DNA of 64,000 bases from Cyanobacterium stanieri PCC 7202 (GTDB taxonomy: Bacteria > Cyanobacteriota > Cyanobacteriia > Cyanobacteriales > Cyanobacteriaceae). The stretch is from NCBI GenBank assembly GCA_000317655.1, contig CP003940.1:2365547-2429546 (forward strand), read 5' to 3'. Below are positions 1-64,000 of this stretch, one piece after another (within the stretch, counting starts at the first letter, position 1; each line of letters begins with the position of its first letter). The notes beneath the pieces are model-generated. The model saw nothing but the letters and a program-made list of their open reading frames with translations, was not told the DNA's origin and searched no databases. Position numbers and translations under genes: made by a program.

Positions 1-1
1 A

Positions 2-250
2 AACTGTGTTCATGTTGCCCCTAATACTTTTTATATTGAGGATAATTTTGGTCGTTCCCGAGTTTATAATCAGAATGGGGATGAGGAGGATATTGTTCAA
101 GAGGCGATCGACACTTGCCCGGTGGACTGTATCCATTGGTTGGATTATACAGAAGTTAGGCAAAAGGAGGAGGAAAGAAAAAATCAAGAGGTGCGCCCCC
201 TTGGTTATCCGCAAGTTTTTTATCCCAAAAAAAACAAGAAAAAGAAGTAG
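2..250 (+). CDS. 4Fe-4S ferredoxin, C-terminal part (gene cut by window start)
   Basis: The open frame that reads through the window start gives NCVHVAPNTF, then an EDNFGRSRV stretch, then DTCPVDCIHWLDYTE and a lysine-rich tail ending at TAG. CVHVAP and CPVDC match the second half of a bacterial-type 4Fe-4S ferredoxin in which the first cysteines (CxxCxxC) lie upstream, outside the window. The CPVDCIHWxDYTE wording is typical of a conserved cyanobacterial/plastid soluble ferredoxin, an electron carrier in the cytoplasm. An overlapping ATG-initiated frame (6..254) is arginine-rich and resembles nothing, so it is treated as a shadow. The partner enzyme cannot be inferred. The family assignment is firm; the subfamily is less certain. 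Confidence 0.8.
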   Translation, partial: NCVHVAPNTFYIEDNFGRSRVYNQNGDEEDIVQEAIDTCPVDCIHWLDYTEVRQKEEERKNQEVRPLGYPQVFYPKKNKKKK

Positions 251-260
251 TTAGCTTTAT

Positions 261-283
261 TGGCTAGAGCCAGTAGTTTTTCA
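261..283 (+). terminator. weak intrinsic terminator after the ferredoxin gene
   Basis: A short hairpin (TGGCT / AGCCA, 261-272) is followed by GTAGTTTTTC, ten bases after the ferredoxin stop. The stem is only 4-5 bp, so this is a candidate only. Confidence 0.35.
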
Positions 284-301
284 AATAAAAATAGGGAAAC
301 C

Positions 302-329
302 ATTGCCTATTGCCCATTCCCCATTCCCT
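302..329. repeat. heptamer tandem array (ATTGCCY/ATTCCCY x4)
   Basis: Four consecutive 7-base units, ATTGCCT, ATTGCCC, ATTCCCC and ATTCCCT, occupy 28 bp between the ferredoxin gene and argC. This fits the short tandemly repeated repetitive (STRR) heptanucleotide arrays known from cyanobacterial intergenic DNA. The array at 14780-14807 uses nearly the same units. Confidence 0.7.
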
Positions 330-457
330 GACTTGATTACCCCACTTTTTTCTTAAACGCTAATTAGTCATGATTTGAGGAAAATTGCCGTTCAAAAGTG
401 CTATTTTCGTACTAAAATTCTGCAAAAGTGGGAATTATATATTAAATCATTAAGATT

Positions 458-1516
458 ATGACTGAGTCGCAAAAAGTTGCTGTGGGAATTGTGGGTGCTT
501 CTGGTTATGGTGGGGTGCAGTTGGTTAAGTTGCTGTCGGAGCATCCCGAGGTGGAGATTGTATATTTGGGGGGAGATAGCAGTGCTGGAAAAGATTATGC
601 TGATTTGTATCCCCATTTGGGTCATTTGATCCAAAACAAAGTCGAGCCTATTGATTTAGATGTGATAGCTTCTCGTTGTGAGGTGGTATTTTTGGGCTTA
701 CCTAATGGTTTGGCTTGTAAGTTTGCTCCTAAGTTGATTGAGAGGGGGTGTAAGGTTTTGGATTTATCGGCGGATTATCGTTTTACAAGTCTTGAAACTT
801 ATACGGCGTGGTATCAGACAGAGAGGGATGACGGTGCGATCGCCTCTAGTGCAGTGTATGGCTTACCTGAGTTATATCGAGAACAAATTAAAAATAGTTC
901 CCTCATCGGTTGTCCGGGTTGCTATCCTACGGCTAGTTTACTCGCTCTCTCCCCATTAATTAAACAGGGTTTAATTCTACCTGAAACCATCATTATCGAT
1001 GCCAAATCGGGTACCTCTGGGGGAGGTAGACAGGGAAAAATTAATTTACTGTTGGCAGAAGCAGATAATTCCCTAGGTGCCTATGGAGTGGCGAAACATA
1101 GACATACCCCTGAGATAGAACAAATTTGCTCAGATTTAGCCCGTAGTGATGTCAAAGTCCAATTTACACCCCACTTAATTCCCATGGTAAGGGGCATCCT
1201 CTCTACGGTGTATGCTACTTTACGAGATCCCGGTTTGGTGAGGGAAGATCTGATTACCATTTATAATGCTTTTTATCGGTCATCTCCTTTTGTAAAAATT
1301 TTACCCAATGGTACTTATCCCCAAACTAAATGGGCTTGTGGTACTAATTTGGCATATATTGGCATAGAAGTTGATCCGCGCACGGGTAGAATTATTGTTA
1401 TGTCTGCCATTGATAATTTGATCAAAGGACAAGCAGGACAAGCGGTTCAATGTCTTAATCTGATTATGGGTTGGGATGAGGATTTAGGTTTACCAAAGTT
1501 AGGATTTTACCCTTAA
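458..1516 (+). CDS. argC: N-acetyl-gamma-glutamyl-phosphate reductase
   Basis: This enzyme carries out the third step of arginine synthesis, the NADPH-dependent reduction of N-acetyl-glutamyl-5-phosphate to the semialdehyde, in the cytoplasm. The 352-residue product has the N-terminal nucleotide-binding motif GASGYGG (residues 13-19) and the active-site cysteine C155 in GCPGCYPT. The C-terminal half carries the conserved HRHTPEIEQ segment and a [10 protein letters not shown] stretch. The length is normal for the family. The ATG at 458 begins close to the glycine-rich motif as expected. It stands alone with respect to other arg genes; recN follows closely on the same strand. Confidence 0.97.
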
Positions 1517-1585
1517 GGAAAATGGATGATTGATGATGAAAAACCATTGTCAATTTTCCATGTAGAAAACGCTCAATCAAATTTA

Positions 1586-3331
1586 ATGTTAATTTCTATT
1601 CGTATTGATAATTTTGCTTTAGTTGATCATTTAGATTTAGAGTTAGGACGAGGATTGAATGTTTTAACGGGGGAAACGGGCGCGGGAAAGTCGATTATTT
1701 TGGATGCCATTGATGTGGTATTGGGCGGTAAGGCAAATAATCGTATGATTCGCCATGGGGAAGCTAAGGCGGTGGTGGAGGCGACTTTTTATAGTAATCC
1801 TAATTTGGAGGTGTGGTTAGAGGAACAGGATTTAGATTCTTTTCATGATGGCACGGTGGTATGTAGTCGGGATTTGACTTTTAAAAAAGGTACTTTTCGC
1901 TCTCGTAGTCGGGTTAATGGGGTGATAGTTAATAAACAGGTTATCATGGCTCTGCGCGATCGCCTCTTAGAAATTACCGTGCAGGGGGAAACGGGGGAGT
2001 TATTCGCCACTGCCACCCAAAGGGATTTATTAGATGCCTATGGAGGAAAAAACCTCCTCCAACAACGGGCATTAGTAAATGAAGCCTTTACCACCATGGA
2101 AAATGCCCATCAAGCGCTCATTGCCCGTCGTCAGTCGGAACAACAACGGCTACAAAGGTTAGATTTATTAAAGCATCAGATTAAGGAGTTGAATAGTATC
2201 CATCTACGGGATGCTGACGAGTTGGAACAGTTGGAAATAGAGAGCGATCGCCTCACCCACGTGGTAGAATTGCAACAACTAAGCTACCAAGCCTATAACC
2301 TTTTATATCAAAGCGAAACCGAAGAAAGTGCCACCGCTGATATTTTGGGCAAGGCAGAAGGGGTATTGATGGAAATGGTTAATTACGACAAGGAGTTAAC
2401 CAGTATCTTGGAAATGGTACAAGCCGCCCTGAATCAAATTGTGGAGGCAGGACATCAAATTCATAGTTATGGATCGGGGCTAGAAGGAGATCCTGATAGA
2501 TTGGAGGAGGTAGAGGAAAGGATTAGAACCTTAAAGCGTATTTGTCGTAAATATGGCCCTAGTTTGGCAGAAGTGATTAAATATCACCAAGGGTTAAAGG
2601 AAGAGTTAGTAAATTTAGAAAAAAATGAGCGCTCCATTGAAGAGTTAGAGACTGAATACGAACAAATCAAAACCAAAACCCTTGATTTATGTCAAAAATT
2701 AACCAATTTGCGCATCACCGCTGCTTCAAAATTAGAAAAACAACTCACCTCGGAGTTAAAACCTTTGGGTATGGAAAAGGTGTTATTTCAGTGTCGTTTA
2801 ACCCCCACCAAGCCCACCACCACGGGCTGTGATCAGGTCGAATATTATTTTAGCCCCAACCCAGGGGAAGATTTACAACCCCTTGCCATGACTGCATCAG
2901 GGGGGGAAATGAGTCGTTTTCTTTTGGCTCTGAAATCTTGTTTTTCCGATACCCAAACCGATGCTAAAACCCTTATTTTTGATGAAATTGATGCGGGGGT
3001 TTCGGGAAAAGTAGCACAGGCGATCGCCCATAAACTACATAAATTAAGTAATCAGCATCAAGTGTTATGTGTTACCCATCAGCCCCTAGTAGCCGCCATG
3101 GCAGATAATCATTTTCGGGTATCTAAACACCTCATAAAATCAGCCTCCGAAGAGAAATCTGGCAAGGAAATTCGTACCATTGTCAAAATTACCCCTCTCC
3201 AAGATCAAAATTCTCGCCGAGACGAATTGGCTGAACTTACAGGAGGACATTCCGCCACCGAAGCCCTCGCTTTTGCTGATTCTTTATTGGCAAAAGCAAG
3301 TAAAGAAAAAAAATCTATACTTTCATCATAG
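1586..3331 (+). CDS. recN: DNA repair protein RecN
   Basis: RecN is an SMC-like ATPase used in recombinational repair of double-strand breaks. Walker A is GETGAGKS near the N terminus. The ABC signature (TASGGEMSR) and Walker B (TLIFDEIDAGVSG) lie in the C-terminal third, and the middle is a long heptad-rich coiled coil. From the ATG at 1586 the product is 581 residues and begins MLISIRIDNFALVDHL, which matches the usual RecN start. An in-frame ATG at 1526 would add 20 residues unlike the family, although it has an AAGGA-like sequence just upstream. It follows argC closely. No LexA-type operator was recognised. Confidence 0.95.
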   Translation: MLISIRIDNFALVDHLDLELGRGLNVLTGETGAGKSIILDAIDVVLGGKANNRMIRHGEAKAVVEATFYSNPNLEVWLEEQDLDSFHDGTVVCSRDLTFKKGTFRSRSRVNGVIVNKQVIMALRDRLLEITVQGETGELFATATQRDLLDAYGGKNLLQQRALVNEAFTTMENAHQALIARRQSEQQRLQRLDLLKHQIKELNSIHLRDADELEQLEIESDRLTHVVELQQLSYQAYNLLYQSETEESATADILGKAEGVLMEMVNYDKELTSILEMVQAALNQIVEAGHQIHSYGSGLEGDPDRLEEVEERIRTLKRICRKYGPSLAEVIKYHQGLKEELVNLEKNERSIEELETEYEQIKTKTLDLCQKLTNLRITAASKLEKQLTSELKPLGMEKVLFQCRLTPTKPTTTGCDQVEYYFSPNPGEDLQPLAMTASGGEMSRFLLALKSCFSDTQTDAKTLIFDEIDAGVSGKVAQAIAHKLHKLSNQHQVLCVTHQPLVAAMADNHFRVSKHLIKSASEEKSGKEIRTIVKITPLQDQNSRRDELAELTGGHSATEALAFADSLLAKASKEKKSILSS

Positions 3332-3855
3332 TATTTTTTTTGATTATTTTTTCTTATTTGTACATAATTAATCTCTCTTTTTAGCCCATTATTTGCACTT
3401 TTTTAGTATTTATAATCTTATTTTGTTAACTTATAAAATAGCTTATATTTTATGAAAAATATTTTTTATAAGTGCTTTTGTCTGCAAACATAGATAGGTT
3501 TACTTAAGAGCATATAATGTATTTCAAAAAAATAAAACAAAAGTAAATTCTCTGAAAAAGATTCTTATTGACTATACCTATCAATTAATTATTATCATCT
3601 TAATTGCTGTGGAGATAATTTAGATTGCGTCGAACTTTTGTATGGTAAATTACCAATGACTATAATTTGATGATAGCTACTGTAACCCCTGTGATATGCG
3701 TAAAAATAGCATTTTTGATCATCTTTGACTATCCTAACAATTTATTATTTGCTCAAAAAATATTATCCACAAGACTATAGATTTTATCATCCCTTCCAGA
3801 CAAATTTGATATTTGCTATTAGCAATTAGTCAAATCAGCAAAGTATAAAAAACTA
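3332..3855. other. AT-rich spacer without a supported gene
   Basis: This is about 520 bp of very AT-rich DNA between recN and the large kinase gene. Apart from an imperfect AT-only inverted repeat around 3429-3473, I see no coding frame, tRNA or GC-stemmed hairpin. The promoter-like element follows at 3856. Confidence 0.5.
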
Positions 3856-3864
3856 TGTTATAAT
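3856..3864 (+). promoter_or_regulatory. extended -10 promoter candidate for the large kinase gene
   Basis: TGTTATAAT matches the extended -10 pattern TGnTATAAT exactly. It lies 85 bp before the ATG at 3950, implying a leader of about 80 nt. No good -35 is seen, which extended -10 promoters tolerate. Confidence 0.5.
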
Positions 3865-3949
3865 GAGCGAGACTTGCATCAATATTTCAGTGCTAAATCA
3901 TTAAAGTCAATTTAGGTTCATAAACTCTCTCAACAATATTTCTTAGTAA

Positions 3950-6900
3950 ATGATCTTGCTTCAAGGGTATCAAATTCTAAAAAAAGTTTATGAAGGAAAT
4001 CAGTCTTTGGTATATAGTGCTGTCAGGGAATTTGATCGTCAAAGGGTAATTATCAAGGTTCTCAAAAAAGATTATCCGACAATTTTAGAATTAGAAGAGT
4101 ATGAGAAAGAATATAGCCTAATTAAATCGTTGCAATCTGAGAGAATTATTCAAGTTTATGACTTACAAAAATACGAAAATTCTCGAGCTTTAGTCTTAGA
4201 AGATTTTGGCGGAAAGTCTCTGAAATTTCTATTAAGGGAAAAGGTTTTTTCTATTTCAGAAATTTTAGATATAGCTTTAAAAACCGTCGAGGGATTACAA
4301 GTAATTCACCATAAAAATATTATTCATAAAGATCTTAACTCCGCTAATATCACTTATAATCGTGATTCTAAAGAGTTAAAAATTATTGATTTTAATATTG
4401 CTGTCCGTGTCACTAAAGAAAATTATTATCAAGAATCCTCGAATATATTGGAAGGAAGGTTAGACTATATTTCCCCCGAGCAAACAGGTAGAATTAGGGC
4501 AAATTTAGATTATCGCACCGACTTTTATTCTTTGGGAATTACTTTCTATGAATTATTGACTAATAAATTACCTTTTGAGGCGGAAGATAGTTTAGAATTA
4601 ATCCATTCCCATATTAGTAAAAGTGCGATCGCCCCTAATCGTTTAAGCCCTGATATACCTGATATATTGAGCGACATTGTCATGAAATTGATAGAAAAAA
4701 ATCCTGACAATCGTTATCAAAGTGCATGGGGTTTAAAATTTGACCTAGAAAAATGTCTTTATCAATGGCAAACAAAAGGTTTTATTACCCCTTTTAAACT
4801 AGGGGAAAAAGATATATCCGATAAATTTGCTATTCCTAGCAAACTGTACGGCAGAAACAAAATTGTTAGAGATTTATTAGAGCAATGGAATGATTTTAAA
4901 GAAAAAAATACCGTAGAAATGACCTTAATAAGTGGTTATTCAGGTAGTGGAAAATCATCCTTGGTGGAGGATATATTTGAAAACATAAATAACCAAGGTT
5001 ATTATATTTCAGGAAAATTTGATCAAGTACAAAAAAATATTCCCTATAGTGCCTTTATTAGTGCCTTTCGTAAATTAGTAAAAAATAAGCTCAAAGAAAG
5101 TCAACAAAAACTAAATAACTGGAAGAACAGAATCTTAGAAAAAATCGGCAAAAACGGACAAATTATTATTGATGTCATTCCAGAAATTGAATTAATTATC
5201 GGTAAACAGCCCCCCGTACAACCCCTCAGTCCAGAAGAAGCACAAAATCGATTTAACCTTGTTTTTCAGCAATTTATGGATGCTTGTGTTTCAAAAGAAA
5301 CTCCCCTCATTTTATTTTTGGATGACTTACAATGGGCAGATCAGGCGACTTTAAAACTGATGGAATTGATGATGAATGATAGTAGTCTTCAACATTTATT
5401 CCTCGTGGGAGCCTATCGTAATAATGAAGTAAGTCCTGATAGTGATTTAGTTATTACCATTAATAAATTAAAAGAGCATCATCACTTAATTAAAGAATAT
5501 TATTTAGATAATTTAACCATAGAATATATTAATCAAATTTTAGTTGATACCTTAAAATGTGACTCCGATAAAATTGAAGAGTTAGGACAATTAATTTTTC
5601 AAAAAACAGGGGGTAATCCTTTCTTTTTACGCCAATTTTTACACATCCTATATAGTAAAGAATTAATTTCCTTTGATTATGAAAATTATGGTTGGCAATG
5701 GGATGTACAAAAAATTAGTCAACAAGACATTACCGATAATGTTATTGATCTCATTATTAATCAATACAATTACTTACCTCAAGTTAGCAAAAGTTTATTA
5801 AAAATAGCTAGTTGTATCGGTAATAGTTTTGATGTAGCTAGTCTATCTCTCATCAAAAACGAACCCTACGAAATCATTTATCAAAGGCTACAAATAGCGG
5901 TGAATAATGGGTTAATTTTATCTATTTCCCCAGGGGAAACCCCTGCCAAACAAGAGTATAAATTTTTGCATGATAAAGTACAACAGGCTGTATATAGCAT
6001 TATCGAGGAAGAAAAAAAATCTGTCTTACACCTACGCATTGGCAGATTATTCCTCAAAAGATATGATAAGAAGCAAATTGAAGATCGATTATTTGAAATC
6101 GTCGGACATCTAAACATCGGCAGACATTTAATTAAAGGGAAAAAAAATCTTGAAACATTAATTAAACTCAACTTAAAGGTAGGTAAAAAAGCAATGGAAG
6201 CCAATGCCTACTATGCGGCACAAATATATTTGGACATTGCTTGGCATTTGTTAAATGATGATAGTTGGCAAAATCAATATGATTTAACTCTGAAAGTTGC
6301 TATTGCTAAGGCAGAGTTAACCTATCTGAGTGCGGATTTTGACACCATGGAAATCATTGCCCAACAGGTTTTGGATAATGCCCATAGTATTTTGGAAAAA
6401 GTGCCTGTATATAAAATTATTATTGGTGCTAATGCCACTCAGCGCAAGACTTTGGATGCTATTCGTATGGGTAAAGAGGCTTTGTCAATGTTGGGAGTGG
6501 ATTTGCCTGAAAGTCCTAATCCTGATGTGGTGGGCTTGGAGTTACAAAAACTAGGTACTCAGTTGGAGGGTATTGAGGTAGAGGATTTAATCAATTTACC
6601 CGTGATGGAAAATGCCCAAGCAAAGGCAATCATGGATTTATTGGCGATTTTGTTCATTCCTTTTTTTCAGGGTATGCCAGAATTGATGCCTTTTATTGCT
6701 TCTATTATGGTGGGGTTATCTATTGGTCATGGTAATACTTCTACTTCGGCTTTGGGTTATGGGGTTTATGGTTTAGTTTTATCCAATTTTTTCGGGTTGG
6801 TGGAGACGGGTTTTCGTTTTGGTAGGTTAGCCATTGGGGTAATGGATAAATATCCTGATATTCAGGTGAGGGGGGTTACTCTCAATTTATATGCTGGTTG

Positions 6901-9358
6901 TATCCATCATCATCAAGCGCCTTCTCGTCAGGTGCTGTCCTTGTTAAGGATGAATTATGATACCAGTGTGGTTAATAAGGATTTGACAACGGCGGGTTGT
7001 ATTTTGGTGTATGGTTTTACCAGTTTTTTCTCGGGAATTGAGTTGAAGGTGTTGGAGAGGGAGTTACCTGAGTTTGATCAAGTTTTGGGGGAGTTTAAAC
7101 AGTTTTCTGCCAAAATTTATATTGATATTGTCTGGCAGACGGTACAAAATTTACGATTAAATCCTCCCGAGGTAGATTTGTTGGTGGGGGATGCCTATGA
7201 TGAGAGGGTGATGATTCCTAAACATATTCAGGAATTAGAATTAACAGCGATCGCTCAGTTACATACTTATAAACTAATGTTAAGGTATTTAGTGGCTAAG
7301 TATGAGAAAGCCAGACAGTCCATTGGTGAGGTAAAACCCTACCTGATGACCATTTCAGGGATTATGTTTTTCGGGGTATATCATTTTTATGCTGCCCTTA
7401 CCTACTGCGCCCTTTGGGATGAGGGTAAAAACCAAAGTGATAATCTCTTGGAGGAAATCGAATACCATCAAAATATTTTGGAAACATGGGCTAACAATGC
7501 ACCAATGAATTATGGGGCGAAATGGCACCTAGTAGAAGCCGAAAAACAAAGACTTTTGGGTAACAAGTCCTCCGCCATCGACAATTACGACATAGCTATC
7601 GATTTAGCAGAACAACATAATTATATCAACATAAGGGCGATCGCCCTTGAACTAGCAGGAAAATTTTACCTTGACTGGGGCAAAAAGAAACTAGCCAAAG
7701 AATATTTACAAGAATCATTCTATAACTACGGTTTATGGGGTGCCAATGCCAAAATTGAACAACTAGAACAAAAATATCCCCAATTCCTTAGTTATGCCAA
7801 CTTCGACATCGAGAGAGATAGTAAACCCACCGTCAACGATGGCAACAACAGCGATGACTTAGACTTAGCCACCGTCATGAAAGCCTCTCAGGCAATTTCA
7901 GGAGAAATAGTCCTTGATAACCTCCTGCAAACCCTCATGAAAATTTTATTAGAAAATGCAGGCGCCCAAAAAGGATGTTTATTACTATACCAGCCCAACC
8001 CTTCAGGGGAATTTGGTCAATTTACCATCGCCATCGACAGTAACGGAGAAATCGTCACCCTCTACCCGCACCGAGAAATCGGTGAAAGTGTGCCAGAATC
8101 TATTATTAATTACGTTGCCCGTACCCAAGAATATATCTGTCTCGACAACAGCGATTTGACAGGAGACTTTCTCAATGACACCTACATCAAAACCGTGCAT
8201 CCCTCCTCCATTATCTGTTATCCCCTCATCAACCAAGGCAAACTTTTGGGAGTAGTTTATTTAGAAAACAATATCACCTCCGGGGCTTGTCAGATTGGCA
8301 CTCGCCTAGAAATTTTACAACTTCTTTCTGGACAAGCCGCCATTGCCCTTACCAACGCCCAACTATACAAAGAAGGAAAACAACAGGAAAAACTACTACA
8401 ACAATTCCTCGAAGCCATCCCTGTGGGCATTGGAGTTTTAGACAAAGAGGGCAAACCATACTATGCCAATAAAACAGCCCAACAAATCCTCGGAAAAGGA
8501 GTAGTAAGTGGCATCACCAAAAATCAAATTTCTAACATTTATAATACTTATGTTGTGGGCACCGATCAACCCTATCCCAACGATAAATTAGCCATTGTGC
8601 GCGCCCTGAAGGGAGAAATATCCACCAACGATGACGTAGAAATCCGTAACGGGGAAAAAAGAATCCCTATTGAATCATGGGGGGCACCCATTTATGGCGA
8701 AGGGGATGAAATACAATTTGCCATGATTGCCTTTCAGGATATTACCAAGCGCAAAAAAGCAGATCAAATCCTCAAAGAGTATAACGCCATTTTAGAAGCA
8801 GAAGTAAAACAAAGAACCATTGCCCTAGAAGAAGCCAACAAACAACTATCCCGTCTAGTCAATGTTGACGGCTTAACCCAAATTCCTAACCGCCGTTGTT
8901 TCGATGAATATCTGGAAAAAGAATGGCAAAGACACCTCAGAAAACAATACTCCATTTCTCTATTACTCATCGATATTGATTACTTTAAACTATACAACGA
9001 TGAATATGGACACCAACAGGGGGATAACTGTTTAATACAAGTTGCCCAAGCCATCCAAAAAACCTTGCATCGTCCGGGAGATTTGGCTGCCCGTTACGGG
9101 GGAGAAGAATTTGTCGTCGTTTTGCCCGAAACATCCCCCCAAGGGGCATTAGTTGTTGGTCAAACCATTAGTAAGGCGGTGACATCTTTACAAATTGTTC
9201 ACCAAGAATCCTTAGTGAGTGACTATGTCAGTTTGAGTATTGGTACTGCTACCATGATTCCCGATGGAATTTCCAACCAAGAAACCCTCATTTCCCGTGC
9301 TGATAATGCTTTATATCAAGCTAAAGAAAGGGGTAGAAATACAGTTATCCAGTTTTAG
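3950..9358 (+). CDS. Ser/Thr kinase-like, AAA ATPase, GAF, PAS and GGDEF hybrid signalling protein
   Basis: This 1802-residue cytoplasmic sensor has five modules. (1) A protein-kinase fold, residues about 5-270, with K36 (VIIKVLKK), catalytic loop H126-K-D128-L-N, and DFN (147-149) where DFG is usual. (2) An AAA/STAND-type ATPase with Walker A GYSGSGKS (329-336) and Walker B with D458-D459 (FLDDLQWAD), followed by a long helical region. (3) A GAF domain, about 1305-1465. (4) A PAS domain, about 1482-1600. (5) A C-terminal diguanylate cyclase with GGEEF at 1717-1721 and an RxxD inhibitory site at 1708-1711. The kinase-AAA-GAF layout is common in cyanobacteria, usually ending in a histidine kinase; here the output is c-di-GMP synthesis. 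The cyclase motifs are intact. Kinase activity is uncertain because the metal-binding DFG glycine is Asn. The start follows the extended -10 at 3856. Confidence 0.9.
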   Translation: MILLQGYQILKKVYEGNQSLVYSAVREFDRQRVIIKVLKKDYPTILELEEYEKEYSLIKSLQSERIIQVYDLQKYENSRALVLEDFGGKSLKFLLREKVFSISEILDIALKTVEGLQVIHHKNIIHKDLNSANITYNRDSKELKIIDFNIAVRVTKENYYQESSNILEGRLDYISPEQTGRIRANLDYRTDFYSLGITFYELLTNKLPFEAEDSLELIHSHISKSAIAPNRLSPDIPDILSDIVMKLIEKNPDNRYQSAWGLKFDLEKCLYQWQTKGFITPFKLGEKDISDKFAIPSKLYGRNKIVRDLLEQWNDFKEKNTVEMTLISGYSGSGKSSLVEDIFENINNQGYYISGKFDQVQKNIPYSAFISAFRKLVKNKLKESQQKLNNWKNRILEKIGKNGQIIIDVIPEIELIIGKQPPVQPLSPEEAQNRFNLVFQQFMDACVSKETPLILFLDDLQWADQATLKLMELMMNDSSLQHLFLVGAYRNNEVSPDSDLVITINKLKEHHHLIKEYYLDNLTIEYINQILVDTLKCDSDKIEELGQLIFQKTGGNPFFLRQFLHILYSKELISFDYENYGWQWDVQKISQQDITDNVIDLIINQYNYLPQVSKSLLKIASCIGNSFDVASLSLIKNEPYEIIYQRLQIAVNNGLILSISPGETPAKQEYKFLHDKVQQAVYSIIEEEKKSVLHLRIGRLFLKRYDKKQIEDRLFEIVGHLNIGRHLIKGKKNLETLIKLNLKVGKKAMEANAYYAAQIYLDIAWHLLNDDSWQNQYDLTLKVAIAKAELTYLSADFDTMEIIAQQVLDNAHSILEKVPVYKIIIGANATQRKTLDAIRMGKEALSMLGVDLPESPNPDVVGLELQKLGTQLEGIEVEDLINLPVMENAQAKAIMDLLAILFIPFFQGMPELMPFIASIMVGLSIGHGNTSTSALGYGVYGLVLSNFFGLVETGFRFGRLAIGVMDKYPDIQVRGVTLNLYAGCIHHHQAPSRQVLSLLRMNYDTSVVNKDLTTAGCILVYGFTSFFSGIELKVLERELPEFDQVLGEFKQFSAKIYIDIVWQTVQNLRLNPPEVDLLVGDAYDERVMIPKHIQELELTAIAQLHTYKLMLRYLVAKYEKARQSIGEVKPYLMTISGIMFFGVYHFYAALTYCALWDEGKNQSDNLLEEIEYHQNILETWANNAPMNYGAKWHLVEAEKQRLLGNKSSAIDNYDIAIDLAEQHNYINIRAIALELAGKFYLDWGKKKLAKEYLQESFYNYGLWGANAKIEQLEQKYPQFLSYANFDIERDSKPTVNDGNNSDDLDLATVMKASQAISGEIVLDNLLQTLMKILLENAGAQKGCLLLYQPNPSGEFGQFTIAIDSNGEIVTLYPHREIGESVPESIINYVARTQEYICLDNSDLTGDFLNDTYIKTVHPSSIICYPLINQGKLLGVVYLENNITSGACQIGTRLEILQLLSGQAAIALTNAQLYKEGKQQEKLLQQFLEAIPVGIGVLDKEGKPYYANKTAQQILGKGVVSGITKNQISNIYNTYVVGTDQPYPNDKLAIVRALKGEISTNDDVEIRNGEKRIPIESWGAPIYGEGDEIQFAMIAFQDITKRKKADQILKEYNAILEAEVKQRTIALEEANKQLSRLVNVDGLTQIPNRRCFDEYLEKEWQRHLRKQYSISLLLIDIDYFKLYNDEYGHQQGDNCLIQVAQAIQKTLHRPGDLAARYGGEEFVVVLPETSPQGALVVGQTISKAVTSLQIVHQESLVSDYVSLSIGTATMIPDGISNQETLISRADNALYQAKERGRNTVIQF

Positions 9359-9371
9359 GTTACAAAAAATA

Positions 9372-10109
9372 CTATCTCCTAAACATCCATTCTAAACCAA
9401 TACTAACCTGAGAGTCTGCCTGTTGAATGGAATTTTGCCATTCTATCTGAGTAGATAAGCGCAAATTTCGATTGATGGCATAACCTGCCCCAATTTCGGT
9501 GATACCCACCTCATTACTACTACCTAAACCCAGAAAATTTTGGGTTACAAATACATCTGCCGCACCTTGGGGGGATAGGGCAAGGGCTAATCTTAATCCC
9601 ACATTCAAGCCATCGGTACTATAGCCATTGGTAGTAATGGAGCGATAACCCACCACTGGGGCAATGTTAAAATAACCCCCCAATGGTAATATATAATAAT
9701 TTAAATTGGCACTAACTGAGGTGCGATCGAGAGGATTTCCTTCGTCATCTTCCCCACTAAAAGAGGTGGCATATCTCGCACTAAAAGTGAGAGGGGTTTC
9801 GCCAATAAATACATCCTCTACCCCCACAGAAATACCTCCAATGCCATTGTTAGAGGGGAATTCACTATAACCAACCCTAAAGCGAGTGGGAAAACTAGGT
9901 TTATTTCTGATTTCATGCAACAAATCAGGGGTTTCCTCCAACCACTTTTGCCAAACAGGACTATTTTCTATCACTTCATCAGGCAAATTAAACTCTTGTG
10001 ATCTATTTTCAAAATCAACATTTTGAGCAGATACAGTCTGACTTATAAAAGGATATGTGAAGGTTAGGAGAGTTAGAGTATATTTATTGAGCAAAAAGTT
10101 AATTATCAT
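9372..10109 (-). CDS. exported beta-barrel-like outer membrane protein, unknown function
   Basis: This 245-residue protein has an N-terminal hydrophobic signal segment ending SQTVSAQN, consistent with cleavage after SA. The mature part has alternating polar/hydrophobic stretches rich in Gly, Tyr and Thr (for example TFSARYATSF, SVSANLNYYI, NVGLRLALAL, STQIEWQNS), which resembles outer-membrane beta strands, and it ends ...SIGLEWMFRR. I do not recognise a named family. It converges on the large kinase gene with only 13 bp between stops. It may be co-transcribed after hmpF, 51 bp upstream on the same strand. The location is inferred from composition and the signal peptide. Confidence 0.7.
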   Translation of the reverse strand: MIINFLLNKYTLTLLTFTYPFISQTVSAQNVDFENRSQEFNLPDEVIENSPVWQKWLEETPDLLHEIRNKPSFPTRFRVGYSEFPSNNGIGGISVGVEDVFIGETPLTFSARYATSFSGEDDEGNPLDRTSVSANLNYYILPLGGYFNIAPVVGYRSITTNGYSTDGLNVGLRLALALSPQGAADVFVTQNFLGLGSSNEVGITEIGAGYAINRNLRLSTQIEWQNSIQQADSQVSIGLEWMFRR

Positions 10110-10160
10110 TTGAGCTTTTACAGCATAATATATTATGGCAACAAGAGACTATCTATATTC

Positions 10161-11792
10161 CTAGTCCAACATTGATTGTAACTCATTCACCGCACCATAT
10201 TGGGCTTCTACTTTATGGTGAATCTGTCCGATTTCCCCTTGCAGATTTTCTGAGTGATTTTTGATATGATTCAATTGGTCTTGAATGGGATTTAATGCTT
10301 GTTCTAAAAAGTTAACCTTAGTTTGTATTTCCATCAAATGACTACAGAAGTTCTCTAAATTCTCTTGATCTGAATGTAGTTGTGTTTCTAACTGTTGATA
10401 ATTTTGCTCCTGAGAATTAACGATTTCTTGTTGTTCTTGTTGCACTCTTTTTAGTTCATTTAATTTATCTGTAAACTGCTCAATTTTTTCCTCAATTTCT
10501 ACTTTTTGAGATTCTACTTCTCCTAACAAGGGTTTGATATTGACGGTTTCGGCAAAGTCCAAATCAATGATTCCTTTACGACGACTAAAGACTTTTAAAT
10601 ATTCATTAAGCACTTTTTGCTGTTTCTTTAAATTGCGTCGTTGTCCTACCAAGGTTTCATTTAATAGTTTCATGGCTTCTTGAGCATCTGCCAATTCGGC
10701 TTCTAAAGCTAATTTATCAACCTCGTTGGCGGAAGCTATTTTATTTTGAATGTCCTTGACTTCGTCACTTTGTAGGGTTAATTCTTCTTCTTGCATATTG
10801 ACGAAGTTAACAACTTTGGCGGTTTCTTCTTTTACCTCATTTACCTTATTTTCCAAGTCTCCTAGGGGCATACTCTCTAGGGATTGGATGTCAACTTGTT
10901 GCTCTTCGCCATCTTCTCCGAGGAGGGAAATTTCATCCTGTAAACGGGCGATACCGTCTCTGGTGAGGTTGAATTGATGGAGTAAATTTTCCTTGTCTTC
11001 AATTTGATTTTGGATATTTTCGAGGGTAAATTTCGCTTGGGCTAATTCTTCCCTTGCCATTAACAGTTGTTCTTGTTGTTGGTTGAAGCTATCTTTTTGG
11101 TGTTGTAATTCTTGTCTTTGTTGCTCTAAGCTATTTTTACTATATTCTAATTCTCGCCAATATTCGTCTAGGGTAGCTTGTTGATGATTTACCCCAGAGA
11201 GAATTTCTTGAAAACCGTTACTGAGGCTTTCTGCTTGGGGCATATTTTGGGTAATGACACCAGAAATAGATTCTAGTTTTTGACGGATTTCCCCTTGATC
11301 TATTTTATTACTGTTGAGGCGTTGTTGTTCACTTCCAAGTTGTTCCCAAGCGGCGGTTAGTTTATTTTTTTCTTCTTCTAGGAGGGCGAGTTTGGCTTCT
11401 TGTTCTTGTACTCTTTGCTGTTGAGCGTCCAATTCTGCTTGTCTTTTGGCAATTTCTTCCCCTTGAATTTGCAGGGAAACTTTCCATTCTTCTATTTCTT
11501 CTTCTTGGGATTTGGACTTTTCTAGGGTACGGGAAAAATGACGCAAATAGTTGACAATACGAGATCCAGCCAATTCTGGTGTGCCTTGCAATTGTTTATT
11601 GCCGTCTAGGTTGAGGATATAGAGAGCACCTTTTCCTGTTTGTTCATTAATTGCATCTGTGTTAATTATATCTTCTCCTGTGATTGCAGTCCAAGTTTGA
11701 TCGGCTGCTTGGGAAGTCAATAATTTCAATTCTGTTTTGTAACCACCGACAAACCCTCTAGTTTGGGTTTTAACTTCTGCCAGATATAACAC
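10161..11792 (-). CDS. hmpF: pilus motility taxis protein HmpF
   Basis: HmpF is a cyanobacteria-specific coiled-coil protein needed for type IV pilus-driven motility and phototaxis, described in filamentous and unicellular species. This 543-residue product starts MLYLAEVKTQTRGFVGGYKTELKLL, followed by a compact globular domain of about 95 residues. The remaining roughly 440 residues are almost continuous Glu/Gln/Lys heptads predicting long coiled coils (SKSQEEEIEEWKVSLQIQ onward). The N-terminal wording and overall plan fit the HmpF family well. No pilus genes lie next to it; a CheW-like protein is 30 kb away. The barrel protein at 9372 follows on the same strand. Confidence 0.8.
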   Translation of the reverse strand: MLYLAEVKTQTRGFVGGYKTELKLLTSQAADQTWTAITGEDIINTDAINEQTGKGALYILNLDGNKQLQGTPELAGSRIVNYLRHFSRTLEKSKSQEEEIEEWKVSLQIQGEEIAKRQAELDAQQQRVQEQEAKLALLEEEKNKLTAAWEQLGSEQQRLNSNKIDQGEIRQKLESISGVITQNMPQAESLSNGFQEILSGVNHQQATLDEYWRELEYSKNSLEQQRQELQHQKDSFNQQQEQLLMAREELAQAKFTLENIQNQIEDKENLLHQFNLTRDGIARLQDEISLLGEDGEEQQVDIQSLESMPLGDLENKVNEVKEETAKVVNFVNMQEEELTLQSDEVKDIQNKIASANEVDKLALEAELADAQEAMKLLNETLVGQRRNLKKQQKVLNEYLKVFSRRKGIIDLDFAETVNIKPLLGEVESQKVEIEEKIEQFTDKLNELKRVQQEQQEIVNSQEQNYQQLETQLHSDQENLENFCSHLMEIQTKVNFLEQALNPIQDQLNHIKNHSENLQGEIGQIHHKVEAQYGAVNELQSMLD

Positions 11793-11984
11793 AAATCTCT
11801 ATTCCTTTATAATTTTGTTTTGCGTGAGTGGTATCTATGCCCATATTAAATCATAATTCTGCGAGTTTGATTTTGGCAACTCGGAATTACCTTCAATGTC
11901 TTTCAATTTGATAATCATAGCAAATTTTTCCTGTTTTCACAAAGTCTGAAATTTGGTAAATTTGGTTTGTTGGGAGATTTTTAT

Positions 11985-11992
11985 GGAAGGGG
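11985..11992 (+). promoter_or_regulatory. Shine-Dalgarno that fixes the start of the DHH/CBS/nucleotidyltransferase gene
   Basis: GGAAGGGG lies 4 bases before the ATG at 11997. This supports that ATG over the in-frame TTG at 11967, which lies upstream of it. Confidence 0.6.
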
Positions 11993-11996
11993 TAGT

Positions 11997-14702
11997 ATGG
12001 ATTTAATTTTGTGTCATCAAACGGCGGATTTTGATACTTTGGGCGCGGCGGTGGGTTTGAGTAAGATTCACCCTCGGGCGAAAATTGTCTTGACGGGGGG
12101 AGAGCATCCTTCGGTAAAGAGTTTTTTGGCTTTTCACCGTGATGAGTTGGCGATTGTGGATCGACGTACTATTCATCCCCAAGATATTCGCCGTATTTTT
12201 ATTGTGGATACTCAAAGGGGCGATCGCATCGGGAAAGCGGTAGAATGGTTATGGTTGCCCAATGTAGAGTCCGTCACTATTTATGATCATCATCCTGAAA
12301 ATGAACATAGTTTGACGGCTACTTTTAAGTATATCGAAAAAGTGGGTTCTAGTAGCACAATTATTTGTGAACTGTTACAAAAGGAAAATATTTCTCTCAA
12401 TGTCATTGAGGCGACGGTGATGGCGTTGGGCATCCATGTGGATACGGGTTCTTTTACTTTTGAACAAACTTGTCAAAGGGATGTACAGGCTTTGGCTTGG
12501 TTAATGGGTTTTGGGGTGAATTTATCCATGGTGAGTGAATATGCCGAACCTAGTTTATCCCCTGAGTTACAGGATTTGTTACCCGATATTTTAAATCAGG
12601 TGGCGGTGGAATATGTCAACGAAAGTGCGATCGCCTTTATCCTTTTAGAAACCCCTAACTTTATTCCCGGTTTATCTAGTTTTGTGAGCAGAATCCAAGA
12701 TTTAATCGAAGTGGATGTCTTAATTTTTGGTCATTCCTATCAGCAAAACAAAGGAAAACAAGGTAAATTAGCTGTTATTGGCAGGTCCGCCCTCGAATCT
12801 GTCAACCTCGCTCAAATATTCGCTACCTATGGAGGAGGAGGACACCACAGCGCCGCATCCTTTTCTACCCGTTGTGATGATCCCCAAGAAATCTTAGACC
12901 ACCTCAAACAAGAAATCAAACAACAAATTCCCGCCCCTCTTACCGCCCTTGACTTAATGTCGTCTCCAGTGCGTACCATTCGCCCCCAAACCACCATCGA
13001 AAAAGCTCAACGTATCCTATTACGTTACGGTCATTCAGGCTTGTTTGTGGTGGATAAAGAGGGGGTATTGGTGGGGGTAATATCTCGCCGTGACATTGAC
13101 ATCGCCCTTCACCATGGTTTTGCCCATGCCCCTGTCAAGGGATATATGAGTAAAAACCTGCATACTATCAACCCCGACACCAGTTTATCCACCATAGAAT
13201 CGATGATGGTAAATAACGACATTGGGCGCCTACCTGTACTGGATGATGGCGACTTGGTGGGTATTGTCACCCGCACCGACATTTTACGACAACTACACCA
13301 AACCCGCATCAGTAAACAACAAATTCCTCCCACCTCCCCCGTGATTTCTTGCTTACTTCCTTCTTTTCAAGAAAGACTACATCCACCAATATGGCAGTTG
13401 TTACAAAAAGCCGCCCAGTATGCCGAGGAAAAAGGATGGCATCTCTATCTGGTAGGAGGGGGAGTGAGGGATTTACTACTCACAGGGGATGATGACACCC
13501 TCAAATTAGAAGACATTGATTTAGTGGTGGATGGTTTTCATCGTAACACCACCACCGAGGCAGGGGTTGCCCTTGCCCAAGCCTTACAAACAAACTATCC
13601 CCAAGCCCGTTTGAGCATCCATGGAGACTTCCAAACCGCCGCCCTACTCTGGCATAAGGACGAGGAATTGGGTTCATTGTGGGTTGATATTGCAACCGCC
13701 AGAACTGAATTTTATCCCTATCCTGCCGCTAATCCCGAAGTGGAAGCTAGTTCCATCCGTCAAGATTTATATCGCCGAGATTTTTCTATCAATGCCCTGG
13801 CGGTACGTTTGACTAATCCCCACGTGGGAGAATTACTAGACTTTTTTGGGGGAGTGCGTGATGTGCGATCGCACCTTATCCGTGTACTACATCCCAATAG
13901 CTTTATCGAAGATCCTACCAGAATATTTCGAGGAGTGCGCTTTGCGGTGCGACTCAACTTTGACATCGAACCCCAAACCCTTGAATATATCGAATATGCT
14001 ATCCATAGCGGTATTTTTGAAAAAGTATCCCTCGAAAAAGCCTCCATTCCTGCCCTCACCACTCGCCTTAAAGCCGAATTGAGTTACATTCTTCAGGCCG
14101 ACTACTGGAAAAAAGCCCTCAAACTGTTACAACAATTAGGGGCGCTCGCTTGTATCCATCCTCAATGTAAAATTACTCCTCAGATATGGTGGCAAATCCG
14201 TTATTTAGACTGTTGGTTAAGATATTACAATTTGGAACAAGAAAACCAAAAAACTCCCTCTTGGTTACTGCGTTTAGAAATTATTTTAACCAGTTTAGAG
14301 TTACAACCAAGAATAAAAGTAGCTCAAAATTTACAACTTCCTAAAGATAGTATCGAAAGATTAACTCAGTTAGAAAATAACCAAGAAAAAATAGAAAAAT
14401 ACTTTGATAATAATCAAAAATTAAGTCAAAAAGTAGATTTTTTTGCCCATTATAAACCCCTTGATTTAATTTTAATTGCCGTCAAAAGTCCCAAAAAAAT
14501 TAGATTTAATATATGGCGTTACTTATCAAATTGGAGTAAAATTAATTCTCCTATTGATGGCAACGATTTAAGACAGTTAGGCTATAAACCTAGTCCTCAA
14601 TATCAAACTATTTTAAAAACTATTAAAGGGTTATTTTTAGATGGTAAAATTAATAATAAATCAGAAGCCCTCGAGTTCCTCAAAAAACAATATCCCTTAT
14701 AA
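11997..14702 (+). CDS. tRNA nucleotidyltransferase (CCA- or A-/CC-adding) with DHH and CBS domains
   Basis: The product is 901 residues from the ATG at 11997. Domains in order are: a DHH phosphoesterase (HQTADFDTLGAA near the start, DHH at about 97-99, DHHA1-type GGGGHHSAAS at about 280-289); two CBS domains (about 319-375 and 380-435); then a class II poly(A) polymerase/CCA head with LVGGGVRDLL at about 484, the metal-binding Asp pair in EDIDLVV at about 505, and RRDFSINALAV at about 590. The same architecture occurs in Aquifex and other cyanobacteria, where CC-adding and A-adding work can be split between two enzymes; sequence alone does not tell which this is. It acts on tRNA 3' ends in the cytoplasm. 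The DHH part suggests an added phosphodiesterase function, which is inference. Confidence 0.9.
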   Translation: MDLILCHQTADFDTLGAAVGLSKIHPRAKIVLTGGEHPSVKSFLAFHRDELAIVDRRTIHPQDIRRIFIVDTQRGDRIGKAVEWLWLPNVESVTIYDHHPENEHSLTATFKYIEKVGSSSTIICELLQKENISLNVIEATVMALGIHVDTGSFTFEQTCQRDVQALAWLMGFGVNLSMVSEYAEPSLSPELQDLLPDILNQVAVEYVNESAIAFILLETPNFIPGLSSFVSRIQDLIEVDVLIFGHSYQQNKGKQGKLAVIGRSALESVNLAQIFATYGGGGHHSAASFSTRCDDPQEILDHLKQEIKQQIPAPLTALDLMSSPVRTIRPQTTIEKAQRILLRYGHSGLFVVDKEGVLVGVISRRDIDIALHHGFAHAPVKGYMSKNLHTINPDTSLSTIESMMVNNDIGRLPVLDDGDLVGIVTRTDILRQLHQTRISKQQIPPTSPVISCLLPSFQERLHPPIWQLLQKAAQYAEEKGWHLYLVGGGVRDLLLTGDDDTLKLEDIDLVVDGFHRNTTTEAGVALAQALQTNYPQARLSIHGDFQTAALLWHKDEELGSLWVDIATARTEFYPYPAANPEVEASSIRQDLYRRDFSINALAVRLTNPHVGELLDFFGGVRDVRSHLIRVLHPNSFIEDPTRIFRGVRFAVRLNFDIEPQTLEYIEYAIHSGIFEKVSLEKASIPALTTRLKAELSYILQADYWKKALKLLQQLGALACIHPQCKITPQIWWQIRYLDCWLRYYNLEQENQKTPSWLLRLEIILTSLELQPRIKVAQNLQLPKDSIERLTQLENNQEKIEKYFDNNQKLSQKVDFFAHYKPLDLILIAVKSPKKIRFNIWRYLSNWSKINSPIDGNDLRQLGYKPSPQYQTILKTIKGLFLDGKINNKSEALEFLKKQYPL

Positions 14703-14779
14703 ATTTATGGCATTGCTGATTTTGAGGATGAAACATTATTGAATTACAGTAAATGTATAGTATTAAAACTATTATTACT

Positions 14780-14807
14780 ATTGCCCATTGCCCATTCCCT
14801 ATTGCCA
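14780..14807. repeat. heptamer tandem array (ATTGCCC-type x4)
   Basis: The units ATTGCCC, ATTGCCC, ATTCCCT and ATTGCCA occupy 28 bp between two plus-strand genes. The unit family is the same as the array at 302-329. Confidence 0.7.
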
Positions 14808-14862
14808 AACTAAACTAAAAATCATACCTTAATTCACCAACGCCAAATTTATCTATCAAAAC

Positions 14863-15441
14863 ATGGAATATTTAGAAATATTAGCATCAGCAACACAAGG
14901 AGGCAACAAAAAACCTCCCTCAGAATTACTACATCAAGCCCTTTTAAATGCCGAAAAAGAAAACCGTCAACAAAAAATAAAATATAACTTTGCACAACTT
15001 TGGGGAGATTGGCGTTTAACCTTCATCACAGGTACCAAAAGCAGTCAACAAAAAATGGGAGGATTGTTAGGTAAAGGCTTTTATTTACCTCCCCTCGCAA
15101 AAATCACTATCTCTTATCTTCCAGAAAATAACTCTTCTTTACAAGGTAGAGTAATCAATAAAGTAAGTGTCGGTTTAATTACTTTTATCGTCTCAGGCCC
15201 CATTAAATATATTGAAAAAAAGAATATTCTTGCCTTTGATTTTAATCATTTATCCATGGCAATTTTAGGTACCCAAGTATATCAGCAAGATATTAGAAAT
15301 GGAGTCAAAAGTGAACCTGATTTTTATAACAATAATATTAGTAAACAAGCCTTTTTTAGTTACTTTTTAGTCACAGAAAAATTTATCGCCGCCAGGGGGA
15401 GAGGAGGAGGTTTAGCTTTATGGAAAAAAATTAATAAATAA
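14863..15441 (+). CDS. PAP/fibrillin-like protein
   Basis: This 192-residue soluble protein contains LWGDWRLTFITGT, a glycine-rich KMGGLLGKGFYLPPLAKITISY segment and the C-terminal AARGRGGGLALWKK. These are the spaced landmarks of the plastid-lipid-associated protein (fibrillin) family as found in cyanobacteria, where members associate with thylakoid lipids and plastoglobule-like structures. There is no signal peptide or membrane helix. The assignment is by recognised pattern, not search, so it is moderately certain; the alternative is an uncharacterised cyanobacterial lipocalin-like protein. The stop codon TAA (15439-15441) is shared with the end of an inverted-repeat element. Confidence 0.65.
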   Translation: MEYLEILASATQGGNKKPPSELLHQALLNAEKENRQQKIKYNFAQLWGDWRLTFITGTKSSQQKMGGLLGKGFYLPPLAKITISYLPENNSSLQGRVINKVSVGLITFIVSGPIKYIEKKNILAFDFNHLSMAILGTQVYQQDIRNGVKSEPDFYNNNISKQAFFSYFLVTEKFIAARGRGGGLALWKKINK

Positions 15442-15679
15442 CCTCAGTTCGGGATAATAGTTGTCAGTATGGTAGGGGACGTAGCATGCTACGTCCGTAC
15501 AGGCGGCAGATTGCAGGTGGCAGGTCATAGTTTGTTCATTGTCAATTCTCCCTCATGACCCCACTTTTTCATCAACCCCTAACATAGACTTTTTGTAAAT
15601 TCTTTAACCTAACACCTGATACCCGATACCTGATACCTTTATTTGTAAAGACTAAAAATGTTATCCCGAACTCGAGTTA
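15439..15679. mobile_element. MITE-like element with 19-bp terminal inverted repeats
   Basis: The left end TAACCTCAGTTCGGGATAA (15439-15457) and the right end TTATCCCGAACTCGAGTTA (15661-15679) are inverted repeats with 16 of 19 positions matching. The 241-bp interior has no open frame. It contains a perfect 20-bp palindrome at 15477-15496 and a heptamer array at 15606-15640. A near-identical end (18/19) is found at 24365-24383. Non-autonomous transposition is inferred from structure only. Confidence 0.55.
15606..15640. repeat. heptamer tandem array (xACCxxx x5)
   Basis: Five 7-base units, AACCTAA, CACCTGA, TACCCGA, TACCTGA and TACCTTT, lie inside the inverted-repeat element. Related units make the array at 22414-22441. 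Confidence 0.65.
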
Positions 15680-15738
15680 AATAACTTAGCAGTAGCTATT
15701 GCCTATTCCCCACCTCCACTAAAAATCATAAACGCCTA

Positions 15739-18177
15739 TCAATCCCTTTCATCAAAAGGTGTCGTATCCCCAGACCAATTAAAATTACTAATACGGAAAT
15801 TTACTGAACCAATTTCAAGAACGGGGTTATATCGTAATAAAATGCCATAAGCACGACGACTATATTCAACGATATAATCGGTACTAATAGCCTCATCGGT
15901 ATCGAGGTTAACGAAGGTTTGGAAACCTGCCCTTACTGGTCCATATATCTGTTGATTTAATCCCACCGATAACACCCTAGTATCAGTAAAACGGTCAAAA
16001 AGGAAGGGAGAGTTACTATTAGCTAAACCTTGGCTATAGGTAACATTGAAGCCCGTATAATCAAAGGTGCGACGGGAAAAATTACCAAATTGTCCTTGTA
16101 ATCCGACACTGGCGGTGAGAGAACCTTGGGCATCCCCATTACTATAATAGTTCCCAATGGCGGTTAGACCGTTGGTAACTGCCACAAAAGGGGTTACAGG
16201 TACGGGGGTATATCTTAACCCTTCGTTGGGGGTTGGTGGCAATGGATCACCCCTCCACAGGAAGATATTACCGTTGATCAATCCTGCTGCTTGGGCTCGG
16301 GTGAGATTGATTTGGTCATCGGTGCGATCGCCACTACCTAGTAAATCAATCCTATCAGTATCTGCCGTAATATTTTGAATCGAACCCTGATACACCAAAC
16401 CATAACCACTATTACCCAAAGGAATATTGGGAGAAGTAATCACCGCACCGATACTACGCTCGACAGTTTGGAAGCCCAAAGAACCATTAAACAATCTTTC
16501 TCTACTGGTAAACTCTCCACTCAAAAGATAGGGATTAGCTAAATCCCCTAGTTTATGATTGAGACGAATATTCGCCCGAAGACGATCATTAAAGTTATCT
16601 AAATCTAAACCCGTGAGGTGAGTAGTGGAAATCAATTCTGTGCGTTCACTAAAATTAGCATCTAATTTGACCACCAAGCCAAAACTAGAAGGATTTGTTA
16701 AACCGCCGTTATCTTCGGGGTTGGGTATATTTTCATCTCGAATGGAATCGGGAAATAAAGCTCTTTGTACCAAAAATTGAGGGGTAATACTTAAAACAAT
16801 ATCATTCTCATCATATAGGTTAAAATCCCTCTCGATAAATAAACCTCCCAAATCTTCCCCGTCAAAACCCACCGAGAAAAAGAAAGGACGACGACGGCGG
16901 GAACTAAAGGTAAATTGACTGAAAAATAGGGGTAAAGAAAGGGTTTGATCTAATACTACCCTCGCATTATCGGCACTGAGATCATCCCGAAAGGGGCTAA
17001 TATTGGTTAGGGTTGCCTGACTTGCCCTTACTTCTAAATCGGGAGGAGAAAAAGGATCATTGGTTACTCGGATATTAAAAGCTGTCCAATCCCTACCATC
17101 AAACTCCACTCGATCTGCTTCAAAGCGTAATCTTGTAATGGTGTCATCTTCTTCGGTAAGGGGGATACCGAACCTCGTCTGTAAGGCTTGTAAATCTTCA
17201 TCACTGCCTAACAATAAATTGAGAGAACCGCTAGAGGTAACGGGAACAATGGTTTGGCTGGATCTAATTTGTCCAGAAAAGGGTTGTTGAGGAAAAATAA
17301 AAGAGCGATCGCCCACACTTACATCTTCATCGAGGGTAGGTTGGAAAATAGTACCCCTAGCATTTTCAATGGTACCTTCATTTTGCACAAAAAAGTACTC
17401 GAAGCGATCGCCCCTCAAAAGTTGTTCACCCCTTGCAAGGGAAACATCCCCCTGGGCCACCGCTACCCTAGTATTAAGATTAACGGAAACCTGATCCGCC
17501 GCCAAAACCCCATTGGCAAAACGAATCACCACATTTCCTCGGGCATTTACCACATTATCTTGATCTAAAAATTCCTGTTCATCGGCAACAATTTCCACCA
17601 CATTCGCCAAATCATCACTGATAATAGTCCGATTTTCCTCTTGATTATCTTGACTCACTTCAAAGGAACTAGAATTTTTTTCAAAATCAAACTGATATTG
17701 TCCTCCGCCCCGTTGGCTAGTGATTAATGTGACCGTATTATTATCAATGATTTGAATTTCTGGAGCATCGTTTTTCTGTGCCGTGATGATCTGATTTTCG
17801 CACCCTTGTTCTGCAAAACAGTTTGTTATTTCTTTTTCCTGAGTGGGGGGAGATAGAGTGATAATTTCCTCTACCCCAACCAATAATTGATTTTCTGGGG
17901 AAAGGGATGATGATTCCGTAGAGTCTAAATTTTGAAAAGATAAATGATCGATGTTGTATTCCAAAGCCTCGGATCGATTATTGTCTAAACTATTCACCCT
18001 ATCTTCGGTAGTGGCGATGGCATCCTCTTGCACAGATATGGTGTCAACCACCATCAACTCTTCTTGAAAATCAACATTGGCAGGAGAAAAGGCAATTAGG
18101 GAGCTAGTAAAAATCGGAATCATCTTAGTTAATTTTCCAGTAAATTTTTTTGCTAATGAGCCATTAGTATTGAACAA
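15739..18177 (-). CDS. DUF3769 outer membrane protein, LptD-like
   Basis: This 812-residue cell-envelope protein has a hydrophobic N-terminal segment (residues 20-34) and a low-complexity spacer. A LptA/OstA-type strand repeat follows at about 205-275 (VVNARGNVVIRFANGVLAADQVSVN, then GDVSLARGEQLLRGDRFEY). The C-terminal half, about 390-812, is rich in alternating strands. This OstA plus barrel plan matches the cyanobacterial DUF3769 family, considered the counterpart of the LPS-assembly protein LptD. The likely role is insertion of lipopolysaccharide at the outer membrane; that is family knowledge plus inference. No canonical second lpt gene is adjacent. It is divergent from hemE, with 192 bp between starts. 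Confidence 0.8.
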   Translation of the reverse strand: MFNTNGSLAKKFTGKLTKMIPIFTSSLIAFSPANVDFQEELMVVDTISVQEDAIATTEDRVNSLDNNRSEALEYNIDHLSFQNLDSTESSSLSPENQLLVGVEEIITLSPPTQEKEITNCFAEQGCENQIITAQKNDAPEIQIIDNNTVTLITSQRGGGQYQFDFEKNSSSFEVSQDNQEENRTIISDDLANVVEIVADEQEFLDQDNVVNARGNVVIRFANGVLAADQVSVNLNTRVAVAQGDVSLARGEQLLRGDRFEYFFVQNEGTIENARGTIFQPTLDEDVSVGDRSFIFPQQPFSGQIRSSQTIVPVTSSGSLNLLLGSDEDLQALQTRFGIPLTEEDDTITRLRFEADRVEFDGRDWTAFNIRVTNDPFSPPDLEVRASQATLTNISPFRDDLSADNARVVLDQTLSLPLFFSQFTFSSRRRRPFFFSVGFDGEDLGGLFIERDFNLYDENDIVLSITPQFLVQRALFPDSIRDENIPNPEDNGGLTNPSSFGLVVKLDANFSERTELISTTHLTGLDLDNFNDRLRANIRLNHKLGDLANPYLLSGEFTSRERLFNGSLGFQTVERSIGAVITSPNIPLGNSGYGLVYQGSIQNITADTDRIDLLGSGDRTDDQINLTRAQAAGLINGNIFLWRGDPLPPTPNEGLRYTPVPVTPFVAVTNGLTAIGNYYSNGDAQGSLTASVGLQGQFGNFSRRTFDYTGFNVTYSQGLANSNSPFLFDRFTDTRVLSVGLNQQIYGPVRAGFQTFVNLDTDEAISTDYIVEYSRRAYGILLRYNPVLEIGSVNFRISNFNWSGDTTPFDERD

Positions 18178-18369
18178 TTTTTAATACTTTTAGCCCAAAA
18201 TTTCAAGTCCATGGGAACTATTATTATATTTTTCTTTATGAGTCTTTGACGTGGGGAATGTGAGGATAGTTTTTTCTGCAAATAATCTTAACATTTCTTG
18301 GATAAGAAATAGGTCTAATGATAAGCTGAGTGTTGCACTAAAATTTTAAGATAAAAAAATATATATCTA

Positions 18370-19407
18370 ATGAGCGATTTACCTCTTTTATTAAGGGTTG
18401 CAAGGGGAGAAAATGGCGATCGCCCTCCCGTATGGATGATGCGTCAAGCGGGACGTTATATGAAAGTATATAGAGATTTAAGAGATAAATATCCCAGTTT
18501 TCGGGAACGCTCAGAAAATCCAGACCTAGCCATTGAAATATCCCTACAACCTTGGAGGGCATTTCAACCTGACGGGGTAATTATGTTTTCCGACATCCTC
18601 ACCCCGTTACCCGGCATGGGCATCCCCTTCGACATCGTCGAAAGCAAAGGGCCCATTATCGATCCCCCCATCCGTAGTTTAGAACAAATTGAAAAACTAC
18701 ATCCCCTCAATCCCGAGGAATCATTACCTTTTATTAAAACTATTTTAAAAACCCTTCGCTCAGAAGTGGGCAACAAATCCACCGTTTTGGGGTTTGTCGG
18801 TTCACCTTGGACTCTTGCTGCCTATGCCATCGAAGGAAAAAGCTCTAAAAATTATGCCGTCATCAAACGCATGGCATTTTCCGAGCCTGAAATGTTACAC
18901 AAACTCCTTGGTAAGATAGCCGATGCGATCGCAGTTTATGTCCGTTATCAAATCGACTGCGGAGCCCAAGTAGTGCAACTATTCGACTCTTGGGCAGGAC
19001 AACTCAGCCCCCAAGACTACGAAACCTTTGCCCTACCCTATCAACAAAGAGTAGTAAAACAAGTAAAAGAAACCCATCCCGACACCCCCTTAATTCTTTA
19101 TATCAGTGGTAGTGCTGGTGTACTAGAAAGAATGGGACAATCAGGGGTTGATATTGTCAGCGTTGACTGGACAGTAGATATGGCAGAAGCCAGAGCCAGA
19201 CTAGGAAAAGACATGAAAGTTCAAGGGAATATGGATCCCGGCACCCTCTTCGGCACCCCCGAATTTATCCAAGCCAGAATCCATGACACCGTCAAAAAAG
19301 CAGGAAATCAAGGACATATCATGAACCTTGGTCATGGCGTATTAGTCGGCACCCCCGAAGACAACGTTAGAGTCTTCTTTGAAACCGCCAAAAGCATCCG
19401 TTACTAA
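18370..19407 (+). CDS. hemE: uroporphyrinogen decarboxylase
   Basis: HemE decarboxylates uroporphyrinogen III to coproporphyrinogen III in the shared heme/chlorophyll/bilin pathway. The 345-residue protein has the signature [14 protein letters not shown] (residues 18-31). It also has [16 protein letters not shown], with the catalytic Asp in [20 protein letters not shown], and [17 protein letters not shown] near the C terminus. Length and motifs are complete. A second tetrapyrrole gene, hemD, lies 5 kb downstream on the other strand. It converges on guaB3 with terminator-like hairpins between. Confidence 0.98.
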
Positions 19408-19480
19408 TTTCAAAACATTAATGCCCTTCTCCCCTTTCAAGGGGAGATGCCGAAGACAGAGGGGTAGGCATTTAGGGGGC

Positions 19481-19510
19481 AAAAAAAGCCCCTCTCCCAT
19501 AGGAGAGGGG
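19481..19510 (-). terminator. intrinsic terminator of guaB3
   Basis: The 9-bp perfect stem CCCCTCTCC/GGAGAGGGG (19489-19497, 19502-19510) with a 4-base loop is followed, on the minus strand, by GCTTTTTTT. It lies 20 bp after the guaB3 stop. A second hairpin (CTCCCC/GGGGAG, 19429-19446) lies on the hemE side but lacks a T-run. Confidence 0.7.
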
Positions 19511-19529
19511 TTGGGGTGAGGGAAAAAAA

Positions 19530-20693
19530 CTACTTACCCATACCTAACTGTTGAGCCTTTTGATATACCTTACCCTCAGTCAAGAGAGAAGGAGCAATAA
19601 CAACCTCAACCTGCTGCATTTCCTTAATATCTTTTGCTCCCAAAGTACCCATACTGGTTTTTAAAGCACCCAATAAATTGTGAGTACCATCATCCAACTT
19701 CGCAGGGCCAGTAAGAATTTCCTTGATAGTTCCAGTAGTACCTACATTAATACGAGTACCACGAGGTAACACAGGGCTAGGAGTTGCCATACCCCAATGG
19801 AAACCACGACCAGGCGCCTCGGCACTACGGGCAATGGGAGAACCAATCATCACCGCATCCGCACCACAGGCGATACACTTACAAATATCTCCTCCCGTAA
19901 TAATACCACCATCAGCAATGATAGATACATATTTACCAGTTTCTCTATAAAAATCATCCCTAGCCGCCGCACAATCAGCCACTGCCGTCGCTTGGGGAAT
20001 ACCAACCCCCAACACACCACGGGAAGTACAAGCCGCCCCTGGCCCAATACCAACTAAAACTCCTGCAGCCCCTGCTTTCATCAAATTCATAGCCACCTCA
20101 TAGGTAACACAGTTACCGAGGAATACAGGCATGGGCATTCTTTCACAAAAACCAGCTAAATCCAAAGGATCAATGGATTCAGGGGAAAGGTGGGCAGTAG
20201 ATACTACTGTAGCTTGAATAAAGACGATGTCTGCACCTGCTTCGGCTACCGCATCACCATAATTTGCCGCTCCTGCAGGGGTTAAACTAACCGCCGCAAT
20301 GCCTCCTTTTTCCTTGATTTCAGTAATTCTTTTTTTGATTAATTCAGGTTTTACAGGTTCGCTATACAATTCCTGCATTAAACCCACAAACTCAGACTTA
20401 CCCACAGAAGCAATACGATCTAAGATGGGATTGGGGTCATCGTAACGGGTTTGGATGCCCTCAAGGTTAAGCACTCCCATGGATCCTAATTCGGAGAGTA
20501 AAACTGCCATTTTGACATCAACCACACCATCCATTGCACTAGCAATAATGGGGATTTCCCTTTCAATGCCCCCTAATTCTACTTTTGTATCTGCTAATAT
20601 AGGGTCTAGGGTTCTCATGCCCGGTACTAAGGCTATTTCGTCTATACCATAAGCTCGACGAGCTGTTTTTCCACGACCAATTACGATTTCCAC
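19530..20693 (-). CDS. guaB3: GuaB3-family IMP dehydrogenase
   Basis: The 387-residue protein is an IMPDH-like TIM barrel that starts MEIVIGRGKTARRAYGIDE. It carries IIASAMDGVVD, the catalytic Cys loop GPGAACTSRGVLGVG, IADGGIITGGDICKC and ADAVMIGSPIARS. It lacks the two CBS domains normally inserted in canonical IMPDH, which defines the GuaB3 group of cyanobacteria and actinobacteria. Cyanobacterial GuaB3 has been reported to have IMP dehydrogenase activity (IMP to XMP, NAD-dependent, GMP branch). It is a single gene with its own terminator; there is no guaA nearby. Confidence 0.92.
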   Translation of the reverse strand: MEIVIGRGKTARRAYGIDEIALVPGMRTLDPILADTKVELGGIEREIPIIASAMDGVVDVKMAVLLSELGSMGVLNLEGIQTRYDDPNPILDRIASVGKSEFVGLMQELYSEPVKPELIKKRITEIKEKGGIAAVSLTPAGAANYGDAVAEAGADIVFIQATVVSTAHLSPESIDPLDLAGFCERMPMPVFLGNCVTYEVAMNLMKAGAAGVLVGIGPGAACTSRGVLGVGIPQATAVADCAAARDDFYRETGKYVSIIADGGIITGGDICKCIACGADAVMIGSPIARSAEAPGRGFHWGMATPSPVLPRGTRINVGTTGTIKEILTGPAKLDDGTHNLLGALKTSMGTLGAKDIKEMQQVEVVIAPSLLTEGKVYQKAQQLGMGK

Positions 20694-20846
20694 TTTATAT
20701 TTATATTTTCTACTATAAGTTATTTGCCTAGATTATCAAATTTTGACATCTTTAGGCAAGATAAAACTCCGCTATAGTAGGGGTGATTCATTCTAAAATT
20801 TTTTGGTTAAGGCAGGGAATAGGCAATGGTTTTCAAAAAAACATTG

Positions 20847-22205
20847 TTAATGAGTAGTGGTAGATTGTAAAATTACTGCGGTTTCCACGTGGGTGGTTTG
20901 GGGGAAAAAGTCAGCAGGTTTTACCCTCTCGAGACGATAATCATTATTTTCGCACAACATTTTTAAATCTCGGGCAAGGGTAGCAGGATGACAACTGACA
21001 TAAACAATTTTACGGGGTTTCATCTTTAATAAAGCCTCTATCACCTCTGGTTGACAACCCTTGCGGGGGGGATCCAAAATTACTACATCTGCATCGGTGG
21101 TTAACTCGGGAAAAATCACCTCGGATTTACCTTCCATAAACTTGACATTATCGATGTCATTGATAACGGCATTGTGATTGGCTAATTCTATGGCAATTTT
21201 ATCAAACTCGATACCGATTACCTTCTGCACTTTTTTGGCAATGGGCAGGGTAAGGGTACCAATACCACAGTATAAATCAATTACCGTCTCATGACCCTGC
21301 AAATTTAGCTCATCAATCACCCATGTAAATAAAGATTCAGCGACATTGGTATTGACTTGGAAAAAACTTTCTGTGCGGAGGGTAAAAGTCAACCCTGCAA
21401 ACTCTTCTTTAAGGTATAGTCTCCCTGCCAAAAGTTCTGTTTCTTCCCCAAAGATAACATTGGTAGGACGGGGATTATAATTTAATGTTACCCCTACCAC
21501 ATTGGCATAACGTTCTAACCATAGGGGGGCTTGTTGTGCCAATTTATAGTTACTGGGTTTGGTGATGACGATAGTAATGAGGATTTCCCCTGTGTTTTTA
21601 CCAATGCGAAAACAAAGATGTCGGAGGATGCCTTTTTTGGTGTTTTCGTCGTAGATGGGAATACCTAACTCTTGCAAGTCTTGCTTAATTTCTGCCAGGA
21701 GGGGGTTAAGTCTTTCGTCTTGAATGGGGCATTGATTGAGGTTAATTATTTGGTGGCTACCTTCTCGATAATATCCTGCTTTGATGTTGCCGTTGTCGGA
21801 CATTCCTAGGGGATAACTGGCTTTGTTGCGATAGGCTAAGTCTGTGTCTGCCAAAATCTCTTCTACTTCAAATTCTGTAAAACCACCGATACGATTCAGG
21901 GTTTCTTTTACTTGGTTGTGTTTTATTTCTAGTTGATGGCCATAGTCGATATGTTGCCATTTACAACCGCCACATTTATCGGCAACGATGCAACGGGGGC
22001 GAATGCGGTTGTCGGAAGGGTGGATAATTTTTTCTAGTCTTCCTTGGGCATATTTTTTCTTTACTTTTATTAGTTTAGCTAAGATGCGATCGCCCGTAAC
22101 CGTATGGGGAACAAATATCACCTGAGAATCTATTTTGCCAACCCCATTACCATCACTGCTAACGTCTTGTATCTCAATCTCTACTAACTCACCTTGTCTA
22201 ATCAT
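20847..22205 (-). CDS. rlmD: 23S rRNA (uracil-C5)-methyltransferase, RlmD type
   Basis: The 452-residue enzyme methylates a uracil of 23S rRNA with SAM. The N-terminal TRAM domain covers about residues 1-60. An iron-sulfur cluster motif follows (C72, C78, C81 in CIVADKCGGCKWQH), with a fourth Cys in NQCPIQ. The Rossmann methyltransferase has DLYCGIGTLTLPIA, LDPPRKGC and the nucleophile Cys in VYVSCHPATLARDL. The TrmA/RlmC/RlmD family is certain; RlmD is chosen because of the TRAM domain and cluster, but the target base could differ. It is divergent from proS. Confidence 0.88.
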   Translation of the reverse strand: MIRQGELVEIEIQDVSSDGNGVGKIDSQVIFVPHTVTGDRILAKLIKVKKKYAQGRLEKIIHPSDNRIRPRCIVADKCGGCKWQHIDYGHQLEIKHNQVKETLNRIGGFTEFEVEEILADTDLAYRNKASYPLGMSDNGNIKAGYYREGSHQIINLNQCPIQDERLNPLLAEIKQDLQELGIPIYDENTKKGILRHLCFRIGKNTGEILITIVITKPSNYKLAQQAPLWLERYANVVGVTLNYNPRPTNVIFGEETELLAGRLYLKEEFAGLTFTLRTESFFQVNTNVAESLFTWVIDELNLQGHETVIDLYCGIGTLTLPIAKKVQKVIGIEFDKIAIELANHNAVINDIDNVKFMEGKSEVIFPELTTDADVVILDPPRKGCQPEVIEALLKMKPRKIVYVSCHPATLARDLKMLCENNDYRLERVKPADFFPQTTHVETAVILQSTTTH

Positions 22206-22253
22206 TGAAGCTGTTTTTTACCATTACAATAGTTTGATCATATCAGATAAAAA

Positions 22254-22279
22254 GTAATGAGTAATGAGTAATGAGTAAT
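22254..22279. repeat. heptamer tandem array (GTAATGA x3.7)
   Basis: Three perfect GTAATGA units are followed by GTAAT, upstream of rlmD and proS. Period and length are like the other arrays, but the unit is unrelated in sequence. Confidence 0.7.
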
Positions 22280-22280
22280 A

Positions 22281-22376
22281 TTAAGTTCGGATAAATCATA
22301 ATCATAGAAGTCCCCCAGAATTGGGGGATTTAGGGGGCGAAAGAGCGATCTTTTTCATAACCGATTACTCGAACTT
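22281..22376. repeat. small inverted-repeat element with internal CCCCC hairpin
   Basis: Ends resembling inverted repeats (AAGTTCGGATAAATC near 22283 and, reversed, AAGTTCGAGTAATC near 22360-22373) flank a 7-bp hairpin, TCCCCCA/TTGGGGGA-type at 22311-22328. GGGGGATTTAGGGGGC follows, a sequence repeated widely in cyanobacterial intergenic DNA. It is related in outline, not clearly in sequence, to the element at 15439. Confidence 0.35.
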
Positions 22377-22413
22377 GATGTAACGGGATATTTGATGATC
22401 CAATCTTACATTT

Positions 22414-22441
22414 TACCTCATACCCGAAACCTAGCACCTTC
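22414..22441. repeat. heptamer tandem array (xACCxxx x4)
   Basis: The units TACCTCA, TACCCGA, AACCTAG and CACCTTC occupy 28 bp directly upstream of the proS promoter candidate. They are related to the array at 15606-15640. Confidence 0.6.
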
Positions 22442-22447
22442 GATTTC

Positions 22448-22456
22448 TGATACAAT
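22448..22456 (+). promoter_or_regulatory. extended -10 promoter candidate for proS
   Basis: TGATACAAT fits TGnTATAAT with one mismatch. It lies 33 bp before the proS ATG and would give a short leader. No clear -35. Confidence 0.4.
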
Positions 22457-22488
22457 TGAACATTGTCAAATAGATAGTCAATTAGAAT

Positions 22489-24273
22489 ATGCGTTTATCT
22501 CAGATGTTATGGGTTACTTTACGAGAAGACCCTGCGGAGGCTGAAATTCCTAGTCATAAGCTATTGTTAAGGGCTGGTTTTATTCGCCGTATCGGAAGCG
22601 GTGTTTATGCTTATATGCCGTTGATGTGGCGTGTATTACAAAAAGTTTCCCAGATAGTCCGAGAAGAAATGAACGCAACGGGGGCGCTCGAGTGTTTGTT
22701 ACCCCAAATTCAACCTGCGGATTTGTGGCAGGAGTCGGGGCGTTGGGATACCTACACCAAGGCGGAGGGGATTATGTTTTCTTTGGTGGATAGGCAAAAA
22801 AGGGAGTTGGGTTTAGGCCCTACCCATGAGGAAGTGATAACGGCGATCGCCCGTGATATGATCAAGTCATACCGTCAGTTACCCCAACATCTATACCAAA
22901 TTCAAACCAAATTTAGGGATGAAATTCGCCCCCGTTTTGGCTTGATGCGTGGTCGAGAATTTATCATGAAGGATGGTTATTCGTTCCATACTAGCCCCGA
23001 ATCCCTCAAGGAAACCTATGCAGATATGGATCGGGCTTACCGTAACATTTTAAGCCGTTGTGGGCTTAGTTTTCGGGCAGTAGAAGCCGATTCGGGAGCC
23101 ATTGGTGGTTCAGGCTCCCAAGAATTTATGGTATTGGCGGACGCAGGGGAGGATGAAATTTTATACACCGAGGATGGTAAATATGCGGCTAACGTAGAAA
23201 AGGCGGTTTCTTTACCTGCGGATGTGGTGGCTTCTCCTTTTAGTAGTTTTGAAAAGAAAGAGACTCCTAACACTGAAACCATTGCCAAGGTAAGCGAATT
23301 TTTACAGTGTTCTCCCACTAATATTGTTAAAAATGTTTTATATCAAGGGGTTTACGATTCAGGAAAAACCGTCTTAATTTTAGTCAGTATTAGGGGGGAT
23401 CAAGATGTTAATGAAGTTAAATTAAATAATGAATTGGTGAAACTCGCTCCTAATTATGATGCTAAAACCATTATTAGTTTAACTGTGCCTGATGAAAATG
23501 CTCAACAAAAATGGGCTAGTAAATCTTTACCTTTGGGTTATATCGCCCCTGATTTGGGAGATGATTACATTGCCCCTTCTGCACAGGTGGAGGGTAGTTT
23601 TTTACGTTTAGCCGATGAAACTGTCAAGGATTTAACCAACTTCGTTACGGGTAGCAATGAAACAGGTTATCACACCGTAGGCGGAAATTGGGGTAAGGAA
23701 TTTACTTTACCTACGGTGGTAGATGTTCGTAAAGCGTCTGTGGGCGATCGCAGTTTACATGATCCTACACAATTGTTACAAACCGCCAGAGGTATTGAAG
23801 TAGGGCATATTTTCCAACTGGGTACCAAATACTCCCAAGCCATGGGCGCCACCTATACCAGTGAGGCAGGAAAAGAAGAGCCTTTCGTCATGGGATGTTA
23901 TGGTATTGGTGTATCCCGTCTTGCCCAAGCAGCGGTAGAGCAATCCTATGATAAAGATGGTATCATCTGGCCAAGGGCGATCGCACCCTATCAAGCCATA
24001 GTCATCATTCCCAACATCAGCGACGAACAACAGGTAAAAGTCGCCGAACAGTTATATAATGACCTCAATAGTGCTGGTATCGATACCCTTTTAGATGATC
24101 GTAACGAGAGGGCAGGGGTAAAATTTAAAGATGCTGATTTAGTGGGTATCCCCTATCGAGTAGTTACGGGGCGCTCGTTAAAAGATGGCAAAGTAGAATT
24201 CGTCAAACGTGCCACCAAAGAAGCGCAAGACATTCCTATCGAAGATGTGGTGCAAACTATCCTTAACGATTAG
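22489..24273 (+). CDS. proS: prolyl-tRNA synthetase (bacterial type with editing insert)
   Basis: This class II synthetase charges tRNA-Pro. In 594 residues it has the N-terminal [20 protein letters not shown] and the motif 2 region [30 protein letters not shown] YbaK-like editing insertion follows (about residues 225-410, containing [12 protein letters not shown]), then [17 protein letters not shown] in motif 3, and a C-terminal anticodon-binding domain. The length and the presence of the insert are as in E. coli-type ProRS. A terminator-like hairpin follows at 24316. Confidence 0.97.
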
Positions 24274-24315
24274 GTTTTATATTTCCTGCCTTGCAGGGCG
24301 AAAAAGAAAATAAAG

Positions 24316-24348
24316 AGGGACGTAGCATAATACGTCCCTAATATTTTT
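24316..24348. terminator. bidirectional terminator between proS and hemD
   Basis: The 8-bp stem GGGACGTA/TACGTCCC (24317-24324, 24331-24338) is followed by TAATATTTTTA on the plus strand and by T-rich CTTTATTTTCTTTTT on the minus strand. The same stem sequence occurs as a palindrome in the element at 15477. Confidence 0.6.
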
Positions 24349-24383
24349 AGCCCACCCAAAAATTTTATCCCGAACTCAGGTTA
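24317..24383. mobile_element. partial copy of the 19-bp-TIR element
   Basis: TTATCCCGAACTCAGGTTA at 24365-24383 is an end identical at 18 of 19 positions to the left end at 15439. It is preceded by the GGGACGTA palindrome in the same relative order. The opposite end was not found. The last three bases are the hemD stop codon. Confidence 0.45.
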
Positions 24384-25187
24384 ACTAACCTTCACTTTCT
24401 CCACAATAGCTTTTACTAACCCATCAAGGGTATATTCTTGGGCTTCAATATCCACCCTACCCAATATTTCTTGGCAGGTAGCAGAAGTTTGAGGGCCAAT
24501 AGAGGCGATCGCACTATGATTAAATAAAGAAAGAGTATCATGGGGAAAATGTGTATTTACCATGGTATAAAAATTACGTACAGTCTTAGAACTTGCAAAA
24601 GTAATAATATCGATAATTCTTTCTTCTAGGGCGTGTAAAATACTTTTATCCATCTCCTTGGGGCAACCTGACTGATAGGCCGCCACTTCCGTTATCAGCG
24701 CCCCTTTTTGGGTTAACTCTTGCACGAGAATTTCTCTCCCCCCAGTTTCTACCCGAGGGAAGAGAATTCTTTTGTCCCCCAACGACTCCGGGAAATTTTC
24801 CGCCATGGAGTCGGCGATAAAATCAGGGGGAATGAAGTCTGCTTGTAGATTATACTCTCTCAAAACTTGGGCGGTTTTTTTTCCTACCACCGCAATTTTT
24901 ATTCCCTTTAAATCTGTTTGGTTTTTTCCTGCTTTTTCCAATCTCTGCCAAAAATAGTTTACCCCGTTGGCACTGGTGAGAATTATCCATTCAAAATTAT
25001 TGATATGGGCGATCGCCCCATCCAAATCATCCCAACTAGAAGGAGGAGTGATTTCTAGCGCTGGCAACTCAAACACCGTCGCCCCTTTTTCCTCCAGCAT
25101 TTTCCGAAACTGACTAGAAGAAGAGATGGCACGGGTAACTAAAATAGTTTGCCCTGCTAAAGGATAATTATCTGTATATATAGGCAT
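24381..25187 (-). CDS. hemD: uroporphyrinogen-III synthase
   Basis: HemD cyclises hydroxymethylbilane to uroporphyrinogen III, the substrate of HemE encoded 5 kb away. The 268-residue product shows the weakly conserved but recognisable pattern: TILVTRAISSSSQFRKMLEEKGATVFELPALEI at the start, EWIILTSANGVNYFW, KIAVVGKKTAQVLREY, DIITFASSKTVRNFY, and IASIGPQTSATCQEI near the end. The length is standard. The TAA stop coincides with the end of an inverted-repeat element, so the last one or two residues may derive from it. A possible small membrane protein lies 57 bp upstream. Confidence 0.9.
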   Translation of the reverse strand: MPIYTDNYPLAGQTILVTRAISSSSQFRKMLEEKGATVFELPALEITPPSSWDDLDGAIAHINNFEWIILTSANGVNYFWQRLEKAGKNQTDLKGIKIAVVGKKTAQVLREYNLQADFIPPDFIADSMAENFPESLGDKRILFPRVETGGREILVQELTQKGALITEVAAYQSGCPKEMDKSILHALEERIIDIITFASSKTVRNFYTMVNTHFPHDTLSLFNHSAIASIGPQTSATCQEILGRVDIEAQEYTLDGLVKAIVEKVKVS

Positions 25188-25244
25188 TCTAAGGACAGTT
25201 GATATAAAACCTTTAATAGATTGTCAACCGTCCTCGCTCAACTG

Positions 25245-25514
25245 TCAACTATTTATATCCGTAGTTGAATTATCATTAAGTTTTTTGAACCGTTGGGCAA
25301 TCAATAACAAAACATAAATCAGTAAAATATAAATGAGGGCAAGGAAAGGAATGAGCATGGAAAAACCTCCGAAAATAAGAGTGACAAAAAACCAAAAATC
25401 GAACACTTTTAACCAACGAGGGTCAAAATGTTCAGGAATAAAACACAATTGAGCATGGAGTATATCTAGGCAGACAGCTTTAAACTTGCACCACAAAGCA
25501 TTGCAATCCATCAC
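25245..25514 (-). CDS. small membrane protein, hypothetical
   Basis: This 89-codon frame encodes an N-terminal Cys-containing segment, then EHFDPRWLKVFDFWFFVTLIFGG and a strongly hydrophobic IPFLALIYILLIYVLLLIA. That gives one or two membrane helices followed by a basic, polar tail. It reads toward hemD with 57 bp between. I do not recognise the family. The hydrophobic layout and position suggest a real gene; no other evidence supports it. Confidence 0.45.
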   Translation of the reverse strand: MMDCNALWCKFKAVCLDILHAQLCFIPEHFDPRWLKVFDFWFFVTLIFGGFSMLIPFLALIYILLIYVLLLIAQRFKKLNDNSTTDINS

Positions 25515-26116
25515 CGTAGTTGCACTGATATACTATAATAAAAAGTCCGTTAACCTTTGCCGTAAACTCAGCTTAAATCTTTTACAGGTAGATAATTCCG
25601 CCACCACCCAAAAGTAACCAAAATAACCGTTACTATTCCCAAAAACTCTTGGACAAAAAATATCTAAGGGCTGTTGAAAATTTATAGGTAGCAAAAGCAG
25701 CATGAGACACAGAAGAAACAACCAGAATCAACCTAGGACAAGGTCAAACCATGTATCCTCACACTCATATATTACTTATTTAAAACCCTGTTCACTAAAA
25801 GTCGAGGCTCTCAACTATAATCAAGCTACGCCTAAAGCCAATAAATATTCACGACAAATTTTAGCGTGAGAGTTTTTAACTTCGAGAAAGTTATTTATTC
25901 CCTACTAATAGCATAGCATAGATTTTCAAAAATTAGAAAAAAAAAATATTTTTTTTCCTGAGCCATAACCCTTGTCAAATATGGAATTGAATCCTTTTCT
26001 TTTCCTTCAAAGTATGAGAAGATGAAGAGTTACCGTGTCAGTAAGCAAACCATAGCTTAAAATAGTAATAAGATATGTGAACTTTCGTAAACTATTTTTG
26101 CTAATACAACTCATCA
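25515..26116. other. 602-bp spacer without a supported gene
   Basis: It holds a 62-codon minus-strand frame (25533-25721) that I do not believe, plus poly-A/T tracts around 25935-25960. I see no tRNA-like TPsiC box, no strong hairpin and no repeat array. It must contain the sds promoter, but no convincing -35/-10 pair is visible. A small RNA or gene relic is possible. Confidence 0.4.
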
Positions 26117-27088
26117 ATGACAACTGTAACCTCTCTATTCCAGCCCGTTGACCAAGATTTACACCTCCTAATCGATAATTTGACCAAATTAGTAGGTGCT
26201 CAACATCCCATATTAGGAGCGGCAGCAGAGCATTTATTCAGTGCAGGGGGCAAAAGAATCCGCCCGGCGATTGTATTACTCGTCTCTCGTGCCACCATGG
26301 AAAAAGAAGATATAACTTCTCGCCATCGGCGTTTGGCAGAAATAACAGAAATGATCCATACTGCCAGTTTAGTTCATGACGATGTAGTTGATGATGCAGA
26401 ATTAAGAAGACAAGTTCCCACCGTAAACAGTTTATTTGGTAATCGTATTGCGGTTTTGGCAGGAGATTTCCTGTTTGCCCAATCATCTTGGTATTTGGCA
26501 AATTTGGATAATTTACAAGTAGTAAAACTGTTATCGGAAGTCATTAGGGATTTTGCCGAGGGAGAAATTCAACAGGGTTTGAGTTGTTTTGATACCGATG
26601 TATCCCTAGAAAAATATTTACAGAAGAGTTATTTTAAAACGGCTTCCCTCATTGCCAATAGTGCCAAAGCTGCCGCTGTACTAAGCGATAGTAGTGCAGA
26701 AACTGCTGAAAAAATTTATAGCTATGGTAAAAATTTAGGATTAGCTTTCCAAATTGTGGACGATATTTTAGATTTTACTTCTCCTACCGAGGTTTTAGGC
26801 AAACCCGCAGGTTCGGATTTAGCTAGTGGAAATTTAACTGCCCCTGTTATATTTGCCATGGAAGAGAATCCTTCTTTAAAAATGTTCATTGAAAGGGAAT
26901 TTAGTGAAGAAGGAGATTTAGAACAGGCTCTTAAATTGGTTTATGATAGTCAGGGTATCGAAAAATCTCGAGCGATGGCTTCCCATCACAGTAAGTTGGC
27001 TTTGCAGGAGTTAGATTGTTTATCTCCTTCTCCTTCTACTCAGGCTTTAATAGAGTTGACTGATTATCTTTTAAGCAGAATTAAATAG
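26117..27088 (+). CDS. sds: solanesyl diphosphate synthase (trans-polyprenyl synthase)
   Basis: The enzyme makes the long prenyl chain of plastoquinone by adding isopentenyl units to an allylic primer. In 323 residues it has GGKRIRP (44-50), the first Asp-rich motif DDVVD (88-92) preceded by LVH, and the second motif DDILD (215-219) in AFQIVDDILDF. Small residues before the first Asp-rich motif are compatible with a long-chain product. The similarity pattern is that of cyanobacterial Sds rather than CrtE, but product length cannot be proved from sequence. The enzyme is soluble or membrane-peripheral. Confidence 0.88.
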   Translation: MTTVTSLFQPVDQDLHLLIDNLTKLVGAQHPILGAAAEHLFSAGGKRIRPAIVLLVSRATMEKEDITSRHRRLAEITEMIHTASLVHDDVVDDAELRRQVPTVNSLFGNRIAVLAGDFLFAQSSWYLANLDNLQVVKLLSEVIRDFAEGEIQQGLSCFDTDVSLEKYLQKSYFKTASLIANSAKAAAVLSDSSAETAEKIYSYGKNLGLAFQIVDDILDFTSPTEVLGKPAGSDLASGNLTAPVIFAMEENPSLKMFIEREFSEEGDLEQALKLVYDSQGIEKSRAMASHHSKLALQELDCLSPSPSTQALIELTDYLLSRIK

Positions 27089-27108
27089 GCTACCCTGAAC
27101 AATTAAGG

Positions 27109-28770
27109 TTATTTTAAAAACTTTTCTTGTAGGGTTAAGGTAATAATTGAACGGAGGAAAAAAAGAGCAAATAATCCTGTTAAACCAAATAAAATTACTG
27201 CCCATTGACTATAAATGGTTGAAACCAACAAAATAGCATTTAAAAGAGAAAAGCCCATTAATGAAGCGTAAAGAATCGTTTTTAGTGCTAAATAAATATT
27301 TTTAAACATCCTTTCGCTTTCTAAGGAACGCACCTTAATTTGTAATTCTCCACCGTCTAATTTTGCTTGAAAATCTTGCATAAAATCTTCTAGGGGAGAG
27401 GGTTTATTGAGTTTTTCTTGAATAAATATTTTTGTCTGATTAAAAATTGTCAATATTATATTGCCCCGATTACCAGAACTGACGATATTTTTAATAAAGG
27501 GTTGACTAGCAGCCATTAAGTTATATTCTGGGTCTAAATTTCGAGCAATGCCATCAAGGGTAGTTAAGGCCTTGACTATAAATGTCATTTGAGGGGGTAG
27601 ACGGAAGGGTTGTTGTTCAAACATCACATATATTTCCGTGCTAATTTCTTGGAAAGCGTTGACATCAACGGGTTTATCTCTGAATTTTTCGAGGAGGAAA
27701 CTAATTAGTCTTTTTACTGCTGTCATGTCGGCGACACGCTCGATTAAACCCATATAAATCAGCATATCCAAGACTTTATCGGTGTCTTTACGCAATATTG
27801 CGAAAAAGGTTTGGATCATTTGTTCTTGGGCTAATCCTTTTACTTCTGCCATGGTGCCGAAGTCGTAGAAAATAATTGCACCGTCATCCCTTACTGCCAT
27901 ATTACCTGGATGGGGGTCAGTTTGAAAGAATCCGTCTTCTAATAGTTGCTTGAGATAACTACAGATACCTGTTTCTATGAGGGATTTTAGGGGGATGGCT
28001 TTTTGTTGCAGGGCTTGTTTATCGTTAATTTTTATCCCGGGCAGATATTCGAGGGTTAAAATTTTGGCGGTGGTATATGCCCAATATACTTTGGGGGCAA
28101 CTACTTTAGGGTAGTTTTGAAAGTTATTACGAAAACGCTCGGCATTTTTTCCTTCGTGGATATAGTCTATTTCTGAGAATAAAAGTTCAAAAAATTCTTG
28201 ATAAATTAAGTTTAATTCGTATTTTTTTAATCCAGGAATAATTTTATTTCCGAGGGTAATAATTTGTTTTAAGACTTTAAAATCAAGGTTAAATAATTTA
28301 TCTAAACCTTTTCTTTGTACTTTGATTACTACTTCTTCTCCTGTTCGTAGTTTTGCCCAATGTACTTGTCCTAAACTTGCTGCAGCGATGGGGATGGGTT
28401 CAAATTCCTGATATATACTATATACTGATGTATTTAATTCTGTCTCTATAAGGGCGATCGCCTCTTCAGAAGCAAAAGCAGGAACCTGATCTTGTAACTG
28501 ACTAAATGCCTCGATATATTCAATGGGAATTAAATCAGGACGGGTGGATAAAGCCTGACCAATTTTGATAAAAGTAGGACCTAATTCCACCAATTTTGCT
28601 ACTAACCATTTTGCCCTTTTATGTCGTTGAAAAGAGCTTGTTTTTCTCAAACAAAAATCAAAAAAAAGATAAAAAAGAAACTGAAAGGCAACATTAAATA
28701 TATGCCATTGTCTTTTTAAGGGTGAATAATTCTCACGCTCCCATGATATATTAGGCTCAATAAACTTCAT
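27109..28770 (-). CDS. ABC1/UbiB family atypical kinase
   Basis: This 553-residue member of the AarF/UbiB/ABC1 family is linked in cyanobacteria and plastids to prenylquinone metabolism and stress. It has the family-specific KxGQ motif (FIKIGQALSTRPDLIP), the Ala-rich nucleotide loop AAASLGQVHWAKL, the ADP/ATP-binding Lys in VVIKVQRKG, a catalytic loop FFQTDPHPGNM, and metal-binding YDFGTM. Two C-terminal membrane helices follow (IYLALKTILYASLMGFSLL and VILFGLTGLFALFF). Its ATG lies inside the end of the upstream histidine kinase gene (14-bp overlap), so the two are translationally coupled. The quinone gene sds converges on it 20 bp away. Confidence 0.9.
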   Translation of the reverse strand: MKFIEPNISWERENYSPLKRQWHIFNVAFQFLFYLFFDFCLRKTSSFQRHKRAKWLVAKLVELGPTFIKIGQALSTRPDLIPIEYIEAFSQLQDQVPAFASEEAIALIETELNTSVYSIYQEFEPIPIAAASLGQVHWAKLRTGEEVVIKVQRKGLDKLFNLDFKVLKQIITLGNKIIPGLKKYELNLIYQEFFELLFSEIDYIHEGKNAERFRNNFQNYPKVVAPKVYWAYTTAKILTLEYLPGIKINDKQALQQKAIPLKSLIETGICSYLKQLLEDGFFQTDPHPGNMAVRDDGAIIFYDFGTMAEVKGLAQEQMIQTFFAILRKDTDKVLDMLIYMGLIERVADMTAVKRLISFLLEKFRDKPVDVNAFQEISTEIYVMFEQQPFRLPPQMTFIVKALTTLDGIARNLDPEYNLMAASQPFIKNIVSSGNRGNIILTIFNQTKIFIQEKLNKPSPLEDFMQDFQAKLDGGELQIKVRSLESERMFKNIYLALKTILYASLMGFSLLNAILLVSTIYSQWAVILFGLTGLFALFFLRSIITLTLQEKFLK

Positions 28771-30088
28771 GCAACTCTTGCGGGAAAGTTATGGTAAAAG
28801 TGTTGATATAGTCCTCAGAATTAGGAGATAAGATACTAGAAACCTCAATAGTACCATTTAAATTCTCTACCAATGACTTCACTAAAGCAAGTCCTAATCC
28901 TGTACCGCTATTGGTGACATTTTCAATTTTACTACCTTGATAAAAGGGATGAAAAATATTATTTTGCTCATCTGGACTAATTTCGGCTCCCATATTAGAC
29001 ACTTCCAAAATAAAGTGATCTTGTTCTCGTTCAATAATTAAATAAATAGTAGTGTTGGGGCTAGAAAATTTAATTCCATTAAAAATTAACTCCTTTAAAA
29101 TTAGATCTACACTATTTAAATCCGTTAACAAGAAGTCTAATTGAGAATTGATACTCAACTCAATATCATTATCACTCAAATCATCCTTAAAATGATCCTG
29201 AATATCTTGTAAAAAGGAAGGAAGATAAATTTTTTGAGGGCTGGTTTTCATCTCCTTTGATCTTAATTTTTGTATTGCCAAAAGATTGTCTACCAGATTA
29301 ATTTCCTTTTCGCATTCTTGTTCTAATATATTAATATATAACTCTAAAGATTCCTCTTCATTTCTTATTTTGAGCATTTTTATACCCGTTTTTAAATTAG
29401 ACAAAGGTGTTTTCAGGGCATCGCTCATACTAGCAATAAATTCGTCTTTTACTTTATTAGATTGCCTCAATTCTTCGAGGTGAAATCGCAGTTTATTAGA
29501 TAATTTTGCCTGAACATCAAGACTTAATTTTAACTGACTAGTACGCTCATCTACCAAAGATTGAATTTTACTAACGGTTTGTTGATTAATAATTTCTGTA
29601 CTAACTTGTTTGCCAATCCATTTAAAAGCCTCTATTTCTGAACAACTCCATTTTTTAGGAGTATAATTTTGTAAAATCAAATAACCTAAAATACCCGGCT
29701 GATATTTACTTTTTTGTTTTTTTAAATAAAGAGGTATAAATAATAAAGAATGAAGTTGGTGTAAATCAAAAATTTCGCTCCAATCTTCTCCCCGATGTAA
29801 GAGATTAATTTTTGCTTGAGAACTTAATTTGAGTAAATCAGGAGCCATACCCCAAGCATGGGAAATAAGAGGGGAGTGGGACAATTGAGTATATTTTCCC
29901 TCATAATCAGGATTATAGTGATTATTTTTATGACAATCAAAGACTTTTTCAATTGTCGCCGAGGGTATCTGTTGATTATCGTAATGGAATTTAATAATCT
30001 GATGATACTTGAATCGAACAATCGACAGTCTATCTAACTGGAGAACTTCAGCAGTTTTTATGAGATCCTGATCAAAAATAGCGTCCAT
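28757..30088 (-). CDS. degenerate sensor histidine kinase with GAF domain
   Basis: In this 443-residue protein a GAF-like domain covers about residues 20-175. A coiled coil and HisKA-like helix pair follow, then an HATPase fold. The H box reads FIASMSDALKTPLSNL, with D223 where the phospho-acceptor His is expected. The G1 box reads SNMGAEI (N365), where DxGxGI is usual. The N box (ELIFNGIKFS) and G2 (GTGLGLALVKSLVE) are still recognisable. It is therefore probably not an active autokinase; it could be a ligand sensor or a scaffold. It overlaps the start of the ABC1 kinase gene by 14 bp, which points to a joint role. No response regulator is nearby. Confidence 0.82.
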   Translation of the reverse strand: MDAIFDQDLIKTAEVLQLDRLSIVRFKYHQIIKFHYDNQQIPSATIEKVFDCHKNNHYNPDYEGKYTQLSHSPLISHAWGMAPDLLKLSSQAKINLLHRGEDWSEIFDLHQLHSLLFIPLYLKKQKSKYQPGILGYLILQNYTPKKWSCSEIEAFKWIGKQVSTEIINQQTVSKIQSLVDERTSQLKLSLDVQAKLSNKLRFHLEELRQSNKVKDEFIASMSDALKTPLSNLKTGIKMLKIRNEEESLELYINILEQECEKEINLVDNLLAIQKLRSKEMKTSPQKIYLPSFLQDIQDHFKDDLSDNDIELSINSQLDFLLTDLNSVDLILKELIFNGIKFSSPNTTIYLIIEREQDHFILEVSNMGAEISPDEQNNIFHPFYQGSKIENVTNSGTGLGLALVKSLVENLNGTIEVSSILSPNSEDYINTFTITFPQELHEVY

Positions 30089-30127
30089 TAAATTAGTATA
30101 ATTAGCAATTAATGGTTATTCACCATC

Positions 30128-30162
30128 ATAGTTGTTTGTCGTTACTTATGACAAACAACTAT
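30128..30162. repeat. perfect 13-bp inverted repeat
   Basis: ATAGTTGTTTGTC (30128-30140) and GACAAACAACTAT (30150-30162) are separated by 9 bases. It lies between the stop of the Cys-motif gene and the start of the histidine kinase gene, both minus strand. No T-run follows on either strand, so an operator or an RNA hairpin is as likely as a terminator. Confidence 0.5.
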
Positions 30163-30203
30163 AACAGTCATCTACAGTTTTCCCTTCAAGGAGATTTTTG
30201 TAT

Positions 30204-31151
30204 CTAGTTAGAAGATAATTGAGGTTTTCCCGTATCAAAGTTTTTGGGTTTATTATTTCTGCCCCGAGGTACAGGTTTTATACGAGGACAAGCATAGGGA
30301 ATTACTTTCTGTATTTTCAGGGTATCTCCTTCTCGGCGACAAATTAATTTATAGACATAGCCACTCCAGAGTTTCTTGTTTTTTAACCAATCATAAGTAT
30401 TATTAAAGGTGTATTTAAATTTTTTAATAAAGCCTGTTTCTCTGGCTTGTTGACGCACTTCTTTTAAGCCCATGGAACGTTGGACTGTTAAGTTCTTTTG
30501 TACTGTCCATACTCCTGTAAATTCCCATGTTTCCCAGCCTCTTTCATTGGTTGGCATATCCAAATCCCAAGCGACAATCTGAAAAGCAACTAATTTATTG
30601 TCTTTCATTTTGGGATAACCCCTGAACCAATGAGCCCCTAAAACTCCTTCCCGATTGTAGGCTAACCATTTCAGTCTGGCATCTTTAAAACTGGCTTCTA
30701 AGACACAACCATCGGGCAAAATCAGATTGTGACAACCATCCTCCTCGGCTGGGGGTACTAATATACCATGTACCTCGGCGATCGCCTGATGACAACCATT
30801 ACCTGCTAAAATTTTATAACGTTTACGATCTGGAGAAAAGTTTTTCTCTTTGTTATGAATAGCTTTTTCGCTGATTTCGTGATTAGAAGCTGAATTTTCT
30901 TTTAGCTTAATATGAGGTAAGGGTTTATGGGAGGAATCTTCCTTCTTTTTGGCATCTTCAATTGCCTTAGAAGAAGGGCAACAAAGACGACAGGGAATGC
31001 CATCATTTTCTAAAGCCATAGAAAAAGAATCCATCTTTTGCCATCCCTCCATTTCTGGTTTGCAATGGCGACATTCACTACTGTGAATTTTATTGCTAGG
31101 GGATAAATAGTAAATTTTTTCTTGAGAGTTGGGGGAGTTTTCTAATGCCAT
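30204..31151 (-). CDS. hypothetical protein with N-terminal Ada-like zinc motif
   Basis: In this 315-residue soluble protein the N terminus has YYLSPSNKIHSSECRHC and then IPCRLCCPS. These are cysteine pairs spaced like the small metal-binding domain found at the start of Ada-type proteins and nucleases (SxxCR...PCxxC). A polar linker follows, about 65-105. The conserved-looking remainder has GNGCHQAIAEVHGILVPP, DGCHNLILPDGCVLEASF and WLAYNREGVLGAHWFRGYP. The C terminus is very basic (PRIKPVPRGRNNKPKN). I do not recognise the main domain. Zinc binding is inference. It precedes the histidine kinase gene by 115 bp on the same strand. Confidence 0.6.
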   Translation of the reverse strand: MALENSPNSQEKIYYLSPSNKIHSSECRHCKPEMEGWQKMDSFSMALENDGIPCRLCCPSSKAIEDAKKKEDSSHKPLPHIKLKENSASNHEISEKAIHNKEKNFSPDRKRYKILAGNGCHQAIAEVHGILVPPAEEDGCHNLILPDGCVLEASFKDARLKWLAYNREGVLGAHWFRGYPKMKDNKLVAFQIVAWDLDMPTNERGWETWEFTGVWTVQKNLTVQRSMGLKEVRQQARETGFIKKFKYTFNNTYDWLKNKKLWSGYVYKLICRREGDTLKIQKVIPYACPRIKPVPRGRNNKPKNFDTGKPQLSSN

Positions 31152-31213
31152 TGACTTTTATGGGGAAAATAGTCTTGTCAAAAAGTTATCACATTTTTGT
31201 ATTTTTTCTTTTT

Positions 31214-31399
31214 TCAATTCTTATTTTTTAATATTGGTAAATGTTGCCCACGGAAAATTTCTTCACTAGCTTCCCCTAAACTTTCCATTATCTCTCCCAC
31301 TTCACGACTAATGGTGATTCCCAATAAAATCGGAGGAGTCAATAAACCCATACCAATCTCGAGAAGAAAAGAATTGTCTTTTTTATCTTTGTTATTCAT
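31214..31399 (-). CDS. small conserved-type protein, unknown function
   Basis: The 61-codon frame begins MNNKDKKDNSFLLEIGMGLL, continues with a hydrophobic PPILLGITISREVGEIME helix and ends ASEEIFRGQHLPILKNKN. The alternation of a polar start, one amphipathic/hydrophobic helix and an FRGxxLPxL tail resembles short cyanobacterial conserved proteins, and frames overlapping it look worse. It sits between the Cys-motif gene and the AI-2E transporter; the rest of this 440-bp gap is AT-rich and featureless. Confidence 0.5.
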   Translation of the reverse strand: MNNKDKKDNSFLLEIGMGLLTPPILLGITISREVGEIMESLGEASEEIFRGQHLPILKNKN

Positions 31400-31594
31400 A
31401 ATTAATATTTTATTACTCAGAACGTTTTACAATTATTCTACGATGAACGACTATCTGACGATGTATCATTGTTAAAGTTAGTATCTTCAATCATAACCAA
31501 TGTTTACAACAAGACAAAATTAATTAGTAATTAAATTTCATCATTTGAAATCTGCTGCTTTAAATATTTTTACTATTTATTACGAATAAAACTC

Positions 31595-32611
31595 ATGAAT
31601 TTTGGTCAATCTATAGGATTTTTAGTTTTTTTAATTTCCCTTTATGTAGTTTGGCAAATTAGGCAACTAATCTTATTAATTTTTATGGCAATGATTTTTG
31701 CTGTTGCCTTTAATAGATTAGTAAGATTTCTCTTGAGTTTTAACTTTAGTCGTAAATATGCCACTTTATTTGTTTCTGTATTAAGTTTAATTATAATTAA
31801 TATTTTAGTGGTGGTAATTCTTCCTCCTTTTGTGGAACAATTTCAGTTACTAATCAATAGCTTACCAAGGGTGTGGGAAGCCATTAATCCTACTTTAGAA
31901 GAATTTTATTCTAATTATTTAGAAGGAACCTTTTTTATTCCGAGTTTTAATGATATTATCAGTAACTATTCAAGTTTAGGTAGTGATTTAGTAAATAACT
32001 TTTTAGTGGTTTTTTCTAATGTGGTGGCAGTCACATTACAAATCTTATTTGTTGTGTTTTTAACAGTCGTTTTTTTACTTAATCCTCGTCGCTACCGTCA
32101 TTATTGCCTCAAACTTTTTCCTTCTTTTTATCGTCGTCGTGCTGCGGAAATTTTTGATAAAAGCGAAGTTGCTATCGTGAGTTGGCTCAATGGTATTTTA
32201 ATTAATTGTTTATTTATTGGTAGCTTAAGTGGTATTGGTTTATTGGTATTTCAGGTAAAGTTGGTATTAGTTCATGCACTTTTAGCTGGTTTGTTAAATT
32301 TTATTCCCAACATAGGCCCTGCCATTAGTGTCGTTTTTCCTGTAATGATTGCTTTGCTTGATTCTCCGTGGAAAATTGTCGCCATTTTAATTTGGTATTT
32401 TATTATTCAAAATATAGAGAGTTACTGGCTGACTCCCAAGGTGATGGCACATAAGGTTTCTTTGTTACCCGCTGTAACCCTTTTTGCCCAAATCTTTTTT
32501 GCCCAAGCCTTTGGGGTAATTGGTTTATTACTTGCTTTGCCTTTGACTGTGGTGGTTAAAACTTGGGTAGATGAGTTACTTTTTAAGGATATTTTGGATC
32601 GATGGGTATAA
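31595..32611 (+). CDS. AI-2E family (PerM/YdiK-type) membrane transporter
   Basis: This 338-residue inner membrane protein has about seven to eight helices. It starts SIGFLVFLISLYVVWQIRQLILLIFMAMIFAVAFNRLV, has a less hydrophobic middle loop with VEQFQLLINSLPRVWEAIN, and a conserved C-terminal half with LLNFIPNIGPAISVVFPVMIAL, IIQNIESYWLTPKVMAHKVSLLP and GVIGLLLALPLTVVVKTWV. These are standard landmarks of the UPF0118/AI-2E exporter family. The family includes autoinducer-2 exporters and ion antiporters; the substrate here is unknown. It ends 7 bp from a convergent permease gene. Confidence 0.9.
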   Translation: MNFGQSIGFLVFLISLYVVWQIRQLILLIFMAMIFAVAFNRLVRFLLSFNFSRKYATLFVSVLSLIIINILVVVILPPFVEQFQLLINSLPRVWEAINPTLEEFYSNYLEGTFFIPSFNDIISNYSSLGSDLVNNFLVVFSNVVAVTLQILFVVFLTVVFLLNPRRYRHYCLKLFPSFYRRRAAEIFDKSEVAIVSWLNGILINCLFIGSLSGIGLLVFQVKLVLVHALLAGLLNFIPNIGPAISVVFPVMIALLDSPWKIVAILIWYFIIQNIESYWLTPKVMAHKVSLLPAVTLFAQIFFAQAFGVIGLLLALPLTVVVKTWVDELLFKDILDRWV

Positions 32612-32617
32612 AATCAA

Positions 32618-33622
32618 TTATTCCAAGTTTTCTAACTTAATACGAGGATCAACTACTTTTAATAATAGATCAGCCATCAAATTACCCACAATTAACATTG
32701 TTGCCCCCATCATTAAACTAGCCATAACTAAATATAAATCTTGGGCTTGAACTGCTTGTAGAATTAATCTACCCAATCCTGGCCAATTAAAGAAAAATTC
32801 GGCAATAAATGCTCCACTCAACAAACTTGCAAATTCAAAACCTAATAAGGTGATGAGGGGATTAATGGCATTGCGTAAGGCATGAACGTATAAAACTCTA
32901 TTTTCAGGGAGTCCTTTTGCTCTTGCGGTTTGGATATAATCTTGTCTGAGTACATCTAATAATTGTCCTCTGGTTAATCGTTGTAAACCTGCAAAGCTGG
33001 TAATACTTAGGGCGATGGTGGGTAATATCATGTGCCAGACAATGTCTAAAACCCTACCGAGGGGGGATAATTGATTATGATTGATGCTTGTCATACCACC
33101 TACGGGAAATAGGGGGGATAAATTTTGAGCTACGACTAATAAAATTAGGGCGGTGATGAAACTGGGAAATCCTTGTCCAAAATAACTAACTACCCTTAAT
33201 GTTTTGTCAATAGTTTTATTTTGATTTACGGCACTAATAATCCCAAGGGGAAGGGCGATCGCCCATGTTACTATAATAGATGAAATAGCTAAGAGTAGAG
33301 TAGCGGGAATACGCTCAAGAATAAGAGAAGAAACCGAGCGAGAATAGACAAAACTTTCCCCAAAATCAAACCTCGTAATGACTTGGCGAAACCATAATAA
33401 ATATTGTTGTAGAGGTGGTTTATCTAATCCAAAACGAATCTGTAAATCTTCAATGGTTTCTGGTGAAATAGTCGGGTTTTGGCGTAAATTATCAAGATAG
33501 TCTCCCGGTGCTAACTGAATGATGACAAAACTAAGCATCGAAGCTAACAAAAGAGTTAGTAAGCCTTGGGATAATCTTTTAATAACATAGATTACGTTGT
33601 CATTGAAGAAAAAACTTTTCAC
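32618..33622 (-). CDS. ABC transporter permease, OppB/DppB family
   Basis: This 334-residue inner membrane permease has six helices. The N-terminal RLSQGLLTLLLASMLSFVIIQLAPGD and the EAA-like loop LDVLRQDYIQTARAKGLPENRVLYVHALRNAINPLITLLG are diagnostic for the peptide/nickel importer permease family, as is the C-terminal AEFFFNWPGLGRLILQAVQAQD. The partner permease (OppC-like), ATPases and binding protein are not in the window. In cyanobacteria these genes are often scattered, so the lone position is not by itself a sign of decay. The exact substrate is unknown. Confidence 0.93.
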   Translation of the reverse strand: MKSFFFNDNVIYVIKRLSQGLLTLLLASMLSFVIIQLAPGDYLDNLRQNPTISPETIEDLQIRFGLDKPPLQQYLLWFRQVITRFDFGESFVYSRSVSSLILERIPATLLLAISSIIVTWAIALPLGIISAVNQNKTIDKTLRVVSYFGQGFPSFITALILLVVAQNLSPLFPVGGMTSINHNQLSPLGRVLDIVWHMILPTIALSITSFAGLQRLTRGQLLDVLRQDYIQTARAKGLPENRVLYVHALRNAINPLITLLGFEFASLLSGAFIAEFFFNWPGLGRLILQAVQAQDLYLVMASLMMGATMLIVGNLMADLLLKVVDPRIKLENLE

Positions 33623-33661
33623 AGGTGGTATTGTGTCAGGGAAAACTTAGATTAATCACAT

Positions 33662-33880
33662 TTAGGTTAACACTTCTACTCCATGACAGGCAACAGTCAT
33701 CATTCTAGTTGGTTTTTGTGACTCAGAAAATTTATTTTTTTGGATACAGTTGATACACTTAAGAATATGATCGTTACAATAAAAAAATCGCACTATTCTA
33801 TTTCCATTAATTTTCCAAGAACAATTACAAATTAATCCATATAACCTACCATAAATAAACACTATGGCACTGACAAGCAA
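33662..33880 (-). CDS. possible small cysteine-rich protein
   Basis: The 72-codon minus-strand frame contains CNCSWKINGNRIVRFFYCNDHILKCINC and ends TRMMTVACHGVEVLT. The paired Cys spacing (CxC, CxxxxxxCxxC) and a final Cys-His suggest a metal-binding fold. The start is unclear: the annotated codon overlaps the first bases of the divergent exosortase gene, and a GTG six codons later is an alternative. I do not know the family; it could be a chance frame. Confidence 0.3.
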   Translation of the reverse strand: MLVSAIVFIYGRLYGLICNCSWKINGNRIVRFFYCNDHILKCINCIQKNKFSESQKPTRMMTVACHGVEVLT

Positions 33881-34790
33881 TAAAAAAATAACCCTTAATG
33901 AAAAAACAATATCCTACATCATACTTTTATTTTTATGCTTAATCTATCTCCCTTTAATATGGCATTGGTATGATGGTTGGCTAAACAAAACCATTGGCAT
34001 TGAGCATGAATATTTTAGTCATGGGGTGATTGGCATCCCCTTTGCCTTTTATTTATGTTGGTTGGATCGCAAAAAATGGCATAATTTACCTGATTTATTT
34101 CGTCCAGAAGGTTTTTTTCCCCTTACCATGGGTGGTATTTTTTACCTCTCAGGGGTGCCAGAGTTTGTTAACCTTTCCTTTCCCCTCGTATTACTGGGAA
34201 TATGTTATTTCTTGAAAGGTAAGGCAGGTTTGAAATTATTTTGGTTTCCTTTTGTATTAATTATTCTTGCTACTCCTAACTCTATCCCATATCTGATTAC
34301 ACCCTATACCCTTTGGTTACAAAGATTTATTGCTAGTCTTTCAGGATTTTTACTATTTCATCTCGGTTTTGATGTCAGTGTCAATGGGATTTATATTTCT
34401 GTAAATGGTCGTTTGGTAGAAGTTGCTCCTTATTGTGCTGGTTTAAAGATGCTTTTTACCAGTTTATATGTTTCTCTTATTTTACTTTATTGGCGAGAGG
34501 TTTTGGGCGATCGCACCCGCTCTTTATGTTTAATCATAGGGGCAGTATTTATCAGTGTCATAGGGAATGTATTTCGTAATGCAATCTTGGCATTTTTCCA
34601 TGGAGCAAGACAAGATAATCTTTTTGTCTGGTTTCATGATGACTGGGGTGGAAGTCTTTATTCGACTTTGATGTTGGCTTGTATTTTTGGTTTGCTTTTA
34701 TACATAGAAAAATGGGATTTTAATGAAGTTTCGCCAGAAAAGTCAGAATCTCTTAATACTCAAGAAGACGATTTTAATTTTAAATTTTAG
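33864..34790 (+). CDS. cyanoexosortase (B-type)
   Basis: This 308-residue inner membrane transpeptidase-like protein belongs to the exosortase family, which processes PEP-CTERM-type sorting signals and is linked to exopolysaccharide production. About eight helices are visible. The proposed catalytic residues are present: C191 in VAPYCAGLKML, R238 in GNVFRNAILAFFHG and H258 in FVWFHDDWGG. The EHEYFSHGVIGIPFAFYL segment near the N terminus is also typical. The downstream gene fits the partner seen next to cyanoexosortase B, which is why the B type is proposed. No substrate with a PEP-CTERM tail occurs in the window. Confidence 0.88.
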   Translation: MALTSNKKITLNEKTISYIILLFLCLIYLPLIWHWYDGWLNKTIGIEHEYFSHGVIGIPFAFYLCWLDRKKWHNLPDLFRPEGFFPLTMGGIFYLSGVPEFVNLSFPLVLLGICYFLKGKAGLKLFWFPFVLIILATPNSIPYLITPYTLWLQRFIASLSGFLLFHLGFDVSVNGIYISVNGRLVEVAPYCAGLKMLFTSLYVSLILLYWREVLGDRTRSLCLIIGAVFISVIGNVFRNAILAFFHGARQDNLFVWFHDDWGGSLYSTLMLACIFGLLLYIEKWDFNEVSPEKSESLNTQEDDFNFKF

Positions 34791-34848
34791 TAATTATTTT
34801 ATTAAACCTAATTTTTGTTGATAAAGCAGAGGAGAAAATAACCAAAAA

Positions 34849-35751
34849 ATGACTGACAAAAAAAGAAAAATCCCCTCCTCTTATTTATGGCTCATGGTTA
34901 TCCTTCTTTTATTAACAATAATAGGAGTTTTTCCAGGTTATCTTCGGGGCGGAAATTGGGAATGGAGTCAGGAAAATCAGCCCAGTAATATGAGACTGAT
35001 TAACAGATTAAGAAATGAACCAATATTAGTAGAAAATTGGCAACTATCAGAAAGGCATAGACTCAGATTGAGCGGAAAAACTTGGTATTGGCAGAGGATG
35101 GAACAAAATGGACAACAAATGAGTTTATTAATTCACCCTCAACCATATTACAAAGATAAACCTAGTGTAGAATGGACTGATTTACAAGGATTAAATGTTC
35201 ATGGCTCTTTTTGTTTACAAACCATCTCGGAAACATTATCCTTATCTCCTGCGGAACTAGAAATAGAATCCTCTGCGGAAACTATCGCTGATTTAATAAG
35301 TCAAAAAGACGTTTCTAGGGATACATTAAATTCCATTTTAGAGTCCTTACCACCATCTTGCTCCCGTGCTTTTACCATTAGAAATATAGATAATCAAGAG
35401 GTAATTATTCCCCTTGTAGACGCTCAAGATTGGTCTACGGATTCTCAAAACATTATTACGTTTGAAACCGAAAATAATACAAACATAACGGCTCTTTTTG
35501 AGAGAGGATGGAATCAAAATAACACCGTTGCGATGGTCAACTGGTATGCCTGGCAAGATGGGGGGCATTATAAGCCCTCTCGTTGGTTTCTTCGTGATTT
35601 ACAAAGTCAAATTAGGGGCGATCGCACTGGATGGGTGGCGATAAGTTTAAGACTATATATAAGCCCCCTAGAAGAAATACAATCAAGAGAAGAAGAAATA
35701 ACAATCATTGCTCAAAAAGTGCAAAAACAAATTATGGAAAAAATTAATTAA
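34849..35751 (+). CDS. cyanoexosortase B system-associated protein
   Basis: This 300-residue protein has one N-terminal membrane helix (YLWLMVILLLLTIIGVFPGYL) and a soluble, presumably periplasmic, domain with WQLSERHRLRLSGKTWYWQRME, HPQPYYKDKPSVEWTDLQG and WYAWQDGGHYKPSRWFLRDLQSQ. This small set of cyanobacterial proteins is found directly after exosortase genes, resembling the EpsI-like partner. There is a good ribosome site (AGAGGAG) about 12 bases before the ATG. It lies 58 bp after the exosortase. The function is inferred from the pairing. Confidence 0.8.
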   Translation: MTDKKRKIPSSYLWLMVILLLLTIIGVFPGYLRGGNWEWSQENQPSNMRLINRLRNEPILVENWQLSERHRLRLSGKTWYWQRMEQNGQQMSLLIHPQPYYKDKPSVEWTDLQGLNVHGSFCLQTISETLSLSPAELEIESSAETIADLISQKDVSRDTLNSILESLPPSCSRAFTIRNIDNQEVIIPLVDAQDWSTDSQNIITFETENNTNITALFERGWNQNNTVAMVNWYAWQDGGHYKPSRWFLRDLQSQIRGDRTGWVAISLRLYISPLEEIQSREEEITIIAQKVQKQIMEKIN

Positions 35752-35838
35752 CCGAAGAAAAATAAACCGCTTATAACAAAAACTTTAACAAGAATAAATT
35801 TAATGGCTCACTGATTTTCTAAAAATGATTAAAACCGT

Positions 35839-35844
35839 TATAAT
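35839..35844 (+). promoter_or_regulatory. -10 promoter candidate before the polysaccharide export gene
   Basis: TATAAT lies 29 bp before the ATG at 35873, in the 121-bp spacer after the exosortase pair. The -35 region is poor, so this is tentative. Confidence 0.35.
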
Positions 35845-35872
35845 CTGAAAATAAAAATTATTTAAGATCACA

Positions 35873-37066
35873 ATGACTAATAAGTTTCATCCCCTCAAAA
35901 TAATCTTATTGCCCTATCTAGTCGTGATTCTTATGCCCCAGGGAATTGCTTGGTCACAGAATAGCTCATCATCAGAAAATCAAACTCCCCTACAACCCCT
36001 ACTGCCCACCCTACAAACCGATGAACCATCAAACTTTCCCTCCGTGCCTAGGGGTTATGAACCAAGACCATTTGAAGAAAGAAACGCTCAACATCTTAAT
36101 GATTATCGTCTTGACTTTGGAGACAGCATAAACGTTTCCGTGGCAAGATTTCCCGAGTTTAACTTTTCAGGCACCTTAGATGCCCAAGGAAACGTGGTCG
36201 TCCCCATTCTTGGACGTATTTCCCTCCGAGGCTTAACCACCGAAGAAGTAGAAAACAAAATTAGTTTTGAATTAGCAAATCGTTATCTACGAGAACCACC
36301 CCAAGTATTAGCAGTATTAGCAGGACAAAGACCATTCAATTTAACCGTTATCGGAGAAGTAACCAGACCGGGTTATTATACCGTCAGTGATGGTATACCC
36401 ATGAGTTCCCTGTTAACCCTAGCAGGAGGCACCACCGATAAAGCAGATATTCGCTCTATTTTAATTCGTCGTCGTCTTGCCGATGAAACCATTGTCGAAG
36501 AAAAACTAGACCTATATCGACCCCTAATAGAAGGTACATCAGAGCCAAGAATTCGCCTCCAACCCGGAGACACAGTGATCGTTTCCTCCCTCGAAGTAGG
36601 ACAAGATCAAGACTATGATCGCTTTTTCATCTCCCGTACTAACGTACCTCAACCCCTGATTAGAGTAAGGGTTGTCGCCCCCACGGGAGCAGCAGGGGCG
36701 ACCCTAAGAAATATCAACATTCCCAATGGCAGTACCTTCCTTGATGCGGTGGCACTATTACCAGAATTTATACCCCTTGTTACTAATAATGAAGTAACCC
36801 TAATGCGATTTGACCCCGAATTAGGAGAAGTGGTTAGTCAATCGATTAATGTCCGTCAAACCCTGCAAGGGGGAGATATGGCTCAAAATGTTCCCCTACG
36901 GGAAGATGATGTTATTGTGGTTAGTCGTACCCTCTTAGGTCGTATTTTGGGCGGTATTAGAGTTATCACCCAACCCATCAGAGACATTTTCGGTTTTACC
37001 AATTTTATTCAAGATACAATTGATGGTCGACTTTTTGACCGTCGTAATAATAATTTTCGCTTTTAA
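35873..37066 (+). CDS. polysaccharide export outer membrane protein (Wza-like)
   Basis: The 397-residue exported protein has a signal peptide, IILLPYLVVILMPQGIAWSQ. The Poly_export domain starts YRLDFGDSINVSVARFPEFNFSGTLD with VPILGRISLRGLTTEEVENKI. At least two SLBB-type modules follow (FNLTVIGEVTRPGYYTVS and the later RVRVVAPTGAAGATLRNINIPNG). It forms the periplasm/outer membrane channel for capsule or exopolysaccharide, working with the Wzc-like protein encoded 40 bp downstream. The fixed neighbourhood with an exosortase supports an EPS secretion role. Confidence 0.92.
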   Translation: MTNKFHPLKIILLPYLVVILMPQGIAWSQNSSSSENQTPLQPLLPTLQTDEPSNFPSVPRGYEPRPFEERNAQHLNDYRLDFGDSINVSVARFPEFNFSGTLDAQGNVVVPILGRISLRGLTTEEVENKISFELANRYLREPPQVLAVLAGQRPFNLTVIGEVTRPGYYTVSDGIPMSSLLTLAGGTTDKADIRSILIRRRLADETIVEEKLDLYRPLIEGTSEPRIRLQPGDTVIVSSLEVGQDQDYDRFFISRTNVPQPLIRVRVVAPTGAAGATLRNINIPNGSTFLDAVALLPEFIPLVTNNEVTLMRFDPELGEVVSQSINVRQTLQGGDMAQNVPLREDDVIVVSRTLLGRILGGIRVITQPIRDIFGFTNFIQDTIDGRLFDRRNNNFRF

Positions 37067-37105
37067 TCAACCAACCTTATACATAATTACTAATTACAAT
37101 TTTTT

Positions 37106-39376
37106 ATGGCACCCCCTATTGTTACTCGTTTTTTAATTTCTCTTAATGAACATAAATGGTTAGGTACTATTATTTTTGTTGTAATTACAGGAGGTTCTTT
37201 TCTTTTTACCCTTGCCCCAGAGCCAGAACCACCGCAAGATCAAATATTGGCATTTGGTCGTCTATCTTTTACCCGTCCAGGCAGCACTTTTACTGTTGCA
37301 GGAGAGCAACTAACCACAGAAGGTAGGGCAACAAGAATTCAAGATCTCATGTCCGAACAAGTAATTGAAACCATTGCCAATCGTCTTGACTATAACCTCA
37401 GACAAACAGAAAGAGTAGTGGCAGATTTAATTTTGGGATTGCCGGAAGAAGATCTCAACCAAGCCAGAAGAGGGAATACTGTTCCCCTAATCACTTTTCG
37501 ATATGATGGAGGAAGAACACCCGAAGAGTCGAGAAGGGTTTTGCAGGTGTTTATGGAGGAGGTTGTCAATGAAAGCTATCGCATTAATACAATTAGGCTA
37601 CAGAATAGGATCGGTGATTTAGAAAGACGACTCGATAATGTTCGAGGGGATCTTAGGGAAGCAGAACAAAATTACTATACTTATATTTCTAACGAAGGGG
37701 CTTTATTACTTTCTGTTCAAGATGGTAGTTTATTTGGAGGAATTACCAGTTCAGAACAACAAAAACGGCAATTAGACGTGTTATTGTCGGGGATTGATGG
37801 GGAAATCAGAACATTACAAGAACAGTTACAGTTAACTCCCGAAGAGGCTTATGTTTCTTCTGCATTAAGTGCAGACCCCATTATTGCCAATTTAAGGGCT
37901 TTAATTCTTCAAAATGATTTGGAATTGGAGCGATTACAACGTGACTTAAGGGACGATCATCCCACCATGGTGGAGTTAAGACAACAAAAAGCTCTCAACG
38001 AAAGGCTATTGGAAGAAAGAGGCAGAGAAGTTATTGGCACAGATAGGGTATTTCAGCCTTTGACTCGTAATGTGCGAGATGCGAGTAATTTAGACCAAAC
38101 TAGAGCACAGTTAGCCGCCCGATTAATTAATTTACAAGGACAAAGAAATGCAGTAGCAGAACAGTTAAACGCTGTGGAAGCGGTGGAAAATACCCTGCGC
38201 CAAGAGTATGAGCAATTTCCCGAAAGGCAGACTCAACAAACATCTTTAATTCAGCAAGTTCAAGCTCAAAGGGTACTTTATGAAACAATTTTTGCGGCTT
38301 TAATTGATGCACGTTCGGCGGAAGTGGAAGCTGATAGTAGTTTTACCATTGTCCAACCTGCTTTTTTGGTACGTGAACCCAGTCCTCCTGTGGCTCCCGG
38401 CACCAATCCTATTATTATTGTGGGTATTGGGATGGTGATTGGTTTTGCTTCTGCTATGGGGGTAATTTTTCTCTTTGCTACTTTGGATGAGAGATTACAT
38501 ACTCCCAGAGAGTTACGGGATTTCTTTGGGGAGAGAGATGTTCCTCTGTTGGCAGAGTTGCCCATGGTACAGAATCCTGAGCCTTTCCGTAAGTCCATGC
38601 CCATTATATTTGAACCTGATTCTCCTTTTGCAAGATTTTATGAGCGTCTTCGTAGTAATATTCGTCGTTTGGGGGGCGAAAATGCAAAGGTTATCTTAAT
38701 TTCTAGTGTGATTGCTGATGAAGGGCGTACGGTTACGGCTTATAATTTGGCGATCGCCTCGGCTAATGCAGGAAAACGTACTTTGTTGGTAGAGTTGGAT
38801 CTACGGGACAAAAATCCGGGTTCTCGCAAGTATTTCCAATTACAACCAGATCCTGCCCTCAGTAGTAATCCTGTTAGTTACTATGATTTTCAGGGAGTTA
38901 GTAATGGAGATTTAAGCTCTTTAATTCAAAGGGTGCCTGAAATACCTAATTTTTCTGTGGTGCCTAGTCCTGGTTTTCAACAACAAGCTCCTGCCATTTT
39001 GGAATCAAGCGAAATCAAGTCTTTTCTGCGCTACGCTAGGGCGCAGTATGATTTTGTGGTCATTGACACTCCATCCCTTTCTAGCTGTAACGATGCCCTG
39101 TTACTAGAGCCTTTTGTGGATGGCATTGTCTTAGTTACTCACCCTGGTAAAAGTTTACGCAATCTTCTGGGTACAACCATTGATGATTTTATCGAGGAAG
39201 AATTACCCTTGGTGGGTGGTGTTATCAATAATGTCAACTTTGAGGGTTCATTGTTGGAAACAGAAGATGACGAATCTTCTATTTTTATGGGTGATGATGG
39301 AGATGATACTTCATCTATTTTCCAGAGTAGCGTTAATAGTCAGGAGGATGATTTCAGCGACCAAAGTTTTAACTAA
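37106..39376 (+). CDS. Wzc/GumC-like polysaccharide co-polymerase with degenerate kinase domain
   Basis: The 756-residue inner membrane protein has an N-terminal helix (GTIIFVVITGGSFLFTLAP) and Wzz-type periplasmic coiled coils (about 130-390). A second helix follows (NPIIIVGIGMVIGFASAMGVIFLFATL), then a cytoplasmic BY-kinase-like domain (about 500-735). Walker A reads ADEGRTVTAYNLA, with R541 where the ATP-binding Lys stands in GEGKS/T. Walker A' is LLVELDLR (E563 for the first Asp), and Walker B VVIDTP is kept. The acidic C terminus lacks a tyrosine cluster. It probably controls chain length and export without tyrosine kinase activity. It is downstream of the Wza-like gene and overlaps the dndC stop by 4 bp, convergently. 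Confidence 0.88.
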   Translation: MAPPIVTRFLISLNEHKWLGTIIFVVITGGSFLFTLAPEPEPPQDQILAFGRLSFTRPGSTFTVAGEQLTTEGRATRIQDLMSEQVIETIANRLDYNLRQTERVVADLILGLPEEDLNQARRGNTVPLITFRYDGGRTPEESRRVLQVFMEEVVNESYRINTIRLQNRIGDLERRLDNVRGDLREAEQNYYTYISNEGALLLSVQDGSLFGGITSSEQQKRQLDVLLSGIDGEIRTLQEQLQLTPEEAYVSSALSADPIIANLRALILQNDLELERLQRDLRDDHPTMVELRQQKALNERLLEERGREVIGTDRVFQPLTRNVRDASNLDQTRAQLAARLINLQGQRNAVAEQLNAVEAVENTLRQEYEQFPERQTQQTSLIQQVQAQRVLYETIFAALIDARSAEVEADSSFTIVQPAFLVREPSPPVAPGTNPIIIVGIGMVIGFASAMGVIFLFATLDERLHTPRELRDFFGERDVPLLAELPMVQNPEPFRKSMPIIFEPDSPFARFYERLRSNIRRLGGENAKVILISSVIADEGRTVTAYNLAIASANAGKRTLLVELDLRDKNPGSRKYFQLQPDPALSSNPVSYYDFQGVSNGDLSSLIQRVPEIPNFSVVPSPGFQQQAPAILESSEIKSFLRYARAQYDFVVIDTPSLSSCNDALLLEPFVDGIVLVTHPGKSLRNLLGTTIDDFIEEELPLVGGVINNVNFEGSLLETEDDESSIFMGDDGDDTSSIFQSSVNSQEDDFSDQSFN

Positions 39377-40919
39377 CTTTCCTTGCCAAACTTCATTTTT
39401 CCCCATGTCAATTTTTGTTGAACTACTTTAACATCACCCTCTTTGACGGCATTTTTCACATCCCTAATATATTCCGCATTGGCGATCGCCTCTTCTGGAG
39501 AACGGGAACTGGTGCGGAAACACTTTTCTAGGGCTTGATATATGCCCACACGACGCACCTTGGTTAAATATTGTCTTTCGGTGTCCAATAAACGAGTCAT
39601 CAATTCAAGGTGCATGGTATCTCCTTCACACAATTCCTCGAGGGTTTGCCATTCTTCGGTACCTAATAAAGAGTTACCTGCCCCAATGCGAGGATCATTA
39701 AATTCTATTCCCATCACCTCTTGATATATACGGGGTAAACTATCATCAAATTCATGTTTTTCCTCTAGCCAAATCCTTCTAATCTCACTCAGTTCGGCAA
39801 TGGAAATTAATTCGAGATTGCTAAATTCTGGGGGGGCATTTTTCCTGACACTCACTTGTGCCTCTAATACTTTTTGTAACCAATATTCTCGCCATTGTTT
39901 GAGATAGGGACCAGGAATATTTTGCACAGAGGTTTCCCCATCTACATTACGCTCAAAAAGTTCCACTCTGCCATAGATGCGACGAAAATCCCTCTTGTCT
40001 CGATCATCTCGAATATCTAACTCATCTCTTAAATCTAATAGTGGTTGTAACCATTCTTTCTCGTCATCATTTTGAATCATCGCCTCCATGGACTTATCTT
40101 TACTAACCATGGTACATACCCAACAACCAAAACGAGAATCCCCACAACTAGGGGTTGAAGTATCCACCACCAAAGGACATTCGTTATCTGCCGTGGCTCC
40201 TCGATACATTTTGAATAAGTCTTGATTATTTCCTCCCCATGGATTTTTCCATTGCAACAGATACATCCACACTTCATCGGTGCGCCAATCTTCGATGGGG
40301 CTATAGATGTAGGAGTTTGGCAGACGGGTATTAATGTTTAATCTTTTTCTAAATCGGTTTTTTTCATGTTTTTCCATGTTCCTTTTTCTGGTGATGCTTT
40401 CGGCTTTACGGGTACCTAGCACCAAGATTACTTCTCCGTGGGTTCGTACTGTTTCACGGATAAATTGATTGGCGGGTTGAATTTTCATTCGTTCTGTACA
40501 CCAGCGGAACCCCTGACGGGGGGCAGGATAGCCTTTGCCGATGAGACATACCCAAAAGGTGTCTTTGACAGCAGGATGGGTTAGATGGGCTATAAACGGC
40601 ATATTCTGCTTTTGGGCAGATTCGTTGATGGTGTTGATACATCCTCTTACCCAATGGGATACGATGGGATTTTCCACAAAGGTATCATTGGTAATTACAT
40701 GGATGGTTTTTTTCTTTTTTTGGGGGGCAACAGGGCGATCGCACTCCAGATCAGTTGTAAAATACAGGAACTATCTTTACCGCCACTGTATCCAATAATC
40801 CAAGGCACTTGATCTTGACAATATAATTCTTGAATTTCTGCTGTTAAGAGTTCAATGTCAGTAACTAATTCATCAATGGTGCGAGGGGGAAAAAGAGGTA
40901 TTTGAGAGTTAGTAGTCAT
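39373..40919 (-). pseudogene. dndC: DNA phosphorothioation sulfurtransferase DndC, split by a -1 frameshift
   Basis: Two adjacent minus-strand frames make one DndC. The first (40919-40695) carries the PP-loop IIGYSGGKDSSCILQLIW and ends at TAA soon after KKRKKPSM. The second (from about 40707 to 39373) continues TIHVITNDTFVENPIVSHWV and includes FRWCTERMKIQP, VLGTRKAES and the Cys-rich ADNECPLVV...SCGDSRFGCWVC, all DndC landmarks. The joint is an A7 run where a one-base backward shift restores a product of about 515 residues, normal for DndC. It may be a pseudogene, a sequencing error, or a real recoding site. DndC loads sulfur for DNA backbone modification with DndA/B/D/E; none of these is in the window. 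Confidence 0.8.
40707..40713 (-). other. A7 slippery tract at the dndC frame break
   Basis: On the coding strand the frame reads AGA AAA AAA CCA, so the last A of AGA plus AAA AAA forms the heptamer A AAA AAA, in the register required for -1 slippage. A second A7 run and a C6 run lie just upstream (40715-40727). Confidence 0.5.
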
Positions 40920-41047
40920 TGAGCAGAAAGTTATCCATCTAATTTTTTCAGTCTATTTATTATCATACAGAATGAGGGGCAAGGTTCACTTAGGGATGCT
41001 CTCTCACCTTCTGTATTGACACTCCCACCACTAAACCCTTTTGTACA

Positions 41048-41076
41048 TTAAGATAAAAATATTGATTGGCTATAAT
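41048..41076 (+). promoter_or_regulatory. promoter candidate for the DUF2062 gene
   Basis: TTAAGA (41048-41053) and TATAAT (41071-41076) are separated by 17 bases. They lie about 90 bp before the ATG at 41167. The -10 is perfect and the -35 matches 4 of 6. Confidence 0.5.
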
Positions 41077-41166
41077 CTATTAAATAAAGTTTATTTGTCC
41101 AAAGTTTTCCGATTTATTCAATTTATAAATATTAGTTAGTGATCACATTTTTATCATGATAGCTCA

Positions 41167-41733
41167 ATGCTAAAAAATAAATCAAAGTCTTTGAAAAATA
41201 TTCAACAAAAACTATATTTTCCTTTGAAAAAACGCAAAAAAACATCATGGATTAAACGTTATTATAAATATTTTATTTGGCGTATTCGTCATTTACAAGA
41301 ACAACCAAAGGCGATCGCCCGTGGTTTTGCTATTGGTGTATTTACTGGTAGTTTTCCCTTTTTTGGCTTACAAATGATTGTTGCCCTATTATTGGCCATT
41401 ATTTTGAAGGCAAATAAAGTTACAGCCATGATGGGAACTTGGATTAGTAACCCTTTTACCTACGTACCTATTTTTTTATTTAACTATCAAATAGGAACCT
41501 TTATTCTTGAAAAAATCTTTCATATTAAACTAAATTACTTAGATGAATTTGATTCAGAATCTTGGCAAAATTTAGCAGATTCGGGCTTAGAAATTACCAT
41601 AACTCTTTTGATTGGTTCTTTTTTTGTGGGTTTAATACTGTCTATTATTGCTTATTATTTTATTTTAATTATTACCAAGAAAGAAAATAAAACTTTACAG
41701 AAATATAATTCTCAAGAAAAAAATAAATGCTAA
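41167..41733 (+). CDS. DUF2062 membrane protein
   Basis: In this 188-residue inner membrane protein the basic N terminus is followed by the DUF2062 signature AIARGFAIGVFTGSFPFFGLQMIVALLLAIILKANKVTAMMGTWISNPFTYVPIF. A last helix (ITLLIGSFFVGLILSIIAYYFILII) and a Lys-rich tail complete it. The function of the family is not established; in other bacteria it is sometimes next to glycosyltransferases. It may be co-transcribed with the small membrane protein 31 bp downstream. Confidence 0.88.
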   Translation: MLKNKSKSLKNIQQKLYFPLKKRKKTSWIKRYYKYFIWRIRHLQEQPKAIARGFAIGVFTGSFPFFGLQMIVALLLAIILKANKVTAMMGTWISNPFTYVPIFLFNYQIGTFILEKIFHIKLNYLDEFDSESWQNLADSGLEITITLLIGSFFVGLILSIIAYYFILIITKKENKTLQKYNSQEKNKC

Positions 41734-41764
41734 GATAAAAATAATATGAGATTAGGTAAAAAAA

Positions 41765-42313
41765 ATGGGTGAAAAACAATTAGAAAAACTATATCACCTC
41801 GAAAAAAAAGCGAATAAAAATCTTTTCGTCACAGGACTGTTAACTTTTTTATTTGCTCCCTTTGGCTATTTATATACTAACCGTTATTGGGGAGCCGCCA
41901 TCACCTTTATCATTTTTTTCGCCATGGTAGACGACCCCGACTTTGAGGAAGTATGGGGGGTGATTGCTGTCGGTGGTACCATCGAAAATATTATTGCTGT
42001 TCGTAATGCTCGGGATAAATTGGCGATCGCATCTAGCAAAGAAAATAAAACCCTACCTTTCCAGCCCATATCCAGCCCCGTCCAAAATCCGCAACCCTCC
42101 TTTCCTGCAAAAGTTAATCAACCCCAAAACCTAGAACTTCAAATTTTAAAAGCCTTAAAACAAGAAGGAGAAATGACCCTTTCTGACATAGTCATAGCCA
42201 CAGAGTTAAGCTCTAGCATTATCAAAGAAACATTACTCAAACTAGAAACAGAGCAGTTGATTTATGGGTACAATAGAGACGGTGACGGTGCAGTAGTTTA
42301 CAAAAACATTTAA
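41765..42313 (+). CDS. small membrane protein with C-terminal winged-helix-like domain
   Basis: This 182-residue protein has an N-terminal half with two hydrophobic segments (NLFVTGLLTFLFAPFGYLY and GAAITFIIFFAMV) resembling a TM2-like hairpin. A Pro/Gln-rich linker follows (about 95-120). The C terminus LELQILKALKQEGEMTLSDIVIATELSSSIIKETLLKLETEQLIYGYNRDG has the helix-turn-helix plus wing pattern. A membrane-anchored regulator is possible but unproven. It lies 31 bp after DUF2062 and 54 bp before the CheW-like gene, so an operon is likely. Confidence 0.6.
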   Translation: MGEKQLEKLYHLEKKANKNLFVTGLLTFLFAPFGYLYTNRYWGAAITFIIFFAMVDDPDFEEVWGVIAVGGTIENIIAVRNARDKLAIASSKENKTLPFQPISSPVQNPQPSFPAKVNQPQNLELQILKALKQEGEMTLSDIVIATELSSSIIKETLLKLETEQLIYGYNRDGDGAVVYKNI

Positions 42314-42367
42314 ATTACATCATCCACAATTGACATTAACACCATACCTTCCTTGATCGCTAATTCT

Positions 42368-42856
42368 ATGAATCTTGCCAATTTATCCTCCCCCGAAACA
42401 AAAACCGCTGTAACGAAAATTAAACTGCTCAGTTTTCCCATCGGTAAACTTAATGTTGCTCTCCATATTGATGTAGTCCAAAAAGTCGTTAATTTTTCTA
42501 CCGTCTATGGTAGTGGTTTAAATCATTATGGCATGGCAACCATCGAAGAAGAAGAAATAACTGTAGTTGATTTACACAAAAAATTTTTCAATACCCCTAG
42601 CACTTTTAAGGGAGAAGACAAAAAATATTTACTCCTTGCAGAAAATAGTACAGGGGAAAGATTTGGCATCATCGTAACCGAAACCCCCAGTTTATATGAT
42701 GTTTCTATCAAAGATATAAGGGCTTTGCCCCCATCCTATCGTCAAGCAGATACTTTTAAAATAGCCTCCCATGTAACTATGATTTACGAAGAGGAGAAAC
42801 AAACAACAGTATTTATTCTTGATCCAGATGAATTAGTTATACCTACCAAGTCTTAA
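42368..42856 (+). CDS. CheW-like domain protein
   Basis: The 162-residue protein is taken from the ATG at 42368; an upstream TTG at 42353 is less likely. KIKLLSFPIGKLNVALHIDVVQKVV, GMATIEEEEITVVDLHKKF and YLLLAENSTGERFGIIVTETPSLYDV follow the order of a CheW SH3-like fold, an adaptor coupling receptors to CheA-type kinases. In cyanobacteria such proteins serve pilus-based phototaxis. No CheA, receptor or regulator is adjacent. It could alternatively be a stand-alone CheW of unknown partner. Confidence 0.75.
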   Translation: MNLANLSSPETKTAVTKIKLLSFPIGKLNVALHIDVVQKVVNFSTVYGSGLNHYGMATIEEEEITVVDLHKKFFNTPSTFKGEDKKYLLLAENSTGERFGIIVTETPSLYDVSIKDIRALPPSYRQADTFKIASHVTMIYEEEKQTTVFILDPDELVIPTKS

Positions 42857-42881
42857 GTGAAATAATCAGAAAATAATAATC

Positions 42882-43103
42882 ATGACAAAACTACTAAAAA
42901 AAGCATTCCAACAAGCTCAACGATTATCTTCGGATATTCAAGATGAAATCGCAGAACAATTAATCATTGATATAGAGAATGAACTTCAATGGCAAGAGAC
43001 TTTATCAAATCCTGATGCAAATTTCGATGCGATTATAGAAATGGCAGAAATGGCAATAATAGAAGATAAAGAAGGAAAAACAGAAAATTGTAGTAGTAAA
43101 TAA
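42882..43103 (+). CDS. antitoxin-like small protein without a toxin neighbour
   Basis: The 73-residue MTKLLKKAFQQAQRLSSDIQDEIAEQLIIDIE...LQWQETLS...PDANFDAIIEMAEMAIIEDKEGKTE resembles the cyanobacterial antitoxins usually paired with RelE/ParE toxins. The C terminus (NCSSK) looks altered. No toxin gene follows: the stop codon runs directly into the terminator of the opposite-strand ribosomal cluster. It is likely a solitary or relic antitoxin. The family call is by pattern only. Confidence 0.6.
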   Translation: MTKLLKKAFQQAQRLSSDIQDEIAEQLIIDIENELQWQETLSNPDANFDAIIEMAEMAIIEDKEGKTENCSSK

Positions 43104-43130
43104 AAAACCCCTCTCCCGATAAGAGAAGGG
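43101..43130 (-). terminator. terminator of the S10-spc-alpha cluster
   Basis: The stem CCCTTCTC/GAGAGGGG (one G-T pair, 7-base loop) is followed on the minus strand by TTTTTTATTTA. It lies 28 bp after the rpmE stop and marks the end of the 16-kb ribosomal transcription block. Confidence 0.7.
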
Positions 43131-43157
43131 CAAGAATGAGGATAAGATAGCTCAAAA

Positions 43158-43406
43158 CTATTTATTTTCTTCGGTTTTATTCTCTTTGGGTTGATTACCA
43201 GAGAGCATACCGTATTTACGTAAGAAACGATCCACACGTCCTTCTGCGTCAATAATTTTTTGAGTTCCAGTATAAAAAGGATGGTTTCCAGACCAAACCT
43301 CCACATTAATTTCGGGCTTGGTAGAACCAACGTGCATAACTACCTCACCATTACAAATTACTTTGGCATCGGGATACCATTCGGGGTGAATTCCTGATTT
43401 AGGCAT
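43158..43406 (-). CDS. rpmE: 50S ribosomal protein L31
   Basis: The 82-residue protein with GSTKPEINVEVWSGNHPFYTGTQKIIDAEGRVDRF is L31. The zinc-type CxxC pairs are absent (AKVICNGEVV and WSGNH), so it is a C-minus, non-zinc form, as in other cyanobacteria. Last gene of the cluster, followed by the terminator. Confidence 0.95.
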   Translation of the reverse strand: MPKSGIHPEWYPDAKVICNGEVVMHVGSTKPEINVEVWSGNHPFYTGTQKIIDAEGRVDRFLRKYGMLSGNQPKENKTEENK

Positions 43407-43533
43407 TATTTTCTCCTAACTATAGATTGACAATGAATAAGTAAAACGGACAAAAATATTACAATGGGGTTTAAGTACAATTTGATTAACAAAACCATTA
43501 ATACACCAGTACCTAAAACCTCCGCAAATAATA

Positions 43534-43932
43534 TTAACGTTTAGAGAATTGAGGTGCTTTACGAGCTTTACGTAAACCGTATTTCTTACGCTCTTTGGCA
43601 CGGGGATCACGGGTTAAGTAACCTTCGGTTTTGAGGGGTTGACGGTTTTCAGGATCGAGCTGACATAAAGCTCTGGCCACTCCTAATTTAACCGCATCAG
43701 ATTGACCAGTTAAACCACCACCATGGGCTTTTACTAAGATGTCATATTCACTTTCTAAACCTAGGGTTTCGAGGGGTGCTTTTACGGCTTGGATATAACC
43801 TTGGATTTGTTGGAAATAATCTACGGCATCCTTACCATTAACAGTAACAGCACCAGAGCCAGGTACAAGGCGTACACGGGCGATAGAAGCCTTACGGCGA
43901 CCTGTTCCTAAGTAAACTACTTTATCTGACAT
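43534..43932 (-). CDS. rpsI: 30S ribosomal protein S9
   Basis: The 132-residue protein shows [19 protein letters not shown] at the start, [19 protein letters not shown] in the middle and the universal basic tail [18 protein letters not shown] that reaches the P site. It is 2 bp from rplM, with which it forms the usual L13-S9 pair. Confidence 0.98.
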
Positions 43933-43934
43933 TC

Positions 43935-44390
43935 TTATTTACCTCCTGCGGGAATGGTTTGAATATTTAAAACTTCGGGTTGTTGTGCTTGATGGGGATG
44001 GTTAGGCCCGGTGTAAACTTTGAGTTTAGTAAATAAACTACGTCCTAAACTGTTTTTAGGGAGCATTCCTTTAACTGCAACTTCGATAATTCTTTCAGGA
44101 ATGCGGTTTTGTAATTTTTCAAAGGTTTCGGTTTTCATACCGCCAGGGCGCCCAGAATGGCGACGGTATAATTTTTGGGAGCTTTTGTTACCAGTTACTA
44201 CGATTTTCTCGGCGTTAACAACGATAACGAAGTCTCCTGTATCTAGGTGGGGGGTAAAGTTGGGTTTGTTTTTACCTCTCAAGACGTTAGCGATTTCGGT
44301 GGCTAAACGTCCTAGGCGTTGATTTTCGGCATCGACAACGAACCATTTTTTATCGATGTCTTCTATTTTGGGTACTGTTGTTTTATTCAT
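43935..44390 (-). CDS. rplM: 50S ribosomal protein L13
   Basis: This 151-residue early-assembly protein of the large subunit carries [42 protein letters not shown] and [18 protein letters not shown], all family landmarks. It follows truA by 18 bp and precedes rpsI. Confidence 0.98.
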
Positions 44391-44408
44391 TTTATTTGAT
44401 GGTCAATT

Positions 44409-45242
44409 TTAACTAAAAGTAAAAATAGGTTGACTGTTATACCACACCGATTCGGGGATGGGAAACTCTGGATAATGAACTCTTAAAAAGCATAGTCCCT
44501 TGGCAGGTGCTGAGTATTTGACCAGATCTCGACGTTGATTTTCCCATATTTCTTTAAACTCTAAGGGCGATCGCACTCTAGATCCGACCTCCACCAACAA
44601 TCCCACCAACAAGCGCACCATACCATACAAAAAACCACTGGCTTGAATTTCAATATGAATCAAGTCTTCGATTCTGTGGCAGGATACATCTTGAACTTCT
44701 AAAAAAGAATGGGGACGGGGGGAACCTGCACGGCGAAAAGCACTAAAATCATGAGTCCCTAACAAAGGTTGTAAAGCCTCTGCCATGATTTCCGCATCTA
44801 AAGGGTGATGATAGTAATGCCAAGTAAAGGGTTTTAAGAATAAATTGGGAATTTTCCCAGTATATATAGTATAACGATAACGACGAGCTAAGGCGGAAAA
44901 ACAAGCGTGCCAGTCTCGGCTAACTTCTGCGGATGCTCTGATAAACACATCATCCCCTAGGCGAGTATTTAACACCTTTGCCCAACGTTCGGGGGGAATG
45001 CTAGAGGCAATATCAAAATGGGCAACTTGGGCTGCTCCATGGACTCCACTGTCGGTTCTTCCTGCCCCATGAATGGTTACTGGATAACCTACCGTAAGGG
45101 CGATCGCCGTTTCAATCTCTTCCTGTACGCTATGATGATGAGGCTGTCTCTGCCAACCATGGAAATTAGTACCGATGTACTGAACTACTAAAGCAATTCT
45201 TTTCACATCAAGGTTAGAAGGAGTCATCAGATCAGTAGCCAA
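44409..45242 (-). CDS. truA: tRNA pseudouridine(38-40) synthase
   Basis: The 277-residue TruA isomerises uridines 38-40 of the anticodon arm. The catalytic Asp is D64 in GAGRTDSGVHG. The N-terminal LVVQYIGTNFHGWQRQP and the C-terminal GFLYGMVRLLVGLLVEVGSR are typical. The position between rplQ and rplM matches other cyanobacteria and Gram-positives, and the gene is probably co-transcribed with them. Confidence 0.97.
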   Translation of the reverse strand: MATDLMTPSNLDVKRIALVVQYIGTNFHGWQRQPHHHSVQEEIETAIALTVGYPVTIHGAGRTDSGVHGAAQVAHFDIASSIPPERWAKVLNTRLGDDVFIRASAEVSRDWHACFSALARRYRYTIYTGKIPNLFLKPFTWHYYHHPLDAEIMAEALQPLLGTHDFSAFRRAGSPRPHSFLEVQDVSCHRIEDLIHIEIQASGFLYGMVRLLVGLLVEVGSRVRSPLEFKEIWENQRRDLVKYSAPAKGLCFLRVHYPEFPIPESVWYNSQPIFTFS

Positions 45243-45250
45243 AGGAATAA

Positions 45251-45601
45251 CTATACTAGCTGAAGGATAGCCATTTCAGCATTATCCCCACGACGGTTTT
45301 TGGTACGGATTAAACGGGTATAACCACCATTACGGTTGCCATAACGTTCTGCCGCCTTAGCAAAAATATCATTGACTAAATCCTTGTCATAGATAAAACC
45401 TAAAGCCTTTCTACGGGCAGCCAAAGAGCCATCCTTAGCCAAAGTAATCATCTTATCGGCAGTGGAACGAACCGCCTTAGCACGGGCTTTGGTGGTCACG
45501 ATTTCCCCTTCTCTTAATAACTGAGTAGTCAAAGCCCTTAAAAGAGCCTTTCTTTGATCAGCAGGCAAGCCCAACTGGGGCACCTTACGACGATGTCTCA
45601 T
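45251..45601 (-). CDS. rplQ: 50S ribosomal protein L17
   Basis: The product is 116 residues from the ATG at 45601 ([29 protein letters not shown]), the normal L17 start. A longer frame from 45667 would add 22 unrelated residues. CCTCCT at 45608-45613 (AGGAGG on the coding strand) sits 6 bases before this ATG, which decides the start. It directly follows rpoA. Confidence 0.97.
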
Positions 45602-45607
45602 TAAATT

Positions 45608-45613
45608 CCTCCT
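45608..45613 (-). promoter_or_regulatory. ribosome binding site that fixes the rplQ start
   Basis: A consensus AGGAGG on the minus strand, 6 bases before ATG 45601-45599. Confidence 0.75.
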
Positions 45614-45669
45614 GAATAGATTATAGATAAAGTTAAATAACTGCCTAATTAATGGCAATCTGTTCAATA

Positions 45670-46656
45670 CTAGGGAGTGGCTACAGGTTCTTGACTATCA
45701 ATCAAATCTCCCGCCACATCTTTAGCCTTGCCCTCTGCTAAGGTAATACCAAGACGCTGTTGTAGCGCATCAATAACCTCCTCCGCAGACTTTTGACCAA
45801 AGTTTTTGATTTCTAATAAATCATCTTGGGAATATTCCAACAAATCCGCCACAGTGTTGATCTGAGCCCGTTTGAGACAGTTGTAAGCCCTTACAGACAA
45901 ATTCAACTCCTCAATGGGGATTTGACTGGTAGGATCTTCCTCTACGGGTTGAACCTCAGTTTTTCCTCGGATATTATCAACATCTTCTAAAGGAGTAAAT
46001 AAACCTACTAAAATAGAGGCAGCCTCAGAAAGAGCCTCCTCGGGTTTCATACTGCCATTAGTCCAGATTTCTAAAATTAAGCGGTCTGCTAGTTGTCCTT
46101 CATAACGTATTTCCTCTACGCTGAAATTAACCTTAGAAACAGGCATAAACACTGAATCTATTTGCAGAAAATCAAGGGAAGAACTCTCATCATTGCCTTT
46201 TTCAATGGCACGATACCCTCTACCCTTTTCCACTTTGAATTCCATTTCTAATTTTGCACCCTTACCCAAGGTACAAATATAATGGTTTGGTTCAATTATC
46301 TCAATCTCTGATGGTAAACTGAACTGAGCGGCGGTCACCGTATCAGGACCTGTTGCCACCAAACGACCGATTTGGGGTGTGTCACTGTAGCTTTTAAACA
46401 CGAGTTCTTTCATGTTTAGCATAATTTCCAACACATCTTCCCTCACCCCGTCAATCACAGCAAACTCGTGGTTAACCCCCGCAATTCTTACGGCAGTCAC
46501 TGCTGCACCCTCTAAGTTAGATAAAAGAACCCTTCTCAAGGAGTTGCCTACGGTAATGCCCTGACCTCTTTCTAAAGGTTCTAGGACAAACTTTCCGTAT
46601 TGACCTTGATTTTTTTGAGTTTTATTTTCTAAACAGTCTATTTTAAACACAGCCAC
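45670..46656 (-). CDS. rpoA: RNA polymerase alpha subunit
   Basis: The 328-residue alpha subunit. The N-terminal assembly domain has [37 protein letters not shown]. The C-terminal domain has [28 protein letters not shown] and [17 protein letters not shown], which contact DNA and activators. The position after rpsK and before rplQ is the standard alpha operon. Confidence 0.99.
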
Positions 46657-46769
46657 AGTGATTATTTCCTCGATGTATGAAGTCAGGTTTGGATTTGAGT
46701 TTTGATAAGTAACAGTTTTATTCCTAATAACTTGTTGTTAAAACAGCACAAGTAGGACTGGAGGCAAAA

Positions 46770-47162
46770 CTATACTCTTCTTCTTTTCGGAGGACGACAA
46801 CCATTGTGAGGAATGGGGGTGATGTCACGAATTAAAGTAATTTCTAATCCTGCTCCTTGTAATGCTCTGATGGCGGTTTCTCTTCCTGCCCCAGGTCCAC
46901 TTACCATCACCTCCACTTGTTTCATACCGTTATCCATAGCGGTACGAGCGGCGCTGTCGGCAGCGGTTTGAGCGGCGAAAGGAGTTCCTTTTTTTGCACC
47001 TTTAAAACCACTAGATCCAGCGGTTGCCCAAGAGATTACGTTGCCAGTGGTGTCAGTAATAGTAACAATGGTATTGTTAAATGTGGATTTGATATAAGCA
47101 GTACCACTAGGAATGTTCTTTTTCTGTTTTTTTGGACCTCCCCGTTTTGTGGGTTTTGCCAT
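46770..47162 (-). CDS. rpsK: 30S ribosomal protein S11
   Basis: The 130-residue protein has [47 protein letters not shown] and the C-terminal [13 protein letters not shown], the classic S11 ending. It lies in the alpha operon between rpsM and rpoA with 113-178 bp spacers. Confidence 0.98.
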
Positions 47163-47340
47163 GGTTTTTTTACCTCTTTTACTGAATTTGTTTAATTTAG
47201 TTGTGGTTGTTAATTAATCTAATTTCTACTCTTAAGCACTAAGTTTGATGTTACTAGGAAACATGGCTAAGGGAAGATTAACAATATTTGGATGCAACGT
47301 TTTTCCGCCTAGTTGTTTTTGCTTCCACCTAACTATGTTT

Positions 47341-47721
47341 TTATTTCTTAGGTGCTTTTTTCTTCCCTGCGATAGCGACTCTACGCCCTCTACGAGTTCT
47401 GGCGTTGGTTTTGGTTCTTTGCCCTCTGACGGGTAAACCTTGACGATGACGACGACCACGGTAGGTGCCAATGTCCCCAAGTCGCTTGATGTTCATCGCT
47501 TCTAAACGACGCAAATCCCCTTCGATTTGGTAATTTTCTTCAATGTGGGCTCTGAGTTTAGCAATATCTTCGTCACTTAAATCTTTAACTCTGGTGTCAG
47601 GATTTACTCCTGTGGCAGCCAAGATTTTTTGTGAGGTTACTAAACCGATGCCGTATAAGTAGGTTAGTCCTATTTCTACTCGTTTGTCACGAGGTAAGTC
47701 AATACCGGATATCCGTGCCAT
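47341..47721 (-). CDS. rpsM: 30S ribosomal protein S13
   Basis: The 126-residue S13, which bridges the subunits at the head, has [55 protein letters not shown] and a Lys-rich tail. It is downstream of rpmJ. Confidence 0.98.
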
Positions 47722-47804
47722 GTCTAATAGTTTCCTTTTGTTTCTTTATTTTTTCCCAATTTGGTCAACTTTTGGTTTTCTTAGGTTAAACTTATGATTA
47801 AAGT

Positions 47805-47918
47805 TTATCCTTGGCGTTGTTTATGTTTTGGGTTTTCACAAATTACCATAACCCGTCCTTTACGACGAATTACACGGCATTTGTCACAGATTTTTTTGAC
47901 TGATGCTCTAACTTTCAT
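47805..47918 (-). CDS. rpmJ: 50S ribosomal protein L36
   Basis: This 37-residue gene is found by reading the minus strand between infA and rpsM. It starts [19 protein letters not shown] and ends with [13 protein letters not shown]11, C14, C27 and H32 form the zinc ribbon (C-plus type). The order infA-rpmJ-rpsM-rpsK-rpoA-rplQ is conserved in bacteria. Confidence 0.97.
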
Positions 47919-48121
47919 AGTATTAGTTTACACTGCAAGCCTTTAATTATAACAATATTTTATTTTTGTGTCAAATATAGTATTTTGCTTATTTTCAGCA
48001 GTTTTCAACGGTTGTGAGAGGGCTATTTTTGTCACCAATTTTTAACATTTCTATTTTAAGGGAAATGATGTTTTTTTGGTTTTTGCTCTCGGTTGATTAC
48101 CATGGAACTGAAAAATATCAA

Positions 48122-48352
48122 TTAGCTTTTTTTACCTTTGAGACGATAAGTAATTCTTCCTTTACTTAGGTCGTAGGGGGTAAGTTCTACTTTGACACGA
48201 TCGCCCGGTAAAATTTTGATGTAATTACGTCTAATTTTTCCTGCGATATGGGCAAGTACGTTAAATCCGTTGTCTAAGTCCACGCGAAACATGGCGTTAG
48301 GTAAGGATTCTGTTACGGTGCCTTCCATTTCAATCAGATCTTTCTTTGACAT
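48122..48352 (-). CDS. infA: translation initiation factor IF-1
   Basis: The 76-residue OB-fold protein has [68 protein letters not shown], in agreement with the family along its whole length. It occupies the A site of the 30S subunit at initiation. Located after adk, before rpmJ. Confidence 0.98.
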
Positions 48353-48429
48353 ACAATAGTCCTCTTTATATTTTTTAAATCCTTGTTGATCATACCAAAT
48401 CTCTTGGTTTTAAGAAATTACGGTTATGG

Positions 48430-48984
48430 TTAGGATTTCACTATTGTTTGTAAGTCAGTGCTGATTTCTTCTAGGGTGCGATCGCCATTAACTGTTTTCA
48501 ATAACCCTGCATTTTGATAAAAATCAATGAGGGGAGCAGTTTTCTGACGATAAACCTCTAAACGGTTGGCGATGGTTTCCTCGTTGTCGTCTTTTCTGCC
48601 ACGACCTAAAAGCCTTTGCATTAAAGTAGAATCAGGTACTTCGAGGTTAATTACCGCCGTACAATTTTGATCTAATTCCGTCAAGAGAGTGGAAAGAAAC
48701 TCCGCTTGGGGAACATTACGGGGAAACCCGTCTAAAATCCAACCTTTTTGAGCGTCATCCTGACTCAATCTATCTTTGATCAGATCAAGAATTAACTCAT
48801 CGGGTACCAAATCGCCGTTATCCACATAGGACTTTGCTTTGACTCCTAAAGGAGTCTGCTGGGCGATCGCACCGCGCAAAATTTCCCCAGTGGAGATATG
48901 AGGAATACCCAAATGTCCCGCCAAAATTTCGGCTTGGGTACCTTTCCCCGCCCCTGGGGCGCCTAAAAAAATTAATCTAGTCAT
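48430..48984 (-). CDS. adk: adenylate kinase
   Basis: The 184-residue enzyme (AMP + ATP to 2 ADP) has a P-loop GAPGAGKGT (residues 8-16), the AMP-binding HISTGEILRGAI and GWILDGFPRN. The LID region is short, without zinc cysteines (LLGRGRKDDNEETI). It follows secY, as in many bacterial spc operons. The spacer before secY holds a heptamer array. Confidence 0.98.
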   Translation of the reverse strand: MTRLIFLGAPGAGKGTQAEILAGHLGIPHISTGEILRGAIAQQTPLGVKAKSYVDNGDLVPDELILDLIKDRLSQDDAQKGWILDGFPRNVPQAEFLSTLLTELDQNCTAVINLEVPDSTLMQRLLGRGRKDDNEETIANRLEVYRQKTAPLIDFYQNAGLLKTVNGDRTLEEISTDLQTIVKS

Positions 48985-48993
48985 ATTTTAGTA

Positions 48994-49021
48994 ATTGATA
49001 ATTGATAGTTGATAATTGATA
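48994..49021. repeat. heptamer tandem array (RTTGATA x4)
   Basis: The units ATTGATA, ATTGATA, GTTGATA and ATTGATA occupy exactly 28 bp in the secY-adk spacer, inside the ribosomal transcription block. Confidence 0.75.
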
Positions 49022-49122
49022 ATGAAATATTTACTTATCAGAATCAAATATCAGATGGTGCATAAATAACACCAAGAAAAAAAAGGAATAGTAAAGCTCC
49101 CCCCAAAAGAGGGGAAAAGACT

Positions 49123-50436
49123 TTAGTCTTTAACCATACCTTCATAACGTTGAGAGATAACATAGGTTTGAACCTGTTTCGCAGTATCAATGGCAACCCC
49201 CACCAAAATCAGTAAAGAAGTAGCACCAAAACCTTGGAAAGTAGTTACTCCCGTTGCACTTTCCACAAAAGTAGGCACAGTGGCAACAATAGTTAAGAAA
49301 ATCGCCCCCAATAAAGTTAAACGATTTAAAACCCCTTCAATGTACGCCACAGTAGCTTTACCAGGGCGAATTCCAGGGATACTAGATCCCATTTTCTTCA
49401 AGTTTTGGGCAATGTCTTCAGGATTAGAAATCAAAGAAGCATAGAAATAACTGAAGAAAACAATCAATAACGAGTAAACCACCACATACCAGATAGAACC
49501 GGGGCGCAGTGCTAAAGCGACATTATTAATAAAAGTATTGAAAGGAGTACCATCGGCAAACCCTGCCACAGAAGATGGTAAAACCAAAACCGCCGAAGCG
49601 AAAATGATGGGCATTACACCACCTTGGTTAAGTCTTAGGGGTAGGTAACTGGTACGCTCACGGTATAAGCGGCGCCCCACTTGACGACGAGCGGAAATGA
49701 TGGGAATACGACGAGTTCCTTCCTGTACAAAGACGATACCCACGATCATGACCAAGAAAACGAGGATGAGTAAGACCACTTGGGCGATCGCCTCCCTTCC
49801 TCCAGTTTGAGCATAATCGATGGTATTACCTAAAGTACGGGGTAACACCGCCACAATGTTGACAAAAATCAACAAAGAAGCACCATTTCCCAAACCTCTC
49901 TCAGTGATTACCTCAGATAGCCACATCACAAACATAGAACCAGCAGTAATCGCCAATACCGTTTCCACGATAAAAATAGGACTATCGCTGATAGCATAAG
50001 GACGGAGTAAACCAATGGTAATCCCCGTGGCTTGAATAATAGCCCAACCAAGGGCTACATAACGGGTAATTTGAGCAATTTTACGACGACCGGCTTCTCC
50101 CTCATTCTTCTGTAAATCCTCCAAAGCAGGAACAGCAGAAGTTAGAAGCTGAATAATAATAGAAGCATTAATATAGGGTAAAATTCCCAACGCAAAAATC
50201 CCCACAGTGGCTAAACCGCCCCCCGTGAAGAGATCTAAAAAACCTAAAAAAGGTAAATTTTGAACCGCCGCCTCAAAAGCCTCACGGTCAATACCCGGTA
50301 CAGGAATATAAATTCCTAAACGAACTACAATTAATAAACCTACAGTAATAAGCAAACGACCCCGAAGCCCTGCGGCCTGCGCCATTTGCATAAAGGTTTC
50401 TTGAGCAGTTGGAGTTTTTTCTCTGCTGACAACCAT
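49123..50436 (-). CDS. secY: preprotein translocase subunit SecY
   Basis: The 437-residue channel subunit of the Sec translocon has ten membrane helices. It carries the family motifs IPVPGIDREAFEAAV, GIFALGILPYINASIIIQLLTS, RTLGNTID and the cytosolic-loop segment VQEGTRRIPI. In cyanobacteria the same SecY serves plasma and thylakoid membranes. It lies between rplO and adk in the spc operon. The 170-bp spacer before it is AT-rich with no gene. Confidence 0.98.
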   Translation of the reverse strand: MVVSREKTPTAQETFMQMAQAAGLRGRLLITVGLLIVVRLGIYIPVPGIDREAFEAAVQNLPFLGFLDLFTGGGLATVGIFALGILPYINASIIIQLLTSAVPALEDLQKNEGEAGRRKIAQITRYVALGWAIIQATGITIGLLRPYAISDSPIFIVETVLAITAGSMFVMWLSEVITERGLGNGASLLIFVNIVAVLPRTLGNTIDYAQTGGREAIAQVVLLILVFLVMIVGIVFVQEGTRRIPIISARRQVGRRLYRERTSYLPLRLNQGGVMPIIFASAVLVLPSSVAGFADGTPFNTFINNVALALRPGSIWYVVVYSLLIVFFSYFYASLISNPEDIAQNLKKMGSSIPGIRPGKATVAYIEGVLNRLTLLGAIFLTIVATVPTFVESATGVTTFQGFGATSLLILVGVAIDTAKQVQTYVISQRYEGMVKD

Positions 50437-50606
50437 GATTTAAAATATCAATATAATGATGGTGAATAAATTACAATTAAGGGTCAAAAAATTGATAAAT
50501 AAAGATTAAAAACATAACCCCCTAACTTTAAGTTAAAAGTAATTAACCATTAATTGTCAATCACTTCCTATCAATTATTTGACCTCTCCCCTTAGTATCT
50601 TGACAT

Positions 50607-51071
50607 TTATTGATCAGTATTGCCATGGTCAGGGGCGGAAATTGAACCACCAGCGGCCTCAATTTTCTCCTGAGCAGATTTAGACCAAGCAGCCGCCTTA
50701 ACATTTAAAGCAACTCCTAAATCTCCATTACCTAAAACTTTCAAAGGGCCATCATTGGTGGTGATGATACCCGCATCCATTAAAGAATCGAGGGTAACTT
50801 CAGAATTAGCAGATAAACCTGCCAACTTTTCTACGTTAATGATGGTGTATTCCTTACGATTGACAACGGTAAAGTGTTTTAACTTAGGTACTCGTCTGTA
50901 AAGGGGCATTTGTCCCCCTTCAAAACCCGGTTTAGTACCAGTACCAGAACGAGATTTTTGACCTCTCATCCCAAAACCGCCACTGGCACCCTGTCCAGCA
51001 GAAATACCTCTACCGATACGGCGACGACGCTTTTTAGATGAGGGTTTGGGTCCAATATTATGAAGTCTCAT
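50607..51071 (-). CDS. rplO: 50S ribosomal protein L15
   Basis: The 154-residue protein begins [22 protein letters not shown] and has [38 protein letters not shown], typical L15. No rpmD (L30) lies between rpsE and rplO, which is normal for cyanobacteria. Confidence 0.98.
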
Positions 51072-51095
51072 AGTTATTACTATTTAGCAATGGGC

Positions 51096-51641
51096 TTATG
51101 AATAAATTTGTTCTAAAGGAATATCTCTCTCTTGGGCAGCCTCAGAGAAACTACGGATTTGCTCAAGGGCATTAACCGCCGCACGAGCGTTATTGAGAGG
51201 ATTATTAGATCCTTGTTGTTTAGCTAAAATATTTTTAATTCCTGCTAATTCTAAGACGGTACGCACGGCACCCCCTGCAATTACCCCAGTACCGGGAGCG
51301 GCGGGACGCATAAATACTTTTGCTCCACCAGCTACACCATTGCTGACATGGGTAATAGAACTAGCTTTGTTGATTTTAACGGTGATAAGGTGTTTTTTAC
51401 CGTCGGTAACAGCTTTACGAACCGCATTGATTACGTCTCCTGCTTTACCAACTCCTACTCCCACCTGACCTTTTTCGTTGCCAACAACAACGATGGCACG
51501 GAAGCTAAGTTTTTTACCACCTTTAACAACCTTACTAACACGGCGGATTTGAACCACTCTTTCTTGCCAGCTGTTGTCTTTTTCTCTACGTTTTCTTTGT
51601 TTGCCTTTGCGTTGATCTTTTTGTTCGCGCTCTTTTGCCAT
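51096..51641 (-). CDS. rpsE: 30S ribosomal protein S5
   Basis: The 181-residue protein has a highly basic N-terminal extension (about 25 residues of Lys/Arg/Glu) before [48 protein letters not shown] and [24 protein letters not shown] follow. The central double-stranded RNA-binding fold is complete. It is 12 bp from rplR. Confidence 0.98.
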
Positions 51642-51653
51642 GATGATTTCCTC

Positions 51654-52016
51654 TTAAAAGTTAAGACCTGTTTCACGGGCGGCATCAGCTAAGGCCTTGA
51701 CTCGTCCATGGTATAAGTTACCACCACGGTCAAAAACTACTTTCTCAATGCCTTTGGATAATGCTCTTTGAGCGACTAATTTACCAACTTCAGCGGAAGC
51801 ATCACAGTTGGAGCTAGAACCAAGTTTATCTCTTAATTCTTTATCCAAAGTAGATGCGCTCGCCAAGGTATGTTGGGCTACATCGTCAATTAATTGAGCA
51901 TAAATATGTAAATTGGAACGAAATACGGCTAAACGAGGGCGTTCAGCGGTGCCAGTTACTTTTTTGCGAATGCGAAGATGGCGACGTTGGACTAGATTTT
52001 TACGGTTAATAGTCAT
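51654..52016 (-). CDS. rplR: 50S ribosomal protein L18
   Basis: The 120-residue 5S rRNA-binding protein has [31 protein letters not shown] and [33 protein letters not shown] ending. It is 2 bp after rplF, so tightly coupled. Confidence 0.98.
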
Positions 52017-52018
52017 AA

Positions 52019-52558
52019 TTATTTCTTACCTGCTTTACCTACTTTACGTCTTACATATTCACCAGCGTAGCGAATACCTTTTCCTTTATAAACTTCAGGA
52101 GGACGAACCGCACGGATTTTCGCCGCCATGTTGCCTACTAATTCTTTATCAATACCGCTGACGACGACCTCGGTATTGCTGTTAACAGCAACGGAGATGC
52201 CTTCGGGCATTTGCATTTCTACGGGTTTAGAATAACCGACGTTAAGGGTTAATTTTGATCCTTGTGCTTGGGCACGATAACCTACCCCTTGAATTTCGAG
52301 TTTTTTCTCGAAACCTTGACTGACTCCGTCAATCATGTTGGCTACGAGGGTACGGCATAGGCCGTGTCTTTCTCTAGCTTTGCGGGAGTCGTTTTCACGG
52401 TTTACTTGGATGGTTTCCCCTTCTTGGACAACGGTAACCAAAGAGGGTAATTCTCTGGCGAGGTTGCCTTTAGGGCCGGAAACGCTAACGTTTTGACCGT
52501 TAATATCGACGTTTACTTTGGCAGGTATCGCTATGGGACGTTTTCCAATACGAGACAT
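52019..52558 (-). CDS. rplF: 50S ribosomal protein L6
   Basis: The 179-residue protein has [32 protein letters not shown] at the start and [26 protein letters not shown] at the end, both classic L6. The 135-bp gap before it (toward rpsH) holds a heptamer array. Confidence 0.98.
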
Positions 52559-52663
52559 GATTTAATTTCTAAGTTCTAAATTGTGAATTTGTCTAAGCAA
52601 TAAACAATTAATAATCTTCAATATTCCGTTTACAAAATCCCTAGGGAGTTGGTAACAAAACAC

Positions 52664-52691
52664 TGTCAATTGTCCATTGTTCATTGTCAAT
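52664..52691. repeat. heptamer tandem array (TGTCAAT-type x4) between rpsH and rplF
   Basis: The units TGTCAAT, TGTCCAT, TGTTCAT and TGTCAAT, plus a fifth degenerate TGTTACC, run up to the rpsH stop codon (52694-52696). It enlarges a spacer that is usually short in the spc operon. Confidence 0.7.
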
Positions 52692-52693
52692 TG

Positions 52694-53095
52694 TTACCAG
52701 ATGTAGCAGAGAATTTCTCCGCCGATACCTTGTTTTCTGGCTTCTCTATCGGTCATGATGCCGTGGGAAGTAGAAATAATTGCTACTCCAATACCACCGA
52801 GGACTCTGGGTAAGTCTTTTTTCTTACTATAAACCCTTAAACCGGGGGTACTTACTCTACGGATGTTATGAATAATAGGCTGACGATTTCTGCCTTTGTA
52901 TTTTAAGGAGAGTACGATGTCTTTTTTTACTCCTTCGCCGACTTCTTCGTAAGTGCCGATAAAGCCTTCGGTTTTTAATACCTCAGCGATACTGCGAGTC
53001 ATGCGAGTGCTGGGGATTGCCACGGTCGGGTGGCGTACGGCACAAGCGTTACGAATACGAGTCAGCATATCTGATATGGTGTCGTGTGCTGGCAT
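52694..53095 (-). CDS. rpsH: 30S ribosomal protein S8
   Basis: The 133-residue protein has [27 protein letters not shown], the central [23 protein letters not shown] and the C-terminal [22 protein letters not shown]. It binds the central domain of 16S rRNA and in other bacteria represses the spc operon. rpsN (S14) is missing between rplE and rpsH, as is usual in cyanobacteria. Confidence 0.98.
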
Positions 53096-53124
53096 TCTTT
53101 CTTCTTTTCCTCTATTACCTTATA

Positions 53125-53667
53125 TTATTTGTCACGGAAGGGCATTCCCATCTCTTTTAGTAATGCGCGCCCTTCTTCGTCGGTGTTGGCGGTGGTGATA
53201 ATGGAAATATCAAAACCTCGAATTTGATCGATACTGTCGTATTCGATTTCGGGGAAGATTAACTGTTCACGCACCCCTAAGCTGTAGTTTCCTCGACCGT
53301 CGAAACTTTTGGGGCTTACGCCACGGAAGTCACGAATACGAGGTAATGCTAGGCTAATGAGACGATCTAAGAAAGCGTACATTTTATCAGATCTTAAGGT
53401 TACCATGGCTCCTACAGGCATTCCTTGACGGATTTTGAAACCTGCGATCGCCTTTTTAGCACGGGTAACAACGGGCTTTTGTCCAGTAATAATCGCTAGT
53501 TCACTAAGTGAGGACTCTAGTGCTTTAGCGTTCTGAGAAGCCTCTCCTAAACCTCTATTGATAACAACTTTGGTGATCTTAGGAACTTGGTGGATATTAG
53601 TATAACCAAACTGCTCCTTGAGTTTAGGAGTGATAGTTTCTTGATAATAAGTTTTTAGTCTTGACAT
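53125..53667 (-). CDS. rplE: 50S ribosomal protein L5
   Basis: The 180-residue 5S rRNA-binding protein has [48 protein letters not shown], and [26 protein letters not shown]. It lies between rplX and rpsH. Confidence 0.98.
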
Positions 53668-53715
53668 TGCTTTGGTTACTGATGGTTATAAAGTAGTACC
53701 GTTATGCTCATTGAA

Positions 53716-54072
53716 TTAATCAATGATTTCGCCAGTTTTTTTCAATTTTCTCACCTTTTTACCTTCTTCAGTAATGACATAGCTAATGCGACTAGCTACT
53801 TTTTCTTTTTCAGAATAAAGCATTACTTTGGAGCTATGAATGGGAGCTTCATAGGTGGTGATTTGACCAGATTCCCCTTGTTGACGGGGTTTGACGTGTT
53901 TGGTTCTGATGTTAACCCCTTTGACGATGACGGTGCTATCTTTGGGGATGGCTCTGAGGATTTCTCCTACTTTACCCTTGTCTTTGCCAGAGATGATTTG
54001 CACGGTATCACCTTTTTTGACGTGCATTTTATGTCTGGCGGGGGTGGTTTTGCTTTGATTTGCTGATCTCAT
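53716..54072 (-). CDS. rplX: 50S ribosomal protein L24
   Basis: The 118-residue KOW-domain protein has [48 protein letters not shown]. It initiates large-subunit assembly. It is 3 bp from rplN. Confidence 0.98.
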
Positions 54073-54075
54073 GGT

Positions 54076-54444
54076 TTAGAGTACCTCCGGAGCTAAAGAA
54101 ATGATCTTGGTGAAGTTGCGATCGCGCAATTCCCTCGCCACAGGACCAAATACACGGGTACCTCTGGGGTTGTTATCTTTGTTGATGATCACGGCGGCAT
54201 TGTCATCAAAACGAATGCTCATACCGCTTTCACGACGTAAAGAGTGTTTGGTGCGTACGATTACCGCGCGAACGATGTCAGATTTTTTCACTGCCATATT
54301 AGGAATTGCATCCTTGACGACGGCAATAATTACGTCACCGATGCCACCGTAAGTACAGTTACCGGTGGATAACACTCTTAAGCACATAATCTTACGAGCG
54401 CCACTGTTATCGGCTACGTTTAGGTAACTTTGTTGTTGAATCAT
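54076..54444 (-). CDS. rplN: 50S ribosomal protein L14
   Basis: The 122-residue protein has [25 protein letters not shown] and [25 protein letters not shown], near-universal L14 sequence. Confidence 0.99.
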
Positions 54445-54484
54445 TTTTATTAGTGAATTGATTGCAAAAGGTCGAAAACCAACA

Positions 54485-54733
54485 TTAAATAGCTTTAGTG
54501 CTGATAATTTCCGCCAATTCCCAGCGTTTGGTTTTGCTGAGGGGACGGGTTTCTCTGATTCTCACGCGATCGCCCTCTTGACATTGATTTTCGGGATCGT
54601 GTGCTTTGTACTTTTTAGTTTTAACGACAATTTTGCCGTATTTAGGATGGGGGGAACGGTTTTCAACGGCAACAACAGCGGTTTTATCCATTTTGTTGCT
54701 AACTACTACCCCTACTCTTTCTTTTTGTGCCAT
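54485..54733 (-). CDS. rpsQ: 30S ribosomal protein S17
   Basis: The 82-residue OB-fold protein has [46 protein letters not shown] and [18 protein letters not shown]. It is 18 bp from rpmC. Confidence 0.98.
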
Positions 54734-54751
54734 GGATTATTTACTCACTCC

Positions 54752-54973
54752 TTATGCTTGAGTAGTGTTGGAAACTCCTCTTTGACGTTCACCTTGAACG
54801 GTCAATAATTGAGCAATCCAACGTTTAGTGTGCTTAAATTGATGAGGTGTTTCGAGGCGACCAGTGGTTTGCTCTAATCTTAGTTGAAAGAGCTTTTTCT
54901 TGGCGTTAACGATCTCTTGAGCGAGTTCCTCATCATTGAGTTTTCTTGCATCTGCGACTTTAGGAAAAGCCAT
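54752..54973 (-). CDS. rpmC: 50S ribosomal protein L29
   Basis: The 73-residue two-helix protein has DARKLNDEELAQEIVNAKKKLFQLRLEQTTGRLETPHQFKHTKRWIAQLLT. It sits near the peptide exit tunnel. It is 6 bp after rplP. Confidence 0.97.
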   Translation of the reverse strand: MAFPKVADARKLNDEELAQEIVNAKKKLFQLRLEQTTGRLETPHQFKHTKRWIAQLLTVQGERQRGVSNTTQA

Positions 54974-54979
54974 AATTTC

Positions 54980-55396
54980 TTAGTATTCCTCCGATCTGGT
55001 AATAAACTTAGTTTTGATGGGAAGTTTTGCAGCAGCGAGGCGCATTGCTTCTCTAGCGGTAGCTTCAGGGATACCAGCAATCTCAAACATAATACGACCG
55101 GGTTTTACTACGGCTACCCAGTATTCAGGGTTACCTTTACCAGAACCCATACGGGTTTCAGCAGGACGCATAGTAACGGGTTTGTCGGGGAAAATGCGGA
55201 TCCATATTTTACCACCACGGCGTACATAACGGGTAATAGCCCGACGTGCCGCCTCAATTTGGCGAGAGGTGATCCAACAGGGTTCAATGGCTTGTAGAGC
55301 GTAATCCCCAAAGTTAATGGAATTACCTCTATAAGCATTCCCCGTCATTCTGCCCCGATGTTGTTTACGGAATTTCGTTCTTCTTGGACTTAACAT
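54980..55396 (-). CDS. rplP: 50S ribosomal protein L16
   Basis: The 138-residue protein starts [19 protein letters not shown] and has [41 protein letters not shown]. It shapes the A site of the large subunit. Confidence 0.98.
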
Positions 55397-55496
55397 AGTT
55401 TTCAGTTAATAGTTCAGAATTGCTCTCTAAAAGAGCTTGGGCTTAAAATCAAGACATGAAACTTGGGCTATGGACATCTCCAATGATGGGCGTTTT

Positions 55497-55512
55497 AAAG
55501 GCTAAAGCCTTT
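55497..55512. repeat. AAAGGC/GCCTTT hairpin in the rpsC-rplP spacer
   Basis: A perfect 6-bp stem with loop TAAA, in a 155-bp spacer that is usually short. AAAGGCTAAAGCCTTTACTAC-type sequence is common between cyanobacterial genes. A second 5-bp hairpin (GCTCT/AGAGC) lies near 55421. Confidence 0.45.
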
Positions 55513-55551
55513 ACTACAAGCCAACGAAAAATAATTTATGGAGAAGTCTAA

Positions 55552-56274
55552 TTACTCGGATCTGTCTTCAAATTTTTGGCGACGAGGCTGTCTGCGCTCA
55601 CGATTACCACGAGGTGCAGGGGTTTCTAAGTTTTCTTCACCGGGGATAACTTCACCTTTAAAAATCCAGACTTTGATGCCTAGGATTCCATAAATGGTGG
55701 AAGCTGTACGGTAACAGTAGTCGATGTCCGCACGGAGGGTATGGAGGGGAACACGTCCTTCTCTGATCCACTCGCTACGGGCAATTTCAGCACCGTTTAA
55801 ACGTCCGCTCACCTGAATCTTGATGCCTTTTACTTCAGCTTTTTCGGCTCTTTGGAGAGCTTGTCTGACTACACGACGGAAAGATACCCTTCTCTCGAGT
55901 TGAGAAGCGATAAATTCTGCCATGAGAGCGGCATTAGCATCAACATTGGCAACCTCGATGACATTAACACGAAATTGACGCTGATTTTTAAGTAAACCTT
56001 GTAAATCAGTGCGAAGTTTTTCGATGCCAGCGCCACCTTTACCCACAACTACCCCAGGACGGGCGGTATGGATAGATAGGTCGATTTGATCGGCTTTGCG
56101 GTCAATTTTGACTTCAGCAATGGAAGCATTACTGAGGTTTTTGTCAATGTACTGACGAATTAAATGGTCTTCTTGAAGAAGTTGGGGATATTCTTTCGGA
56201 TCTGCATACCAACAAGATAAATGCTCTTTGGTAATACCGAGACGAAAACCCACTGGATGTACTTTTTGTCCCAT
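55552..56274 (-). CDS. rpsC: 30S ribosomal protein S3
   Basis: The 240-residue protein has [18 protein letters not shown], a KH domain with [19 protein letters not shown], and [15 protein letters not shown]. The basic tail of about 30 residues is cyanobacteria-like. It lies downstream of rplV. Confidence 0.98.
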
Positions 56275-56305
56275 ATTATTTTTCTAGTTCTTTTCTTGTG
56301 GTTTA

Positions 56306-56680
56306 CTATGCCTGGGGTGCTACTGCTACGGTGATGTGGCAGGTGCGTTTACGAATTTGATATGCACGACCTTGGGCGCGGGGGCGGTAACGTTTTAAGG
56401 TAGGGCCGCCATCGGCGTAAGCGGTGCTTACTACTAAGGTGGTGGGATCTAATCCTTGGTTATGCTCGGCATTGGCAACCGCAGAACGAAGAACTTTAAT
56501 GATAGGTTCACAAGCTCTGTAGGGCATAAATTCGAGAATAATTAATGCTTCTCGGTAGCTACGCCCACGAATTTGATCTAATACCCTTCTCACCTTGGAG
56601 GGTGACATTCTGATGTAACGGGCGATCGCTTTTACTTCTTGGCTGGTATCAACCTCGATTTTTTCCTTTTGTTTCGGCAT
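56306..56680 (-). CDS. rplV: 50S ribosomal protein L22
   Basis: The 124-residue protein has [41 protein letters not shown] and the exit-tunnel hairpin region [26 protein letters not shown]. Confidence 0.98.
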
Positions 56681-56758
56681 GATAGTTTGTTCAATAATTA
56701 ATATTGCTAGTAGGAAAATTGATGAAGACTCATCAACTAAAATCCTGAACCGACTGCT

Positions 56759-57037
56759 TTATCTTCTTGCCTTTTTGTCACTTTTAGCGTGACCTCTAAA
56801 GGTGCGAGTCGGAGCAAATTCTCCCAATTTATGACCAACCATTTGCTCGGATACGAAAACGGGTACATGGGTACGACCGTTATGTACAGCGATGGTATGA
56901 CCGATCATTTGGGGGAGAATGGTGGAAGCCCTTGACCAAGTTTTAACTACTTGCTTCTCTCCTTTTTCGTTTAGTTTTTCGATTTTGGAGAGCAGACTAT
57001 CGGCTATAAATGGTCCTTTTTTTAATGAACGACTCAT
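56759..57037 (-). CDS. rpsS: 30S ribosomal protein S19
   Basis: The 92-residue protein has [70 protein letters not shown]. It follows rplB by 53 bp. Confidence 0.98.
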
Positions 57038-57090
57038 AAACTTTTTTTACTGTGATAGTGAAAATATCTGTTTTTATCTTCCTAACCGTC

Positions 57091-57933
57091 TTACTTACCT
57101 TTGTTGGAGTTACGACGACGGACGATATATTTGTTGCTGAGTTTCTTCTTCTTACGAGTTTTCTTACCTAAAGCAGGTTTACCCCAAGGAGAAACAGGGC
57201 CGGAACGACCAATGGGGGCGCGTCCTTCACCACCACCATGGGGGTGATCTACAGGGTTCATCGCACTTCCTCTTACATGGGGTCTAATACCCAAGTGTCT
57301 TGTTTTACCAGCTTTTCCGAGTTTGAGGTTTCTGGCTTCGATATTTCCTACTCGACCGATAGTAGCGTAGCATTCTTTCCGAATCATACGTACTTCTTTA
57401 GAAGGTAGCTTGATGGTGACATAATCACCTTCTTTTGCCATTAACTGAGCAAAACCACCAGCGGCACGGACGATTTGACCACCTTTACCAGCACGCATTT
57501 CAATGTTATGAATTTCAGTACCTAAAGGAATTTTGCCTAAAGGTAAGGCGTTACCGATTTCGTAAGGGGCCTCTTCACTAGCAACGATGGTTGCTCCGAT
57601 TTGGATTCCCGCAGGGGCTAAGATATATCTTTTTTCGCCATCTTCGTACTGCACAAGGGCGATACGAGCGTTACGGTTTGGATCGTATTCAATGGCTAAG
57701 ACTTCGGCGTTAATATCGCGCTTGTCTCTTTTGAAATCGATGATACGATATAGTTTTTTGTGACCGCCTCCACGGTGGCGACTGGTGATAACCCCACGAT
57801 TGTTACGTCCTTTTTTTCTATGAACGTATTTCGTTAAGGACTTTTCTGGCGTACTTTTAGTAATTTCGGAAAAGTCAGAGGTTACTGCTTGTCTTCTTCC
57901 GGGGGTATATGGTCTGTATGTGCGAACACCCAT
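57091..57933 (-). CDS. rplB: 50S ribosomal protein L2
   Basis: The 280-residue protein starts [21 protein letters not shown] and has [21 protein letters not shown] and the peptidyl-transferase-near [24 protein letters not shown] with the conserved His. Confidence 0.99.
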
Positions 57934-57972
57934 AGTTCTGTTATATTTATCAGTTTTCGGTGAACAATTCCC

Positions 57973-58311
57973 TTAGAGATCAGGGAAGAATGTGCTTTGT
58001 AAGGAGTCACCTTCAGCGAGGGTGACAATGGCCTTTTTATATTGTGGTTTGTAGCCTACATTTTGACCGACTCTGCGTTTTTTGCGAGGTTGGTTCATGG
58101 TGTTGACTTTGACCACTTTGACTTCAAATAAGCTCTCGATGGCTGCTCTGATTTGAGGTTTAGTCGCCTGTTTTACGCACTCAAAGACATACTTATTATC
58201 TTCCATCATATAAGTAGCTTTTTCGGTAACGATGGGGCGAATAATCAAATCGGCGAGTTCAGCTTCGCTTTTTCTTACTGCGGTCGTTTTTCCGTATCTT
58301 TTATTCGGCAT
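57973..58311 (-). CDS. rplW: 50S ribosomal protein L23
   Basis: The 112-residue protein has [64 protein letters not shown]. It docks SRP and trigger factor at the exit tunnel. Its ATG overlaps the end of rplD by 11 bp. Confidence 0.97.
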
Positions 58312-58939
58312 TGTAAACCTCCTGTATTTTTGCTAATGCGTCAGAGGTAACAACTATTTTGTCAGCGTTAAGAATGTCGTAAATGTTTAAACCGTCGTGG
58401 TTGATCATTTTGACATTGCCAAGGTTTCTGACGGACAAATAGACGTTGTCGGAGGTAGGTTCGGTGACTACTAACAAGATTTTGCAGTGTTGGTCAACTC
58501 CCCAACGGCTGAAGGCTTCTAAAATAGTTTTGGTTTTAGGAGCTTCGATTTGTTGGTTGAAGTTTTCTACTACAACTAAATCCTCGCTTCTGCTGATGAA
58601 GGCAGTACGGAGGGCTAACCGTCTTTCTTTACGGTTCATTTTCATGTTGTAGTCTTTGGGTTTGGGTCCAAAGATAACACCACCGCCACGCCATAGGGGT
58701 GAACGGATGGATCCTGCTCTTGCTCTTCCTGTTCCTTTTTGTCGCCAGGGTTTACGACCACCACCACGCACTTCGGCTCTGGTTTTGGTGGATGCTGTGC
58801 CTTGACGCTGATTATGTAGTTGACGTACTAGGGCGCGGTGAACAATATGCTCGGCGTTTTCTTCTTTGGCGACTCTCATTTCTAAGGTCGCTTCGCCGAC
58901 CTGTTCTCCTTGCCAATTTTTTACTACACAATTAACCAT
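58301..58939 (-). CDS. rplD: 50S ribosomal protein L4
   Basis: The 212-residue protein has the tunnel loop [53 protein letters not shown]. In E. coli L4 autoregulates the S10 operon; whether that holds here is unknown, but the leader before rplC is long. Confidence 0.98.
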
Positions 58940-58977
58940 AATTTTTAATTTGATATTTTTTGTAACTGTGTGTTAAT

Positions 58978-59661
58978 TTACTGTTTCCCAACAATGGTGG
59001 CGGGAGTAATACTAACTAAATTTCCTGTTTTACCAGGGATTGCTCCTTTGATAAGAAGTAGGTTGCGATCGCTATCTACCTTAACAACGGTAAGTTTGCG
59101 AACTTTGATATTGGTGTTACCATAACGACCTGCCATTCTTTTTCCGGGGTAAGTACGACCGGGGGTTGTCCCTGCACCAGTAGAACCGGGGAGACGGTGG
59201 TTTTTAGAACCGTGGGTCATGTTACCTCTTTTGAAGTTATGGCGTTTTTGATAACCTGCAAAACCTCTACCGATGGTTTTACCGCCAACATCAACGAGAT
59301 CACCTTCATTGAAGAAATCTGCTCCGATGGTTTGTCCTAATTCATAGGAACTAACATCATCAAGACGATATTCTTTGAGGTGACGTAAAGCGGGAAGTCC
59401 TTTGGTACTTAAGTGACCGTCTTCGGCACTGGTTAAGTATTTATTAACTTCTTTTGCTTCTTTGGTGTTTAAGCTACGTTTGCGATCTGGCAACTCGTCG
59501 TAACCGAGTTGGAGCGCTACATAACCATCTTTTTCTTTAGTTTTGATTTGAGTAACTCGACATGGTCCTGCTTGTACCACGGTTACAGGAATTGCAGTTC
59601 CTGCTTCGGGGTCAAAGATTGTGGTCATGCCTAGTTTGGTACCTAGTATGCCTAAGCTCAC
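58978..59661 (-). CDS. rplC: 50S ribosomal protein L3
   Basis: The 227-residue protein has [31 protein letters not shown] and the active-centre loop [37 protein letters not shown]. It starts with GTG, preceded by AGAGGGA. It is the first gene of the cluster; rpsJ is not upstream, as in other cyanobacteria. Confidence 0.98.
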
Positions 59662-59760
59662 GGGATGTATCCCTCTAAATTACTAAACAACAGGGTTATT
59701 ATTTCAGTGAAAGAGTTTCTTTCTTGCTGATGAGTAACTGTCTGCAGGGTAAAAGTTGGT

Positions 59761-59790
59761 TTAATTAGGTTGCTAGGCAACGATAATTAA
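59761..59790 (-). promoter_or_regulatory. stem-loop in the rplC leader
   Basis: TTAATTA/TAATTAA and GTTGC/GCAAC form a 12-bp stem interrupted by one internal mismatch, with loop TAG. It lies about 100 bp before the rplC start, within the putative 5' leader of the ribosomal cluster. A regulatory role is inference. Confidence 0.45.
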
Positions 59791-59949
59791 ATCCATTCTT
59801 CTTTCCATAATGAACAGACATTCTTTAAACTTACTAACCTGCTTTAAGGTGTAGTAAAGAGCCTTGTGTTACCTAATAGACTTAAAAATTTTTAACAAAA
59901 TTTCCAGTATCTTTAGGAGGCTAGTTTATCTTTTTCGTCACAAACAAAC

Positions 59950-59979
59950 ATTATATACTATTAACGGACAATACCGCAA
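59950..59979 (-). promoter_or_regulatory. promoter candidate for the S10-spc-alpha cluster
   Basis: On the minus strand TTGCGG (59979-59974) and TATAAT (59955-59950) are spaced by 18 bases. Transcription would start near 59943, giving a leader of about 280 nt before rplC. It lies in the 322-bp rplC-tatC gap, which otherwise has no gene. Confidence 0.5.
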
Positions 59980-59983
59980 TAGT

Positions 59984-60748
59984 TTATTTTCCGATTAATT
60001 TTACGGCGGCGATACCACCAAAGTAAAGGGCTAGAACCGCTCCACCGAGGAGGGATTGGGTGAGGGGGTCGGTGGAGGGGGTGACGATCGCCCCTATAAT
60101 CACAGAGCCTAATATTACTATACGCCAACCTGAGAGCATTTGCTGGGAAGAGACTAAATTTAATTGTCCAAGGAGTAGCTGAATGACGGGAATTTGAAAG
60201 GTGATGCCCGTACAGAACATTAACAATAGGACAAATTGAAAATACTTATTGATAGACCATGATTGCTCCACCACATCTCCGCCGTAGCTGATGAAGAAAT
60301 TGAGGGCGGCAGGAATTAGTAAAAAATAAGCAAAAGCGAGTCCAGCAAAGAAAAGGATACTAGAGCCAAACACCACGGGAGCGAGGAGTTTTCTTTCTTT
60401 TCTGGTCAATCCGGGGACAACAAATTGCACTATTTGGTAAATAATCATGGGACTAGCCAGTAAAATCCCCGTGTATCCTGCCACCTGAAAGGAGACGAAA
60501 AAGAATTCTCCGGGGGCAAGTTGTAAAAATTTGACCCCTTGGGCGGGGATTTCTAGCCAACCAACGATGGGACGAACGAAGGCAAAACAGGCGATCGCAC
60601 TTACTATGACAGTAATGAGACTGACAAAAAGACGAGTTCTTAATTCTTCGAGATGGTCAAAGAATGACATTTCGGCAGATTCAGGGATTTGATCCCAATA
60701 GTCTTTTTTTTCCTCTACATTGACGGTTGCTGATTCCTTAGTTGCCAT
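59984..60748 (-). CDS. tatC: Sec-independent (Tat) translocase subunit TatC
   Basis: The 254-residue, six-helix receptor for twin-arginine signal peptides has SFFDHLEELRTRLFVSLI at the N terminus, and PGEFFFVSFQVAGYTGILLASPMIIYQIVQFVVPGLTRKERK. GGIAAVKLIGK is at the end. TatA/B are not adjacent. It lies directly upstream of the S10 promoter on the same strand. Confidence 0.97.
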   Translation of the reverse strand: MATKESATVNVEEKKDYWDQIPESAEMSFFDHLEELRTRLFVSLITVIVSAIACFAFVRPIVGWLEIPAQGVKFLQLAPGEFFFVSFQVAGYTGILLASPMIIYQIVQFVVPGLTRKERKLLAPVVFGSSILFFAGLAFAYFLLIPAALNFFISYGGDVVEQSWSINKYFQFVLLLMFCTGITFQIPVIQLLLGQLNLVSSQQMLSGWRIVILGSVIIGAIVTPSTDPLTQSLLGGAVLALYFGGIAAVKLIGK

Positions 60749-60946
60749 GGGTGATTGTTAAAAGATCTTGAATATCTAATTGAATATTTTAACGTCAATT
60801 TTGCTAGTAAATGAAATGGAAGATCATATTTTCTCAACTCGTCTGCTCAAAAAAATCATATTATTTTCTTGATTTTGAAGGTTAAAATATTACCGTCCAA
60901 GTACCAGAATAATTAACTTAAAATTAATAGTATAAGGAAAAGCAAT

Positions 60947-60955
60947 TGTTATGAT
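60947..60955 (+). promoter_or_regulatory. extended -10 promoter candidate for the zinc-ribbon kinase gene
   Basis: TGTTATGAT matches TGnTATAAT at all but one position. It lies 59 bp before the ATG at 61014. No clear -35. Confidence 0.4.
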
Positions 60956-61013
60956 AAATAATAATATACTCTAGTCTTTTTCCCTCTTCTCCCAAATCAT
61001 TATATGTAAAAAG

Positions 61014-63188
61014 ATGAAAACCTGTTATTGCATTAATCCAAATTGCCGTCAGCCCGATCATCCTGATAACAGTAGTCCTAACAGCCGTTATTGCTACAGT
61101 TGCGGCTCAGAATTGTTATTAAATGGAAAGTATAGAGTTAGTCGTTTATTGAGTGATGATAGTGGTTTTGGCATTGTTTATGAGGTATTTCAGGGTTTTG
61201 AGCCAAAAATATTAAAAGTTTTACAAAGAAGATGGAATAAACAACCCAAGGCGGTAGAACTATTTAAAAGGGAATATGAGGTATTGTTAACCCTTACCCA
61301 TGAAAATGTGAAGGGTATTCCCCAAGCAGAGGATTTTTTTGAGTACGAACCGAGGGATGAGAAGAGCTTATATTGCTTGGTGATGGAGAAGGTGGAGGGG
61401 ATGGATTTAGAAAAATGGGTACAGCAAAATGACAAGATTACCCAAAGACAGGCATTAAAATGGTTGAAGGAAGTTGCGATAATTTTAGACAAAATTCATC
61501 AACATAATTGGTTTCATCGAGACATCAAACCTGCCAATATCATGTTACGCAATAGTGGAGAGTTGGTTTTAATTGATTTTGGTACCGCAAGGGAAGAAAC
61601 TCAAACCTATTATCAAAAGATGGAGGGACAACAGTTAACAGGGATTGTCTCCACTGGTTATACTCCCTATGAGCAGCAAAATGGGCAGTCGGTGGTACAG
61701 TCCGATTTTTTTGCGTTGGGACGTACTTTTGTCTATTTGTTGACTGGTCAACATCCTACCTCCATGTATGATCCTTATAAAGATTTACTTCATTGGCGAC
61801 AGGAAACAGAAAATGTAGATCGACCATTGTTGGATTTTATTGATGGTTTGATGGCAAAGTTTCCCCAAGATAGACCTAATAACACGGGTATTATTATTAG
61901 GGATTTGGATAATCTGAGCCAAAAGTTACAAACTAATTCTAGTCGGGTAAGTTTGGTGAAAAAGTTATTGACCTCGACTCAGGAGTTGGTGACTCAAAGG
62001 GTGTCCCTCGGAACTTCTGATCCTACTCGACAGGTAAATAATAATATCAATCTGACCAAAACAGTGTCGGGGGGAATGCTGGAAAAAACTCGCAATAAAT
62101 TGATTATTGGCGGAGGGGTGGTAGTGTTGGCTCTTGTGTGGTTTTTGGGAGATTATAATCTTGGTTTTGGGTGGATAAGGGGTAATAGTGAGCAGGTGGG
62201 GGAATTGGAAAATTCCGCTAGTGTGGGGGGCATAGAGAATGCGGGTAATACGGAAATTGAAACGGTGCAGAATGGTTCTGGTCAGGGGAATCAGAGCGGT
62301 AATGGGGGGGATGCGAATGCTTATTATGAGCAGGGAAATTTGTATCGTGAGCAGGAGAATTATGAGAGTGCTATTGAGCAGTACACTCTAGCCGTTGAAA
62401 TAAATCCTGATTTTGCCGATGCTTATTATAATCGTGGTTTGACTTATGCTGATTTGGGGCTGGATGATCAGGCGATCGCCGATTATACGAGAACCATTGA
62501 GATCGATCCTGAGTATTTAGACGCTTATAATAACCGAGGTATTATTTTTGCTAATTTGCAAGAGTATGAAAAGGCGATCACCGATTATATGAAGGTGATT
62601 AGCTCTGATCCTGATTATGTTTTGGCTCACAATAATTTGGGGGTGGCGTATGATAGTTTGGGGCGTTTTCGAGATGCGATCGCCAGTTATACTCGAGCCA
62701 TTGAGCTAAATCCGGGGTATGGTTTGGCTTATAATAATCGAGCTATATCCCATGGTAGCTTGGAGCAGTATAATGAGGCGATTCGGGATCACACAAGAGC
62801 CATTGAGTTTAACTTTGTTTCTGCGGATGTTTATTTTCGTCGGGGTAATGCTTATCGTAATCTAGGAAGTCATGAAAGCGCGATCGCAGATTACACAAGG
62901 GCCATTGAACTAGAAGCCTCTCATGCCGACGCTTATAACAATCGGGGCATCTCCCATTATAGTCTAGGACAGAATCAAAGGGCGATCGCAGATTACACAA
63001 GGGCGATCGAACTTATCCCTGATTATGCCCACTCATTTTATAACCTAGGTTTGGTTTATCGAGATCAAGGGGATATTAATAACGCCCTAGAACATCTAGG
63101 TCAAGCAGCATTATTGTATCAACAGCAGGGGGATACTAACAGTTATCAAAATGCGATCGGGGAAATTGCCAAACTCTCTCTAAACTAG
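61014..63188 (+). CDS. Ser/Thr protein kinase with zinc ribbon, TM helix and TPR repeats
   Basis: The 724-residue protein begins with a small zinc-ribbon motif (C6, C11, C27, C30). The kinase domain covers about 40-305, with Lys in PKILKVLQRR, the catalytic H168-R-D170 in WFHRDIKPANI and DFG at 188-190, all intact. A single membrane helix at about 362-380 (IIGGGVVVLALVWFLGDY) is followed by a Gly/Asn/Glu linker and eight TPR-like units (about 433-705). Orientation puts the TPRs outside the cytoplasm. This plan is common in cyanobacterial kinases; the ligand is unknown. HIP1 sites recur at the same codons in the TPRs. Confidence 0.93.
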   Translation: MKTCYCINPNCRQPDHPDNSSPNSRYCYSCGSELLLNGKYRVSRLLSDDSGFGIVYEVFQGFEPKILKVLQRRWNKQPKAVELFKREYEVLLTLTHENVKGIPQAEDFFEYEPRDEKSLYCLVMEKVEGMDLEKWVQQNDKITQRQALKWLKEVAIILDKIHQHNWFHRDIKPANIMLRNSGELVLIDFGTAREETQTYYQKMEGQQLTGIVSTGYTPYEQQNGQSVVQSDFFALGRTFVYLLTGQHPTSMYDPYKDLLHWRQETENVDRPLLDFIDGLMAKFPQDRPNNTGIIIRDLDNLSQKLQTNSSRVSLVKKLLTSTQELVTQRVSLGTSDPTRQVNNNINLTKTVSGGMLEKTRNKLIIGGGVVVLALVWFLGDYNLGFGWIRGNSEQVGELENSASVGGIENAGNTEIETVQNGSGQGNQSGNGGDANAYYEQGNLYREQENYESAIEQYTLAVEINPDFADAYYNRGLTYADLGLDDQAIADYTRTIEIDPEYLDAYNNRGIIFANLQEYEKAITDYMKVISSDPDYVLAHNNLGVAYDSLGRFRDAIASYTRAIELNPGYGLAYNNRAISHGSLEQYNEAIRDHTRAIEFNFVSADVYFRRGNAYRNLGSHESAIADYTRAIELEASHADAYNNRGISHYSLGQNQRAIADYTRAIELIPDYAHSFYNLGLVYRDQGDINNALEHLGQAALLYQQQGDTNSYQNAIGEIAKLSLN

Positions 63189-63637
63189 CCATTCTTGTAT
63201 AGCCATTTGCCAATCCATTCCCCCCCTCGAAATCTCCAGCTGGTAAACAAAAGACGCATCAACACCCATGCCGAAAGATAGATACTCAACCATACCAGTC
63301 CGTAATGGGCGATAAATATGCCCCCATCAAAACTATCCCCATCAATGCCCGGTAAACCCACCGTAGTAATTAATAACACCAAAAATAACCCCTCCACAAC
63401 CCCAGCGGCTAACTGCAAAATACCCGGCCAATCGTGATCCCAAAGGAACTTTTGTAAATAGTCATAAAGAATATCCCAAAAAATGCCAAAAATCGCCACA
63501 TATAACACCACCAAGAAAAAACTCACATCTCCCCCATGTCCACCCAAACCAAAATAAAAGGGTAGAGTAAAAACCACGCCCACGGTTGCTAAAAGAAATA
63601 ATCTCGTTTGCCAACGTCCAAACAATGTAGGTAACAT
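63185..63637 (-). CDS. four-helix membrane protein, hypothetical
   Basis: In this 150-residue protein hydrophobic segments cover RLFLLATVGVVFTLPFYFGL, FFLVVLYVAIFGIFWDIL, LQLAAGVVEGLFLVLLITTVG and IAHYGLVWLSIYLSAWVLM, with acidic WDHDWPG between helices 2 and 3. I do not recognise a functional family. It overlaps the end of the convergent kinase gene by 4 bp. The next minus-strand gene upstream is 40 bp away, so they may be co-transcribed. Confidence 0.65.
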   Translation of the reverse strand: MLPTLFGRWQTRLFLLATVGVVFTLPFYFGLGGHGGDVSFFLVVLYVAIFGIFWDILYDYLQKFLWDHDWPGILQLAAGVVEGLFLVLLITTVGLPGIDGDSFDGGIFIAHYGLVWLSIYLSAWVLMRLLFTSWRFRGGEWIGKWLYKNG

Positions 63638-63677
63638 AATATTTCACCAAAAATAAAATTAACAATCAAAACAAAAA

Positions 63678-64000
63678 TTAAGGTTTTTCATTCCTCGCCC
63701 ACTTCAACCACTGAATCAAAGAATGTACCCCCGAAATATAATTAATATCTGGTGCATTTAGTAGTGCTAAACTCTCAATGATACGATGGGCAGAATATTG
63801 TAAACCCAAAAAAGTATCTACCCCCGCATAAGGCCCTCCTAAAGTAATAATGCCATTGGCGAAAACCTTACCATTTCCATTACGCATTTTTTTGATTTCA
63901 AAATCATTCTCCACATCAAGCCTACCCTGAATATTTAAAGATAATTGATAGTGATTAACCAAATCATTTAACAAAGGATTTTGTAAGGGATCAGAAACCA
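63678..64000 (-). CDS. unknown protein, C-terminal part (gene cut by window end)
   Basis: The frame stays open to the window edge. It reads VSDPLQNPLLNDLVNHYQLSLNIQGRLD, then KVFANGIITLGGPYAGVDTFLGLQYSAHRIIESL and ends WLKWARNEKP. The only in-frame start seen inside is a TTG at 63974, so the true start is beyond the window. NGIITLGGP...QYSAHR is reminiscent of the C-terminal part of FAD-dependent oxidoreductases, but this is a weak impression and no cofactor motif is visible. Confidence 0.55.
   Translation of the reverse strand, partial: VSDPLQNPLLNDLVNHYQLSLNIQGRLDVENDFEIKKMRNGNGKVFANGIITLGGPYAGVDTFLGLQYSAHRIIESLALLNAPDINYISGVHSLIQWLKWARNEKP

Follow-up and report, generated by a model that had tools for sequence, protein, structure and literature searches.

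Does the dndC gene of Cyanobacterium stanieri PCC 7202, which is deposited as two pieces in different reading frames, depend on ribosomal frameshifting, has it been lost, or is it broken only in the assembly? The window analyzed here is a stretch of 64,000 nucleotides (positions 2,365,547 to 2,429,546) of the chromosome (CP003940, 3,163,381 bases), and positions are those of the window unless marked as genome positions. The best explanation, to which we assign a probability of about 0.9, is an otherwise functional-looking dndC that is short of one A in a poly-A run, through either an assembly undercall or a very recent deletion, and not a programmed frameshift.

Results

On the minus strand, an ATG at position 40919 opens a reading frame of 74 amino acids (40695–40919) that carries the PP-loop motif SGGKDS and is ended by a TAA at 40697–40695. 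Frame 0 across the joint reads CCC CCC AAA AAA AGA AAA AAA CCA TCC ATG TAA, and the −1 frame, reading ACC ATC CAT GTA ATT ACC, stays open until a stop at 39373. This 3' part of the gene (39373–40707, minus strand) comprises 444 residues counted from the joint and contains four clustered conserved cysteines; its first standard start codon is a GTG at 40677. The first-pass annotation had placed the PP-loop half and the Cys-rich half of DndC in different frames, and this is borne out by colinear matches to the TIGR03183 (DndC) profile, with the N half covering positions 2–47 (E 1.7e-18) and the C half positions 59–446. The C half alone scores 587.8 bits, above the profile cut-off of 290.4 (544.5 bits with the PADLOC DndC model), and the N half continues the same profile. 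Because both parts match TIGR03183, the halves belong to a single dndC gene that lacks one base (or has two extra), encoded in two frames in PCC 7202 rather than in one. A −1 step after AGA AAA AAA leads to ACC and joins the 71 native residues of the 5' part to the 444 of the 3' part, giving 515 residues, in agreement with the product of about 515 proposed for a step at this A7. In the numbering of the joined protein, cysteines 248, 259, 266, and 269 are kept in nine aligned sequences. The A7 at the joint occupies 40707–40713, and an open frame needs one more A. The C6 run and second A7 reported just before the joint are also present, at 40727–40722 and 40721–40715 (together 40715–40727), and are read in frame as CCC CCC AAA AAA A..; the same C6A7 occurs in the intact dndC of a relative (G004). 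Runs of this length are common, the plus strand of the window having 22 A7 and 33 T7.

The nearest dndC orthologs, those of Cyanobacterium sp. HL-69 (89% identity), G004 (88%), and G001 (84%), are uninterrupted across the joint; examples of the sequences there are CGCAAAAAAACCATTCAC, AGAAGAAAAACAGTTCAT, and AGACAAAAAAAAGTTTAC. The PP-loop and the C half lie in one open frame at 108 of 109 related loci, which were collected in two sets with some organisms in both, the number of independent genomes being somewhat smaller. At the remaining locus (L114, a Geitlerinema MAG) dndC is split elsewhere, mid-gene. Loci with W or F in the PP-loop were missed by the first motif scan and were scored as unbroken from frame length and sequence in a second scan. 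In many cyanobacterial DndC proteins (loci L073–L152) GVSWGKDS or GVSFGKDS replaces GYSGGKDS. A stop inside the dndC match of G002 proved to be merely the terminal stop. A split at the same joint was sought among the 109 relatives and found in none, and the sequence there is variable: depending on the family member, the longest run of As close to the joint measures between 4 and 9, and no heptamer is conserved. The region is A-rich because the loop that it encodes (K-K-R-K-K) is rich in lysine and arginine. The break is private to the PCC 7202 genome. Alignment with DndC of relatives, a check proposed in the first-pass annotation, yields an unbroken frame with no conserved A7 and speaks against programmed frameshifting.

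Neither half of the gene shows signs of decay. Between PCC 7202 and HL-69, pN/pS is 0.130 for the N half and 0.115 for the C half, compared with 0.119 and 0.108 between the intact genes of HL-69 and G004; values for dndD and dndE are 0.21–0.28 and alike in all pairs. No further lesion was found in the PCC 7202 dndC besides the break at the joint. Both halves are under the same purifying selection as in intact relatives, and since pN/pS shows no decay, the C half either is still read in frame or ceased to be so only very recently. A long-standing pseudogene is rejected on the grounds of pN/pS values near those between intact relatives and the absence of any other break.

A genome search found dndC in single copy in the chromosome, dndD unbroken at genome position 1518584 (608 bits; cut-off 246), and dndE unbroken at genome position 403595 (123 bits; cut-off 72). 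The earlier statement that neither dndD nor dndE lies in the window holds, genome-wide searches placing both outside it. The description of dndC as an orphan does not hold for the genome, which carries intact dndD and dndE, both under constraint, at two further loci. The search for dndB, also suggested earlier, found no such gene in the genus Cyanobacterium. Scattered dndC, dndD, and dndE are the usual layout among relatives of PCC 7202; in HL-69 (G003), an example of a genome with positions comparable on one contig, the three genes are likewise far apart. They co-occur or are all absent among the near-complete genomes checked, with the exception of G032, in which dndC was not found and dndD lies at the edge of a contig. 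Jian et al. described cyanobacterial dnd sets as incomplete, disordered, and devoid of dndFGH (PMC8569181). Our literature search returned no mention of phosphorothioate together with C. stanieri. The dnd reading of PCC 7202 is probably best corrected to a complete but scattered dndC-dndD-dndE set, in place of an orphan frameshifted dndC. A lone DndD/PbeC-like ATPase at genome position 2303022 (L003:1501-3564), considered as a further DndD, is better called PbeC-like (867 bits with the PbeC model); no dnd or pbe gene is recognizable beside it within the 5 kb read, and it occurs in all six near-complete genomes checked.

A survey of 864 kb of the PCC 7202 genome against 1.6 Mb of HL-69 covered 513 HL-69 ORFs with a best hit of at least 60% identity, some of them antisense shadow ORFs. 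Five candidate breaks emerged, of which two were judged clear by reading; the other three are in short ORFs of <100 residues. The two clear breaks are in dndC and in an AMP-binding/ACP/KS/AT polyketide synthase, and each is exactly one A short. The latter gene, which is olefin-synthase-like, is split (G000:C1:303352-312014; L168 from 3352) at an A8 at genome positions 304629–304636; at this site both HL-69 and G004 carry an A9, and their frames stay open. Its first ORF (436 amino acids) contains the main AMP-binding domain and the second matches the C-terminal AMP subdomain; the break lies inside the FAAL domain of a putative olefin synthase. The reverse search gave a single break in a long gene of HL-69, at G003:C1:1592809 and close to an A6; the PCC 7202 counterpart of this gene is a single 572-amino acid ORF. 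One-A losses in the PCC 7202 assembly are rare but present. A review citing Zhu et al. 2018 describes the FAAL for olefin synthesis in PCC 7202 as a stand-alone protein (PMC11837247). The single-A lesion probably lies behind that statement, and the published stand-alone FAAL would in that case rest on a one-base break at the A8.

Discussion

The preferred account of the locus is that one A was dropped from the poly-A run encoding the lysine/arginine-rich loop (K-K-R-K-K). The missing A would have been undercalled in the deposited assembly or lost through a very recent replication-slippage deletion in the sequenced culture; these are the assembly error and the fresh pseudogene of the first-pass annotation, and both options stand, whereas programmed −1 frameshifting, listed beside them, falls to the intact relatives and the lack of a stimulatory structure. 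If the shortfall is an error, DndC would be a normal sulfurtransferase of ~515 amino acids that provides sulfur for DNA phosphorothioation together with DndD and DndE. If the deletion is real, a 74-amino acid fragment would be made, and the Dnd system, with dndC, dndD, and dndE at three loci, would be disabled or strongly reduced. The second one-A shortfall, in the olefin-synthase-like gene, shows that the PCC 7202 assembly or strain has occasional losses of this kind. We put an assembly undercall at roughly even odds and consider it somewhat more likely than a real recent deletion, although homopolymer errors are usually few in finished genomes.

A real, fresh loss of function, in which the living strain carries the deletion, dndC has newly become a pseudogene, and the strain no longer makes phosphorothioates, is the closest competitor and a tentative possibility. 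The best explanation already contains it as one of its two forms, and in the overall verdict it carries rather less than half of the weight, a share that would in part include leaky rescue. Poly-A runs are hot spots of replication slippage, and frame breaks are rare in the PCC 7202 genome, with both clear ones located at long A-runs. Loss of dndC should be tolerated, because cyanobacteria lack the restriction partners dndFGH (PMC8569181). However, neither the dndC halves nor dndD or dndE has decayed, so such a mutation must be very recent, and, with one exception, the near-complete genomes checked have either all three genes or none of them, which also argues against it.

A real A7 with leaky, unprogrammed rescue, in which the ribosome slips by −1 on A AAA AAA or RNA polymerase slips on the A-run, so that full-length DndC is made at a level of a few per cent, appears unlikely. 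The register is exact, an A AAA AAA with CC after it could plausibly allow some unprogrammed −1 slips, a point that counts against the best explanation, and there are precedents in an E. coli study of A_AAA_AAG (PMC5009743) and in recoding on oligo-A in chloroplast atpB (PMC8254509). However, in E. coli A_AAA_AAA induces far less shifting than A_AAA_AAG (PMC5009743), selection against transcriptional slippage starts at nine As in many bacteria (PMC1088944), and activity in E. coli fell to only about 5% when one or two As were deleted from atpB (PMC8254509). The lack of downstream structure is also against it: the 77 and 125 nt following the joint fold no better than shuffled sequences (z −0.47 and −0.63) in a pseudoknot-free folding model. 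A general tolerance or use of leaky −1 slippage at A7–A8 runs by C. stanieri, giving full-length proteins such as DndC and the olefin synthase despite the broken frames, seems very unlikely; if both runs were real and the products still made, a free-living cyanobacterium would provide a natural example of rescue by slippage. Programmed −1 frameshifting, either to regulate DndC or to yield a separate PP-loop product, is rejected as extremely improbable, for although a canonical X XXX XXX heptamer is present in the correct phase (AG A AAA AAA CCA), it is conserved in no relative, the downstream folding values are those just given, and no Shine-Dalgarno-like element is visible in the upstream stretch CCCTGTTGCCCCCCAAAAAAAG.

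Comparison with known systems places the preferred reading, a dndC short of one A, as follows. Like the A-heptamers of dnaX and IS3-family transposases, the PCC 7202 dndC has a correctly phased A AAA AAA, but it differs in having no conservation, no stimulators, and no conserved short product. With the rescue of poly-A indels in Oenothera atpB it shares an indel in oligo-A inside a coding gene; in contrast, the dndC run is no longer than A7 and has lost a single A, a type of lesion for which the atpB study saw poor correction (PMC8254509). Measured against DndC proteins of TIGR03183, both halves are colinear, the PP-loop and clustered cysteines are present, and dndD and dndE are found elsewhere in the genome; the differences are the frame broken by one absent A at the joint and the scattered genes with no dndB found, the latter being alike in close relatives. 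A further match is the class of singleton frameshifted genes, the unclustered, BLAST-supported frame breaks that the GeneTack authors attribute to sequencing errors or indel mutations (PMC3711429). The PCC 7202 dndC shares with this class its occurrence in a single genome, restoration by one base, and homolog support, and nothing notable sets it apart.
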